Source: a virus. From it: DNA of 44,764 bases. The notes below the pieces were generated by a model, which had not been told where the DNA came from, ran no database searches, and saw only the letters and a list, made by a program, of their open reading frames with translations. How positions within the stretch are numbered: position 1 is the stretch's first letter; each line of letters starts with the position of its first letter. The position numbers were made by a program, and so were the translations under genes. The stretch covers positions 1-44,764 of IMG/VR virus record IMGVR_UViG_3300035701_000074. The stretch is one strand, 5' to 3'. Shown here piece by piece: positions 1 to 44,764 of this stretch.

Positions 1-233
1 TTTTAAACGCTGCTAAAGATAATTTAATTGCCAAGAAGGCTGAAGCAGGAGTAATGCCAGCGGATATAGCTAGATACTATATCCCCTATGATGAAGTGCT
101 GGCGATATTTACTGAAACCGCTTCTGTCCTAACTGAACTAAATGGTAGATTACTCACCGCAGAAGCAAGTATAGTTACTTTGCAAGCAGAAATGGCTAAT
201 AGAATGTTATGCACAAAATATAAAACTGATTGA
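1..233 (+). CDS. small coiled-coil-like late protein (5' end missing here)
   Basis: This is the truncated left-edge copy of the gene that is complete at 44446-44691; only the first four or five codons are missing. The protein is 81 residues when complete. It is helical, and its C-terminal half has spaced leucine, isoleucine and valine residues (VLTELNGRLLTAEASIVTLQ) that suggest a short coiled coil. It stops at 231-233, with a ribosome site (AAGGAG) for the next gene directly after. Its place between head genes and the repeated small structural modules suggests a virion or assembly role, but the family is not recognised. Confidence 0.8.
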   Translation, partial: LNAAKDNLIAKKAEAGVMPADIARYYIPYDEVLAIFTETASVLTELNGRLLTAEASIVTLQAEMANRMLCTKYKTD

Positions 234-306
234 AGGAGTGAGATAAAATGATTAATTTATATAAAACTATAACAGCAGATACACAAGTATCTACTACCGA
301 ATGCTA
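1..306. repeat. left copy of terminal redundancy
   Basis: These 306 bases recur at the right edge (44459-44764) with only two differences, at 98 (G here, A at 44556) and 179 (T here, C at 44637). Both fall in third codon positions of the same small gene and are silent (Val GTG/GTA, Thr ACT/ACC). The repeat shows that the contig closes on itself with a unit of about 44,458 bp. It could be a sequencing overlap of a circular or circularly permuted genome from a mixed population, or a real direct terminal repeat. Confidence 0.95.
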
Positions 307-523
307 TCTTGATGGCGTTGAATTAGCCCATACTTCCAATACAGATTTGAAAGTTTATGATGAATCGGTGGGTGCTGGTGCGGCTGGTAAACTTGTTAGT
401 ACCACTTCAGTTACTGCTTATCAAAGACAAAATTGTATTATGTTCCCTGCAGGAGGTATAAAGATGAGTGGTATTTACGCAGACTGGACTGCTGGTACAG
501 GAACAGTTTACTATCATTATTAG
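248..523 (+). CDS. small structural module protein, copy 1
   Basis: A 91-residue protein of unknown function and the first of a tandem family. The pattern shared with the next genes is LYKTITA near the N-terminus, then ECYLDG, then VYDE, then a IMFP segment, then GIY and a YYHY end. Short alternating polar and hydrophobic stretches suggest an all-beta fold. It starts at ATG after AAGGAGTGAGATAAA. It lies downstream of the capsid genes and upstream of the adaptor gene, so a capsid decoration or minor tail role is likely, but this is inferred from position and repetition only. Confidence 0.85.
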   Translation: MINLYKTITADTQVSTTECYLDGVELAHTSNTDLKVYDESVGAGAAGKLVSTTSVTAYQRQNCIMFPAGGIKMSGIYADWTAGTGTVYYHY

Positions 524-539
524 GAAGGAGTGAAATCAA

Positions 540-809
540 ATGTTATATAAAACTATTACGGCAAGTACGCAAGTGACTACTACTGAATGTTATTTAGACG
601 GTATTGAGTTCACTCATACTGATAATGCAGAATTAAAGATTTATGATGAAGCAGTCGGAGCAGGTTCTGCCACTAAACTGGTATGTACTGTTTATGCTAC
701 TGGTTATCAAAGAGAAGCGAATATAATGTTCCCCAGACCTGGAATAAAATTAAGTGGGTTATATGTGGTCTGGACTGTCGGTACGGGAACAATATATTAT
801 CACTATTAG
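540..809 (+). CDS. small structural module protein, copy 2
   Basis: An 89-residue close paralogue of the upstream gene: LYKTITA, ECYLDG, IYDEAVGAG, KLVC, IMFP and GTGTIYYHY occur in the same order and spacing. Most substitutions are conservative, which indicates a recent tandem duplication followed by selection on the protein. The ribosome site AAGGAG precedes the ATG at 540. Like its neighbours it carries no signal peptide or membrane segment. The function is not known; a small beta-rich virion protein is the best guess. Confidence 0.85.
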   Translation: MLYKTITASTQVTTTECYLDGIEFTHTDNAELKIYDEAVGAGSATKLVCTVYATGYQREANIMFPRPGIKLSGLYVVWTVGTGTIYYHY

Positions 810-824
810 AGGGAGGTAAAACAA

Positions 825-1400
825 ATGTCTAACCAAATATTATACAAAAGTATAACCGCAGCAACTCAAGTGGCGACATCAGAATGTTATTTAGATGGCG
901 TAGTGTTAAGTCTAGAAAATGAATTTATGGTTTATGATGAAGCCGATAGTTCGAGAAGTGCTGCAAAACTTGTTTGTCTTATGCACGCTTCCTCTTATTA
1001 CCGTTTTGAAAGTATAATGTTTCCTTCACCTGGAGTAAAAATGAGTAGTGGTATTTATGCTTACTGGAATGAAAAAGGTGCGAACTTTATATATTATCAT
1101 TACGGGAAGAGTGATAAAGCGGCAAGAGATATTCTGTACAGTTCAATATTAAGTGCTACAGATAAGTTAGTAAGCAGTGCACCTTGTTATTTAGTCGGTG
1201 CAGAAATCAGTAGTGGTACTATGGCAATTTACGACGAACCTGATGCAACTCATAGTGCAGGAAGTCTGGTTACTACCTTAAAGATGGGTAGTTATAAATC
1301 TTATAATAGGATAATGTTTACTAATCCTATCAAATGCAACAATGGTATCTATGTGGATAACCAAAGTGCCATAGGAACGATTTACTATAGTGTAGAATAA
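825..1400 (+). CDS. two-module structural protein, copies 3 and 4 fused
   Basis: A 191-residue protein made of two modules of the same family as the two genes upstream. Residues 1-93 repeat the pattern ILYKSITA, ECYLDG, VYDE, IMFP, GIY and YYHY. A short linker (GKSDKAARD) follows, then a more diverged second module from about residue 102 with ILYSSI, CYLVG, IYDEPDATHSAG, IMFTNP, GIYV and GTIYYS. The fusion suggests that the modules assemble side by side, as dimers or higher rings. A strong terminator follows directly, so the gene closes this sub-block. Function is unknown. Confidence 0.85.
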   Translation: MSNQILYKSITAATQVATSECYLDGVVLSLENEFMVYDEADSSRSAAKLVCLMHASSYYRFESIMFPSPGVKMSSGIYAYWNEKGANFIYYHYGKSDKAARDILYSSILSATDKLVSSAPCYLVGAEISSGTMAIYDEPDATHSAGSLVTTLKMGSYKSYNRIMFTNPIKCNNGIYVDNQSAIGTIYYSVE

Positions 1401-1403
1401 ACA

Positions 1404-1432
1404 AAGGGGGTGAAATTCCCCCTTAATTTTTT
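1404..1432 (+). terminator. rho-independent terminator after the module genes
   Basis: A perfect 7 bp stem, AAGGGGG (1404-1410) with CCCCCTT (1418-1424), has a 7-base loop and is followed by AATTTTTT. It begins four bases after the stop of the two-module gene. No separate promoter is obvious before the next gene, so it may act as a partial terminator that lowers expression of adaptor and tail genes relative to head genes. Confidence 0.85.
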
Positions 1433-1445
1433 AAAGGAGATATAA

Positions 1446-2387
1446 ATGACTCTTAATCAAACTACGCTAATATCTGAAGTTGCTAGTCAAATGGTTCGTG
1501 ATGATTTAGCCGCAAGAATAGCAATTTGGCTCAACTGGGGGCTCACACGAATAGATAGATTTGCTGATTTAAAAGGTCTTGGTAAGCATGTAAAGGCCGC
1601 TTGTGTCGTGGGTCAAACTGAATATGCGTTTCCCACAGATTTAAAATATGTGCGAACATTTAGACTAATTGACCACACTATAACTACGTTTGCTACAACT
1701 GATGTTAATTTAACTACTAATGTAATTACAGTAGACGAAGATATAGCAACAGGAACAAAATTAATATTCTTAAATTCTGACCCTCCTGCAACTCTTGTTA
1801 CTGGCACTACATATTATGCTATTAATGTGTCATCTACTTCTATTAAGGTCGCAACAACTAGTGCTCTTGCAACTGCTGGTACTGCAATAGATTTAACAGA
1901 TGAAGGTAGTGGCACACATGTTATGGAGATATTTGATGGAGAAAGTAGTAATATACTTACATATATGCCTGAGAAGGAATTTGACATATATGCGCCAGAT
2001 GCATCACTATTATCTTCAGGTAAAGCAGATCATTATATAGATAAAGGTGATATATTTGAGTTAACAAGCCCTCCAGATTCTAGACTTACTATGGACATAA
2101 GATATGTAAAGTGGCAGGATGAATTAGGTACTGGTGAAACACCTGAAGTATCTCATATAGATGACTTAATAGTTGCAGCAACTGTTGTAGAAGGCTGGCA
2201 TGCTCTTGGTGAACTAAAATTGAGAGATGCCGCACATGAATACTTTTTAAGTCTTTTAGCATCACATAGGGCTGTAGATAAACTAAGACCTGATTATGCA
2301 CCAGTAGGAAAAGGATATAGTTCTCAAGGTGCCAGGAACTGGAATATGCAAGCAGAGTCTTATAAGTATCCATTTATAAAGAGGTAA
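1446..2387 (+). CDS. head-tail adaptor-like protein (P22 gp4-like) with an inserted beta domain
   Basis: 313 residues. The N-terminal 80 residues are helical and contain the arrangement typical of podovirus adaptor proteins that join portal and tail: a helix with ARIAIWLNWGLTRID, then a strand region with TEYAFPTDLKYVR. The C-terminal part returns to long helices (AATVVEGWHALGELKL, AHEYFLSLLASHR). Residues about 80-160 look inserted: a threonine- and valine-rich segment ending in DLTDEGSGTHV, resembling the beta segments found in many fibre-type phage proteins. The start is the ATG after AAAGGAGATATAA. The adaptor call rests on size, fold pattern and position; the insert is unusual. Confidence 0.6.
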   Translation: MTLNQTTLISEVASQMVRDDLAARIAIWLNWGLTRIDRFADLKGLGKHVKAACVVGQTEYAFPTDLKYVRTFRLIDHTITTFATTDVNLTTNVITVDEDIATGTKLIFLNSDPPATLVTGTTYYAINVSSTSIKVATTSALATAGTAIDLTDEGSGTHVMEIFDGESSNILTYMPEKEFDIYAPDASLLSSGKADHYIDKGDIFELTSPPDSRLTMDIRYVKWQDELGTGETPEVSHIDDLIVAATVVEGWHALGELKLRDAAHEYFLSLLASHRAVDKLRPDYAPVGKGYSSQGARNWNMQAESYKYPFIKR

Positions 2388-2390
2388 AAA

Positions 2391-2675
2391 ATGAGTTATT
2401 ATACAGTCGGTAGCCCGACTACTACGTATCATACAAAGACTACTCCTGCTATGAGTGCTTATGCTGTTAGTAGCCCTACTACTACGTATTATACAGCAAT
2501 TATTCTTGCCATAAAAACGTGGAAGGAACTGGCTGACCAAGACGCAAAGACATGGGCAAAATTAAAGGAGTTAGGATTAACTACGTGGAAGAGGTTAAGT
2601 GCTATGAGGGGGCTTGCCACGTTTTATCATGCTACTCCAGATATAACTACAACTTATTATGAGGTGAGTGTATGA
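2391..2675 (+). CDS. small repeat-containing virion-region protein
   Basis: 94 residues, unrecognised. It contains internal repeats: SPTTTYHT and SPTTTYYT in the first third, with near-identical DNA under both, then a helical section with three variants of KTWKEL, KTWAKL and TTWKRL, and a last TTTYYE near the end. This looks like a beta-tip plus short helix arrangement built by local duplication. It starts three bases after the adaptor stop, and its stop overlaps the next start as ATGA (2672-2675), so it is translated with the fibre-like gene downstream. A tail accessory or fibre-attachment role is possible. Confidence 0.7.
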   Translation: MSYYTVGSPTTTYHTKTTPAMSAYAVSSPTTTYYTAIILAIKTWKELADQDAKTWAKLKELGLTTWKRLSAMRGLATFYHATPDITTTYYEVSV

Positions 2676-5395
2676 AAAGAAATGTCTTTATAACTATTAT
2701 ATCTGTTTTAATATTAGTATGCATTTTTGCATACGCAAGAACAACCACAACTGACTTAGGGTTAATAAAGCCTGTCTGGACTGAGAATGTAGACATATTA
2801 TATGATATAAATGCTAATTCAGATGTCATAGAAGCTTTTGCTAATGACCCTCTTGAGTTTGATACTGGTGAAAGATTAGAAGACAGAGTAGGTGCTATGT
2901 GGACAGGTAATACTGAAACATTTATCACTCTTACCTATCAAGATGGTGATAACACCATTGATGCTGTTGTGCCTGTCCTTGATGAAGATAATATGGCCTC
3001 TGATAGTGCTACATACCTTGCTACACAGCAAAGTATAAAAGCATATGTAGACACTCTACATGCTCTACAGTACCTTAAAACTCAGATAGATACCTTACCT
3101 GAATGCGAAACTATCTGGGGATTAGACGTTACCACTTCTACCGAACTGGCTACGGCTTTAACCAGTTATTACTTAAAGACCGCTATAGATACTGAAACAG
3201 AGATGGAAACTATCTGGGGTGTAGGACTGGCTCATTCAGGGGCAAATAGCGATATTACTTCAATGACTGGATTTACTACTGCTCTTGGTGCTGCCTACGG
3301 CGGAACGGGAGTAATTAATAATGCAGGAGAGACCATCACTATGGTTGGAGATGACCCCATTACTTTTACTACCTCTGACACAACTTCAGTCACTTTACCG
3401 ACAACTGGAACATTAGCGACAACTGCACAAGTGATAGGTTTACAAGGAGTATCTGCTATTGGAGCAGTGACCTTTGTTGATGCTACGCATATTTTAAGTG
3501 TTGCTACAATAACTTATTGGTTTGGTGGGGTTTCTTATACTACAGCGAGTCCAGTAACTTGTGATATAGATAGTTATGAAACATTAACGGCAAATACTTT
3601 ATATTACTTCTATTTTGATGATTCTACAGGAACTTTAAAATGTTCTGATACTGCTTGGAATTTTTATACTCAGGTTTCCGTTGCTACTATATTTTGGAAT
3701 GGAACGAATGGTGCAATTCAAAAAGAATGGCATAATTCTACAAGGAATATTGCTTGGCACGAATGGAGTCATAACACAGTAGGTACTCGTTATGAGGCAG
3801 GACTTTCTCTTACCGCTCCGACAACTATTGCAGATGCTACTCTTACTATCGAAAGTGGGAGTGTTCAAGATGAGGATTTACTATTAACTATTGGACAACA
3901 AACTACTTGTAGAATTGTATATAAAGCTTCTGCGAGTATTTATACTTGGGTAAATAGTTCTCTTCCTTATGCTGGTGATTCTGCTGACCCCAAATGGCTT
4001 GATACTGATAATTATACTTTGACATCTGTGGGAGATACCGACTTTGTTTGCATGTGGGTCTATGCTACTGATGATACTGATAGACCTGTATATATAATTC
4101 CTACACACGCCTCTAACGCTCATAATACTATTAATTTGGCAAGAGCCGAAATAGCACCGGTTCTTTCTTCATTAAATCTAAATCCAGAAATGAAACTGAT
4201 ATATCGTTTCATTTATAAAGGTGATGGACAGTTTCAAGAATCTAATGATTATAGACTAACAAGTCCATTACCAAGTGGTGGTTCTGCTTCTACTAACGCA
4301 AGTGCAGTAGCATTTTCTCCTACTGGAAATATTATAGCAACTACGGTTCAAACTGCATTAGAAGAAGTAGATACTGAAAAAGCAAAGATAGGGGCAAACT
4401 CGGACATAACCTCAATGACTGGATTAACCACTGCTTTAGCTGCTAATTATGGTGGGACTGGTATTGCCAACAATGCTGCCGAAACCATAACTATAGGCGG
4501 CGCAGGGACTTATGCACTTACCTTAACCCTAACTAATACTACCAATGTTACACTGCCGACTTCTGGCACGGTATTAACCAATGCGGCTAATACTATTGAT
4601 AGCGACCAATATGTTGACGCAAGTATAGACCACGAACATTTAGCCCCTGATGCAATACATGGATGGGCCGCAACAGTTTCTACCGATAGTGATGAAATGA
4701 TAATTTGGGATTATACCGATAGTGCTTTAAAAAAAGTGAGTATGGCAGAAGTAAGAGGTGCTGGTGGTGGCGCTTCTCAATTATCCGACTTAACCGATGT
4801 AGGGGTTACTACTCCTACAAACAAGTATGTATTGGTGGCTGACGGCGATAGCTGGGAAAGCAGGTCTTTAGTAGAAGCTGACATATCGGATTTAGGCACA
4901 GCTGCTGCTTTGGTAGCTGACAAATTATCTGCCTTTGCCGCCACTACTTCCGCCGAACTGGCAGGAGTAATAAGCGATGAGACTGGGACAAACAAATTGG
5001 TATATAGCGATTCACCAAGTTTAGCAAGCCCTACAATCACTGGAGAATTGGGTGGAGAATTAGATGCAGGAGCACATAGTATAGGATTTACTCAACAAAT
5101 TGCAACAGGAGATGGCACGACAACCATTAACTGGACATTAGGCAATAAGTTTTACTTTACTTTCGGGGCGTTTAACGAGACTTTCACCTTCACTCATCCA
5201 ACTAACCCTTGCAATATAGTTTTAGTTATGAAACAGGATGCTACTGGTTCAAGGACAGCAACCTGGGACGCTGATGTATTTTTCCCCGGTGGGACTCATC
5301 CGACCTTAACGACTGGAGCGAATTTGATAGATATAATTTGCTTTTATTATGACGGAACTAACTTCTTTGGAATGGCTGGATTAGATTTTAAGTAA
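2672..5395 (+). CDS. fibre-like protein with a signal peptide-like N-terminus
   Basis: 907 residues. The first 22 residues are a classical signal peptide or membrane anchor: MKR, a hydrophobic run (VFITIISVLILVCIFAYA), then polar sequence. The rest is beta-rich and repetitive, typical of phage tail fibres. One segment is present twice at about residues 190-260 and 570-640: NSDITSMTG, TTAL, YGGTG, NNAGETIT or NNAAETIT, then VTLPTTGT or VTLPTSGT. The C-terminus resembles a receptor-binding tip (FTFTHPTNPCN, FFGMAGLDFK). A secretion-type leader on a fibre is odd because virion parts normally assemble in the cytoplasm; the start with ATGA coupling and GAGGTGAGTGT looks genuine. It could instead be displayed on the host surface. 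Confidence 0.7.
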   Translation: MKRNVFITIISVLILVCIFAYARTTTTDLGLIKPVWTENVDILYDINANSDVIEAFANDPLEFDTGERLEDRVGAMWTGNTETFITLTYQDGDNTIDAVVPVLDEDNMASDSATYLATQQSIKAYVDTLHALQYLKTQIDTLPECETIWGLDVTTSTELATALTSYYLKTAIDTETEMETIWGVGLAHSGANSDITSMTGFTTALGAAYGGTGVINNAGETITMVGDDPITFTTSDTTSVTLPTTGTLATTAQVIGLQGVSAIGAVTFVDATHILSVATITYWFGGVSYTTASPVTCDIDSYETLTANTLYYFYFDDSTGTLKCSDTAWNFYTQVSVATIFWNGTNGAIQKEWHNSTRNIAWHEWSHNTVGTRYEAGLSLTAPTTIADATLTIESGSVQDEDLLLTIGQQTTCRIVYKASASIYTWVNSSLPYAGDSADPKWLDTDNYTLTSVGDTDFVCMWVYATDDTDRPVYIIPTHASNAHNTINLARAEIAPVLSSLNLNPEMKLIYRFIYKGDGQFQESNDYRLTSPLPSGGSASTNASAVAFSPTGNIIATTVQTALEEVDTEKAKIGANSDITSMTGLTTALAANYGGTGIANNAAETITIGGAGTYALTLTLTNTTNVTLPTSGTVLTNAANTIDSDQYVDASIDHEHLAPDAIHGWAATVSTDSDEMIIWDYTDSALKKVSMAEVRGAGGGASQLSDLTDVGVTTPTNKYVLVADGDSWESRSLVEADISDLGTAAALVADKLSAFAATTSAELAGVISDETGTNKLVYSDSPSLASPTITGELGGELDAGAHSIGFTQQIATGDGTTTINWTLGNKFYFTFGAFNETFTFTHPTNPCNIVLVMKQDATGSRTATWDADVFFPGGTHPTLTTGANLIDIICFYYDGTNFFGMAGLDFK

Positions 5396-5404
5396 GGAGG
5401 ATTT

Positions 5405-5947
5405 ATGAAAAGAATATTATTAATTATTTTTCTTACTCTCCTAATATTCCAAATAATTGTTTTGGCTATTGCTATTGATATAGGTTATATAGATTCCGCT
5501 TATTCAAACAATAATACAGAAACGTATACGTGGATAAACCAAATAAACCCAGCCAACGCATCAGGAAAAATAACTCTTGTTTCAATTTATGTTTTAAATG
5601 GCTATGGAGATATAACCAGCGTAGAGGTTGCCACTTTTTATATAGTATCAGGAACTAATTTTACTACTCGTGATAGTCAGAATATAGGGACATTGACTCA
5701 GAATGGACAAAGAACAGCCACTGTGGATTTGGATGTTGAAGCAGGGGATTACATAGGAATAAAATTCTTAGGAGGAAGAATAGGAAATGATCCCACAACT
5801 GGTTATACGTGTTGGTATCGTTCTGATGATAATATACCTTGCACAAATGCAACTTTTACGGTAAGTGCGAATAATAGTGCGGCTGTTTATGGTACAGGGG
5901 CAACAATAGAAGGCGGGAATGCAATTATGTTTGGAATAAATTTTTAG
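5405..5947 (+). CDS. secreted or membrane-anchored beta-rich protein
   Basis: 180 residues. The N-terminus is signal peptide-like (MKRILLIIFLTLLIFQIIVLAIA), followed by about 155 residues with the strand-loop pattern of a jelly-roll or carbohydrate-binding domain (TYTWINQINPANASGKITLVSIY, AGDYIGIKFLGG, FTVSANNSAAVYGTG). It lies nine bases after the fibre-like gene, which has the same MKR-plus-hydrophobic start; the two may act together at the cell surface. The ribosome site is AAGGAGGATTT. No enzyme motif is visible and no family is recognised. Confidence 0.7.
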   Translation: MKRILLIIFLTLLIFQIIVLAIAIDIGYIDSAYSNNNTETYTWINQINPANASGKITLVSIYVLNGYGDITSVEVATFYIVSGTNFTTRDSQNIGTLTQNGQRTATVDLDVEAGDYIGIKFLGGRIGNDPTTGYTCWYRSDDNIPCTNATFTVSANNSAAVYGTGATIEGGNAIMFGINF

Positions 5948-6003
5948 AAGGAAATGAAATTATGCCTGAAAAAACTACGAAAGAAATGAAGGAGATGAGG
6001 TAA

Positions 6004-6195
6004 ATGAACTTCCTTTTAGCAATATTTGCGATAGTTTTAAGTTTTGGAATTACTATGCTTGGAATATTTTTTGGACAATGGATAATCTTTTGGATATTAA
6101 ATAAGTTTTGCAGTATCAACATACCTATAATTCATAGGATTATTATTTCTGTGGCTATAACTTATTTAGTATACTTTGTCTATTTTAGGAGATGA
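6004..6195 (+). CDS. small membrane protein with two hydrophobic segments
   Basis: 63 residues, almost wholly hydrophobic: one segment at about 2-33 (LLAIFAIVLSFGITMLGIFF) and another at about 45-60 (IIISVAITYLVYFVYF), ending in RR. It starts after GGAGATGAGGTAA. It opens a run of very small membrane proteins leading into the lysis genes, so a holin, antiholin or membrane-remodelling role is plausible. No family is recognised. Confidence 0.65.
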   Translation: MNFLLAIFAIVLSFGITMLGIFFGQWIIFWILNKFCSINIPIIHRIIISVAITYLVYFVYFRR

Positions 6196-6199
6196 TGAT

Positions 6200-6298
6200 A
6201 TGTTTAAAATACAATTCGGCTGGATACATATAATTTTTGTAGTTATCTGTCTAATTCTGGGGTTCTATTTGTTTGTATACTGGGTATTGAGTCTATGA
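6200..6298 (+). CDS. 32-residue single-pass membrane peptide
   Basis: A short reading frame of 32 codons, MFKIQFGWIHI, then a hydrophobic run (IFVVICLILGFYLFVYWVL) and stop. It begins four bases after the previous stop and has a GGAGATGAT ribosome site overlapping that stop. A single transmembrane helix in such a position fits the other micro-proteins of this lysis region. Too short for family assignment; the evidence is the ribosome site, spacing and membrane character. Confidence 0.5.
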   Translation: MFKIQFGWIHIIFVVICLILGFYLFVYWVLSL

Positions 6299-6322
6299 TA
6301 ATTATAGGGAGGAGATGATATA

Positions 6323-6592
6323 ATGGACTTTTTGCAATTTGGGCAACTGGCACTAGCTGCTATGGTTGCCTACATGGTACTAAAGTTTCTTTTTAAGATG
6401 GTAGAGAAGAAATTTGACGAACAGCAATTACAACAACAGACTCTTACGAAGGTTATAGAGACAGATGTAAACGTAGATAGTATAGCTAAAACCATTGATA
6501 AGGTATCTACAAGTCAGGAGAAGATTGTAGAGTCTCAATCTAGGCTTGTAGTTTTAATAGAGTCTGTAAATGGAAAGATTAATGGAAGATAG
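6323..6592 (+). CDS. membrane-anchored coiled-coil protein, holin- or spanin-like
   Basis: 89 residues with one N-terminal transmembrane helix (LALAAMVAYMVLKFLF, about 9-25), then a long charged helix rich in Q, E, K and regularly spaced I, V and L (residues 30-89), likely coiled coil. This layout resembles small phage holins of the BhlA type and some spanins. The start follows GGGAGGAGATGATATA. The gene overlaps the start of the M15 peptidase gene, which supports a lysis function. Confidence 0.6.
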   Translation: MDFLQFGQLALAAMVAYMVLKFLFKMVEKKFDEQQLQQQTLTKVIETDVNVDSIAKTIDKVSTSQEKIVESQSRLVVLIESVNGKINGR

Positions 6593-7031
6593 ATTTATAA
6601 CTAAAAATTTTAAGTATTCAGAGTTCATGTGCCCTTGTGGATGTGGTATAGATAGACCTGTTGATAGTCATTGCATATACTTGTTGCAAAGTCTTAGGGA
6701 CTATGTACATCAACCTATTTACGTAACTAAAGGCGGAGGTATACGATGCCCTGCGTATAACAAATCTATAGGCGGTTACTTTAATTCAGCCCATCTTTTT
6801 GGTAAAGGTGCAGACATTCGTATCCCCGATATGGATATAATTGAGCTCGGCAAGAAGGCTAAGGAAATGGAGTTTAACAGGATAGGTTTCTATCCTTACG
6901 ACAACTTCATACATGTAGATATAATGAGACCTACTCCAAGTAAGGCATGGGTAAGAAATAAGAATGGTCTTTATCGTTATTTTAGGAAACTGGAAGAGGC
7001 AATGCAATATGTGGCATTATTCATGGTTTAG
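6582..7031 (+). CDS. endolysin-like M15 family peptidase
   Basis: 149 residues from the ATG at 6582; an alternative ATG lies at 6570. The sequence follows the M15-type D,D-carboxypeptidase/L-alanyl-D-glutamate endopeptidase fold: GGGIRCPAYNKSIGG, then SAHLFGKGADI carrying the zinc ligands His71 and Asp78, and IHVDI with the third histidine ligand at about 111. An N-terminal CPCGCG motif is typical of this family in phages. It would cut cell wall peptide bridges during lysis. It overlaps the holin-like gene upstream and the next membrane gene downstream. The family call is strong; the exact bond cut is not known. Confidence 0.88.
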   Translation: MEDRFITKNFKYSEFMCPCGCGIDRPVDSHCIYLLQSLRDYVHQPIYVTKGGGIRCPAYNKSIGGYFNSAHLFGKGADIRIPDMDIIELGKKAKEMEFNRIGFYPYDNFIHVDIMRPTPSKAWVRNKNGLYRYFRKLEEAMQYVALFMV

Positions 7032-7257
7032 AATATTAATTCTAATCTTATGTTTAATACTCACATTTTTAGTTGGAGTCTCTATAAAATATGAAGATAA
7101 CACTTACAAACCACCAAAAGATTGGAAAGGGGATAAAAAGATAATGGAAACAGAGTTATTTAGAACTTTAATAGTTATAATGAAAACGGTATTATTTAAA
7201 ATTTTACTAAGTATAATAATTGCATTCATAATTTGTTGGGTGCTTATTAAAAAATAA
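7009..7257 (+). CDS. two-segment membrane protein of the lysis region
   Basis: 82 residues from the ATG at 7009, chosen because GGAAGAGG lies nine bases upstream; a frame-open ATG at 6964 lacks a good site. Hydrophobic segments lie at about 7-23 (ILILILCLILTFLVGV) and 55-79 (TVLFKILLSIIIAFIICWVLI), with a charged middle (KYEDNTYKPPKDWKGDKK). The beginning overlaps the M15 peptidase gene by 23 bases. The position suggests a holin or spanin-type partner. No family is recognised. Confidence 0.65.
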   Translation: MWHYSWFRILILILCLILTFLVGVSIKYEDNTYKPPKDWKGDKKIMETELFRTLIVIMKTVLFKILLSIIIAFIICWVLIKK

Positions 7258-7278
7258 AAAAGAAAGGAGATGACTATA

Positions 7279-7437
7279 TTGAATAATCAATATACAACAA
7301 TACCTTATATAAAAGATGATACAACTAGCGGGACTCCATATTTTAATAAATATATAATATATCTTGATAGTTCTTGTGTTTGGTATAAAATTATATTTAC
7401 TCCATATTTACCGTTTAGGATGGGAATAAATCTTTAG
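7279..7437 (+). CDS. 52-residue protein with TTG start
   Basis: A short frame, start TTG at 7279, preceded by AAAGGAGATGACTATA, the same ribosome site used repeatedly in this stretch. The product (MNNQYTTIPYIKDDTTSG, then a tyrosine- and isoleucine-rich part) is not clearly membrane-spanning and is not recognised. It is supported mainly by the ribosome site, the lack of any other frame, and the even spacing to its neighbours. Confidence 0.4.
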   Translation: MNNQYTTIPYIKDDTTSGTPYFNKYIIYLDSSCVWYKIIFTPYLPFRMGINL

Positions 7438-7456
7438 AGAAAGGAGATGAAATAAA

Positions 7457-7552
7457 GTGGAAGATGTTAATTGGAATATTCTACCGATTATAATTGTGGG
7501 GTTTGTTTTAGGAATAGGATATTTGATAGGTAAATATCTTGGAAAAAAATAA
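7457..7552 (+). CDS. 31-residue membrane peptide with GTG start
   Basis: GTG at 7457 follows AAAGGAGATGAAATAAA. The product is MEDVNWN, then a hydrophobic helix (ILPIIIVGFVLGIGYLIG) with small-residue GxxxG spacing, then KYLGKK. Such GxxxG helices pack against each other in membranes. It fits the series of micro-membrane proteins before the LLH holin gene. Confidence 0.5.
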   Translation: MEDVNWNILPIIIVGFVLGIGYLIGKYLGKK

Positions 7553-7572
7553 AGAGAGGAGATGAGATAAAT

Positions 7573-7650
7573 ATGGAGTGGCTAATGGATTTACTACAAT
7601 ATTGGTGGGTTGCAGTTTTAGCAGTTTTAGCTTATATAATATTCTTTTAG
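7573..7650 (+). CDS. 25-residue membrane peptide
   Basis: The ATG at 7573 follows GAGGAGATGAGATAAAT. The product is MEWLMDLLQYWW followed by VAVLAVLAYIIFF, one aromatic-rich hydrophobic helix. Very short, but it has the same ribosome site and spacing as the neighbouring small genes. Function unknown; a lysis regulator or membrane peptide is possible. Confidence 0.45.
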   Translation: MEWLMDLLQYWWVAVLAVLAYIIFF

Positions 7651-7688
7651 ATTATAAAAGAAAATAAAAGAGAAAGGAGATGATAAAA

Positions 7689-8108
7689 ATGGCAGCAATT
7701 ATATTCGCATTCATGTATAAGTACTTCTTCGCTATAATACTTACTTATGTTGTAGGTATGTTTAGCAAGGCTCTAGTAAAAAAATTCGGTGCTGATAGAG
7801 CGACTGCAATAAAGGAAACTATTCTATCAGCTATGCTATGGGCAGAACAAGAATTTGGGATAGGGCATGGTAATCAGAAATGGGAAGCAGCTTATAAGAA
7901 AATTATAGAGTTGTTACAAGCTCAAGGGATTACCTTAACAACCTCGGAACTCCCTGTTGTAGAGACCTTAATGAAATCTAATATACCAGGCATTAATGCT
8001 AAAACTTATAGTGCTGTACCAAAAGAAGTATTACAAGTTAGAGAAATAAAAGGTCTATCCCCAGAAGCTAGGCTACTTGTTGAAGAATTAAAAGAGAAAC
8101 ATAAATAG
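7689..8108 (+). CDS. LLH-family holin
   Basis: 139 residues from the ATG at 7689; the ATG at 7680 sits on the ribosome site AAAGGAG itself. One transmembrane helix lies at the N-terminus (about 3-28), followed by the soluble part typical of phage LL-H-type holins: IKETILSAMLWAEQEFGIGHG, then NQKWEAAYKKI and a region with TTSELPVVETLMKS. The AEQ-x-FG-x-G-x-G-x-x-K arrangement is the family's most conserved part. It would form membrane lesions that let the endolysin out. It ends the lysis cassette. Confidence 0.75.
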   Translation: MAAIIFAFMYKYFFAIILTYVVGMFSKALVKKFGADRATAIKETILSAMLWAEQEFGIGHGNQKWEAAYKKIIELLQAQGITLTTSELPVVETLMKSNIPGINAKTYSAVPKEVLQVREIKGLSPEARLLVEELKEKHK

Positions 8109-8130
8109 TTTTAAAAAGGAGTTAATGTAG

Positions 8131-9624
8131 ATGGCTGGTAAAGAAGATACTAAAATAGAAACATCCCCGATTTATGCCCCAACTCTCGGCATAATAGGAA
8201 ACATTCCGTCTACGATGCTTGACCCGCGTGCCTGTGTTAATTGTAATAATGTAAGGTTTAAAGATGGAGTAGTAAGTAAAAGAACTGGATATGCAACATA
8301 TGGGGCATTAGGAACAATAGCTGGTGTGCCTTTAATGTTATTTCGTTATCAAATGTGGGATTTGACTGAGTATGAAATATTGGTAACGACTACTGGTGTA
8401 TATTACAATAATGCAGGTACGTGGACACTTATTACAGGAGCAGGTAGTTTAAATGGAACGGTTGACATAAGGGCAAGTTTGGCATATATTCAGAATTATC
8501 TTGTGTTTACTAATGGAGTTGATGCACCATCTAAGTGCCTTGGCATCACGTGGTCAGCTCTTGATGATGGAAAAACAATTGGGTGGGCAGATTATAGACC
8601 TAAAATATTTGTGCCTTATAAAGACAGGTTAATAGGATTTAATGATAACTTAAGTGGTGCGCAAACTGCTATCAGGCAGATATACTCTGTATTAGGTGAT
8701 TTTGATAACGTAAATGACACAGGCGCTGGCCATAATGACTTTGTACAGGGGATGGGTGCACAAATTATGGGTGCTGCCCCATTAAAAGATTATATTGCTG
8801 TGTATAAAGATTATAGTTGTTGCTTGTTAGACTATATAGGAGGGTCAAGTTTATATGGTTTCTATCCTCATATACAAGGAATAGGGTTAGCGGCACCAGA
8901 TGCAATTGCTAATTTAGGAACATCTCACTTAATCTTAGGAACGGATTTAAACATACATGAGTGGAATGGTGGATGGGAGCTTAATCACATTGGAGACCCT
9001 ATTAAGAAACTGTTACAAGCAGAAATTAATAAGAGTAAAATTAAGAGAAGCTTTGCAGTAGTTAATTTGGCAGAGAGAGAAGCAATTTTCTTCTTGCCCA
9101 TAGGTACTGATGATTATCCTACAAGAATGTGGATATATAACATAGATGACCATAGTTGGGCTAAAGGAACAATTGCGTCAGTGTCAGGCGGGGGGAGTGT
9201 ATCTAAAGCAAACGTAGAAAGGGCACTTGTAGGGTTGTCTGCATCTGGTGCAAGTTGTATTAAACACTATGATTACTCTTCTCTTAATGATGGTGATGCT
9301 GCAATTAGTGCTTATTATGAGAGTGGGGATTTTGTTTTAAGTAAAGAACAATATATGACTTTACAGAGAAGGTTCTATGGGGTATCATTAGACCTTAAAG
9401 GATATTCTACGTCATCTAAACTATCACTACAACACTCTTCTGATGAAGGGGTTACGTATAGTGATGCAGTAGAAAAAACTTTAACTGCAGCTTACGATTG
9501 GTATATATGGAACTTTTTAAAAACAAGTAGAAAGTTAAGATTTAAGTTTTCTGATGCAACTATAAGCCAGAGTTTTAGTATGAGATTTTATGGACTTAAT
9601 CAGAAAGAAGGAGAAAGAGCTTGA
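8131..9624 (+). CDS. tail hub or DNA-stabilisation protein (P22 gp10-like)
   Basis: 497 residues of beta-rich sequence. The opening (PSTMLDPRACVNCNNVRFKDG, then VSKRTGYATYG) matches the start of podovirus proteins that form a propeller-like hub under the portal and adaptor, where each molecule begins with an N-rich strand followed by a 'K-R-x-G-x' motif. Further blades show repeated patterns such as NYLVFTNGVD, YKDRLIGFNDN, DYIAVYKDY and HLILGTDLNIHEWNG. The start follows AAAAAGGAGTTAATGTAG. No tape measure or sheath gene is present, which supports a short-tailed virion with such a hub. Assignment is by pattern, not by search. Confidence 0.65.
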   Translation: MAGKEDTKIETSPIYAPTLGIIGNIPSTMLDPRACVNCNNVRFKDGVVSKRTGYATYGALGTIAGVPLMLFRYQMWDLTEYEILVTTTGVYYNNAGTWTLITGAGSLNGTVDIRASLAYIQNYLVFTNGVDAPSKCLGITWSALDDGKTIGWADYRPKIFVPYKDRLIGFNDNLSGAQTAIRQIYSVLGDFDNVNDTGAGHNDFVQGMGAQIMGAAPLKDYIAVYKDYSCCLLDYIGGSSLYGFYPHIQGIGLAAPDAIANLGTSHLILGTDLNIHEWNGGWELNHIGDPIKKLLQAEINKSKIKRSFAVVNLAEREAIFFLPIGTDDYPTRMWIYNIDDHSWAKGTIASVSGGGSVSKANVERALVGLSASGASCIKHYDYSSLNDGDAAISAYYESGDFVLSKEQYMTLQRRFYGVSLDLKGYSTSSKLSLQHSSDEGVTYSDAVEKTLTAAYDWYIWNFLKTSRKLRFKFSDATISQSFSMRFYGLNQKEGERA

Positions 9625-9659
9625 GTGGAATTGATTATACTTTGAGGGAGAAGAAGTAA

Positions 9660-11747
9660 TTGGCAACCCAAGTATTTACAATAAGAGGCGGTATAAGTTC
9701 AGGTGGGCAAGATGCAACTCTACTTTACCACGCAGACCATGATGTTGAAACGTTTTTAGAGGTTAGAGACTCTCCGATTGCGAATAACACAGACTTTCTT
9801 ACAGATTCTAACCGTGGTATAGGTTGCTGTTTTGATTATCAGTTTCCTGACGAATGGGTAGTTGCAAGGGTCTTTTTTCTCTTTAAGCAATTATACAACT
9901 TGGCTGGAGCAAACATAGAATCTGCATCTATAACTTACGATATGATTGGGATGTCCCCCTTATTTCAGGACTGGCACTATGATATAGTAATACAGAAGGC
10001 TAATTCCTCTGACATACACCATCAGCCCCCCGTTGCCGGTGATTTCAATGTAGCGAACATAGAGGCGGCGAGTGGAGGTTCTAAGAACACATCGGATATG
10101 GTTGATGGGGCATGGGTAACTATAGACCTTAATGCTACTGGTATATCGTGGATAGGTAAAAATATAAATGATATACTCAAAGTTGTTCTTAGAAGTTCAG
10201 ATGACATAAATGGGAAGGCCCCATTGGAAGATAGTGGGCATATTAACTTTATGTCAGTCAACACCGGTAATGCCTCTACTACTGCCGCTAGACCTTATAT
10301 CACCATTACAATTACTGTAGTAATTCCTACTGTAACAACCCAAGCTGCAACGGATATAGAAACAACTAAAGCTAGGTTCAATGGAACGATAGTAGATAGA
10401 GGCTATTGGCTTAGTACTTATGGGTTTGAATGGAAAAAAGGAATAGGCGGTTCTGTTACATCTATACAAGTAGGTACTGGTGGTGCGAGTCAAAGTGTAA
10501 CAACTTTCAACTATCTTAAAACTGGATTAACTTCAGCTACAACATACTATTTTAGAGCGTGGGGTAATAATAATGCGGGTAAGGGATATGGAGAGTGGGT
10601 AGAATTTACTACTCTTGGTGTTGCTTCTGTAACAACTCAAGCAGCAGCTGTACCAGTTCCTGTGTCTAACCCCGCCTACTGTGAATTTGCGGATGGGAAT
10701 GGAACAATTACATCTACTACAAATGCAACTGAACGAGGATTTGAAGTAAAGCATGAATACTCAGGGGACTTATGTGGTGCGATAAAACATAGTATAGCAG
10801 GATTTGAGGGTGATACAAGCTGGGATTGGGACGCTTGGGCTTGGGTAGGGACATTAATAAAAACAGAAACTGAAGGAGGAGATTTTGAAGAGGGTGCTTT
10901 TACATTAGAGTTGGGAAATTTCCCTGCTCAGTTTTTTGACCAATTATTTGCAGGAGAATCATATACTTATAGAGCGTATGCAGTTATTGGTGGGGCAACG
11001 TATTATGGAGAATGGGTAGCATTTAGTTTAGGTGTATATGTGCCTGATGGGTATTCACCAGGAGTTAGTGATGACCAACTTCCCATAGAAGACATAATTC
11101 CTCCATTGCCCCCTATTAAGTTTCCACCATTTAAGTTTCCACCGTTTGAGTGGCCTGAATTTGAATGGCCTGAGTTTGACTACCCTGACATTCCACCATA
11201 TAATGGCTCTTGGTTAGGGGCGTTTTATTATAGAAAAGCCTTTGGCAAAAAGGACTTAGATGAATTAAGGAAGAAGTGTAGAATATTTTTAGATAATAGC
11301 GTAGAATATGCACTTGTATTAAACCATAATATGCAGGTGCTTAAACAGTTTTTAAATGATATGCATAATTATATGACAGATATAGATGAGTATAATACAT
11401 TCAAGCCTATAATACCTACACAATGGGTGAATGAACTTGCACATAAACCTTTAGACATAAAGGATTTCAAAGTCATTATAAATAATTTTATATCTAATAG
11501 TATAGATAATGCATCCAACGTTAACCATAATTTTAGACTTATCAGAGATGGGCTAAGTGATGTTATGTCAGGTGAGGACATAGGCATGGAAATTAATTCA
11601 ATTGAGTTAAGGACAAAGACAGTAGAAGATGATAACCCTGATGTAGGAAGACTAAAGAAGGTTGTAGATGCATTAAGTAGTGAATTAGAAGGTAATTATG
11701 AAACGATAAATCATAATTTACATGTAATAAGAGCAACTTTAATTTAA
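9660..11747 (+). CDS. fibronectin-like tail appendage protein with Pro/Phe/Trp linker
   Basis: 695 residues, TTG start at 9660 after GAGGGAGAAGAAG. Residues 1-215 are beta-rich and unrecognised. Residues about 220-330 and 330-450 look like two fibronectin type III-like domains (TVTTQAATDIETTKARFNG, TTYYFRAWGNNNAGKGYGEW; then SVTTQAA, ESYTYRAYAVIGGATYYGEW). From about 480 there is a short-period segment of P-[FW]-[EK] units (IKFPPFKFPPFEWPEFEWPE), followed by about 180 helical residues with three SVEYALVLNHN-like units containing NHN at 547, 612 and 684. This looks like a trimeric or rod-like tail appendage. Function is inferred from position after the hub gene. Confidence 0.6.
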   Translation: MATQVFTIRGGISSGGQDATLLYHADHDVETFLEVRDSPIANNTDFLTDSNRGIGCCFDYQFPDEWVVARVFFLFKQLYNLAGANIESASITYDMIGMSPLFQDWHYDIVIQKANSSDIHHQPPVAGDFNVANIEAASGGSKNTSDMVDGAWVTIDLNATGISWIGKNINDILKVVLRSSDDINGKAPLEDSGHINFMSVNTGNASTTAARPYITITITVVIPTVTTQAATDIETTKARFNGTIVDRGYWLSTYGFEWKKGIGGSVTSIQVGTGGASQSVTTFNYLKTGLTSATTYYFRAWGNNNAGKGYGEWVEFTTLGVASVTTQAAAVPVPVSNPAYCEFADGNGTITSTTNATERGFEVKHEYSGDLCGAIKHSIAGFEGDTSWDWDAWAWVGTLIKTETEGGDFEEGAFTLELGNFPAQFFDQLFAGESYTYRAYAVIGGATYYGEWVAFSLGVYVPDGYSPGVSDDQLPIEDIIPPLPPIKFPPFKFPPFEWPEFEWPEFDYPDIPPYNGSWLGAFYYRKAFGKKDLDELRKKCRIFLDNSVEYALVLNHNMQVLKQFLNDMHNYMTDIDEYNTFKPIIPTQWVNELAHKPLDIKDFKVIINNFISNSIDNASNVNHNFRLIRDGLSDVMSGEDIGMEINSIELRTKTVEDDNPDVGRLKKVVDALSSELEGNYETINHNLHVIRATLI

Positions 11748-11760
11748 GGAGGGATATAAT

Positions 11761-12387
11761 ATGGCACAATACGCACCAAGCTTTGGTTCAGGGGCAAATC
11801 TCCCTGGAATAACAACATTTGAAAGTTTAACTCCGCCTCAGGAACAGATAAATGCTGCATTAGTAAAAGCGTTACAAGACTTATTTGCAGGTACTGTTGC
11901 AGGTGGAGCAGGAGGGTTTCAAGCAGCTTATGCTGAACCTTTTAGCCCTTATGGAGGAGCTGTTGGAGGTGCTTTACAGAGTGCTCTACTAACAGCACTA
12001 AGTGGGAAGTTCCCTGAACAGGCCTTTGCGACAGGCATTGCCCAACCAACCAGAAGAACTTTTGAAGAAGAGACTGCACCTGCAATTAGGGAAGAATTCG
12101 CAGGGCCTGGCACGTTTTGGGGAACTGCAAGAGCAGGTAAAGTAACTGGAGAAAGGGCAAGGATGGAAACTGGGTTAGTTGAACAGAGAGCAAGGATGGC
12201 AGAGGGCTCATTGCAGAGAGCTTTGCAGGCGACTGGTACTGCACTGAATGCACAACAAACAGCTGTGCAGATGGCGTTTGAGGATTATGTTAGAAAGAAC
12301 CCTGCTGCATCTGAGGCTTTACAGGCGGCTCTTAATTATCTTGGAATACCTATAATGGCCGCTTATAGTACATATCAAGAACAATAA
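11761..12387 (+). CDS. putative ejection or internal virion protein
   Basis: 208 residues, alanine- and glycine-rich: the N-terminal half holds AGTVAGGAGGFQAAY and GGAVGGALQSALLTALSG, then an RRTFEEETAPAIREEFAGPG stretch and a long helix with repeated ERARMETG, EQRARMAEG. No signal peptide. The gene starts after AAGGAGGGATATAAT. Small Ala/Gly-rich helical proteins ahead of very large ones are typical of podovirus ejection clusters, where they enter the cell with the DNA. The family itself is not recognised. Confidence 0.5.
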   Translation: MAQYAPSFGSGANLPGITTFESLTPPQEQINAALVKALQDLFAGTVAGGAGGFQAAYAEPFSPYGGAVGGALQSALLTALSGKFPEQAFATGIAQPTRRTFEEETAPAIREEFAGPGTFWGTARAGKVTGERARMETGLVEQRARMAEGSLQRALQATGTALNAQQTAVQMAFEDYVRKNPAASEALQAALNYLGIPIMAAYSTYQEQ

Positions 12388-12400
12388 GGAGGTGAATTAA

Positions 12401-13423
12401 ATGCCATTACAATGGTTGGGACAATTAAGGATACCACCAAAGCCAAAGAAGAAACCAAGTGCATTAACACGTGCGTTAGGAGCACCAGTTGAGGCCTATG
12501 CTGGCCCAACCCCTACATTAGGTGGGGAGAAGTCTCAACAGTTAGCAAAAGGTTACTTCAAGCCTGAGGGAGGTCTTATGGGGGCCTTAACAGGCGGAGT
12601 GCCAGATTGGCAGGCGGAAGCATGGGCAAAGAGAAAAGAAATGGTTGAGGCAAACCAAGCTAAATTAGATGCAGAAGCAGACGCACTTTACGGCGCAGTA
12701 CAGAATTTAAGTAAGCCAGACCAGGATTACATTTTAAGTAAAGTTGCAGGTAAAGGAAAAGACACAAATGCGTTAGCCGCTGCATTAGGTGCAAAGCCAG
12801 GAGCTATATCTCCTGCTGCAATTAGAACAGACCCACTTATGAAGACTATGTTAGATAAGAACTATATTAAGAAGACTGCTACTGGTTATGCGTGGATGTT
12901 ACCTGAGAAAGAGAAAGAAGTGGCAAATGTTAGTAAGTGGACAGATGAGAGTGGCTGGTTAAATCAAACTACAACATTTAAAGATGGAACTTCTAAGACT
13001 GAAATTATTGGAAGAGAAGCACCTGAAGCTGCTAAGGCACCATCTATAACAGAACAAGTTGCAGTAGCTAAACTTGGAATAGAAGAAGAAACTCATAATG
13101 AGAGGTTTAGAACAGAGGCGATTAAAAATCAAGGAGATATGCCCAGAGAAGGAGATGTAATAACAGTCCCTGGTCTTTTAGGAGACAAGAAGATAACAAT
13201 TACAGCAGATGATGTGAAAGAACATCAGAACAATTATTGGAAAGGGGTAAATGCCTATATAGTAAATGCACAAAGAACAATAGATAATGTTAAAGCTAAA
13301 TATGAATCAAGACCTGACATAATAATAGGAATGAAACGGAGATTAGGGTGGCCTGAAAATGAATGCACTGGTGAATGGAATTGGAAGTTTGAGGAAGAAC
13401 TTGTTGGAATGGGGGTAGAATAA
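12401..13423 (+). CDS. putative ejection-cluster protein
   Basis: 340 residues, soluble and helical, no recognised domain. Visible features are a basic, proline-rich start (LRIPPKPKKKPSALTRALG), a helix at about 70-110 with KRKEMVEANQAKLDAEADA, a lysine-rich middle, and a C-terminal helical part (YIVNAQRTIDNVKAKY). The basic start could bind DNA. The ribosome site is AAGGAGGTGAATTAA. It sits between two other ejection-region genes, with one base between its stop and the next start region, so it probably works with the 1402-residue protein downstream. Confidence 0.55.
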   Translation: MPLQWLGQLRIPPKPKKKPSALTRALGAPVEAYAGPTPTLGGEKSQQLAKGYFKPEGGLMGALTGGVPDWQAEAWAKRKEMVEANQAKLDAEADALYGAVQNLSKPDQDYILSKVAGKGKDTNALAAALGAKPGAISPAAIRTDPLMKTMLDKNYIKKTATGYAWMLPEKEKEVANVSKWTDESGWLNQTTTFKDGTSKTEIIGREAPEAAKAPSITEQVAVAKLGIEEETHNERFRTEAIKNQGDMPREGDVITVPGLLGDKKITITADDVKEHQNNYWKGVNAYIVNAQRTIDNVKAKYESRPDIIIGMKRRLGWPENECTGEWNWKFEEELVGMGVE

Positions 13424-13424
13424 T

Positions 13425-13721
13425 ATGTCATTAACTGATGCATTGCTTAAAAACTTAAGTGTAGCAAAGCCACCTGCAAAGAAACAGAGAATGTTAGAGG
13501 GAACTCCATTAAAACACTTCCTTCGTCCTATTATGGAAGAAAGCATGAGAAGACGGATGATGGGATTAATGCAGCAAATGCCACAACTAGGTGCACAGTC
13601 TAGTCCAGTGGTAGAGCCTCCATCTGTTAACCCGTTACAGAATGCACTTATGAGTATGGGTCAAGGTGGTGCTGGAGGAACACAGAGGCCTCAAGGAGGT
13701 ATGCCGGGTGGCACTCAATAA
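13425..13721 (+). CDS. small Pro/Gly/Gln-rich protein of the ejection cluster
   Basis: 98 residues. A basic first half (MSLTDALLKNLSVAKPPAKKQR, with ESMRRRMMGLMQQMPQ at about 45-60) is followed by a disordered tail rich in proline, glycine and glutamine (GGAGGTQRPQGGMPGGTQ). Its last codons carry the ribosome site (AAGGAGGT, 13693-13700) for the next gene and overlap its start by 14 bases. Unknown function; coupling suggests a chaperone or partner of the large protein. Confidence 0.6.
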   Translation: MSLTDALLKNLSVAKPPAKKQRMLEGTPLKHFLRPIMEESMRRRMMGLMQQMPQLGAQSSPVVEPPSVNPLQNALMSMGQGGAGGTQRPQGGMPGGTQ

Positions 13722-16700
13722 AATATTACAAATGTTTGAAGATACTGAAAGAGAATTAAAGCCTGTCATTATTCCTGAAGTGTCATATACACCAACATAT
13801 GAGAACGTGTCTCAACTAGTCAATGAAACAGAAGCAGAGCAAGCAGGATTATTAGATAAAAGCACAGAGGTAGAAGATGTTCCAGTTGATGACATAGAAA
13901 ATATAAATACAAAAAAGATATCACGGCTATTTAATGGGGTAGAAGAAGAGGAATATCAAAAAGCTACAAAACCAGATACATTATCAATTTCAAAAATTGA
14001 AAATGAGAATGTTATGCAAAAAACCATCTCAGACATACTTCAAGGAAATTCTATGCCTAAGGAGACACCTATACCCGATGAGTTTAATGAATTAGCTAAG
14101 TCCCTTAGGATGAAGGAAGGAGTAGGTTCTGATTATTCAACAGCATCTATTGCTCAGCAATTAAAAGAAGGAACTTACTTTGCAGGAGAAAAGCCTGATG
14201 TGTTAAAGAACGTTCTTGGTGCATACGCAACTTTTGGGAAATCACTAACCATGCTTCCTAAAGCAGTAGCTGTATCTGTCTTACAGGCTATGCAATCTAA
14301 AGAGGGTGCAAGTATTACAGATAGAGACTGGGCAGACCGTTATATTAAAGATGCAAGTGAGGACCTCACAAAGTTTGCTAATGAAGCATATATGAGATAT
14401 GGAAGTAAAGGATTTGCTGGAATTAAGATATCTGATTTAGCGGGACTTCCTCAAAATATAGCCTACTCTGCCACTTCAATGGGAGCTGGTCTTGCTACTG
14501 GAATACCAATAGGGATGGTTCCATTACCCGGATTTAGAGTGGCAGCCTGGGCTGCTGGTACTGCTGCATCAGGGGCAGTTGCTTATAGAGCAACCACATA
14601 TCAGATAATGCAACAGTATCTAGAACTAAAGAACGAAGAAAGTATTGCAAAGATTGGGAGAGGGATAACTTCACAAGAAGAAATGAGATTAAAAGAAGAC
14701 TTTGATAATCAAGCTCATAAATATGGTTTATGGGAAGCAGTTCCAGAAGCAATAAGCAACTTGTCTTTTGTTGGCCTGTTAACTGCACCTCTAACTAAAA
14801 TGATAGGCAAGACAATAGCAGGGCAGATAGCAAGCAAGTTGGCCGGCATGTATGGAGAAGAGTTATTGACTGAGACTATAACTCAGATGGGGCAAACTGG
14901 AATAGAAGCAAAAGCGGGTATGCATGAAGGAAAACCAGTAGACTGGACCTCCCCTAAAGACTGGGTCAGGGCATTTAAAGAGGTAGCACCACAAACATTT
15001 TTGTTAACTACTTTAATGGCTGGTGCAGGTTCAACTGTTATAGAAGCAAAAAATGCAATGAAGAAAGTAAAGACATCTTTAAAGAATGAAGTTGGGGCAA
15101 ACCCACATCTTTATGAAGCGCTCTCAGATAAGTTAGATGCAGCAGAGAAAGGAGAGATAAATTCAAAGATATTAGTTGCCCCGACGGGAGGCAAGGCAGA
15201 AGCGACTATACCAGTTACCGAGAAACCTGCACCCACCAAAGAACCTAAACCATTAAAATGGACGAAGAATATAGATTACTGGTATCCAAATGACAAAGAA
15301 AATATAGCAATACATATCTTAGGACAAAAATCTGATGAAACTGGAAAAACCTCTTATATTACTCGCTTTGTTAATGAGAATACACAAGAAACATTTGCAA
15401 CAACAGATATAAATATAGAGAAAGCTAAAGAATCATTTCAAGAGTTTAAAAATTATTACAACCAAGCCGTTGGTCTAAAGGCAGGAGGTAAGGCAGAAGC
15501 AACTATGCCAGTTGCTGCCCCAATAGCAGAGCAACAAATTGAGACAGGGCGCCCCTACACTGCCACGGTTTATAGGGGTTCAAAAGTAGGGGTACCTCCA
15601 GTTGACGAAGGTCTGTATGGTAAGGGAACTTACTATACTACCAATTCTGAATATGCTAAAACCTATGGTGAAGTGGAAACTTCCGTTATTAAACTTAAAA
15701 ATCCCTATGTTATTAAAACTCAAGAGGAGGCCGATACTTTTTGGAATGGGGTGACTAGACCAGCAAGGAATGAGGCAATAAAGGAAGGTAAAACTTCAAA
15801 GGAAATAAATGAAATAGCTGCCACAACTGCCAGAAAATACTTAGAAAATAAAGGATATGATGGGCTTGTAGCCAGAAACATTATTGCTGAAGGAGATGAG
15901 GTTGTTGCCCTTTATCCCGGAAAGGCAGAAGGCAGAGCATTAGTACTCTCTAAACTTAAACCTAGTCAAATTCTACCTCCGTTATATCCTGGAGGTCCTA
16001 CAGGCATAATGCGCACAGAAAAGGAAATTAGAGCTGATGCAAAAGCTGCAGGCTACTACGACTTCATTAGTGGTGAAGTTAAATATCCTGAAAGATTTGC
16101 CAAAGAAGAAATTAAAGAATATCAAAGATTTTTAAAAGAGGAAGTGTCTCAAGACTTCTTAGCAAAGATACCTGACTTAAAAGAAATAGGTATTAAAGAG
16201 AGAGTAAGACCTTCTTGGAGAGTATTTCAGAAGATAGGAATATACGATGAAGTGTTTGCACCAGCATTTGAGGCTGAGATTAATACTTCTGAAGATGCAC
16301 TTAAATTTACGGAGGACATTGAAAAACAAAAGGCTTTAGTAAAGAATATTAAAGATGCACCAAAAAGGATATTTAAGGCATTAGAGCACCCACAGCAGTA
16401 TAAGTACTTATTGCCACAAGAGAAAGCAGTGGCAGACTGGTTTATAAAGTATAGAGATGATTGGGCTAACAAACTAAAACTTACGCCAGAAGAAAGGTTA
16501 GATAACTATGTAACTCACATCTTTGAGAAAGAGATAGAACAGGCTTTGAAAGAAGCTCGTCCTGTAGACCCAGGCATAGTTGCTGCACTTGACTTTATTA
16601 CTCCTACAACTATATTTAACCCATACTTACAAGAAAGGTTAGGAAGAAGAGCAGGTTTAAGAGAAGATGTCTTTGCTGCATTTAATGCATATGAAGGAAG

Positions 16701-17916
16701 AGCATTAAAATCACTTTACTATGAGCCTCTTATTCAGAGACTTGGAACCTATGTTAAATATCTTCCTCCTAATTCTGCCCGCTATTTAAAAGAGTTTATT
16801 ACTAGAATTACTAGTAGGCCCTTAATAGTAGATAAAGAAGTTAATCAGAGTTTAAAAGAAGTTGGAGAAGTCATTAGTAAGTTACCCGGAGGGCAGAAGT
16901 TAGCCACGGTGCTAACACAAGGGAATCCTTCTGGAATGCTTTCTTATCAAGCCACAGGTCTTCTATATGAAGCATGGATGGGATTAAGACCATTGTCTGG
17001 TATTAAGAACCTTGCCCAACAAGGTTTGACTTTAGCAGAGGGTGGACCAGTGGCATATGCACAAGCACTATCTCTTACAGATACAGTGGAGAGAAGAAGG
17101 ATATTAAGTAACTCCCTTGGGCTAAAAAGTAGAGAGTCAGGATATTTACCTGGAATTGATGAAACATTTATTAAACAGTTACAGAGCAAACGAAGAAAAG
17201 TAACTATGTTCATGTTTAAACTTACAGAAGGAATAAACACCTCTAATGCGTTCCTAACAGGGTATTTTGAAGCTAAAAACAAAGGATTGCCAGAGGAGAC
17301 ATGTTTTCAACGAGGAGATGAAGTAGTTAGGAAAACTCAGTATTTGTATACTAAGCTATCAGCCTCAAGTTCCTCTCAAAGTTCTCTTGGAAGGGTAGCT
17401 TCAGCATTTACCACATGGACTATAAACTGGATGGAGCTTATGAATGACTGGGTACAGGGGAAGCCATCTGAGGTGTACAAAGAATATGAGAAGAATACCG
17501 GCAATAAGATAACACCAGATAACTGGGTCTTAAAAAGAAAGGCGCTTTGGACATACCTTGTTTTAGTAACAATGGCAGGGCTACTTCAAAGAAAGACAAG
17601 AATAAGAGCACTGGATTATGTTGGTTGGTCATCTTTAAGAGCACTCGCAGATATAGCCAGCGGTGATATTGCAGGGCTAAAAGTTCCTGGCGCAATGGCT
17701 CAATTAACTGCTGGTTTAGCAATGGGGGACATGAAAAGGGCTAAGGCTGCTTGGGCTGAAATTAGACCAGACAGATTTGTAACTATCACTAGAGAACTAG
17801 AAGATATATATAATGGTAAAAAAGATTGGATGAATTTGTTTATATCCCTGGAAAAGAAAACAAGCACAAAATATGGTGTGCAGAGAACTAAAACAGAGAG
17901 GCTTAAACGAAAGTAA
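13708..17916 (+). CDS. 1402-residue internal/ejection protein with ADP-ribosyltransferase-like domain
   Basis: Start taken as GTG at 13708, because AAGGAGGT ends seven bases before; an in-frame ATG at 13666 has no comparable site. The N-terminal 250 residues are charged. About 255-290 is glycine/alanine-rich and hydrophobic (MGAGLATGIPIGMVPLPG). At about 615-745 a segment reads as an ADP-ribosyltransferase-like domain of the polyvalent phage protein type: ATVYRGSK (Arg about 622), GLYGKGTYYTTNSEYAKTYGE, LKNPYVI, KGYDGLVA, and DEVVALYPG. The remainder is helical with hydrophobic stretches near the end (WTYLVLVTMAGLL). Large proteins at this place enter host cells with the DNA, so the domain could modify host proteins early. 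NAD binding was not tested; the domain call is by motif. Confidence 0.6.
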   Translation: MALNKILQMFEDTERELKPVIIPEVSYTPTYENVSQLVNETEAEQAGLLDKSTEVEDVPVDDIENINTKKISRLFNGVEEEEYQKATKPDTLSISKIENENVMQKTISDILQGNSMPKETPIPDEFNELAKSLRMKEGVGSDYSTASIAQQLKEGTYFAGEKPDVLKNVLGAYATFGKSLTMLPKAVAVSVLQAMQSKEGASITDRDWADRYIKDASEDLTKFANEAYMRYGSKGFAGIKISDLAGLPQNIAYSATSMGAGLATGIPIGMVPLPGFRVAAWAAGTAASGAVAYRATTYQIMQQYLELKNEESIAKIGRGITSQEEMRLKEDFDNQAHKYGLWEAVPEAISNLSFVGLLTAPLTKMIGKTIAGQIASKLAGMYGEELLTETITQMGQTGIEAKAGMHEGKPVDWTSPKDWVRAFKEVAPQTFLLTTLMAGAGSTVIEAKNAMKKVKTSLKNEVGANPHLYEALSDKLDAAEKGEINSKILVAPTGGKAEATIPVTEKPAPTKEPKPLKWTKNIDYWYPNDKENIAIHILGQKSDETGKTSYITRFVNENTQETFATTDINIEKAKESFQEFKNYYNQAVGLKAGGKAEATMPVAAPIAEQQIETGRPYTATVYRGSKVGVPPVDEGLYGKGTYYTTNSEYAKTYGEVETSVIKLKNPYVIKTQEEADTFWNGVTRPARNEAIKEGKTSKEINEIAATTARKYLENKGYDGLVARNIIAEGDEVVALYPGKAEGRALVLSKLKPSQILPPLYPGGPTGIMRTEKEIRADAKAAGYYDFISGEVKYPERFAKEEIKEYQRFLKEEVSQDFLAKIPDLKEIGIKERVRPSWRVFQKIGIYDEVFAPAFEAEINTSEDALKFTEDIEKQKALVKNIKDAPKRIFKALEHPQQYKYLLPQEKAVADWFIKYRDDWANKLKLTPEERLDNYVTHIFEKEIEQALKEARPVDPGIVAALDFITPTTIFNPYLQERLGRRAGLREDVFAAFNAYEGRALKSLYYEPLIQRLGTYVKYLPPNSARYLKEFITRITSRPLIVDKEVNQSLKEVGEVISKLPGGQKLATVLTQGNPSGMLSYQATGLLYEAWMGLRPLSGIKNLAQQGLTLAEGGPVAYAQALSLTDTVERRRILSNSLGLKSRESGYLPGIDETFIKQLQSKRRKVTMFMFKLTEGINTSNAFLTGYFEAKNKGLPEETCFQRGDEVVRKTQYLYTKLSASSSSQSSLGRVASAFTTWTINWMELMNDWVQGKPSEVYKEYEKNTGNKITPDNWVLKRKALWTYLVLVTMAGLLQRKTRIRALDYVGWSSLRALADIASGDIAGLKVPGAMAQLTAGLAMGDMKRAKAAWAEIRPDRFVTITRELEDIYNGKKDWMNLFISLEKKTSTKYGVQRTKTERLKRK

Positions 17917-17934
17917 AAGAAAGGAGAAGCATTA

Positions 17935-18909
17935 ATGAAGTTTGTATTTTTATATGATAATGGCAGGTTACGTCCTGTTGCAGAAAGAGTAAGGAACGAG
18001 AAGTATGATGTAGAAAACAACATAACCAGAGTTTTTGGTGCAACAGCAGTTGTAGTGACAGATAAACCACTCCCTGTAAATATATATGATAATTTCTGTA
18101 TAGGGGGTTCAAAGTTCAGCGAGTCTCTATTAAATCCTTCTTATCACGATGCAATACTTGTAATGAATAACATAGAAAAGAGCACTGTTTCGTCCAATAC
18201 ATACATTAGTTGTTGGTTTAATGGTGTTGACTTCGTGTTTCCTGCTGTAATATCTATTAACGAAGACAAGTTTATGGAGGGTGATAAAGGAGTTACTGTT
18301 GACTCTATGGGGTGCACGTTATGTGTGTGTGGTTCTAAAAAGAGAGGGTTTACAGAAACATTATTAAAGTTTAAGGACCTATTACGCAAGGTATCTTATT
18401 GTGGTTTCTTCACACTATCTTGTGTATTTAAAGAAAACTCTGTTCAAGTTGCAAAGATAGAACCATATTTTAAGTATGATTTATTGTATGCATTCCTTGA
18501 AGGTACTCAAGGGGAGATAGGAAAATCATTACATGAGATATCTATTGGTGGAAAAAAAGAATTTAAGTTTCCAGAGATGTACGCAATTGCAGTTAGAATA
18601 TCAATTCCTCCATACCCACACAGCCACGTTAAAACCAAGCATGTTGCATTAAATGGTGTTTGTGCTGAGAACGAGAAACATATATGGGCACAAAACACAG
18701 TGCAAGATGAAAACGGACTAATTGTTAGTGATACTAAATACGGAGTAATTGCAGCTGTTACAGCACGAGGAACCTCAGTTCGTGAGTGCATAAGAAGAGT
18801 CTATAGAACAGTAGAAAATTTAAGTATAGAAGATATGCAATATAGAAGGGATATAGGCGCTAAGGCAGAAAATGTGTTTAAAGAACTACAAGAAAGGAAC
18901 TGGCTCTAA
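17935..18909 (+). CDS. PurD-like ATP-grasp ligase
   Basis: 324 residues, shorter than the roughly 420-430 of phosphoribosylamine-glycine ligase. The C-terminal half matches that enzyme's pattern: CWFNGVDFVFP and FMEGDKGVTVDSMGC in place of the usual glycine-rich ATP-grasp stretch, YCGFFTLSCVF, then AVRISIPPYPHSH, YGVIAAVTARGTSVRECIRRVYRTVENL and MQYRRDIGAKA near the end. The N-terminal part is short and lacks the glycine-rich loop of the N domain (MKFVFLYDNGRLRPVAERV). It is the last gene of the late operon, before a terminator cluster. It probably joins an amino group donor to an unknown substrate using ATP; a role in purine synthesis is not assured. Confidence 0.7.
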   Translation: MKFVFLYDNGRLRPVAERVRNEKYDVENNITRVFGATAVVVTDKPLPVNIYDNFCIGGSKFSESLLNPSYHDAILVMNNIEKSTVSSNTYISCWFNGVDFVFPAVISINEDKFMEGDKGVTVDSMGCTLCVCGSKKRGFTETLLKFKDLLRKVSYCGFFTLSCVFKENSVQVAKIEPYFKYDLLYAFLEGTQGEIGKSLHEISIGGKKEFKFPEMYAIAVRISIPPYPHSHVKTKHVALNGVCAENEKHIWAQNTVQDENGLIVSDTKYGVIAAVTARGTSVRECIRRVYRTVENLSIEDMQYRRDIGAKAENVFKELQERNWL

Positions 18910-18915
18910 TCAACT

Positions 18916-19010
18916 GCCCGTTGAAAAAGACGGGCTGGCACCCTTATTCTTACTCCTTTCTTCAGGGTGCGAGAGGGGGAACTTGCACATATAAATGTGA
19001 GTTCCCCCTT
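18916..19010. terminator. cluster of three hairpins between convergent operons
   Basis: Between the ends of the late rightward and early leftward operons lie three inverted repeats: GCCCGT/ACGGGC (18916-18921 with 18930-18935), GCACCCT/AGGGTGC (18938-18944 with 18964-18970) and GGGGGAAC/GTTCCCCC (18975-18982 with 19001-19008), the last with an inner CACAT/ATGTG stem and a following T-rich stretch. The last one would work for rightward transcription and, because A-rich sequence precedes the first, leftward termination is also possible. Confidence 0.85.
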
Positions 19011-19012
19011 CT

Positions 19013-20245
19013 TTATTTATTTTCCTTCTTTTGAAACTTATCTGCGAAATGTTCATTTGATATTTTAGTCTCATTATATTTATACATTTTTTCGTTCTTA
19101 TCTCCAACTAATTCTACTGATATTATTTTAGCTGATAATAATGTCTCCACAATTTCAGTTAGCTTTGTCTTGTCTAATGTATACACAGTTGCTCTCATTA
19201 ACTCATCTTGCATAATTCCATTCTCATACTTTTTAATTATTGTAGCAACTTTATTAGCATCTACTCCTACTTGAGTCGATGAAAGTATTCTCATCGCTTC
19301 TGGTAAATAACGTTCAGTCGAGTCTAATACTTCAGTAGCCTTCGCTAAATGCTCTTCTGTTATTATCAAAGAATCATCTTCAGACGCAGATATGCACATG
19401 GCAACTTTTAATATAATATCCTTTTTACGCACCATAGTAGGCTTGCCCTCTGCTTGTGCCTTTCTATAACCGTGATACCACTTAGCATACCATTCTTTAG
19501 AAGAAGGAGTAAACTTAAACACGCCATTTATTCTTCTAATTAATGACAAGTCATGTATAAGATTTTTTCTTATATTAATTTCTTCTTCAGTTATCTCAGG
19601 GTGTGGATTTTCCTTACCTGATGCATCCTGATATACGAAGATAATACGAGAAGTAAAGCCGCCGCCAACTGCATCAATAGGTATAGACATACGTAACCAC
19701 TCTGGAGTAGATGCACCAAGTAGATTGATACATGTGTTATATGCAACATCTTTTCCTCTACCTATTGTTTCATATTCCCATATGTCTCTACATCCATAAA
19801 GAGATGTAAGTATTGACACCATGCCTGATGCATATGCCTCTCTTCCAAGAAACACTGATAGTTCTTCTGAGTATATGACTGCAGATGCATTCTTATACAC
19901 TACTCCAGCCTCATCTATTGCACACTCATTACATAATCCAGATACAAGAGCTTCAGGGGTTATTTTCTGTGCAAAAATATAAGGAGGATTTTCTATCTTC
20001 TTTAACATCTCTATACCTATATCTGCTGCAGTTGTTTTCATACAAACTTCTGAGTCGGCTACAAGCACTATGTATAAGTTAGGATATAATGTGTAGTAGC
20101 CTCTATCAAGATGAACATTACGTTCAAGAGTAGATGCTATCACTGATATTGCCACCCACAAATGGAACATGCCAGGGGACTCTTGCTCCTTAGTAAACTT
20201 TAAGTACTCTGTAATCCAACTGCCATTTATTTTTCGCTGTTTCAT
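19013..20245 (-). CDS. DUF3987-type replication ATPase
   Basis: 410 residues. The central region follows DUF3987 proteins, RecA/helicase-like ATPases common in phage and plasmid replication modules: YPNLYIVLVADSEVCMKTTAADIG (a P-loop in which the second glycine before the lysine is replaced by methionine), SEELSVFLGREAYASGM, then INLLGASTPEWLRMSIP and GGGFTSRIIFVY. The C-terminal part is a winged-helix-like tail (EDDSLIITEEHLAKATEVL). The ribosome site AAGGAGGTGAAAGGAG precedes the start. It is the last gene of the early operon and closest to the polymerase gene. DUF3987 family assignment is fair; helicase or primase activity is an inference. Confidence 0.65.
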   Translation of the reverse strand: MKQRKINGSWITEYLKFTKEQESPGMFHLWVAISVIASTLERNVHLDRGYYTLYPNLYIVLVADSEVCMKTTAADIGIEMLKKIENPPYIFAQKITPEALVSGLCNECAIDEAGVVYKNASAVIYSEELSVFLGREAYASGMVSILTSLYGCRDIWEYETIGRGKDVAYNTCINLLGASTPEWLRMSIPIDAVGGGFTSRIIFVYQDASGKENPHPEITEEEINIRKNLIHDLSLIRRINGVFKFTPSSKEWYAKWYHGYRKAQAEGKPTMVRKKDIILKVAMCISASEDDSLIITEEHLAKATEVLDSTERYLPEAMRILSSTQVGVDANKVATIIKKYENGIMQDELMRATVYTLDKTKLTEIVETLLSAKIISVELVGDKNEKMYKYNETKISNEHFADKFQKKENK

Positions 20246-20276
20246 GTCATGATACTCCTTTCACCTCCTTTTAATT

Positions 20277-20561
20277 CTAACTCACCTCATATTCTTTATA
20301 AAATATTTTTCCGTCCATAGTTTTTAGACTAACTGAGTACAACTCATCCCCACAAGGGTGATGCCAATTCTCTTCTTCACCACCAGCACGGTCAAAGAAC
20401 AAACACCTATTACAGTCACAAGAGAAGTTTCCTTCTGACCACGTATAAGAATCAGGTTCTTTGTTGTCAACAAACAACCATACTTCAGTTTTATATTCTC
20501 TTATTTCTCCCGTAGCATTCTTACGTATCACAGCAATTACTTTTACCTCTTTATCCATCAT
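20277..20561 (-). CDS. small cysteine-containing protein coupled to the polymerase gene
   Basis: 94 residues, unrecognised. It has a cysteine/histidine group, FSCDCNRCLFFDRAGGEEENWHHPCG (about residues 46-70), that could bind zinc. Its ATG overlaps the stop of the polymerase gene as ATGA (20558-20561), so the two are translated together. A DNA-binding accessory factor or metal-binding regulator is possible. Confidence 0.6.
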   Translation of the reverse strand: MMDKEVKVIAVIRKNATGEIREYKTEVWLFVDNKEPDSYTWSEGNFSCDCNRCLFFDRAGGEEENWHHPCGDELYSVSLKTMDGKIFYKEYEVS

Positions 20562-22894
20562 GATACCTCATCCCAGTTTTCACCTGTTTTAACATTAACA
20601 GGAATAACTAATGTTCTACCATGGATTTCTACGGGAATAGACATACAATTAATCATGAACTCTTTTAAACGGTTATGATAAAGCGTCTGTGCTTCTTCAT
20701 AACTTATTGCAGTAGACCCTACATCAGGAATAAATCCAATATCATAATCATATCGAGGCTTGATAGGTACTTGCATTACTACTTCATCATGTATGTTAAA
20801 CACTATGTTACATCCGTGGGGCAATTTGTTATTAATGTTAATCATTCCCTTTAATACAATATCAGCTACAGTTGACTGTGGTATGTAACTATACCCATCT
20901 CTTAATAGCTCATCATTCCATCTGCCAAAGAACATTCTCTTGCGCCCCATTGGTGTTGTAAGTATTCTACTTCTCCTAAGTTCTCTTGCCACCTCCATGT
21001 GCCATATTCTAATTCCTGGAAAATGTATATGATACAAATTAAGTTTCCCCTGTGCATCAGCTATACTAAGCCCTGTTAATTCCGCAAAGTGTCTTGCACC
21101 CATTCCGTAATTTGAAGCGTGTACAATGTGTTTTGCCAATTCCCTCTCTTCTTTAGTTATATCATCTACCCTCTTATCAAATATGCTTGCAGCCACCTGC
21201 TTATGTATGTCATCTCCAGACTCAAATATCTTTATCAGCCCCTGTTCCCTTGCTAAATATGCAACCACTCTTGCCTCAGCTTGTGATAAATCAGCAGCCA
21301 TAAACATCTTACCTTCATCTGGAACAAATACCTCTCTTGCAATTCCTTTAGGCACATTTTGTAAGTTACCACCAGTTCCAGTTGCGGACATTCTTGATGC
21401 AAGTCTTCCAGACTCAGTGCCATCTAATAAGTAAGAGCATCTAAACCTGCCATCAGGGTCTATCTCAGCTTCAAGATACGTTGATATTAGTTTCTTTGTT
21501 TCTCTAATATCTATAATAACATCAAACAAACGGTTGGGGGCAAGCTTGGCTAGATTTTTTAAAGAGGACTCACTCGAAGATGTCTTTCCTGTTTTTCTGT
21601 GAGACTGGATAGGTAAGCCTAATTCTCTATACAAAAAGTCATTCATCTGTTTAGACGAGTTGACATTTAGTTCTCGTCCAACTGCATCATTTAGCTTCTT
21701 TTGTAATTCATTTACAACTCTTTTTAAGTCTTCAGCAGCAAGAGCTCTCTTCTTTGTATCAACTCTAGCACCACGTAGTTGCATATCAAGAAGAATGGGA
21801 ATAACATGATTAAGATATTTATGGTAGAAATCATACATACCGAACTCATTCAATTCTTCCTCAATTGCCATAGCACATTCATATGTTATCATACAGTCGA
21901 GGCAGTTATAATGATAGTAATCAGTTTCTATCATGTCTTTATAATAAGGCTCTCTTGTATAAATAGAACATAGAACAGCTAAGCTCTTTGGTAGCTCTGG
22001 GTATAAGCAATGAAATGCTACCATCGTGTCCATCCACAGATTCTTAACATTAATTCCTACAGTAGACATAAGATGGAACATATCAAAGTTAGCATTCTGT
22101 GCTATCTTATGTATGTCAGACTCAAGTAGACGTTTAATCTGTAACCACACTTGCAACTCATCTTGCTCAGACCAAAATGATTTGTCATACATGCATATAG
22201 GTACTGTAAAAGAACTGAACTCACTTTCTGCAAAGCCAATACAACTTACCTGATTATTACAAGTCTCAATATCAAAGGCTATGTAACTAGCATGTTTTAA
22301 GTACTGGTCTACGTGGAGTTCCAAATCAGACAGCGTTTCTATCTTTTTCCATACTCTATAGGTAGGAACTATAGTTGGTGAAGATGACTCCTCTAATGCC
22401 CTTCTTAAATCCATTACAGCAAGGGGTCTAAATTCCCATTGGCGTATTATAGCAGCAGGATGAAAAGTGGGGATTACTTTGAGATATCGTAAATCAGGTT
22501 GTGTATGCCTAAGAACAGAGCCTCTCCACTTTGTAATTCCTGTCTCCCCTATTAGTACCTTTAAAGCTTCGTTTCCTAATGCAATAACTACATTAGGGTT
22601 AACATTATATATCTCATGATGTAACCTGTAAATGCCTTCTAGTAGCAGTTTACTTGCAACCTTTCTACTTGCATCTTCATAAAATTCTCCGAAGTCATTA
22701 TTAACTGGTCTTATGTCCATCACGTTAGTTATGTAACAATCTGTTCTATCTATGCCTGCTTCTAATAACATACCATCTAATATCTTACCTGCACCACCCA
22801 CAAATGGTCTACCAAGTCTTTCCTCATCAGCACCTGGTGCTTCACCCACTATAACTATTTTAGCGTTAGTAGGACCTGTCGGTTTTACTATCAT
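20558..22894 (-). CDS. fusion of uracil-DNA-glycosylase-like domain with family A DNA polymerase
   Basis: 778 residues. Residues 1-165 form a uracil-DNA-glycosylase-like domain with GEAPGADEERLGRPFVGGAG (about 17-36) and HPAAIIRQ (about 146-153); the four iron-sulfur cysteines of family 4 enzymes are missing. Residues about 200-345 are a 3'-5' exonuclease (DIETC at about 206, NANFDMF, YHYNCLDCMIT). The rest is a family A polymerase: motif A ADLSQAEARVV (about 533), motif B AKHIVHASNYGMG (about 586-598, with histidine at the place usually Phe, Tyr or Leu), motif C IHDEVV (about 702). This is the replicative polymerase; the glycosylase part may remove uracil or bind template. Confidence 0.9.
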   Translation of the reverse strand: MIVKPTGPTNAKIVIVGEAPGADEERLGRPFVGGAGKILDGMLLEAGIDRTDCYITNVMDIRPVNNDFGEFYEDASRKVASKLLLEGIYRLHHEIYNVNPNVVIALGNEALKVLIGETGITKWRGSVLRHTQPDLRYLKVIPTFHPAAIIRQWEFRPLAVMDLRRALEESSSPTIVPTYRVWKKIETLSDLELHVDQYLKHASYIAFDIETCNNQVSCIGFAESEFSSFTVPICMYDKSFWSEQDELQVWLQIKRLLESDIHKIAQNANFDMFHLMSTVGINVKNLWMDTMVAFHCLYPELPKSLAVLCSIYTREPYYKDMIETDYYHYNCLDCMITYECAMAIEEELNEFGMYDFYHKYLNHVIPILLDMQLRGARVDTKKRALAAEDLKRVVNELQKKLNDAVGRELNVNSSKQMNDFLYRELGLPIQSHRKTGKTSSSESSLKNLAKLAPNRLFDVIIDIRETKKLISTYLEAEIDPDGRFRCSYLLDGTESGRLASRMSATGTGGNLQNVPKGIAREVFVPDEGKMFMAADLSQAEARVVAYLAREQGLIKIFESGDDIHKQVAASIFDKRVDDITKEERELAKHIVHASNYGMGARHFAELTGLSIADAQGKLNLYHIHFPGIRIWHMEVARELRRSRILTTPMGRKRMFFGRWNDELLRDGYSYIPQSTVADIVLKGMININNKLPHGCNIVFNIHDEVVMQVPIKPRYDYDIGFIPDVGSTAISYEEAQTLYHNRLKEFMINCMSIPVEIHGRTLVIPVNVKTGENWDEVS

Positions 22895-23015
22895 CTTTAT
22901 TCTCCCTTCTTTCTTTCTTTATCCACTTCTGGAACCGTTTTCCAGTTTTTAAGTTAAAGTTCTTCATTATACGTTTCTTAGCCTGCCTTTTTGGGTTAAT
23001 TATTTGTGCAACCAT
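22866..23015 (-). CDS. 49-residue basic protein between methyltransferase and polymerase genes
   Basis: The frame begins with ATG at 23015-23013, overlapping the stop of the methyltransferase gene as TAATG, and ends in the first codons of the polymerase gene. The product is very basic (MVAQIINPKRQAKKRIMKNFN, KRFQKWIKKERRENK). An AGGA ribosome site lies inside the upstream gene. The basic nature and coupling to the polymerase suggest nucleic acid binding. Evidence is limited to spacing and composition. Confidence 0.5.
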   Translation of the reverse strand: MVAQIINPKRQAKKRIMKNFNLKTGKRFQKWIKKERRENKDDSKTDRSY

Positions 23016-24286
23016 TATACTTTTTCCTCAACTTTCTTGCCCTGCATCTTCTCTTTTAATTCTTCATACCTACTAACAATAGTAGAATAATTAGCCTCAT
23101 CTTTTTCTACAATAACACACTCTCTGCCTGTCGTCATACAAGCCTCCATAAGAGAACCACCACCACCAAACGGGTCTCCGCCCTTTTCACCAGGAAAAGA
23201 GACTGCTTCAATCCAAGCAACTAATAACCCTTGTGGTCTTTCTAAAGGATGGTATTTATGTTCAGCAGGTACTCGTTTATATGTAAACATATTACATGCG
23301 GTAGAATTAATGCCCCTTCTTCCTTTTAAGCACCAAAATGCTGGCTCATAGGCATAAGGAAAGAATTCTCCATTTGATGGAGAACTACCACTTTCTTTAT
23401 TCCATATTAATGGAGTTGGGTCTACAGTAAAGCCAGCATCTTCTAATAACTGTTTTAGTTTTACATAATGCACCATAGAGAATGCTATAATCATATGTCT
23501 GTCTGGTTTAAGCGCTCTATATAGTTCCTTTACTACTTTCCTTAACATATCCATTATAAGATAAGGGTCATCTTCATATGTTACACCACTTACAGTTTTA
23601 CCTGTATCACTCTTCTTATCTAAATCTTGTCCATATGGAGGGTCGGTTATAAAGAAATCAAAACTCTCATCTGCCCATTTTGCACACTCAACCTCAGCAA
23701 GCCCACATATTATGTTAGGAGTTACATCTCGAGTCCTTCTTTTATTTAATTCTTGACGAAGAAGCACGGACTCCATGTGCTTATATTTTTTAAACGCATT
23801 TGACTTTGTCTTCTCCTTCATTAGCTCTGGAAAGTTTCTAATTGCCTTCGCCAATTTTAAGTCTTGAGAAACAGAACCTTCACTCATGTCTAGAGCTAAT
23901 GCAGTATCCCCCTGCCCCCAGCCCTCACCGCCAGTATGACCAGTTCTAGTGCCATACATTTGCTGTCTAAGTTCATGTAAAGATAATTTAGCTAGCACAA
24001 GCTCTTGCCAATTAAGCTCTTTTCTTTGTATGTTTTCTTCTAATTCTATTTCCTTCTTGTCAATATCACTAAGCTCAGAAAACTTCTTAACCTCTATTTC
24101 TGTCTTACCAAGTTTGATATGTGCTCTTAATCTACGTTCACCAGCAATAAGATTATTCTTGTCATCAATTACAATAGGGTGGAGTAGACCATAACGCTGG
24201 ATAGATGCAGCAAGAGCTGATATGTCACCATAATCTGACCTTGCTCTTTCGCCTATGTTTATATCACTTATTTTTAGTTTTGTCAT
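23015..24286 (-). CDS. ParB-like domain fused to DNA methyltransferase
   Basis: 423 residues in two parts. Residues 1-190 are a ParB/Srx-type domain, with SIQRYGLLHPIVID and LIAGERRLRAHI (about 47-58), then a helix-turn-helix-like region. Residues about 195-423 are a DNA amino-methyltransferase with ITDPPYG (about 212-218), the catalytic motif, and DPFGGGGSLMEAC (about 370), the S-adenosylmethionine site, in circular order as in beta-class enzymes. It would methylate adenine N6 or cytosine N4. It overlaps the downstream and upstream genes. No restriction nuclease accompanies it, so protection against host enzymes or regulation is likely. Confidence 0.85.
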   Translation of the reverse strand: MTKLKISDINIGERARSDYGDISALAASIQRYGLLHPIVIDDKNNLIAGERRLRAHIKLGKTEIEVKKFSELSDIDKKEIELEENIQRKELNWQELVLAKLSLHELRQQMYGTRTGHTGGEGWGQGDTALALDMSEGSVSQDLKLAKAIRNFPELMKEKTKSNAFKKYKHMESVLLRQELNKRRTRDVTPNIICGLAEVECAKWADESFDFFITDPPYGQDLDKKSDTGKTVSGVTYEDDPYLIMDMLRKVVKELYRALKPDRHMIIAFSMVHYVKLKQLLEDAGFTVDPTPLIWNKESGSSPSNGEFFPYAYEPAFWCLKGRRGINSTACNMFTYKRVPAEHKYHPLERPQGLLVAWIEAVSFPGEKGGDPFGGGGSLMEACMTTGRECVIVEKDEANYSTIVSRYEELKEKMQGKKVEEKV

Positions 24287-24554
24287 TCTCTTCCACCTCT
24301 TTCATTTCTATAAACCACTTGCCGTCCTGTGTCTCCACAAATAACTTACCGTCCTTAAAAGTCATACTCCACTCATAATCACAAATAAAACCAAAATCAG
24401 AAGTAATATCTTGAAAAAACAGCCCATAATGTTTAGTTTTTAACGCTTCTATACTTGCTTTGGTTTCTTCTCTTAACCCAACTTCTATATTTGCAGCCCA
24501 TAAAGAAAATGTTATACCTAATAAAATTATAATTATTATAAAAAGTTTTTTCAT
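24264..24554 (-). CDS. small secreted or membrane-anchored protein
   Basis: 96 residues from the ATG at 24554, chosen because GAAAGGAGATAT precedes it. The start is signal peptide-like (MKKLFIIIIILLGITFSLWAA) and is followed by an acidic domain (HYGLFFQDITSDFG, GKLFVETQDGKWFIEMKEVEEND). Because it is in the early operon, a superinfection-exclusion or envelope-modifying role is imaginable, but no family is recognised. It overlaps the methyltransferase start by 23 bases. Confidence 0.65.
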   Translation of the reverse strand: MKKLFIIIIILLGITFSLWAANIEVGLREETKASIEALKTKHYGLFFQDITSDFGFICDYEWSMTFKDGKLFVETQDGKWFIEMKEVEENDKTKNK

Positions 24555-24578
24555 ATATCTCCTTTCACATTTTATTGA

Positions 24579-24673
24579 GGCTGAGGAAAAGAAACCTAAG
24601 AACTTCACTTCTACATACTTGTCGACAGGCATGTAGTTAAAGGAGGCGTCTTAAGTAAATGAAATCCTCAGCC
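24579..24673 (-). ncRNA. structured intercistronic RNA element
   Basis: On the minus strand a perfect 9 bp stem GGCTGAGGA/TCCTCAGCC joins 24665-24673 with 24579-24587 and encloses 77 bases. Inside are CTACAT/ATGTAG (24611-24616 with 24631-24636) around the palindrome TGTCGACA. It lies between the stop at 24691 and the start at 24554, where other genes here are tightly packed. It could be an RNase processing site, attenuator or regulatory structure. No poly-U tail follows, so it is not a terminator. Confidence 0.45.
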
Positions 24674-24690
24674 CTTATGTTTATTTCATT

Positions 24691-25140
24691 TTACTTCTTT
24701 TCGTATTGCATAATCAGTTTCACATTATGCACATACACGTCAGCATCATACTTGCCAAAAGTTTGGGCAGCTGCCATAAGAGCAGCCTCTGTACTTTGAG
24801 CTGGTAAGTATCCCTTGAAGTCAATCTTTTCTGTATCTGTGTTAAAAAGAATTACATGATATACATATTTAAGCATTCCGTTCCCTCCTTTCTCTTTATT
24901 ATAGTTACTATCATTTAACATTTCTTTATCAAAGTCAATATATGCACTGTCTTCCATCAGTTTACGCCACCCAGCCAAACACGCATCTCCTCTAACATTT
25001 TCCATGGCTTTATTGTGTTCTTGCCTTTTCATTGCATCGTTGTACCACTCAATAGCATGTTTAACATCGTTTAAATTTGTAAAGACAGGTCCTGACAGTG
25101 CCGTTGACATTCGCATCTCATCATAGTGCCTTCCTTCCAT
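24691..25140 (-). CDS. early protein of unknown function, possibly two products from one frame
   Basis: 149 residues. The first half is charged and helical (EGRHYDEMRMSTALSGPV, AIEWYNDAMKRQEHNKAMENV); the second half begins with MLKYVYHVILFNTDTEK and looks like a small alpha/beta domain (YLPAQSTEAALMAAAQTFGKYDADVYVHN). A strong ribosome site (AAGGAGGG) lies six bases before the internal ATG at 24876, so a 61-residue second half may be made separately. No family is recognised for either part. Confidence 0.6.
   Translation of the reverse strand: MEGRHYDEMRMSTALSGPVFTNLNDVKHAIEWYNDAMKRQEHNKAMENVRGDACLAGWRKLMEDSAYIDFDKEMLNDSNYNKEKGGNGMLKYVYHVILFNTDTEKIDFKGYLPAQSTEAALMAAAQTFGKYDADVYVHNVKLIMQYEKK
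24874..24890 (-). promoter_or_regulatory. internal ribosome binding site and start codon
   Basis: On the minus strand AAGGAGGG is followed after six bases by an in-frame ATG (24876). It lies in the middle of the 149-residue reading frame and is better than the site of most neighbouring genes. It would produce the C-terminal 61 residues alone. Confidence 0.5.
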
Positions 25141-25161
25141 TAAATCACTTCCTTTCTTTTA

Positions 25162-25200
25162 AAGAGAGGGCACTACAGATGTGGTGTAGTGCTCCCTCTT
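25162..25200. other. intercistronic hairpin
   Basis: The arms CACTACA (25171-25177) and TGTAGTG (25185-25191) form a perfect inner stem, continued outward through GAGAGGG against CTCCCTCTT with small bulges. It fills the gap between the DUF669 gene and the next early gene on the minus strand. No U-run follows on the minus strand, so it probably protects or processes the mRNA rather than ending it. Confidence 0.6.
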
Positions 25201-25215
25201 GAGGAGTCCTACTAA

Positions 25216-25575
25216 TTAATTAACAGGAATAAATCCTTTAACTTTATTCTTAGGTTCTCCTTCATAATCCTTCATTACTACTTTAACTATTACTTCACTA
25301 CCAAACACGTCTTCAGTGTTAAACGAACTCTTGCCCCATTCAAACTTACAGGCTTGTAAGAACCGTTTAAGACCGAACTGTGCGTCAGGCACTAATGAAG
25401 TGTTGTGCCATAGTTGCTGACCTGCAAATTCACCCTCACTTATTTCAAGTGTCCATGCAATGTATTTGCCTTTAGGCCCTTCCTTTACTTCTCCGTCAAT
25501 TACCTTACACACATAGTTACCTGCCGGCACTGGTTGAAGTTCTTTTACGTCGTCTAAGTTCACGTTGACTTTCAT
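25216..25575 (-). CDS. DUF669 single-strand DNA-binding-like protein
   Basis: 119 residues. It has the pattern of DUF669 phage proteins: VNLDDVKELQPVPAGNYVCKVIDGEVKEG, WTLEISEGEFAGQQLWHNTSL, FGLKRFLQACKFEWG and a C-terminal VKVVMKDYEGEPKNKVKGF. Members of this family usually lie beside a Sak4-type ATPase gene and are thought to be OB-fold single-strand DNA-binding partners. The same pairing is seen here, with two small genes between. Ribosome site GGGAGGTGAATAAA. Binding to DNA is inferred from the family context. Confidence 0.75.
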   Translation of the reverse strand: MKVNVNLDDVKELQPVPAGNYVCKVIDGEVKEGPKGKYIAWTLEISEGEFAGQQLWHNTSLVPDAQFGLKRFLQACKFEWGKSSFNTEDVFGSEVIVKVVMKDYEGEPKNKVKGFIPVN

Positions 25576-25617
25576 GTTATTTATTCACCTCCCTTCTTTG
25601 ATTTATTTTTCTTCATG

Positions 25618-26073
25618 TTAGAAATACTTATCAAAATATTTAGTAAAGTATTCTCTCTTAGCTTTTGCTTCTTCTAATGCATGTTCTGCGTGTACTACCT
25701 TGCTGTCTAATTGTTGCAATACAGTTGACTTTTGAAACGGAATGAAGGTGGCATCAGCAGGACATATTTCTATGTCTTTTGTGCCTTTATTAAAAGCCAA
25801 GAACTCTATCTCACAATCACTGTAAGAGTCCTTAATGTATGCTATTAATATTGAGGGCATTTCTGTAAAGTTGTCAAACCCAATTATCACGCCTCCGTAA
25901 ATCTTGTAGGTATCACTATACTCCTTCTTTAATACCCTCACATTACTACCCACCTTGTAAAGTTCTAACTTTGCTACTTTAGCACTTCTCATATCTACTT
26001 CCATCTTTATGCCATTAATCTCAACTATTGTTACTGTTCCTTTGGTCTCATTCATCTTTGTTAAACTATTCAT
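25618..26073 (-). CDS. early protein of unknown function
   Basis: 151 residues, unrecognised. It has a beta-rich core (GTVTIVEINGIKMEVDMRSAKV, NVRVLKKEYSDTYKIYGGVIIGFDNF) and a helical C-terminus (VVHAEHALEEAKAKREYFTKYF). It starts at ATG 26073 in a TAATG overlap with the upstream gene, with AAAGGAGGT placed before. Being between the Sak4-like and DUF669 genes suggests a role in recombination or repair. Confidence 0.65.
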   Translation of the reverse strand: MNSLTKMNETKGTVTIVEINGIKMEVDMRSAKVAKLELYKVGSNVRVLKKEYSDTYKIYGGVIIGFDNFTEMPSILIAYIKDSYSDCEIEFLAFNKGTKDIEICPADATFIPFQKSTVLQQLDSKVVHAEHALEEAKAKREYFTKYFDKYF

Positions 26074-26375
26074 TACGTCTTACCTCCTTTCTTTTTTATT
26101 TCTTCTGTTACCCATTCGTCATCTTCATGGTTACAATACACAATTATTTCTGTTTGTGCAAAGCTCATTTGTTCTGGAATATTATCTTTACTAATAAGAG
26201 TAAATATTCCAGCAGTAGTACTATGTGGACATATCACAAACCCTTCTAAATCAAGTAAGCATTCTACTTGTTCTCTTTTTGGTCTCCACACACTTAATTC
26301 CATCTCTATATTGCAATCAAGTTCTTGCACTTTAGTCAATGTACTCTGTTGAAATCTCTTGGTCTCACTTTTCAT
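26073..26375 (-). CDS. early protein of unknown function
   Basis: 100 residues, unrecognised. It starts with basic sequence (MKSETKRFQQSTLTKVQEL), has a beta-rich middle (LSVWRPKREQVECLLDLEGFV) and ends in a lysine-rich tail (EEIKKKGGKT). Its start and stop both use TAATG overlaps with its neighbours in the recombination cluster, so it is translated as part of that set. Confidence 0.65.
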   Translation of the reverse strand: MKSETKRFQQSTLTKVQELDCNIEMELSVWRPKREQVECLLDLEGFVICPHSTTAGIFTLISKDNIPEQMSFAQTEIIVYCNHEDDEWVTEEIKKKGGKT

Positions 26376-27058
26376 TACAGTTTCCCTCCTTTCTTAGCTT
26401 TAGACATAATCACATTAAAATCAGGTTCTTCTAACTCATCTAAACAATTTAATCTACTACCACAACTGTACTTATGAGACTTCTTCGTTCTTAGTTTATA
26501 TTCTACACCAGTTTTCGTAGATACAGCTTCCATATGATAGAACTCGTCAAACCAGTTGCCTAAGCGGTTTGGCAGAGATTTGCCTACAACCAATGGTAAT
26601 ATGAAAGTCTCCTTCGTTACTGCGTCTTGCCAAACCTGTTCATGTCCAATGAGAACCACGTGTTTTTTGTAGTCAACAAGTTCATAAAGGAACTTTCTTA
26701 TCTTAACTATTTGCAGTCCATACTCTTGTATTTGTGGTGTTCCCGGGTAAGTGCCACTTAGCTTTTGTATTTCTTCCATCATAAAATTGTGCATAGATGA
26801 TAAGCTATCTACTACGAGCGTGTCTATGTCATCTCTCTCAGCTACTTTAGGCAAGTCTAATCTAAATTGTCTGTAACCTTTATCACCACTATAGGTCTCA
26901 TATTCTATGTCCCTACCAGCCAATGTAAGCATACCATTATCTAAGTCAAAGAAAAATGGTCGGGGAAAGGTTGCAGCAAACATAGTTTTGCCCGATTTAG
27001 CTTCACCCCAAACAAGTACTTTTAGATGAGTTAACTTAATATCCTTCGTGTTAGCCAT
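26375..27058 (-). CDS. Sak4-like RecA-fold ATPase (AAA_24 type)
   Basis: 227 residues. The Walker A motif GEAKSGKT lies at residues 18-25, with Walker B at IDTLVVDSLSS (about 78-88) and an ordered helix after it (EIQKLSGTYPGTPQIQEYGLQI). VLIGHEQVWQD at about 140 is the conserved segment that follows the ATPase core in the short RecA-like phage proteins that stimulate single-strand annealing with DUF669 partners. It would act in phage recombination and replication restart. Coupled by TAATG to the next gene; ribosome site AAAGGAGG upstream. Confidence 0.8.
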   Translation of the reverse strand: MANTKDIKLTHLKVLVWGEAKSGKTMFAATFPRPFFFDLDNGMLTLAGRDIEYETYSGDKGYRQFRLDLPKVAERDDIDTLVVDSLSSMHNFMMEEIQKLSGTYPGTPQIQEYGLQIVKIRKFLYELVDYKKHVVLIGHEQVWQDAVTKETFILPLVVGKSLPNRLGNWFDEFYHMEAVSTKTGVEYKLRTKKSHKYSCGSRLNCLDELEEPDFNVIMSKAKKGGKL

Positions 27059-27065
27059 GTTTCAT

Positions 27066-28001
27066 TTAATCCTCCTTTCTTTTTTCATTTACACTGTCAA
27101 TTTCAATTATTGAATTTGATGCTGTTTTATCTATATCACCTTCTTTCTTTTCCTCTTCAAATAATTTTAACTGTGCTTCCTTTGTTCTAGTTCTTAGTCC
27201 TTGTGAGCAGTCCCACTCACTAATCTCATACATTGCTCGCACAATTCGCTCGTCACAGGCCCCCATACACAGATCATGATACTGGCACTTCTGATTATAC
27301 TGCATACAAGCATCTTTGTTCTGATATATAGGTCCGTGTTGCATATCTTCTACTATCTCTATTATGTTTTTCTTTGCTAGCACCAACTCATTCTTTGTCC
27401 TTGACACTACATCTCTAGCAAAGTCGTCATTCATATTAGGCGCTGGTTTACATACTCTTGCTGCATCTATAATAGCTCCATTACAAGCGCCCACCAATTC
27501 CATACAACCTAAGCAATAGCCATCTATTTGATAATTTAGCTCAAACTTTTCAAAAAATGTTGAACCAAGTCGAGACGTAGTCTTTCTTTCAAACACATAC
27601 ACCCCACATTGCCACTCAACGATGCCGTCCATGCGACCACACATTATTATGTTATCTGGGAAGTGAATAGCAAATGGTGTCTCAGTGTAAAGAAACTTTA
27701 TGGGAGCTTTCTCATACTTCTCTTGATATACTTTTAACATTAGTGCACCACGTTCTTTTGTTCTCAACAAAGCATTTGTCTCATTTTTATAGCTACTTTT
27801 AAAATGTATCTGTACCTCATTTAGGCTCTTCCCCTTAGCTAATAGCTCTGTTGCTGAATGCCAAGTCTGCCCAAATGATAATGGCGCCTTTGTAATTTTA
27901 GGAACGAGGTGTCTTACGTGCCTAAAATAATAGTAGAAACGGCAGCGCAAGAAAGCACTTAACATTGTGTAGTCAAAATAGAATGTTTCATTTCTTGACA
28001 T
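27066..28001 (-). CDS. RecB/Cas4-like PD-(D/E)XK nuclease
   Basis: 311 residues from the ATG at 28001, chosen because GAGGGTGA lies before it; an open GTG at 28010 is less likely. The sequence begins with FYFDYTMLSAFLRCRFYYYFRHVRHL (Cys about 20), as in this family's first helix. GRMDGIVEW and FERKTTSR at about 125-150 carry the aspartate and E-x-K of the catalytic core. DACMQYNQKCQYHDLCMG at about 230-245 supplies three more cysteines in the spacing of a 4Fe-4S cluster, as in Cas4 and AddB nucleases. It probably resects DNA ends for the Sak4-like annealing system. Confidence 0.78.
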   Translation of the reverse strand: MSRNETFYFDYTMLSAFLRCRFYYYFRHVRHLVPKITKAPLSFGQTWHSATELLAKGKSLNEVQIHFKSSYKNETNALLRTKERGALMLKVYQEKYEKAPIKFLYTETPFAIHFPDNIIMCGRMDGIVEWQCGVYVFERKTTSRLGSTFFEKFELNYQIDGYCLGCMELVGACNGAIIDAARVCKPAPNMNDDFARDVVSRTKNELVLAKKNIIEIVEDMQHGPIYQNKDACMQYNQKCQYHDLCMGACDERIVRAMYEISEWDCSQGLRTRTKEAQLKLFEEEKKEGDIDKTASNSIIEIDSVNEKRKED

Positions 28002-28410
28002 TACTGTCACCCTCTTCTTTAAGTGCCTGTGCTATTAACATATCTAATAACTTTGGGTCTTCTTCTATTGACTCTAATAGTTTTGTCATCCTTTGCCTTT
28101 TACCCTCACTTAAAGATGCAGTTCTGATGCCCCTCGTCATTTTTTTCGGGAACCTCATTCCTTTTAATCTTTGTATATTTGATATCAATTCTTCAGTAGA
28201 CAAGTTATGTATCTCATCTTTTAAACTATCCCCTTTAAATTCTATCACCACTTCACATTCAGATATTGACATTACAGTTGCTTCTTGTCCACTAAACCCT
28301 TCACCTATTAATGTAATACCAACATTTTCTTCGTCCACCCAGTTAACTTTACCTTGATGTGTCCCCCCAGTTGCACCAAATTTAAACTTTACAATATCAT
28401 TTTTCTTCAC
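27988..28410 (-). CDS. small protein with KOW-like start
   Basis: 140 residues. The first 60 residues are beta-rich and resemble a small SH3/KOW-like barrel (MKKNDIVKFKFGATGGTHQGKV, NVGITLIGEGFSGQEATVMS). The rest is a basic helical region (RLKGMRFPKKMTRGIR, EGKRQRMTKLLE) and an acidic helix. It overlaps the nuclease gene by 14 bases at its end and directly follows the gene before. Possibly RNA or nucleic acid binding; family not identified. Confidence 0.55.
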   Translation of the reverse strand: MKKNDIVKFKFGATGGTHQGKVNWVDEENVGITLIGEGFSGQEATVMSISECEVVIEFKGDSLKDEIHNLSTEELISNIQRLKGMRFPKKMTRGIRTASLSEGKRQRMTKLLESIEEDPKLLDMLIAQALKEEGDSNVKK

Positions 28411-28626
28411 TTAATCATCTCCCTTTCCTTCTTTTATTTCCACACCCTTACTAGTATTCCAGCCATATCTTACATTTCTTTTGGCTTCTTTTAAAGCCTG
28501 CTCCAGTGTTTCATCTCCAAAAAATAATTTAATAGCATGCACAGCTTTATGTTTTAAAAATCCACTACCATTTAACCAGTAGTTAGGAACTATTATACTC
28601 ACCCCTTTCCTTGTTATTTTTAACAT
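28411..28626 (-). CDS. small early protein of unknown function
   Basis: 71 residues, unrecognised: MLKITRKGVSIIVPNYWLNGSG, then a helical middle (HAIKLFFGDETLEQALKEAKRN) and a tail EIKEGKGDD. It is placed tightly between its neighbours, with only a few bases to the next start and GAAAGGGAGATGA before that start. Function unknown. Confidence 0.55.
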   Translation of the reverse strand: MLKITRKGVSIIVPNYWLNGSGFLKHKAVHAIKLFFGDETLEQALKEAKRNVRYGWNTSKGVEIKEGKGDD

Positions 28627-28747
28627 AATGTAATCTGCCCTCCATTCTTCGCACCTTCTTCCTATTCTTTAAAAGTCTGTTATAAACGTCATTTACGTCC
28701 TCACTCCTATCTTTAGCAACAGCCTTTGCTAGTTTCCAAAGAGACAT
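28583..28747 (-). CDS. 54-residue basic protein
   Basis: Not covered by longer frames. ATG at 28747 is preceded by GGGTGATAATT, and the frame ends inside the next gene. The product is basic and helical (MSLWKLAKAVAKDRSEDVND, NRLLKNRKKVRRMEGRLHYV). The composition suggests DNA or RNA binding. Support comes from position, start site and absence of another frame in that gap. Confidence 0.5.
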   Translation of the reverse strand: MSLWKLAKAVAKDRSEDVNDVYNRLLKNRKKVRRMEGRLHYVKNNKERGEYNSS

Positions 28748-28752
28748 AATTA

Positions 28753-29058
28753 TCACCCACTTTCCTTCATTTCTTCTTCTAACTTTGTGTATCTTTCCTT
28801 TATCCTTTGAAAGTCCTCAGGCTCCATAACAAGATATGTCTCAAGCGCAACCTCTAACATTCTTCTAACTGGTATCATATCTTGAGCTGCCTTTGCTCTT
28901 ACGTCTGCCCATAATTGCACAGGTATCATACCTTGCATGTTTCTTCTTTGTTGCACATCCACCGTAATAGTACTAGGTTCTGTGCTTTTCCCTAGTCGCT
29001 TTGCTCTAAGTTGCCTATATCTTGCTAGTTCCTCTGTTGTTAACTTTATAACTGTCAC
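28753..29058 (-). CDS. small helical early protein, GTG start
   Basis: 101 residues from a GTG start. A first helix with RYRQLRAKRLGKSTEPSTITVD is followed by QRRNMQGMIPVQLWADVRAKAAQDMIPVRRML and an acidic helix to the end (FQRIKERYTKLEEEMKESG). The pattern of a short strand (STITVD) followed by two helices is compatible with a ribbon-helix-helix-like regulator, but this is weak. Ribosome site GGAGATGATAAA. Confidence 0.55.
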   Translation of the reverse strand: MTVIKLTTEELARYRQLRAKRLGKSTEPSTITVDVQQRRNMQGMIPVQLWADVRAKAAQDMIPVRRMLEVALETYLVMEPEDFQRIKERYTKLEEEMKESG

Positions 29059-29080
29059 ATTTTATCATCTCCTTTCATTT

Positions 29081-29284
29081 TTACTTTAATAAAGCCGTCC
29101 TTGCACTCTTCTCATCCGCTACTGCATCAACTAAATTTACTTCAAGTCTAAGCATTATCATCGTGAGGCCATAGCTTGATGCTATATCTTTTAGTTCTCT
29201 TACCCTCATAAAGCTATGATATTCAGCTCTTGCTTTCTCAACAGCTTGGTGCTTTCTTATTAAATGTATTTCAGTGTGGTTCAT
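29081..29284 (-). CDS. small helical early protein
   Basis: 67 residues: MNHTEIHLIRKHQAVEKARAE, then RELKDIASSYGLTMIMLRLE and a final ARTALLK. Mostly helical, with an internal segment like one turn-helix unit (IASSYGLT). Its start overlaps the end of the gene before by 14 bases. Unrecognised. Confidence 0.55.
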   Translation of the reverse strand: MNHTEIHLIRKHQAVEKARAEYHSFMRVRELKDIASSYGLTMIMLRLEVNLVDAVADEKSARTALLK

Positions 29285-29525
29285 TTTCTTCTTCCTTCTT
29301 TCGGTGATACTCGTCGTCGAAATCAGGCTCGGTTAATTCGCCCGGATTATTCTCTAAGTAGGTTTCTAATTTAGTATTCCAAGGTAAACCCTCCCAAGCT
29401 TCATCGTTATCAAGTAAATGAGAGTCGTCGGGGTAGTTGTTATCTATGATTTCCCCCTGTTCAAACTGGTCTAATGAGTTCCACCAATCGTCTACTATTG
29501 CCTTCAAATTTTCTTGCTGAGTCAT
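29271..29525 (-). CDS. small acidic early protein
   Basis: 84 residues, strongly acidic (EQGEIIDNNYPDDSHLLDNDEAW, ELTEPDFDDEYHRKKEEE). Acidic small phage proteins often mimic DNA or inhibit host DNA-binding enzymes such as nucleases or restriction systems, but this is a general idea not shown here. Start after AAAAAGGAGATATAAAT. Unrecognised family. Confidence 0.55.
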   Translation of the reverse strand: MTQQENLKAIVDDWWNSLDQFEQGEIIDNNYPDDSHLLDNDEAWEGLPWNTKLETYLENNPGELTEPDFDDEYHRKKEEENEPH

Positions 29526-29527
29526 AT

Positions 29528-29836
29528 TTATATCTCCTTTTTATCAGATTCCTTTATTATAAGTAGCTTATCTTCTATTAGATGAAGTACTAAATCACAG
29601 CAAAGGGCTAGTTGCATATTTACTGCCAACCTGCAGTCATCAAGAGTTATAGAAGGTTGAATAGTTTTTGCTACGTGGACTGCTGTTAAGTATGTATCAT
29701 TAAACCTGGGTGATTTCACTAGCAGTTCGAATACCTTATCAACCAGTGGTGATGCTTTCTCACCATTTTCCTCCCAATGCCTTACTTTTCCCAGTACTCT
29801 TTCAGTTTCTCTTTCCAGAGTGCTTCTAAATTCCAT
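29528..29836 (-). CDS. small helical early protein
   Basis: 102 residues: a helical N-terminus (ERETERVLGKVRHWEENGEKA), a middle with SPRFNDTYLTAVHVAKTIQPSITLDDCRLAVNM and a last amphipathic helix (LALCCDLVLHLIEDKLLII). Ends two bases before the next start region. Not recognised; could be a dimeric regulatory protein. Ribosome site AAAAGGAGG upstream. Confidence 0.55.
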   Translation of the reverse strand: MEFRSTLERETERVLGKVRHWEENGEKASPLVDKVFELLVKSPRFNDTYLTAVHVAKTIQPSITLDDCRLAVNMQLALCCDLVLHLIEDKLLIIKESDKKEI

Positions 29837-29853
29837 TTTCTAAGAACCTCCTT

Positions 29854-30213
29854 TTATTTTATTATATAAACTCTTACCAGTTGCCTGCCCCACTCAACTG
29901 CTTCTTCATAAGTATCAAAACACAAATCTATTTCCCACCCTTTTATGGCACTACCAACGTCGTTGCAGATACCATAACCATAACCTTCTACGTAGACTTT
30001 TTGATTAAATTTTAAAGGTCCATTAACTGGGTCTATTGCTATAGAACCTTTACCTGCAATATGACCTATTGCTGTAAAGCCATCATCAAACGGGTACGTA
30101 CATTCAGGTCCTGGATAGTAACCAGTTGCTGTCAAATCAAAGTATTTAGTAGAGAATACACACAGCACTGACATTAGTAGTAAAATTAGGACCAATAATG
30201 TGATAGTTCTCAC
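29854..30213 (-). CDS. secreted 3D-domain cell wall protein
   Basis: 119 residues, GTG start after GAGGAGGCTTAAGC. A signal peptide (MRTITLLVLILLLMSVLCVFS) precedes a 3D domain named for its conserved aspartates: TATGYYPGPECTYPFDDGFTA, GKGSIAIDP, LKFNQKVYVEGYGYGICNDVGSAIKGWEIDLCF. These domains occur in lytic-transglycosylase-like and cell-wall remodelling proteins, mainly of Gram-positive bacteria. The last 30 residues (YEEAVEWGRQLVRVYIIK) complete the barrel. It is remarkable to find it in the early operon, away from the lysis genes. Confidence 0.8.
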   Translation of the reverse strand: MRTITLLVLILLLMSVLCVFSTKYFDLTATGYYPGPECTYPFDDGFTAIGHIAGKGSIAIDPVNGPLKFNQKVYVEGYGYGICNDVGSAIKGWEIDLCFDTYEEAVEWGRQLVRVYIIK

Positions 30214-30219
30214 TGAAGC

Positions 30220-30621
30220 TTAAGCCTCCTCAAAGATTATTACTTTGCCCTTTTCAATTCTTATCTTAAGGTTTATCATTAATTTTTTAAGTGAAGGGTC
30301 ACTATACAGCACACTTAAATCTTCTTCTTGTTTATCTGATGATAGTTGATATTCATTTCTATTATTCACCCAAGCCTTATCTAACCGACCATATCGCTTC
30401 TCACCAGTTACTCTAACAATATAACTACAGAAGCACGGAAACATAATCTTATCCAGGTTCTCCCCGTTGACCCAGTTACCCTTCTTATTCTTAAAATTAT
30501 TATATGTGGAATGTTCTGATAATATCTTTCCACACGTGCAACATTGAAACTTCACATTTTTATGTTCACATTCTTTCTTTTCCTTCTTCACCTTAATTAC
30601 TTTTGTCTCAAAAAATTCCAA
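30220..30621 (-). CDS. zinc ribbon early protein
   Basis: 133 residues with KKECEHKNVKFQCCTCGKIL near the start (about 15-35; likely ligands CxxH or C plus CCxC), then a charged region with a lysine- and tryptophan-bearing middle and a C-terminal strand-helix part (LMINLKIRIEKGKVIIFEE). Unrecognised as a whole. It belongs to the series of small zinc-type proteins of this operon. Starts after GGGGGTGAAATAA. Confidence 0.6.
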   Translation of the reverse strand: MEFFETKVIKVKKEKKECEHKNVKFQCCTCGKILSEHSTYNNFKNKKGNWVNGENLDKIMFPCFCSYIVRVTGEKRYGRLDKAWVNNRNEYQLSSDKQEEDLSVLYSDPSLKKLMINLKIRIEKGKVIIFEEA

Positions 30622-30627
30622 TTTATT

Positions 30628-30921
30628 TCACCCCCTTCCATATCTTTCAATTCTCATTTTTAATATTCTATTTTTATATTCTTTATTTGTTGAACATTCA
30701 TATACTATATTAATTATAGGTGCTTGTATTCCCAATGGAATTATCTGAAATTCTTTTGAATATAATCCTATAACATCATTATTAGAAAATATATCGTGCC
30801 TAACTCCCATTATTCTTACATCTTTAGGCAATCCTTCAATCTTTTCTACAATGAATTGTTGCAATACTTCCCAACTTATAGGAATAGCTATAATTCTATT
30901 CTCTATTTCTTTTGATTTCAT
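30628..30921 (-). CDS. small early protein
   Basis: 97 residues, alpha/beta: MKSKEIENRIIAIPISWEVLQQ, then DVRIMGVRHDIFSNNDVIGL and IPLGIQAPIINIVYE, with a basic C-terminus (KNRILKMRIERYGRG). No known motif. Ribosome site GGGGGTGAAATAAA. Unrecognised. Confidence 0.55.
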   Translation of the reverse strand: MKSKEIENRIIAIPISWEVLQQFIVEKIEGLPKDVRIMGVRHDIFSNNDVIGLYSKEFQIIPLGIQAPIINIVYECSTNKEYKNRILKMRIERYGRG

Positions 30922-30957
30922 TTTATTTCACCCCCTTCTTATCTTTTTTATATAAAA

Positions 30958-31131
30958 TCAAGTGGTTTCATTGTAATTCTTCAGAGGACACCAATCAGAA
31001 ATTTCTGTAATATTAGTTACATTTCTATCAGATAATTTACAATAACTAATACCATAAACTTCTTCATTTGGAATTTTTCTCCATCCTCTATAAGGACATT
31101 CTGCACAATCTTTAATCTTTATTATTTTCAT
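30958..31131 (-). CDS. cysteine-rich small early protein
   Basis: 57 residues from the ATG at 31131, chosen because AAAGGTGAT lies before it; the frame is open from 31140. It has CAECPYRG, SYCKL and WCPL, four cysteines arranged for one zinc or iron-sulfur site. Its beginning overlaps the next cysteine-rich gene. Such tiny four-cysteine proteins often act as regulators in phages; function here is unknown. Confidence 0.6.
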   Translation of the reverse strand: MKIIKIKDCAECPYRGWRKIPNEEVYGISYCKLSDRNVTNITEISDWCPLKNYNETT

Positions 31132-31318
31132 TGTCATCACCTTTCTTAAAATCTATTAAGCACCCCTTGTAGGTATCTTTTGCCAGCCACTTCTTGCAGG
31201 TATCATCAAAAGCCACTTCCTCGCCCTTTAACAGACATACCCCTAATTTATCGCGTAGATAACAGTTCCTGCATATAGTGTTATCTTTCTCACCTAGAGC
31301 AGTTTTAGACATTTTCAT
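31112..31318 (-). CDS. cysteine-rich small early protein
   Basis: 68 residues with CRNCYLRDKLGVCLL (CxxC then C nine later) and FDDTCKKWLA, again four cysteines in a small-metal-site arrangement. The stop lies inside the previous cysteine-rich gene and its start overlaps the next gene by four bases (ATGA-type). Sequence pattern parallels its neighbour, so the two may be old duplicates. Unrecognised. Confidence 0.6.
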   Translation of the reverse strand: MKMSKTALGEKDNTICRNCYLRDKLGVCLLKGEEVAFDDTCKKWLAKDTYKGCLIDFKKGDDNENNKD

Positions 31319-31632
31319 TTACCTCCTAAAATGTTAAAGTCTTTCTTAATCTCTTCTCTTATTTCTTCCAATTCAACTTCCAATTTATTTTTTAATGCCC
31401 CTAATAGAATAGTAAAATTGTAGTTTATGTTTGCCATAATATTAAGCAAATAAACCTTTTCCCCTTTGGTGAGTTTTGCCCCAATTTCAGACTGAAAACC
31501 TATTTCTACTGTTTCTTTTTCTTCATTAATATTGACGTTCAATGGGTAAGTATATTCTCTGATGATACTAATAATCTCTTTTTTCCTGTAAAAATCTTCT
31601 ACTTTGTTCCATTGGTTATATTTATATTTCAT
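31315..31632 (-). CDS. small early protein
   Basis: 105 residues: MKYKYNQWNKVEDFYRKKEI, then a beta segment (YPLNVNINEEKETVEIGFQ), and a C-terminal charged helix (LGALKNKLEVELEEIREEIKK). Starts after AAAGGGGGTGAAATAGA. No recognised family. Its stop overlaps the following gene. Confidence 0.55.
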   Translation of the reverse strand: MKYKYNQWNKVEDFYRKKEIISIIREYTYPLNVNINEEKETVEIGFQSEIGAKLTKGEKVYLLNIMANINYNFTILLGALKNKLEVELEEIREEIKKDFNILGGK

Positions 31633-31662
31633 TCTATTTCACCCCCTTTCATAAATTAATTT

Positions 31663-31776
31663 TTATTCTTCTACTATTATTAGCCAATCACCACAATCAC
31701 AATATCTATATTTTTTAATTAAAAGTGCATAACCATACCAAACTTTACCGCACCTTAAACATATAGCCTTTGGCAT
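31663..31776 (-). CDS. 37-residue zinc ribbon peptide
   Basis: A frame of 37 codons: MPKAICLRCGKVWYGYALLI, then YRYCDCGDWLIIVEE. The CxxC and CxC pairs make a minimal zinc ribbon. AAAAAGGGGGTGATTAA directly precedes the ATG, one of the best ribosome sites in this region, which supports it although it is very short. Confidence 0.6.
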   Translation of the reverse strand: MPKAICLRCGKVWYGYALLIKKYRYCDCGDWLIIVEE

Positions 31777-31796
31777 TTAATCACCCCCTTTTTATT

Positions 31797-31987
31797 TGCC
31801 TGCCCTGACAGGATTCGAACCCGATTTGTAGATATTAGTCTATTCTGAGGTTACTCTGAGTTCTTTCGTCCTTCCAACGGCTGGAATATTAAGAGGTAAT
31901 GAGCCTCTCTATCTTTTGGGATAGTTCCATCTATTCCGATAACTTTGGACACCACTGCGTTTTCGCCAGAACGCCACAGGGCAGGCA
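31797..31987 (-). ncRNA. tRNA-like structured RNA, 191 nt
   Basis: Read on the minus strand, TGCCTGCCCTG (31987-31977) pairs with CAGGGCAGGCA (31807-31797), 11 bp. Then comes GCGTT/AACGC (31970-31974 with 31957-31961) with loop CTGGCGAA, like a D arm. At the other end lies a T arm, CGGG-TTCGAAT-CCTG, one base before the long stem, as in tRNA. Between them, instead of about 25 bases, are about 130: GGAATA/TATTCC encloses two hairpins, CTATC/GATAG and AGAGG/CCTCT, the latter with loop CTCATTA, which equals a CAU anticodon loop in size. It is not a plain tRNA. The arms were found by hand, without energy calculation. No coding frame crosses it. Confidence 0.6.
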
Positions 31988-32010
31988 TTTATTTTATTAA
32001 AACATTCTTG

Positions 32011-32038
32011 TCTTCAAAAATTGAATTTGATAATGTAA
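32011..32038 (-). repeat. palindromic intergenic element, copy A
   Basis: On the minus strand this reads ACATTATCAAATTCAATTT then TTGAAGA, matching the first part of the element at 43498-43532 with three differences in 26 bases. It lies directly after the hairpin that ends the gene at 32081, and ahead of the tRNA-like RNA. It may be an operator or processing site. Confidence 0.55.
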
Positions 32039-32085
32039 TTAAAAAAGGAAGCTATTTGATATAATAACTTCCTTTATTAATTACA
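32034..32085 (-). terminator. stem-loop after the 32081 gene
   Basis: TGTAATTAA (32034-32042) pairs with TTAATTACA (32077-32085) and AAAGGAAG (32044-32051) with CTTCCTTT (32068-32075), a 17 bp stem with one mismatch and a 16-base loop. It overlaps the last codons of the gene ending at 32081. In minus-strand direction it is followed by an A/T-rich stretch. It probably ends or attenuates early transcription before the tRNA-like RNA. Confidence 0.6.
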
Positions 32086-32338
32086 CTATTTTTATATACT
32101 CTCCAACATATACTTGAAATTGCCCCTCATTTGTTATTGCATACCCGTGCCCTTCTTTTATACGCTTAACAAACTGTAAGCGTGTTAGTGCTGGCTCATC
32201 AGATGCGCCCCACCCACTTTTGTCTACAAAGTGTTCATCTATCAACTCCCACCCTTTTATTTTCTTTTCACCCTTAAAATTAGGGCAGGAAAAAACGTTA
32301 GGGTCACAGTCAAAACCAGCAACAAATGGTTCTTTCAT
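32081..32338 (-). CDS. small early protein of unknown function
   Basis: 85 residues: VAGFDCDPNVFSCPNFKGEKK, then KGWELIDEHFVDKSGWGASD and EPALTRLQFVKRIKEGHGYAI, ending in FQVYVGEYIKIV. The C-terminal part is reminiscent of phage proteins in which a tryptophan and glycine-rich domain binds nucleic acid, but no family is assigned. Starts after AAAAAGGAGGAA. Confidence 0.6.
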   Translation of the reverse strand: MKEPFVAGFDCDPNVFSCPNFKGEKKIKGWELIDEHFVDKSGWGASDEPALTRLQFVKRIKEGHGYAITNEGQFQVYVGEYIKIV

Positions 32339-32352
32339 TTAGTTCCTCCTTT

Positions 32353-32508
32353 TTATTTAATTATAACCTGACTAATTATTAAATACACAATACCACTTAC
32401 ACTCACGATAAATAATAGATACCATACTATCCACGAGTTATCTTTTTTAGCTGTTGGCATCTTTTTCGTTATGTATTTACTTTCAAACTCACTCCATTTT
32501 GGTCTCAT
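32353..32508 (-). CDS. 51-residue membrane protein
   Basis: A frame from ATG 32508 after GAGGAGTTAGATAAA. A charged, basic N-terminus (MRPKWSEFESKYITKKMPT) is followed by one transmembrane helix (WYLLFIVSVSGIVYLIIS). Its start lies inside the end of the upstream gene, a sign of coupled translation. Small early membrane proteins sometimes block superinfection; here that is only a possibility. Confidence 0.55.
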   Translation of the reverse strand: MRPKWSEFESKYITKKMPTAKKDNSWIVWYLLFIVSVSGIVYLIISQVIIK

Positions 32509-32845
32509 TTTTATCTAACTCCTCGTCTTCTTTTACATAAGATAACCCATATTTAATGTACAACTCTTCAACTACATAAGCCCTTGCAATATTGTCTAAT
32601 TCTTTTAATAGTTTAAATATTAGTTTAGTTTTTTCTTTTAATATATCACCTGCTTTAATGAGAGTTGAATACTCTTGCCCTTTTCCTAAACCTAGACCTA
32701 CTCCTACCTCATCATAGCACTTAGTACACATTAATGCCCACGGTCCAGAAATAGTTTTACCATCTATAAACTTATTAGTAATAGGTTGTTGACATAAATC
32801 ACATACTTCTGGCATTACACCGTGCCATACTTTTTCAGTTTTCAT
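32489..32845 (-). CDS. zinc-binding early protein
   Basis: 118 residues. VCDLCQQPIT (residues about 12-21) and WALMCTKCYDEVGVG give two CxxC pairs as in a treble-clef or zinc-ribbon motif, followed by a glycine-rich turn (GLGLGKGQ) and helical C-terminal part. This layout with a terminal acidic helix is common in uncharacterised phage early genes. Ribosome site GGAGGTAAATAAAA. Function unknown. Confidence 0.65.
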   Translation of the reverse strand: MKTEKVWHGVMPEVCDLCQQPITNKFIDGKTISGPWALMCTKCYDEVGVGLGLGKGQEYSTLIKAGDILKEKTKLIFKLLKELDNIARAYVVEELYIKYGLSYVKEDEELDKNETKME

Positions 32846-32866
32846 TTTTATTTACCTCCATTTAAT

Positions 32867-33007
32867 TTATTTTAATGGTGTTCTTATCGAGACTTCTTTC
32901 AGTAATTCGTTAACAATATCATTCAAATCGTGCTTTAATAATACAAACTCGTTTAATATCGCTGTGAACGCTTTTTTTAATTGTTCTTTTTTATTTAATT
33001 CTGTCAT
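32867..33007 (-). CDS. 46-residue helical protein
   Basis: A frame of 46 codons after GGAGGTTAAATTAA, a very strong ribosome site. It reads MTELNKKEQLKKAFTAILNE, then VLLKHDLNDIVNELLKEVS, a pure helical protein with leucine spacing compatible with a coiled coil. It fills the gap between two longer genes and shares the operon direction. Unrecognised. Confidence 0.6.
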   Translation of the reverse strand: MTELNKKEQLKKAFTAILNEFVLLKHDLNDIVNELLKEVSIRTPLK

Positions 33008-33355
33008 TTAATTTAACCTCCATTTATGTGTGTCCTCTATTATGTCTTCTATCTCATAGGAAATATTATCTAATTCTTCCTCAAAGTGGTCAAAATCTCC
33101 GTCTTTTAGTTCTTTAAACGCAGATAGTAATTTTACCAATGGCTCTTCATTTTTAACCCCTTCTGGATTAGCCCCAATAGCTAAACAAATCGCATCTCTT
33201 GCGGCTGTAATATGTGTTAAATCATACGAGATTAGAGCAATTTCATCTGTTAGTTTATCATCTTCAACTGTTAGTTTGTCACCTAAAATACGTTCTTTTG
33301 CATTATCAAGCATCTTAATAACTGTATCTAATATCTCTGTATTAGTTAATTTCAT
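33008..33355 (-). CDS. small acidic early protein
   Basis: 115 residues, helical and acidic, especially at the end (KDGDFDHFEEELDNISYEIED). It includes LDTVIKMLDNAKERILGDKL and AARDAICLAIGANPEGVKN. AAAAGGGGGTAAATTAA precedes the ATG, and its start overlaps the gene before it by 14 bases. A small protein inhibitor or chaperone is possible, but no family is known. Confidence 0.6.
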   Translation of the reverse strand: MKLTNTEILDTVIKMLDNAKERILGDKLTVEDDKLTDEIALISYDLTHITAARDAICLAIGANPEGVKNEEPLVKLLSAFKELKDGDFDHFEEELDNISYEIEDIIEDTHKWRLN

Positions 33356-33653
33356 TTAATTTACCCCCTTTTAATATAATTTCAATATCATTAAAGTCAC
33401 ATAAGTTTCCAGCACCTATTATGTTAAGAACATCCTCTAAACTGTTCCCCTCTAATATATCAAACAATCTTTTAATCTTACCAATTTCATTAGTCATTCT
33501 ATCTATAGGCCATTTTTCATCCGTTTTAATTTCTTCTACATCAATTTTATTTATGTTACTTTTTATATATGTTAATATATTTTGTAGTGCAACTTTCATT
33601 TCCTCAGTCATTGTTCCTTCCTTATAAGGTTTGTATTTAATTTTGCTTGTCAT
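33342..33653 (-). CDS. small early protein
   Basis: 103 residues: MTSKIKYKPYKEGTMTEEMKV, then helices with NILTYIKSNINKIDVEEIK and MTNEIGKIKRLFDILEGNSLE, and a last part NLCDFNDIEIILKGGKLNEIN. The ribosome site AAAAAGGGGGTGATAATAA is directly before the start. It is the last gene before the long A/T-rich gap to 34160. Unrecognised. Confidence 0.55.
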   Translation of the reverse strand: MTSKIKYKPYKEGTMTEEMKVALQNILTYIKSNINKIDVEEIKTDEKWPIDRMTNEIGKIKRLFDILEGNSLEDVLNIIGAGNLCDFNDIEIILKGGKLNEIN

Positions 33654-34160
<507 letters not shown>

Positions 34161-34505
34161 TTACTGTTTATCTAACTTTTCTAAATATGCTTTGATTTTT
34201 AGTGTCTTTTCCTCATCGTAACCTTTAGCTCTAATTAGTTTTTCTAATGGGTCAGTTTTAGGTTTGTCCCAATTCCTTGCTATGTTTTGACATCTGACAA
34301 GATGATTTGCACAAGCTAACGTTTCAATTTGCTCTTGTGTTAAATATTGTTTCATAGTCTCTATACCTGAAAAAATCATTTTAGCAGTTGGTATTTTTAC
34401 TCCATCAATGTTTTTAAAAACTGTTACTTCTTGACCATCTTTGTATTTTAGTTCTCTTGCACTGACTGAAATCTGCACTCTACCAGCATTATATAATTCT
34501 GCCAT
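34161..34505 (-). CDS. small early protein
   Basis: 114 residues from the ATG at 34505, which has AGAAGGGAG nine bases ahead; the frame is open from 34526. It has a beta-type start (AGRVQISVSARELKYKDGQEVTVF), then a helix region (ETMKQYLTQEQIETLACANH) and a lysine-rich end (LIRAKGYDEEKTLKIKAYLEKL). Unrecognised. It is one of the first early genes and may act on the host. Confidence 0.6.
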   Translation of the reverse strand: MAELYNAGRVQISVSARELKYKDGQEVTVFKNIDGVKIPTAKMIFSGIETMKQYLTQEQIETLACANHLVRCQNIARNWDKPKTDPLEKLIRAKGYDEEKTLKIKAYLEKLDKQ

Positions 34506-34567
34506 TTTAATATACTCCCTTCTCATTATTTTTATAGTGTGAACGTTTTACAAGTTAGCTATTAATT

Positions 34568-34723
34568 TTATGTTAATAAGCTTTTAATATCTTTTAATAA
34601 CAGGTTAATAGTTTTTCCTAATATCTTTTCATTATTAGAATTGCATATAATATCAAGTTCCATACATAACATATTGACTAATATAATTCTAAAACATCTT
34701 TTTAGTTCTTTTTGATTTTTCAT
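34568..34723 (-). CDS. 51-residue helical protein
   Basis: The ATG at 34723 overlaps the stop of the upstream gene as ATGA. The product is helical and lysine/leucine-rich (MKNQKELKRCFRIILVNMLC, then a second half ending in LLLKDIKSLL). It is the second gene of the early transcript. No family is recognised. Confidence 0.5.
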   Translation of the reverse strand: MKNQKELKRCFRIILVNMLCMELDIICNSNNEKILGKTINLLLKDIKSLLT

Positions 34724-34929
34724 ATGTTTTTAACCTCATTCAATAATAAAGCAATGCGATTAACATTACATTTTTTTAAAGGTAACATATCATAACTTAA
34801 CTTATGCTCACGACAAAAATTGATAATGTTATCTTTTTCTTGTGTATTTTTAGCGAGTAACCTTTTACTACGAAATTTTAGTGTATAATCCTTTAGACTT
34901 TTTTTAGTAATAAAAAATAGATTTTTCAT
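34720..34929 (-). CDS. first early gene, small basic protein
   Basis: 69 residues, basic: MKNLFFITKKSLKDYTLKFRS, then KRLLAKNTQEKDNIINFCREH and a C-terminal helix (KCNVNRIALLLNEVKN). It is the nearest gene to the strong leftward promoter at 35006-35034, with AGAGGTTTAAACTA before the start. Such first genes often encode host-takeover or regulatory proteins. The family is not recognised. Confidence 0.55.
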   Translation of the reverse strand: MKNLFFITKKSLKDYTLKFRSKRLLAKNTQEKDNIINFCREHKLSYDMLPLKKCNVNRIALLLNEVKNI

Positions 34930-35005
34930 TAGTTTAAACCTCTTTTTTAAATTTTCAAAATACTGATGTTAAAAAACTATACTTATTTTCCTCCTCTTAA
35001 TTAAG

Positions 35006-35034
35006 ATTATACTCTTATTACTTATAAATGTCAA
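35006..35034 (-). promoter_or_regulatory. consensus leftward promoter
   Basis: On the minus strand TTGACA (35034-35029) and TATAAT (35011-35006) are separated by exactly 17 bases, a perfect consensus for the main bacterial sigma factor. The first early gene starts about 77 bases further. GAGGAGG (34990-34996) in the leader has no good start after it and may be a chance ribosome site. Confidence 0.85.
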
Positions 35035-35107
35035 TAGTTTTTATGAAATAAATGTAATCATTTTTAATATGTTTTTATTATTACATATGTAGATGTTATC
35101 ATATATA

Positions 35108-35375
35108 ATAAACAAATGTTTGTTAAAAGGTTAGCACTAAACTTTTAGTTAGATTAAACCTAACAATTATAAACGTTTGTTTGTAGTAATATTATATATG
35201 AATATATGTTTATACGTTCATATGTTAATTAATGTTATTAATAAACAAGTGTTTGATGATAACTTATGTTAGCTAATGATAGCAGATGATAACAGCCCTT
35301 TGACCCCCGCAATTTTGATAAAGGCATTCCTAAAATACGCATCAAATTTTCAATTCTATAAACAAATGTTCGTTT
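35108..35375. repeat. dispersed palindromic sites (ATAAACAAxTGTTTGTT type)
   Basis: Four related sites lie at about 35109-35124 (AACAAATGTTTGTT, perfect arms), 35170-35183 (AAACGTTTGTTTG, shortened), 35242-35257 (AAACAAGTGTTTGAT) and 35360-35376 (AAACAAATGTTCGTTTT). Three share ATAAACAA. Regular occurrence in a control region suggests binding sites for a repressor or an origin protein. The protein is unknown. Confidence 0.55.
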
Positions 35376-35380
35376 TGTAA

Positions 35381-35440
35381 TCACTGCAATATCTTGCATG
35401 TTACTGCAACATTTTGCAATTATTGTAAAAACTTGCGTAG
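35381..35440. repeat. three tandem 20 bp repeats upstream of the late promoter
   Basis: Three units of exactly 20 bases: TCACTGCAATATCTTGCATG, TTACTGCAACATTTTGCAAT and TATTGTAAAAACTTGCGTAG, with 12 or more identities between the first two and a shared TGCAAxATxTTGCA palindrome decaying in the third. They end five bases before the late promoter -35 box. The period of two DNA turns puts bound proteins on one helix face, as expected of activator sites or origin iterons. Confidence 0.65.
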
Positions 35441-35445
35441 AATAC

Positions 35446-35474
35446 TTGACATCTTATAAATAGTATGTTATTAT
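35446..35474 (+). promoter_or_regulatory. rightward promoter for the late operon
   Basis: TTGACA (35446-35451) and TATTAT (35469-35474) with 17 bases between them, directly after the three 20 bp repeats. A TATAAT at 35472-35477 would give spacing 20 and is less likely. It serves the terminase, portal and capsid genes. The adjacency of the repeats suggests control of timing. Confidence 0.8.
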
Positions 35475-35521
35475 AATATATGAATATATATTAATATATC
35501 ATCAGTTTAATATTCAAATAA

Positions 35522-35544
35522 TTGAAAATTCAAATTGAATTCAA
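35522..35544. promoter_or_regulatory. adjacent palindromes in the late leader
   Basis: TTGAAAATTCAA (35522-35533) and TTGAATTCAA (35535-35544) lie side by side in the leader between late promoter and first gene. The same cores appear at 33759, 33845 and within the intergenic elements at 32011, 37573 and 43498. They are candidates for an operator. Confidence 0.5.
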
Positions 35545-35592
35545 CAAACATATTAATACCAAAAGATAAATTAACTATTATAGGAGATTTTG

Positions 35593-36054
35593 ATGGGAGC
35601 AAAACAAGTAAAGAAAATAACCTCACGTTATCGTGAGATAATGCGTAGATTAATATGTGGTGATGCACCTGTTGATATTAAAAGAGATATTCGCATGTCT
35701 GATGTTAATTTCTCTATTGTAACTAACTCAGAATTATTTCTTGCAGAAAAAGAGAAAATGGAGAAAGAGATAAGAGATGGGCTTATTAAAAAACTTGGTG
35801 AAGATAGAGTACTTAAACCTGTTGATAAGATACTTGAGAATGCAGTTGAAGAAGCAGCACGTATGGATGTAAGGTTAATGCAAAGTGGTTCAGAACGTGT
35901 TCGACGTGATTGTGCTTGGGACATAATGAATAGACGTGGTTACAAGCCTAAAGAACATTATGAAGTAGAAGGTGCAGTAGTGCTAAAAGGTGAAATTGCG
36001 GAGAACGTAAAGAAAGCTCTGGAGGATATTAATTCTGATGGGACAAAGAAATGA
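35593..36054 (+). CDS. terminase small subunit-like protein
   Basis: 153 residues from the ATG at 35593, with AGGAGA five bases ahead; a TTG at 35590 is also in frame. It is helical with a basic DNA-binding-like start (KQVKKITSRYREIMRRLIC, IKRDIRMSDVNFS) and an acidic C-terminus. Position directly before the large subunit, with overlapping genes (36038-36054), and size fit the small terminase that recognises the packaging site. Its sequence family is not identified by eye. Confidence 0.6.
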   Translation: MGAKQVKKITSRYREIMRRLICGDAPVDIKRDIRMSDVNFSIVTNSELFLAEKEKMEKEIRDGLIKKLGEDRVLKPVDKILENAVEEAARMDVRLMQSGSERVRRDCAWDIMNRRGYKPKEHYEVEGAVVLKGEIAENVKKALEDINSDGTKK

Positions 36055-37564
36055 GTTAGCAGAATTAGGTCTTCAGAGCTTTTATTTTTTCTCACGTGGT
36101 ATTATAGGTAAAGATTACATGATTAAGCCTGTACACTTGCCTTTATGTAATTTTTTACAGGATGAAAAAATATTACGTAAGCTTGTGATATTACCTCGTT
36201 CTTTTTTAAAATCAACACTCGGTTGTATATGTTTACCAATATGGTTAGCATTACATAATCCAGACATAAGGATACTTATTGTATGTAATATAATAGATAA
36301 TGCAATGAACCATATTCGGCAAATAAAAGCTATATTTGAGACAAATGATTTGTTTAGAGGTCTATATCCAGATATAATACCTAATACAAAAAAAGTACGT
36401 TGGAGTGACCATGCAGTTGAAGTAAACAGAACCATGGGTTGGGGAGAGGCAACATTTAATGCAGCAGGTCTGGGTACTAATATAGTATCTACACATTTTG
36501 ACGTAATCATAATGGATGACATCTTGACTGGCAAGAAAGATTCAGTGACTAAAGAAGAGTTAATGCCATCTGTATTAGAAATAGGACGTGCAATAGGTTG
36601 GTATAAGTTGTCTATGTCTTTGTTGGATACACCATCAAGAGGAAGGGTTTTATATCTCGGTACTCCATGGGCACTGCATGATGTAGTAGATTACATAATG
36701 AATGAAGATGGAACATTCTCTTCTTTTACACAAAATGTTTATGTTAATGGCGGATATAATAAAGATGCTGGTAATGAGACACCAATATATCCAGAACGTT
36801 TTAATAAAGACGATTTAGCACTTATCAAAAAAGTTCAAGGTTCTTATATATATGCTTCTCAGTACTTGTTAAGACCGTTACCAGCTGAGAGAATGATATT
36901 TAAGTCAGAGTATATACAGTATTTTGAACATCTACCAAACGTTCCGTATTATGTATTTACATATGTAGACCCAGCAATATCAGCAAAAAAAGCAGCACAT
37001 AATACGGCAATAGTAACGATAGCAAGAACTTATGACAATAGGGTATATGTAATAGATTTGTTTAGAGAAAAAGGCATTTCTCCAAATAAATTGCTTACGG
37101 AGATATTTAGAATACATAGAAAATACAAACCTATGTTTATAGCAGTAGAGTCAGTAGCTTATCAAGAGTCTATAGGAATGAATTTAAAAGACAAGATGAA
37201 AGAAGATAATTATTTCTTTTCGATTAGAGCTGACGTGCCTACTGGTGATGACTCTAAAGATACTAGAATACGTGCAATGCAACCAAGATTTGAAGCAATG
37301 GGTGTGTGGATTAAACAATGGATGTCAGGTATTGAAACGGAGTTATTGGAGTATCAGGGTGTTCAAGAGAGCCCTTATGTTGATGCTATTGATGCGCTTT
37401 CTGGTGCTATACGTTTATCAAGTTGTCCACAACCACCACAGGAATTGGTTAAAACGGAAGAGACTATGGCGGACATATTAGCACAATTAAGAAAGGCAAG
37501 AGGATTTAACTTACCGTTTGAAAAACAGTATGCAGCAATGAGTGCACCGAGAGAGAAAACATAA
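36038..37564 (+). CDS. terminase large subunit
   Basis: 508 residues, the DNA packaging motor and nuclease. The ATPase shows LPRSFLKST (about 52-60), a Walker A form common in phage terminases, and FDVIIMDDILT (about 150-160) as Walker B. The nuclease half has TYVDPAISAKKAA (first aspartate about 310), FIAVESVAYQE and DAIDALSGAIRL (last aspartate about 455), in the order of the RNase H-like nuclease domain. TPWALHDVVDYI is the coupling motif region. GGAGGATATTAATTCTG precedes the ATG inside the small subunit gene. A very secure call. Confidence 0.92.
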   Translation: MGQRNELAELGLQSFYFFSRGIIGKDYMIKPVHLPLCNFLQDEKILRKLVILPRSFLKSTLGCICLPIWLALHNPDIRILIVCNIIDNAMNHIRQIKAIFETNDLFRGLYPDIIPNTKKVRWSDHAVEVNRTMGWGEATFNAAGLGTNIVSTHFDVIIMDDILTGKKDSVTKEELMPSVLEIGRAIGWYKLSMSLLDTPSRGRVLYLGTPWALHDVVDYIMNEDGTFSSFTQNVYVNGGYNKDAGNETPIYPERFNKDDLALIKKVQGSYIYASQYLLRPLPAERMIFKSEYIQYFEHLPNVPYYVFTYVDPAISAKKAAHNTAIVTIARTYDNRVYVIDLFREKGISPNKLLTEIFRIHRKYKPMFIAVESVAYQESIGMNLKDKMKEDNYFFSIRADVPTGDDSKDTRIRAMQPRFEAMGVWIKQWMSGIETELLEYQGVQESPYVDAIDALSGAIRLSSCPQPPQELVKTEETMADILAQLRKARGFNLPFEKQYAAMSAPREKT

Positions 37565-37572
37565 AATTAAAT

Positions 37573-37607
37573 ACAATATCAATTTCAAAATTTGAACTTA
37601 ATAATGT
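37573..37607. repeat. palindromic intergenic element, copy B
   Basis: ACAATATCA (37573-37581), then ATTTCAAAATTTGAA (core TTCAAAATTTGAA, 37584-37596), then TTAATAATGT (37598-37607). The 17-base core ATCAATTTCAAAATTTG is identical to copy C at 43504-43520. It begins nine bases after the terminase stop. The right arm is imperfect. Confidence 0.65.
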
Positions 37608-37622
37608 GATAATAGGTGTCGT

Positions 37623-37702
37623 CTATACAGTCGATTTACATATTGTAAATCTATATGTGCTGTATGGTACGGGAGGCCACATACGTCGGGTGGGGAGTGG
37701 CT
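37623..37702 (+). ncRNA. structured leader RNA between terminase and portal genes
   Basis: Two strong helices and one smaller follow each other: CTATACAG (37623-37630) with CTGTATGG (37660-37667); inside it GATTTACA (37633-37640) with TGTAAATC (37644-37651), perfect with a three-base loop; then GGCCAC (37675-37680) with GTGGCT (37697-37702) around a G-rich loop. It does not look like a terminator (no T-run). It could be a leader, RNA cleavage site or packaging site next to the terminase genes. Not recognised as a known RNA. Confidence 0.45.
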
Positions 37703-37730
37703 AAGCAAATATTTATAGGAGGAACATGTC

Positions 37731-38009
37731 ATGAAAAAGTCAGACCCGTTAGGGTGCTATGAAACAAATGGAGTAATACGTGATGGACACTGTGGTATCG
37801 TATCTGCGGTGTTCTTTTCAAAAGTAGTTGATACAGAGATAATTCTTTATGATAGCAACGAAGGTGCTTTCGGCGATGAACTACTACACGTGTATTTAAG
37901 TTGTAGTACATGTGTCTTTACTCCATCTAAAGCAAAAGCAGTTAGTAATGGGGTTTACCTAGAAATTGTAAGTGGTGAAGGTGGGGTCATTTTAGATATT
38001 GAACCCTAA
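37731..38009 (+). CDS. small structural module protein, diverged copy 5
   Basis: 92 residues. It follows the same layout as the tandem modules at 248-1400: GCYETNGVI, then SKVVDTEIILYDSNEGAF, a core KAKAVSNGVYLEIVSGEGGV, where YDS, GVYLEI and the glycine turn align with YDE, GIYxxW and GTGT. It is more diverged and lies before the portal gene. Starts after ATAGGAGGAAC. A minor head protein is suggested; the relationship is by pattern only. Confidence 0.5.
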   Translation: MKKSDPLGCYETNGVIRDGHCGIVSAVFFSKVVDTEIILYDSNEGAFGDELLHVYLSCSTCVFTPSKAKAVSNGVYLEIVSGEGGVILDIEP

Positions 38010-38028
38010 GTAGAAAGGAGATAATATA

Positions 38029-38229
38029 ATGATAACTCATATTAAATTAAATAGGGATATCATAATTCCAAAAGGAACTATTTTTAATTTAATGGATGGT
38101 AACACCACTTTTTACAAAGGTGCTAATTATAAAACTTCTATTGATATTAACAAAGATAATTGTGGTAGTCTAATTATTGGTACAGACATTGATGAAAAAT
38201 TTGATGTCGTTGGAGAACAGGGTGAGTAG
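38029..38229 (+). CDS. small head-region protein
   Basis: 66 residues, beta-rich: MITHIKLNRDIIIPKGTIFNL, then YKGANYKTSIDINKDNCGSLI. Starts after GAAAGGAGATAATATA. The IIIPKGTIF strand pattern resembles small phage stabiliser or capsid accessory proteins, without clear family. It is one of three small genes between terminase and portal. Confidence 0.5.
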   Translation: MITHIKLNRDIIIPKGTIFNLMDGNTTFYKGANYKTSIDINKDNCGSLIIGTDIDEKFDVVGEQGE

Positions 38230-38243
38230 AAGGAGATAATGTT

Positions 38244-38450
38244 ATGCCATTAAAAAAAGGAAGTGGTCAAGGTACTATATCAAGTAATATAGCAGAGTGC
38301 ATAAAAAGTTATAAAGAAAAAGGAACTATAGGCAATACGAAACCAGGAAATATGGCGCATGCAAGACAGATATGTGCAGCTGCTGCGTATTCAAGTGCTA
38401 AGAAGTCATCTACACATAAGTCATTACTTAATAAGTTGAAGGAGAAGTAA
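38244..38450 (+). CDS. small basic head-region protein
   Basis: 68 residues, basic: MPLKKGSGQGTISSNIAECI, then KSYKEKGTIGNTKPGNMAHARQ and AAAAYSSAKKSSTHKSLLNKLK. This corresponds to a common type of tiny phage protein (MPLKxGxSxxTIxxNI) encoded near portal and capsid genes; its role is not known. The stop overlaps the start of the portal gene by one base (TAATG). Ribosome site AAGGAGATAATGTT. Confidence 0.65.
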   Translation: MPLKKGSGQGTISSNIAECIKSYKEKGTIGNTKPGNMAHARQICAAAAYSSAKKSSTHKSLLNKLKEK

Positions 38451-40174
38451 TGTCTAAAACAAAAGAAGAACAATTAGTTGATTGGAAGCAAAAAATAAAA
38501 CTTGGCATTTTGTATCAAGCTAATTATGCCCATACGTCAAGGTGGCCTTTCTTTGAACGTTATTTTGAAGGTGATTGGGGTGCAGGTATATTACCTGTTA
38601 ATTTAATATTTGCTTTTGGTAAAGCTCTATTACCTAACGTATATAACCGTAACCCAAGAGCACTTTTAACTCCAACAGGTCCTGGTAGAGTATTACACAC
38701 AAAGGCAACAGAGCGAGTGCTTAATTATTTAATATATGAGACTAATGTAAAGAAGCAAGTTAAGCGTATGTGCCAAGACAGCTACATATATGGTACAGCT
38801 ATTGGTAAATGTGGATATGATAGTGAATACGGCTATGCATCTGATAAGTCTGTGTCTATGATACCTGGTGAAGGAACATTAACTGGGTTTGGCACAGATG
38901 AAGAAAACATAGAATATAGAATAGATGTTAAACCTGGAATGCCATGGTTTCTACGTGATAAGCCAGCTAATTTTATTTTACCTTATGGTTATCTTGATAT
39001 AGAAGCTTCACCTTGGTGTGCTACACGAGTTATGAGACCATTAGAAGATGTGCTAGCTGACACAAAATATAGTAATAAAGGCAGTTTAAAAGGTGGTAGG
39101 ACATTTACTGATAGGAACATAAAAGCTACTATGCAGACTGATACTGAAGGTGCTGTTAAAGATAGAATGTTTGAAACGCTTTGTGAAAAGGAAGACTGGG
39201 TAGAGGTATGGGAAATAAGGGACTTTAGAACACGTAAAGTATATGCAGTCTCTATGGACCATGATAAGTTTCTAAGAGAAGATGTAGATGACTTACAAAT
39301 AGAAGGATTACCGTTCTTACCATTAATATTTAATGACTCCGGTTTTGGTTTTTGGGGAATATCTGATTGCCAGATAATAGAACCACAACAGTTAGAATTA
39401 AATGAAATAAGAACACAGGCACAAGCTCATAGACGTGTAGCATTAATTAAAGCATTGGTAGCACGAAATGCTATGTCTAAGGAAGAGAAAGATAAGTTCT
39501 TAAGTGGTGAGGTGTTTCCATACATTGAAGTTGACATTCCACCAGGAGGTTCGATTACTGATGTTATATCGCTGATACAACCACATGTGCCCCCAGATTT
39601 TGTAGCACTAACCTCACAGATAATGGAAGATGTAATGCAGATGCTCGGTTCATCTCGTAATCAACGTGGAGATTATAACACAGGAAGAAGGACTGCAACA
39701 GAAGCACAAATAGTACAAATGGCGGCACAGATAAGATTAAATGAGAGAAGAGATTCAACTGCAGATTTATTCACTAACATATGTCGTAAATATTTGCAGT
39801 ATATATTTACTTTCTGGAGAGACAAGTCTCAAGTTATTGATATCATAGGGCAAGATGGTGCAAGATATTGGATTGAGTATACTGGTGCGGCAATTAAAGG
39901 AGAATATAATATAAAAGTTAATCCTGATGACTCTCTTCCAGTTACGTTTGAAACAAGACGTCAAGAGGCAAGAGAGTTATATACATTGACTGTACAAGAC
40001 CCCACTATTAATAGGGTTGAGATGTCAAGACAGTTACTTAATCAGTACGACTGGATAGACAGTGATTTGTTATTAGCACCGAGACCTGGATGGGGCAATA
40101 ATCCTGAACAAGCAGTTCCTATTAATGCATTACAGAGAATGTTACAACAACAGGGAGGACAGCAAGGTGCCTAA
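38450..40174 (+). CDS. portal protein
   Basis: 574 residues. It has the form of podovirus portal proteins: helical N-terminus (WKQKIKLGILYQANYAHTSR), a core strand set (EYRIDVKPGMPWFLRDKPANF, YLDIEASPWCATRVM), a conserved turn (FLPLIFNDSGFGFWGISDCQIIEPQQLELN) followed by a long helix with arginines (RTQAQAHRRVALIKALVA) as in the stem region, and a helical C-terminus (GRRTATEAQIVQMAAQIRLNE) that would form the barrel. It makes the ring for DNA entry. It starts from ATG 38450 coupled to the previous stop. The order terminase, portal, scaffold, capsid confirms it. Confidence 0.85.
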   Translation: MSKTKEEQLVDWKQKIKLGILYQANYAHTSRWPFFERYFEGDWGAGILPVNLIFAFGKALLPNVYNRNPRALLTPTGPGRVLHTKATERVLNYLIYETNVKKQVKRMCQDSYIYGTAIGKCGYDSEYGYASDKSVSMIPGEGTLTGFGTDEENIEYRIDVKPGMPWFLRDKPANFILPYGYLDIEASPWCATRVMRPLEDVLADTKYSNKGSLKGGRTFTDRNIKATMQTDTEGAVKDRMFETLCEKEDWVEVWEIRDFRTRKVYAVSMDHDKFLREDVDDLQIEGLPFLPLIFNDSGFGFWGISDCQIIEPQQLELNEIRTQAQAHRRVALIKALVARNAMSKEEKDKFLSGEVFPYIEVDIPPGGSITDVISLIQPHVPPDFVALTSQIMEDVMQMLGSSRNQRGDYNTGRRTATEAQIVQMAAQIRLNERRDSTADLFTNICRKYLQYIFTFWRDKSQVIDIIGQDGARYWIEYTGAAIKGEYNIKVNPDDSLPVTFETRRQEARELYTLTVQDPTINRVEMSRQLLNQYDWIDSDLLLAPRPGWGNNPEQAVPINALQRMLQQQGGQQGA

Positions 40175-40427
40175 TTATGATGTTAAGTGTAAGAAATGTG
40201 GTAAAGAGTTTGTTGCATTCTCATCTATAAATGATAGGCATAAAATAAAATGTGAGTGCGGGGGTGATACGAATGTAATAATAAAGCCTCAAAGGCATCC
40301 AGGCATTCAGGTGTGGGTACCGTATTGGGAAGAGAATATATGTCATCAACCAGTGTTAGTTGAAAGTAAACAACATTTAAAAAAGTTGTGCAAAGAACAT
40401 GATGTTGTTGCACATAGATTGGATTAA
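40167..40427 (+). CDS. FmdB-type zinc ribbon protein
   Basis: 86 residues from the GTG at 40167, chosen because GGGAGGAC lies eight bases ahead; the open frame reaches back to 40125. It overlaps the portal stop by eight bases. MPNYDVKCKKCGKEFVAFSS and HKIKCECGGDTNVI give CxxC and CxC, as in small zinc ribbon proteins of the FmdB type often found next to head genes. Role in the virion is not known. Confidence 0.7.
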   Translation: MPNYDVKCKKCGKEFVAFSSINDRHKIKCECGGDTNVIIKPQRHPGIQVWVPYWEENICHQPVLVESKQHLKKLCKEHDVVAHRLD

Positions 40428-40442
40428 AAGAAAGGAGAAATT

Positions 40443-40910
40443 ATGGAGATAATTAAAACAAACATTCCTATGAAGGATGTGTCAAAGGTGATGAAAGAAG
40501 TAGGATATAATGTGGCTACTCCTAACAAAAGTTCAGCTATTGCAGAACAGTTAGCTGAGGCAAATGCAAGACCACAGAAGAGTATGGGTGATGCTATTAA
40601 TAGAGCAATGGAAAAGGTAACTTTACGTAAAACTGGTGCTGTTGCAGTTCCAATATCATTACCGAAAACAGAAGCACCAAAGCCTATTGCAAAGCCTGTT
40701 ATAAAGGTTGTAGAGAAACCAAAAGAGTTGCTTAAAACGGATGGTAAAGAAGAGAGAAAGACTGTTACCATTGACATGACTACTATTAATACCGCAGTTA
40801 GTTTTACTGGCAAAGGATGGACAGCGAAGAATATTAGAATGGCATATAATAGCCTAGTAAAGGCATTTAGAATTAAGATACGAGAAGAGTATCGAAAGGG
40901 GACTAAATAA
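40443..40910 (+). CDS. head-region protein, possible assembly factor
   Basis: 155 residues, basic and partly disordered: helical start (MEIIKTNIPMKDVSKVMKEV), alanine/proline/lysine-rich linker (TEAPKPIAKPVIKVVEKPKEL, about 76-96), and a compact C-terminal helix (TAKNIRMAYNSLVKAFRIKI). It lies between the portal and the scaffold-like protein and starts after GAAAGGAGAAATT. The helix-linker-helix arrangement suits an assembly factor. Unrecognised family. Confidence 0.5.
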   Translation: MEIIKTNIPMKDVSKVMKEVGYNVATPNKSSAIAEQLAEANARPQKSMGDAINRAMEKVTLRKTGAVAVPISLPKTEAPKPIAKPVIKVVEKPKELLKTDGKEERKTVTIDMTTINTAVSFTGKGWTAKNIRMAYNSLVKAFRIKIREEYRKGTK

Positions 40911-40911
40911 A

Positions 40912-41601
40912 ATGACTGAAGAGAATGTGAAAGCACAGGAAGGTGCAGGCAAAGAAGGCGATAAGAGTAAGGTGTCTGGCGATTTAGACAAATTTGCATC
41001 TAAAGAAGAATTAGCGGCATTGTTGAAAAGTGTAGAGGAACAAGGGAGGAAAACTGAGCAAATATTTGGCTTAATAACTTCTCCTGACTTTATGGGTAGG
41101 AATGCTCCTCCAGCACCAACTACTGTAAAAGTTGAGGAAAAAGGGCTTGCACCAGAAGAAGTAGATGAGTTAAAGCCTCATCAATTATTACAACATGCAT
41201 TAAAAGAAGTGAGTAAAATGTTGGAGAAGAATAATGCAATGGTAGAGGAGAACCTTAAGAATGTAGCTGCGTCTATTAAACAAGTATCAGATGCAGAAGC
41301 GGACAAAGATGCAACAAGACAGATTACGCAGGTTAAATCAGATTATGGTGAGGATGAATTTGAGAAGTTTAGACCTGCTATGGTTAAAATTGTTGCTGAG
41401 ACTCCTGGTATAACTGCAGAGCGTGCATTCTTAATTGCTAGAGGAGAAGCAGACCCTGTAAAGAAAAAGGCAGTTCCTAAGGGGACTCCTACGGAGAAGC
41501 CTGGTCAATTAGCTGAGTTTACCGACACTAACCTCAAACCTAGTGATGCTGCTGAGAAAGCCTATAGAAAGGCTTTTGGAGATGACAACAATCCGATATA
41601 A
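40912..41601 (+). CDS. scaffolding protein-like
   Basis: 229 residues, highly charged and helical with a disordered start (ENVKAQEGAGKEGDKSK). The helix at about 90-130 (KPHQLLQHALKEVSKMLEKN) and the C-terminal helix with basic residues (DAAEKAYRKAFGDDNN) match the style of phage scaffolding proteins, which act inside the prohead. It directly precedes the major capsid gene with AAAAGGAGTTGAGG as its ribosome site. Assignment rests on composition and position. Confidence 0.7.
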   Translation: MTEENVKAQEGAGKEGDKSKVSGDLDKFASKEELAALLKSVEEQGRKTEQIFGLITSPDFMGRNAPPAPTTVKVEEKGLAPEEVDELKPHQLLQHALKEVSKMLEKNNAMVEENLKNVAASIKQVSDAEADKDATRQITQVKSDYGEDEFEKFRPAMVKIVAETPGITAERAFLIARGEADPVKKKAVPKGTPTEKPGQLAEFTDTNLKPSDAAEKAYRKAFGDDNNPI

Positions 41602-41620
41602 ATAAAAGGAGTTGAGGTAA

Positions 41621-42622
41621 ATGACGGATTATACTAGAACTGGTGACAATATTGTCACAGCTCTTGACGATATGTATACTACTACATGGCACTTACAGAG
41701 AACAGTTGCAATCGACCAGATACTAACTAAAAATGCCTTCTGGCTATGGTTAACTAAAGGTAAAGGGAAAGTTAGACATGAAGAAGGTGGAAAGTTTATT
41801 GTCCTTCCATTAAAGTATGGAAGAAACAGCACGTTTAAAATGATGAGTCTTGGGGGAACAATAAGCTTAGTTAGAGATGAGAAATTGACTGACGCTATCT
41901 TTGACTGGAAGTATGCCGCTGTTTCAGTAGTCAGGTACTGGACTGAGACACTTAAGAACAGGGGAAAAGCAAAGATTATAGACATAATGAATACTGAGTT
42001 AGAGGCCGCTAAAGATGAGATGGCTATGCAATTTGAAGAGCAATTGTTTGGTAACGGTACTGGTGAAGATGGACTTGACATTGATGGATTAGATAACATG
42101 GTAGTTGCGGCTGCGTCTGGAAGCAGAGGTACTTTTGGTACTATTAACTCTGCATCTAAATCCTGGTGGGAGAATCAAGCATATGATATGGACGGAGAAC
42201 CTGCTGAAGCATGGTTAGATAAACGTGTTAGAACACAGCTAAATAACTGTGCGTTAGGTCAAGGTACAGAAGAGCCAGACATCATGGTAACTACACAAGA
42301 TGTCTATGAACTGGTTGAGGACAACACATTAGAACAACACTATATTACTAATCAAACATTAGGAGATGCCCAGTTTAAGCAAGGTATTATGTTTAAAGGA
42401 AGACCACTAATCTGGTCAGCTGCTTGTGGGGCTAAGAAACTATATACTCTTAATACAAAGTATATAGAGTTAATAATTGACCCTGCAGCTAACTTTACTA
42501 TGACAAACTGGAAAGATATTCCTAACCAAGTCAATGACAGATGTGCACAGATTGCTGTTGCTCTTAATTTCATATGTAGTAATAGAAATCGTCAGGGAGT
42601 AATATATAATATAGAAGCTTAA
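41621..42622 (+). CDS. major capsid protein
   Basis: 333 residues. The start (RTGDNIVTALDDMYTTTWHL), then VDQILTKNAFWLWLTKG-like segment and EEGGKFIVLPLKYGRNSTF is the arrangement of an HK97-fold capsid protein of the podovirus group. The middle (WKYAAVSVVRYWTETLKNRGK, ELEAAKDEMAMQFEEQLFG) is the spine helix, and the end is beta-rich (FTMTNWKDIPNQVNDRCAQIA). It would make up the shell of the head. The identification is supported by length, by the scaffold and portal genes before it, and by the lack of any other candidate. Confidence 0.85.
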   Translation: MTDYTRTGDNIVTALDDMYTTTWHLQRTVAIDQILTKNAFWLWLTKGKGKVRHEEGGKFIVLPLKYGRNSTFKMMSLGGTISLVRDEKLTDAIFDWKYAAVSVVRYWTETLKNRGKAKIIDIMNTELEAAKDEMAMQFEEQLFGNGTGEDGLDIDGLDNMVVAAASGSRGTFGTINSASKSWWENQAYDMDGEPAEAWLDKRVRTQLNNCALGQGTEEPDIMVTTQDVYELVEDNTLEQHYITNQTLGDAQFKQGIMFKGRPLIWSAACGAKKLYTLNTKYIELIIDPAANFTMTNWKDIPNQVNDRCAQIAVALNFICSNRNRQGVIYNIEA

Positions 42623-42687
42623 TCCTGAGTTCCAAGCCAATGGAGCTGTAGAGATTAGCCAAATAAAATCAAAGGGAGATGATTTAA

Positions 42688-43449
42688 GTGAGTAACATAA
42701 TTCTTGGTTCTGATGGCATAGCCATTAGACAAGGAATATATGAGGAAAGTTCTGTTTCAAAGACAGACCTCGGAAGGTTTATAGACTTTCAAGATGGTAG
42801 AAGATTTAGATATTGTCAGGCAAGTGGAGCAATAACTAAAGGACATATGGCTGCTGCTGGGGCTGTTGTTGCAAATGATAACACTGTGACACAAACTGGC
42901 ATGACTGTATCTATATCTGGTGGTTATATAGGTGCTAAGGTAATAAAGGTATTGCTAGCTGCTGCTACCACTGCTAACTTATATGCAGGTGGTTTCTTTG
43001 TTGTGGAAGGTGGAACTGGTTTAGGCCAGTGTCATCGTATTAAAAAGAATAAGGCTGGTGGAGCATCCGTTGCTTCCCCATGTGAGCTTACTCTTTATGA
43101 CCCACTAGTAGTAGCTCTTGATGCGACTTCTATTATATCTTTAACTAAGAACAAGTATAAAGATGTAGTAGTAGACCCTGCCACTGTGGTTAGAGAGCCA
43201 ATTGGTGTGCCTTTAATTACTATAACGGCTGGTGGTTATTACTTCTGGGCACAGACAAGGGGGTATTGTGCGATTGCTGTTGATACTAGTGACACTGTAG
43301 TAACTGGGCAATTCGTTATGAACGGAAGTACTGTTGCTGGTGCTTGTGAACCTGTAACTGCAACGGACGTTAAGATAGTACCTTTTGGTGTTGTAGTACA
43401 AGTTGCTGCAGCAGACACTTATGCTACCATTGATTTGCATTTAGAGTAA
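42688..43449 (+). CDS. head protein A of a related pair (decoration or minor capsid)
   Basis: 253 residues, GTG start after AAGGGAGATGATTTAA. Beta-rich. GRFIDFQDGRRFRYCQASGA and GGYYFWAQTRGY are echoed in the next head gene (GTRLITPDGRVFRYAKCSAT and VNYYFWCQTWGP), so the two are related. The rest has threonine- and valine-rich strands (TVTQTGMTVSISGGYIGAKVI). Position directly after the major capsid gene suggests decoration protein or head fibre base. No enzymatic motif. Confidence 0.65.
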   Translation: MSNIILGSDGIAIRQGIYEESSVSKTDLGRFIDFQDGRRFRYCQASGAITKGHMAAAGAVVANDNTVTQTGMTVSISGGYIGAKVIKVLLAAATTANLYAGGFFVVEGGTGLGQCHRIKKNKAGGASVASPCELTLYDPLVVALDATSIISLTKNKYKDVVVDPATVVREPIGVPLITITAGGYYFWAQTRGYCAIAVDTSDTVVTGQFVMNGSTVAGACEPVTATDVKIVPFGVVVQVAAADTYATIDLHLE

Positions 43450-43460
43450 GATAGTTACAC

Positions 43461-43489
43461 GAGAGGCAGTTATGAGCTGCCTCTCATTC
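43461..43489 (+). terminator. hairpin after head protein A
   Basis: GAGAGGCAG (43461-43469) pairs perfectly with CTGCCTCTC (43477-43485) with a seven-base loop. The tail ATTCTATCT has only a few Ts, so it may be a partial terminator or mRNA stabiliser between the highly expressed head genes and later genes. Confidence 0.65.
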
Positions 43490-43497
43490 TATCTAAA

Positions 43498-43532
43498 ACA
43501 TTATCAATTTCAAAATTTGAAGATGATAATGT
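43498..43532. repeat. palindromic intergenic element, copy C
   Basis: ACATTATCA (43498-43506) pairs with TGATAATGT (43524-43532), and between them lies the inner palindrome TTCAAAATTTGAA (43509-43521). This is the most complete copy; a near-identical core is at 37573-37607 and a variant on the other strand at 32011-32038. It lies just after the hairpin at 43461 and 25 bases before the next gene. Confidence 0.7.
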
Positions 43533-43556
43533 AAATAAAACAAAAAGGAGAATGAT

Positions 43557-44432
43557 ATGAAAGGTGCAAGATTAAAACATGTAGGTAACTCCCCTATGGG
43601 AGGGACATTATTTGAAGACGGTATCCTGCACGTTGGTAAGTATGGATACCGTGGTTTAGGTGGAAAGCATCCACTATATACACAAAGTATAACACAAAGA
43701 TATGCTTTAGGAACACGCTTGATAACGCCTGATGGTCGTGTATTTCGATATGCAAAGTGTAGTGCTACTAGAACCACTGGTTTTTGTATGATGTTTAATG
43801 GTGGTTTATTTGCCACTGTTGGTGTAGATGGTGGTGCTGTATTACCTGTTGCTATTGTTGCAGGCGACACAACTGTTACTGTTACTATTGCTGCTACTGA
43901 TGGTTCTAATCAGGGCTCTTATGAAGCTGCTGATGGTGCCGTTGCTAAGAATGAACTCTTTGGAGGTTACTTAGTAATATATGGTGCTAGTAATGATAGA
44001 GAGAACAGAATGATTATAGGTAATACTGCTAAGGATGCAGGTGCAGGTACTATAACTATTGAAGTGGAAGAGCCATTTACAGAAGCCCATGCTGTTACTA
44101 TTAAAGTAGAAATAATGGCTAACCCCTGGGCGACTTTATCAATGGTCGCAGAAGATTATATATCTGTTGCTGGTTTTCCTGCTTGTGGTAATGTAACAGT
44201 GAATTATTACTTCTGGTGCCAGACTTGGGGACCAATTAGAATAAGTGCTCAGAACTATAATTTAGGTGAATCTGCTGGTGAGAGAAATTTATGGTTTGGA
44301 CCTGATGGTTCTATTCGAAGCTCTGCAATTCAAGGTGCTACTAACTGCCGCCAACATGCAGGTTTCTTGATTCCAAGAACATCTGCATCATACGGGCTTA
44401 GTGGTTGGATGATGTTGCAGATTTGTCCATGA
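43557..44432 (+). CDS. head protein B of a related pair
   Basis: 291 residues, beta-rich. It shares with the preceding gene the GTRLITPDGRVFRYAKC segment, followed by TTGFCMMFNGGLF, a threonine- and valine-rich middle (GDTTVTVTIAATDGSNQGSY), NYYFWCQTWGPIR and SYGLSGWMMLQICP at the end. Starts after AAAAAGGAGAATGAT. A second decoration protein or a fibre on the head is likely. The two are diverged but aligned over most of their length. Confidence 0.65.
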   Translation: MKGARLKHVGNSPMGGTLFEDGILHVGKYGYRGLGGKHPLYTQSITQRYALGTRLITPDGRVFRYAKCSATRTTGFCMMFNGGLFATVGVDGGAVLPVAIVAGDTTVTVTIAATDGSNQGSYEAADGAVAKNELFGGYLVIYGASNDRENRMIIGNTAKDAGAGTITIEVEEPFTEAHAVTIKVEIMANPWATLSMVAEDYISVAGFPACGNVTVNYYFWCQTWGPIRISAQNYNLGESAGERNLWFGPDGSIRSSAIQGATNCRQHAGFLIPRTSASYGLSGWMMLQICP

Positions 44433-44445
44433 GGAGGGGGTTAAA

Positions 44446-44691
44446 ATGGATTTAACTATTTTAAACGCTGCTAAAGATAATTTAATTGCCAAGAAGGCTG
44501 AAGCAGGAGTAATGCCAGCGGATATAGCTAGATACTATATCCCCTATGATGAAGTACTGGCGATATTTACTGAAACCGCTTCTGTCCTAACTGAACTAAA
44601 TGGTAGATTACTCACCGCAGAAGCAAGTATAGTTACCTTGCAAGCAGAAATGGCTAATAGAATGTTATGCACAAAATATAAAACTGATTGA
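44446..44691 (+). CDS. small coiled-coil-like late protein (complete copy)
   Basis: 81 residues, the full form of the gene cut at the left edge. MDLTILNAAKDNLIAKKAEAG is followed by a helical half (YIPYDEVLAIFTETASVLTE, then GRLLTAEASIVTLQAEMA). GGAGGGGGTTAAA precedes the start, so it belongs to the same transcript as head protein B. Two silent base differences distinguish it from the left-edge copy. Not recognised; small helical head-to-tail or assembly factor. Confidence 0.8.
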   Translation: MDLTILNAAKDNLIAKKAEAGVMPADIARYYIPYDEVLAIFTETASVLTELNGRLLTAEASIVTLQAEMANRMLCTKYKTD

Positions 44692-44764
44692 AGGAGTGAG
44701 ATAAAATGATTAATTTATATAAAACTATAACAGCAGATACACAAGTATCTACTACCGAATGCTA
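44459..44764. repeat. right copy of terminal redundancy
   Basis: The same 306 bases as 1-306, with A at 44556 and C at 44637 in place of G at 98 and T at 179. It shows that the genes at 44706 and 248 are the same gene and that the late operon runs across the edge of the window. Confidence 0.95.
44706..44764 (+). CDS. small structural module protein, copy 1 (3' end outside)
   Basis: The right-edge start of the gene that is complete at 248-523. Only about 19 codons are here. The ATG at 44706 follows AAGGAGTGAGATAAA, as in the other copy. It carries the LYKTITADTQVSTTEC start typical of the family. Confidence 0.85.
   Translation, partial: MINLYKTITADTQVSTTEC

Follow-up and report, generated by a model that had tools for sequence, protein, structure and literature searches.

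The window, by which we mean the whole stretch of DNA analysed, is an IMG/VR virus contig of 44,764 bases that belongs to a tailed phage, as judged by its terminase, family-A DNA polymerase, ParB/methyltransferase, and tail proteins. Within a cluster of small early-type genes, and on the same strand as these, lies a 191-nt RNA that resembles a tRNA (Table 1). RNA position i corresponds to window position 31988 − i, read 5′–3′ on the minus strand; from 31987 to 31797 the full sequence is UGCCUGCCCUG-UG-GCGUU-CUGGCGAA-AACGC-[132 nt]-UCGGG-UUCGAAU-CCUGU-CAGGGCAGGCA. The outer strands, UGCCUGCCCUG (31987–31977) and CAGGGCAGGCA (31807–31797), form 11 perfect pairs. The last seven of these stand in exact tRNA register, as do the D-arm-like hairpin, the T-arm, and the U-G spacer: the T-arm continues directly into the 3′ strand, and the 5′ strand is two bases away from the D-stem. 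A preliminary description of this DNA had given the same coordinates and strand, and its main structural elements are borne out by the present analysis: the 11-bp closing stem, all pairs of which show changes on both sides in the family described below; the D-arm-like hairpin with GG in its loop, the stem of which is to be corrected to the five pairs seen in the family; and the T-arm with its UUCGAAU loop, which lies in tRNA register and has a covarying stem.

Table 1. Features of the tRNA-like RNA and its surroundings in the window, in the direction of reading.
Feature	Position	Strand	Basis or remark
Intrinsic terminator of the upstream unit	32044..32075	-	Relative L004 has a hairpin of different sequence in the same place
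Putative promoter region	31996..32042	-	30 nt (32042-32013) identical in L004, flanks ~78%
Whole tRNA-like RNA, closing helix to closing helix	31797..31987	-	Fold, descriptor scan, family members
Closing (acceptor-like) helix, 5′ strand UGCCUGCCCUG	31977..31987	-	Last 7 nt are the tRNA acceptor register, first 4 extend it
U-G spacer, closing helix to D-arm	31975..31976	-	Like tRNA U8 and position 9; invariant in the 16-row alignment
D-arm-like hairpin GCGUU-CUGGCGAA-AACGC	31957..31974	-	Five pairs, GG in the loop; near-invariant across the family
Variable domain of 132 nt replacing the anticodon arm	31825..31956	-	Family comparison
GGAAUA, one strand of the earlier-proposed helix	31932..31937	-	Overlaps candidate P2; p = 0.46
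Candidate P2 helix, 5′ strand UAGAUG	31928..31933	-	p = 0.26 in the window alone; family-wide P2 p = 1.5e-5
Hairpin AGAGG-CUCAUUA-CCUCU ("CAU-like" loop)	31892..31908	-	In the sequence; without conservation in the family
UAUUCC, partner strand of the earlier-proposed helix	31883..31888	-	Same test, p = 0.46
Candidate P2 helix, 3′ strand UAUCUA	31829..31834	-	CAAA linker next, then the T-arm
T-arm UCGGG-UUCGAAU-CCUGU	31808..31824	-	Four pairs and U.U at the base; abuts the closing helix
Closing helix, 3′ strand CAGGGCAGGCA	31797..31807	-	Without CCA end
ORF of 37 aa, zinc-ribbon-like, with ribosome site	31663..31776	-	Begins 20 nt after the RNA

The 30-nt stretch shared with L004 is probably a phage promoter. 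It is followed at 32004–31996 (minus strand) by an extended -10-like sequence, TG-N-TTTAAT, which was not listed by the scan for promoter consensus sequences. From this arrangement we infer a transcription start near 31989, so that the RNA would form the 5′ end of its transcript. In L004 the identical stretch leads straight into a gene and the RNA is absent, which indicates that the RNA was gained or lost as a unit. L004 was also considered as a source of a diverged copy of the RNA and rejected, as it contains the promoter region without the RNA.

Folded as a whole, the 191 nt have a stability z-score of −2.36, with 2 of 200 shuffled sequences equally stable. A descriptor combining acceptor, U8, D-arm, and T-arm matches the window once, at 31797–31987, and has no match in 60 Markov copies; ARAGORN locates the same interval when introns are allowed, with one spurious match across the 60 copies. 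The signatures of a tRNA are present, namely U8, the GG of the D-loop, a UUCRAnY T-loop with the G53-C61 pair, and an acceptor stacked on the T-arm. The RNA matches neither RF00005 nor the default mode of ARAGORN, which is without any match in the window, and a 7-nt loop on a 5-bp anticodon stem is not kept in its relatives, the inserts of which range from 16 to 193 nt and share no common arm. Rfam 15 at curated thresholds likewise gave no match in the window, and a permissive Rfam scan of the RNA region returned unrelated weak matches only, with no intron family, group I included, up to E = 10. The initial statement that this is no ordinary known RNA therefore holds against Rfam 15 and ARAGORN in default mode, and the absence of a group I intron holds against the group I and other intron families of Rfam. 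As for tmRNA, the window contains no match to RF00023 and no tag reading frame, and the alanine identity of tmRNA (G3-U70) and a CCA are absent from the acceptor sequences of the family members. Readings of the window RNA as a tmRNA or a riboswitch were rejected because Rfam gave no match.

The RNA very probably belongs to a new family of tRNA-scaffold RNAs in phages. Scanning IMG/VR and GTDB with sequence patterns brought the family to 18 distinct RNAs in 17 contigs (that of the window and 17 others), and most of the phages carrying them share almost no proteins with each other. That at least 17 more RNAs of this design occur in uncultured phages, most of them unrelated, argues for a real RNA family and against a chance fold; these 18 members and their strong covariation uphold the original view that a large domain replaces the anticodon arm in an otherwise tRNA-like RNA. 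The family is characterized by a near-invariant D-arm (UGGYGUUCUGGYGAAAACRC), the T-arm, a covarying closing helix, and a variable insert, all of which are present in the window. The 18-mer TGGCGTTCTGGCGAAAAC was found in 16 IMG/VR stretches, as opposed to an estimated one or two by chance, and most of these have the same architecture. Other members were recovered by a looser D-arm pattern, by the GTDB scan, and by a seed made from the T-arm and the end of the insert-closing helix P2 alone. This seed, which does not require the D-arm, gave five hits, all of which carry one; four were known before, and the new one (L037) has the family sequence with one loop change. Because most members were found via the D-arm, its invariance is partly a selection effect, and further members may have divergent D-arms. 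In bacterial and archaeal genomes totalling 257 Gb, a 19-mer from the D-arm was found three times, and it thus does not derive from the D-arm of an ordinary tRNA; of these three matches, L036 is a complete member and L034 a fragment that ends at the contig edge and was set aside.

All family members are metagenomic sequences, and the searches may omit records very close to the window. E-values of the family model are rough, and the sequences in the model match it by construction. Short blastn, within its sensitivity, detected no homologues among 50,697 cultured phage records and 72,556 plasmids, and blastn with the whole RNA against cultured phages gave no match. Short insert sequences, a 23-mer searched in IMG/VR and a 22-mer in GTDB genomes, were also without match, because the insert is unrelated between members. 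With neighboring genes as baits, relatives of the terminase and the exonuclease were found, and none of a 105-aa gene. D-arm-like matches in the cultured phages EP1, SUSP2, SSU5, and VH-8 and in a Serratia plasmid have no T-arm and were dismissed as chance or coding sequence, as were records with the D-arm pattern alone (L018, L032, L038, L039, L043, and L047). L059 is an ordinary tRNA gene, and L029 and L035 were not counted because a T-arm was not found alongside their D-arm.

The core alignment comprises 59 columns and 16 rows. In it, 91.4% of the cells that should pair do so, compared with 68.7% in shuffles, and the covariation score of the 21 core pairs (0.603) exceeds every control, shuffled (0.181) as well as slid (0.10–0.15). 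Changes on both sides were observed in 15 of these pairs, including all 11 of the closing helix, which varies in sequence and has no conserved motif while its pairing is kept. Compensatory changes, whose lack the preliminary description had taken to speak against its structure, are thus present in the closing helix and the T-stem. The D-stem is nearly fixed and its rare variation covaries, GCGUU/AACGC being replaced by GUGUU/AACAC in L045; the D-arm sequence must have a specific reader of its own. Further signature bases of the family are U8, the GG of the D-loop, and a UUCRAAU T-loop with a G-C or G-U closing pair. The closing helix comprises 8–11 bp in most members, compared with the shorter acceptor of tRNA, and is imperfect in L026 and L027; an encoded CCA end in register was found in none of the members. 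The 80-nt RNA of L044, with an insert of 21 nt, folds unaided into the closing helix, the D-arm, a 4-bp mini-hairpin, and the T-arm. This is a structured RNA under selection in phages, in which the tRNA elbow is kept and the anticodon arm is gone.

In most members the insert is closed by P2, with AAA or CAAA next and then the T-arm. A search for P2 over all members outperforms shuffles (combined p = 1.5e-5), and for the window alone gives p = 0.26. Alignment of inserts with each other revealed no pair of members that is better than shuffles. The scaffolds of the window and L019 agree in 57 of 59 bases (31/31 and 26/28), with no detectable similarity between the inserts, and the two phages share one protein in the comparison; such near-identical scaffolds with unrelated inserts imply that the insert is exchanged or replaced while the scaffold is kept. 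The phage of L020 has two intact copies of the RNA in tandem, of which the second (L020:13212–13375) is missing from L030, a 99.95% identical record with a single copy, so that copies are gained and lost quickly. A decayed third copy lies at L020:7346–7480, and the closing helix is closely similar in all three.

Inside the insert of the window, the GGAATA/TATTCC helix of the preliminary description can form but is missing from the minimum-energy fold and, taken alone, is at chance level (p = 0.46); as one of its strands overlaps candidate P2, the two helices compete. The hairpin that was likened to a CAU anticodon loop can be seen in the sequence, but the family has nothing corresponding to it. 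Because this loop is not conserved, the suggestion of a tRNA with two insertions is not supported; moreover, L021 and L044 hold only 16 and 21 nt at this site, and the isotypes assigned by ARAGORN differ between members or are lacking. Pairing of the 5′ linker with the interior of the insert as a pseudoknot was weak (combined p = 0.02, window p = 0.46) and is not claimed, and the window insert as an antisense to its own genome was discarded, as its complementarity is not above shuffles. Among the other inserts, that of L023:11145–11288 contains a direct repeat of GGGTGTGAAATAGCACTAAT, to which GAGGTGTGAAATGGCAC in L035 (from 7552 onward) is similar. L026:3080–3268 and L029 (from 1496 onward) resemble each other over ~60–75 nt of the insert that follows the D-arm; beyond this, L029 enters a gene and looks like a truncated copy.

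About 12 of the 18 members lie at most 25 nt from the following start codon, and the RNA often occupies the gap from a stop codon to the ribosome site that follows, with genes on the same strand. L037 and L044 have no gene directly behind, and L044 is located near a tRNA-His gene. The neighboring genes are often involved in replication or recombination (Cas4-type exonuclease, ssDNA-binding/DUF669, ParB, primase, VRR-NUC), which fits early expression and names no function.

Mimicry of tRNA has been studied extensively in plant viruses, tmRNA, and Y RNAs. A phage RNA family of the present kind is absent from Rfam 15, and a search of the open-access literature for the motif and for such RNAs yielded no description. 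tmRNA is closest to it in plan and the Y RNA YrlA in idea. With tmRNA (RF00023) the family shares the acceptor-like helix, the D-arm region, the T-arm, and a helix leading to a large variable part. It differs by the missing Rfam match, tag frame, encoded CCA, and G3-U70, by a true, near-invariant D-stem of 5 bp, and by a closing helix of often 8–11 bp. YrlA is a bacterial Y RNA whose tRNA-like module binds and recruits PNPase; it is likewise a modular RNA, of 90–150 nt, that mimics D-arm, T-arm, and acceptor and has a non-tRNA part for another partner (PMC8394870). Its two ends, however, form a basal stem for Rsr, whereas those of the present family form the acceptor-like helix on the T-arm. 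A TROVE/Ro60 gene was detected in one of the 19 phage-side records searched and is absent from the window, and the RNA adjoining this gene is a different, CCA-ending, tRNA-like one. Species 1 of phage T4 is a long-known stable RNA of unknown function. This 139-nt RNA (rnaC; NC_000866) resembles the family as a stable phage RNA beside tRNA genes that has a canonical T-arm near its 3′ end, but the family model matches its T-arm only and no matching D-arm is present. The family gives this T4 RNA a possible context. In engineered tRNA scaffolds for recombinant RNA production, foreign RNA replaces the anticodon arm of a tRNA; these are man-made constructs based on real tRNAs, whereas the present RNAs are a distinct natural family. 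An example of such engineered scaffolds is PMC3753655.

The family probably functions through tRNA mimicry. The most economical mechanism, which we favor tentatively and at somewhat less than an even chance, is that the RNA docks via its tRNA elbow on a host factor and acts as a decoy or tether with a replaceable domain. Its transcription would accompany that of early phage genes, probably starting in the window from a promoter of its own, and the RNA would fold like the upper half of a tRNA, for which reason it should be compact and stable. In the core of closing helix (mostly 8–11 bp), D-arm, and T-arm, the two loops would be placed for elbow docking, and the replaceable, helix-closed domain would sit where the anticodon arm would be. 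The constant parts (D-loop GG, T-loop, stacked acceptor and T helices) are the features by which elbow-reading factors recognize their target, which is what suggests docking; candidates for the factor bound by the invariant elbow are RNase P, PNPase (the partner in the Y RNA system), or an enzyme of tRNA modification or surveillance. Charging and decoding are unlikely given the missing anticodon arm, the long closing helix, and the lack of an encoded CCA, and a closing helix of 8–11 bp would also hinder normal processing by RNase P, a point that counts against the proposed mechanism, as do the imperfect closing helices of L026 and L027. The RNA would then act in trans on the bound factor, with P2 holding the domain off the core and free for exchange; the swapped domain would either be irrelevant or be the changing, target-specific part. 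One near-invariant arm with a freely exchanged domain across unrelated phages points to a common host target. In a bolder version, which is possible but on balance doubtful, phages display exchangeable RNA modules on a natural tRNA scaffold with a specific host docking partner, as a cassette-like payload for takeover or counter-defence.

The closeness of most members to the next start codon speaks against an action in trans, as it also fits a cis-acting leader. The RNA might accordingly be an element of early operons that sets mRNA ends or lifetimes, either as RNase P/RNase Z punctuation or as a 5′-end or intercistronic stabilizer, with the insert as filler. Its sharing of the strand with the genes, the little space on either side, the frequent order of stop codon, RNA, and ribosome site, and, in the window, its probable position at the 5′ end of a transcript behind a conserved promoter region all agree with this. 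Yet tight spacing is to be expected for RNA genes of whatever kind where the phage genome is dense, a signal for processing or stability needs no single near-invariant D-arm, L037 and L044 have no gene directly behind, and in L004 this promoter region drives a gene with the RNA absent, so that we consider such an element rather unlikely. It is unlikely, too, that the core is only a protective carrier, a natural tRNA scaffold whose function resides in the changing insert (antisense, sponge, or protein-binding) in an arms race with hosts or other phages. Wholly unrelated inserts on nearly identical scaffolds and the insulation of the insert by P2 would suit a carrier, as would the separate tRNA-scaffold RNA with a 68-nt insert that one family phage has beside a Ro60/TROVE gene and that shows tRNA scaffolds to be in use for RNAs in such phages; an invariant D-arm would be needless for it, however, two members are almost without insert (16 and 21 nt), the inserts are mutually dissimilar, and complementarity of the window insert to its own genome is not above shuffles.

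Both rank as serious rivals of the docking mechanism. Two further explanations carry much less weight. A tmRNA-type or trans-translation mimic that competes for SmpB or related factors and lacks both tag frame and alanine identity is very unlikely: the plan of acceptor, D-arm region, P2 with a large variable part, and T-arm is shared with tmRNA, and the L019 phage also has a 99-nt RNA matching the Rfam tmRNA model, but none of the members matches RF00023, ARAGORN finds no tmRNA, CCA is not encoded, and the 5-bp D-stem is a true one, unlike in tmRNA. An ordinary tRNA-Trp (CCA), which ARAGORN reports with a 92-nt intron if introns are allowed, or a decayed tRNA is highly improbable, as it requires a mismatched anticodon stem and a 22-nt variable loop, the short members have no room for an anticodon arm, and no intron family matches. 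The same setting assigns other members to Thr, Ala, Ala, Ile, Asp, Asn, Leu, Thr, or nothing, and with such disagreement between isotypes a tRNA with intron is refuted for the family. The 21-nt motif together with the T-arm offers a clear handle on the family for simple searching and testing.

Other tRNA-like RNAs were encountered in the member phages. The 99-nt RNA at L019:1893–1991 matches the ends of the whole Rfam tmRNA model (49.1 bits) and has G3-U70, A73, and CCA; it is too short for the usual tag frame. The RNA at L087:8973–9103 (IMGVR_UViG_3300017991_004311, ~48973–49103) matches the Rfam tRNA model with 42 bits, has a CCA end, carries 68 nt of insert where a tRNA has its anticodon arm, and adjoins the TROVE (Ro60/Rsr) gene at L087:9236–10729. 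Its motif CCCTGTGCGATTGTTC recurs, with one base different, in a hairpin just before this gene, and by its sequence the locus looks like a phage Ro60–Y RNA locus with the Y part on a tRNA scaffold.
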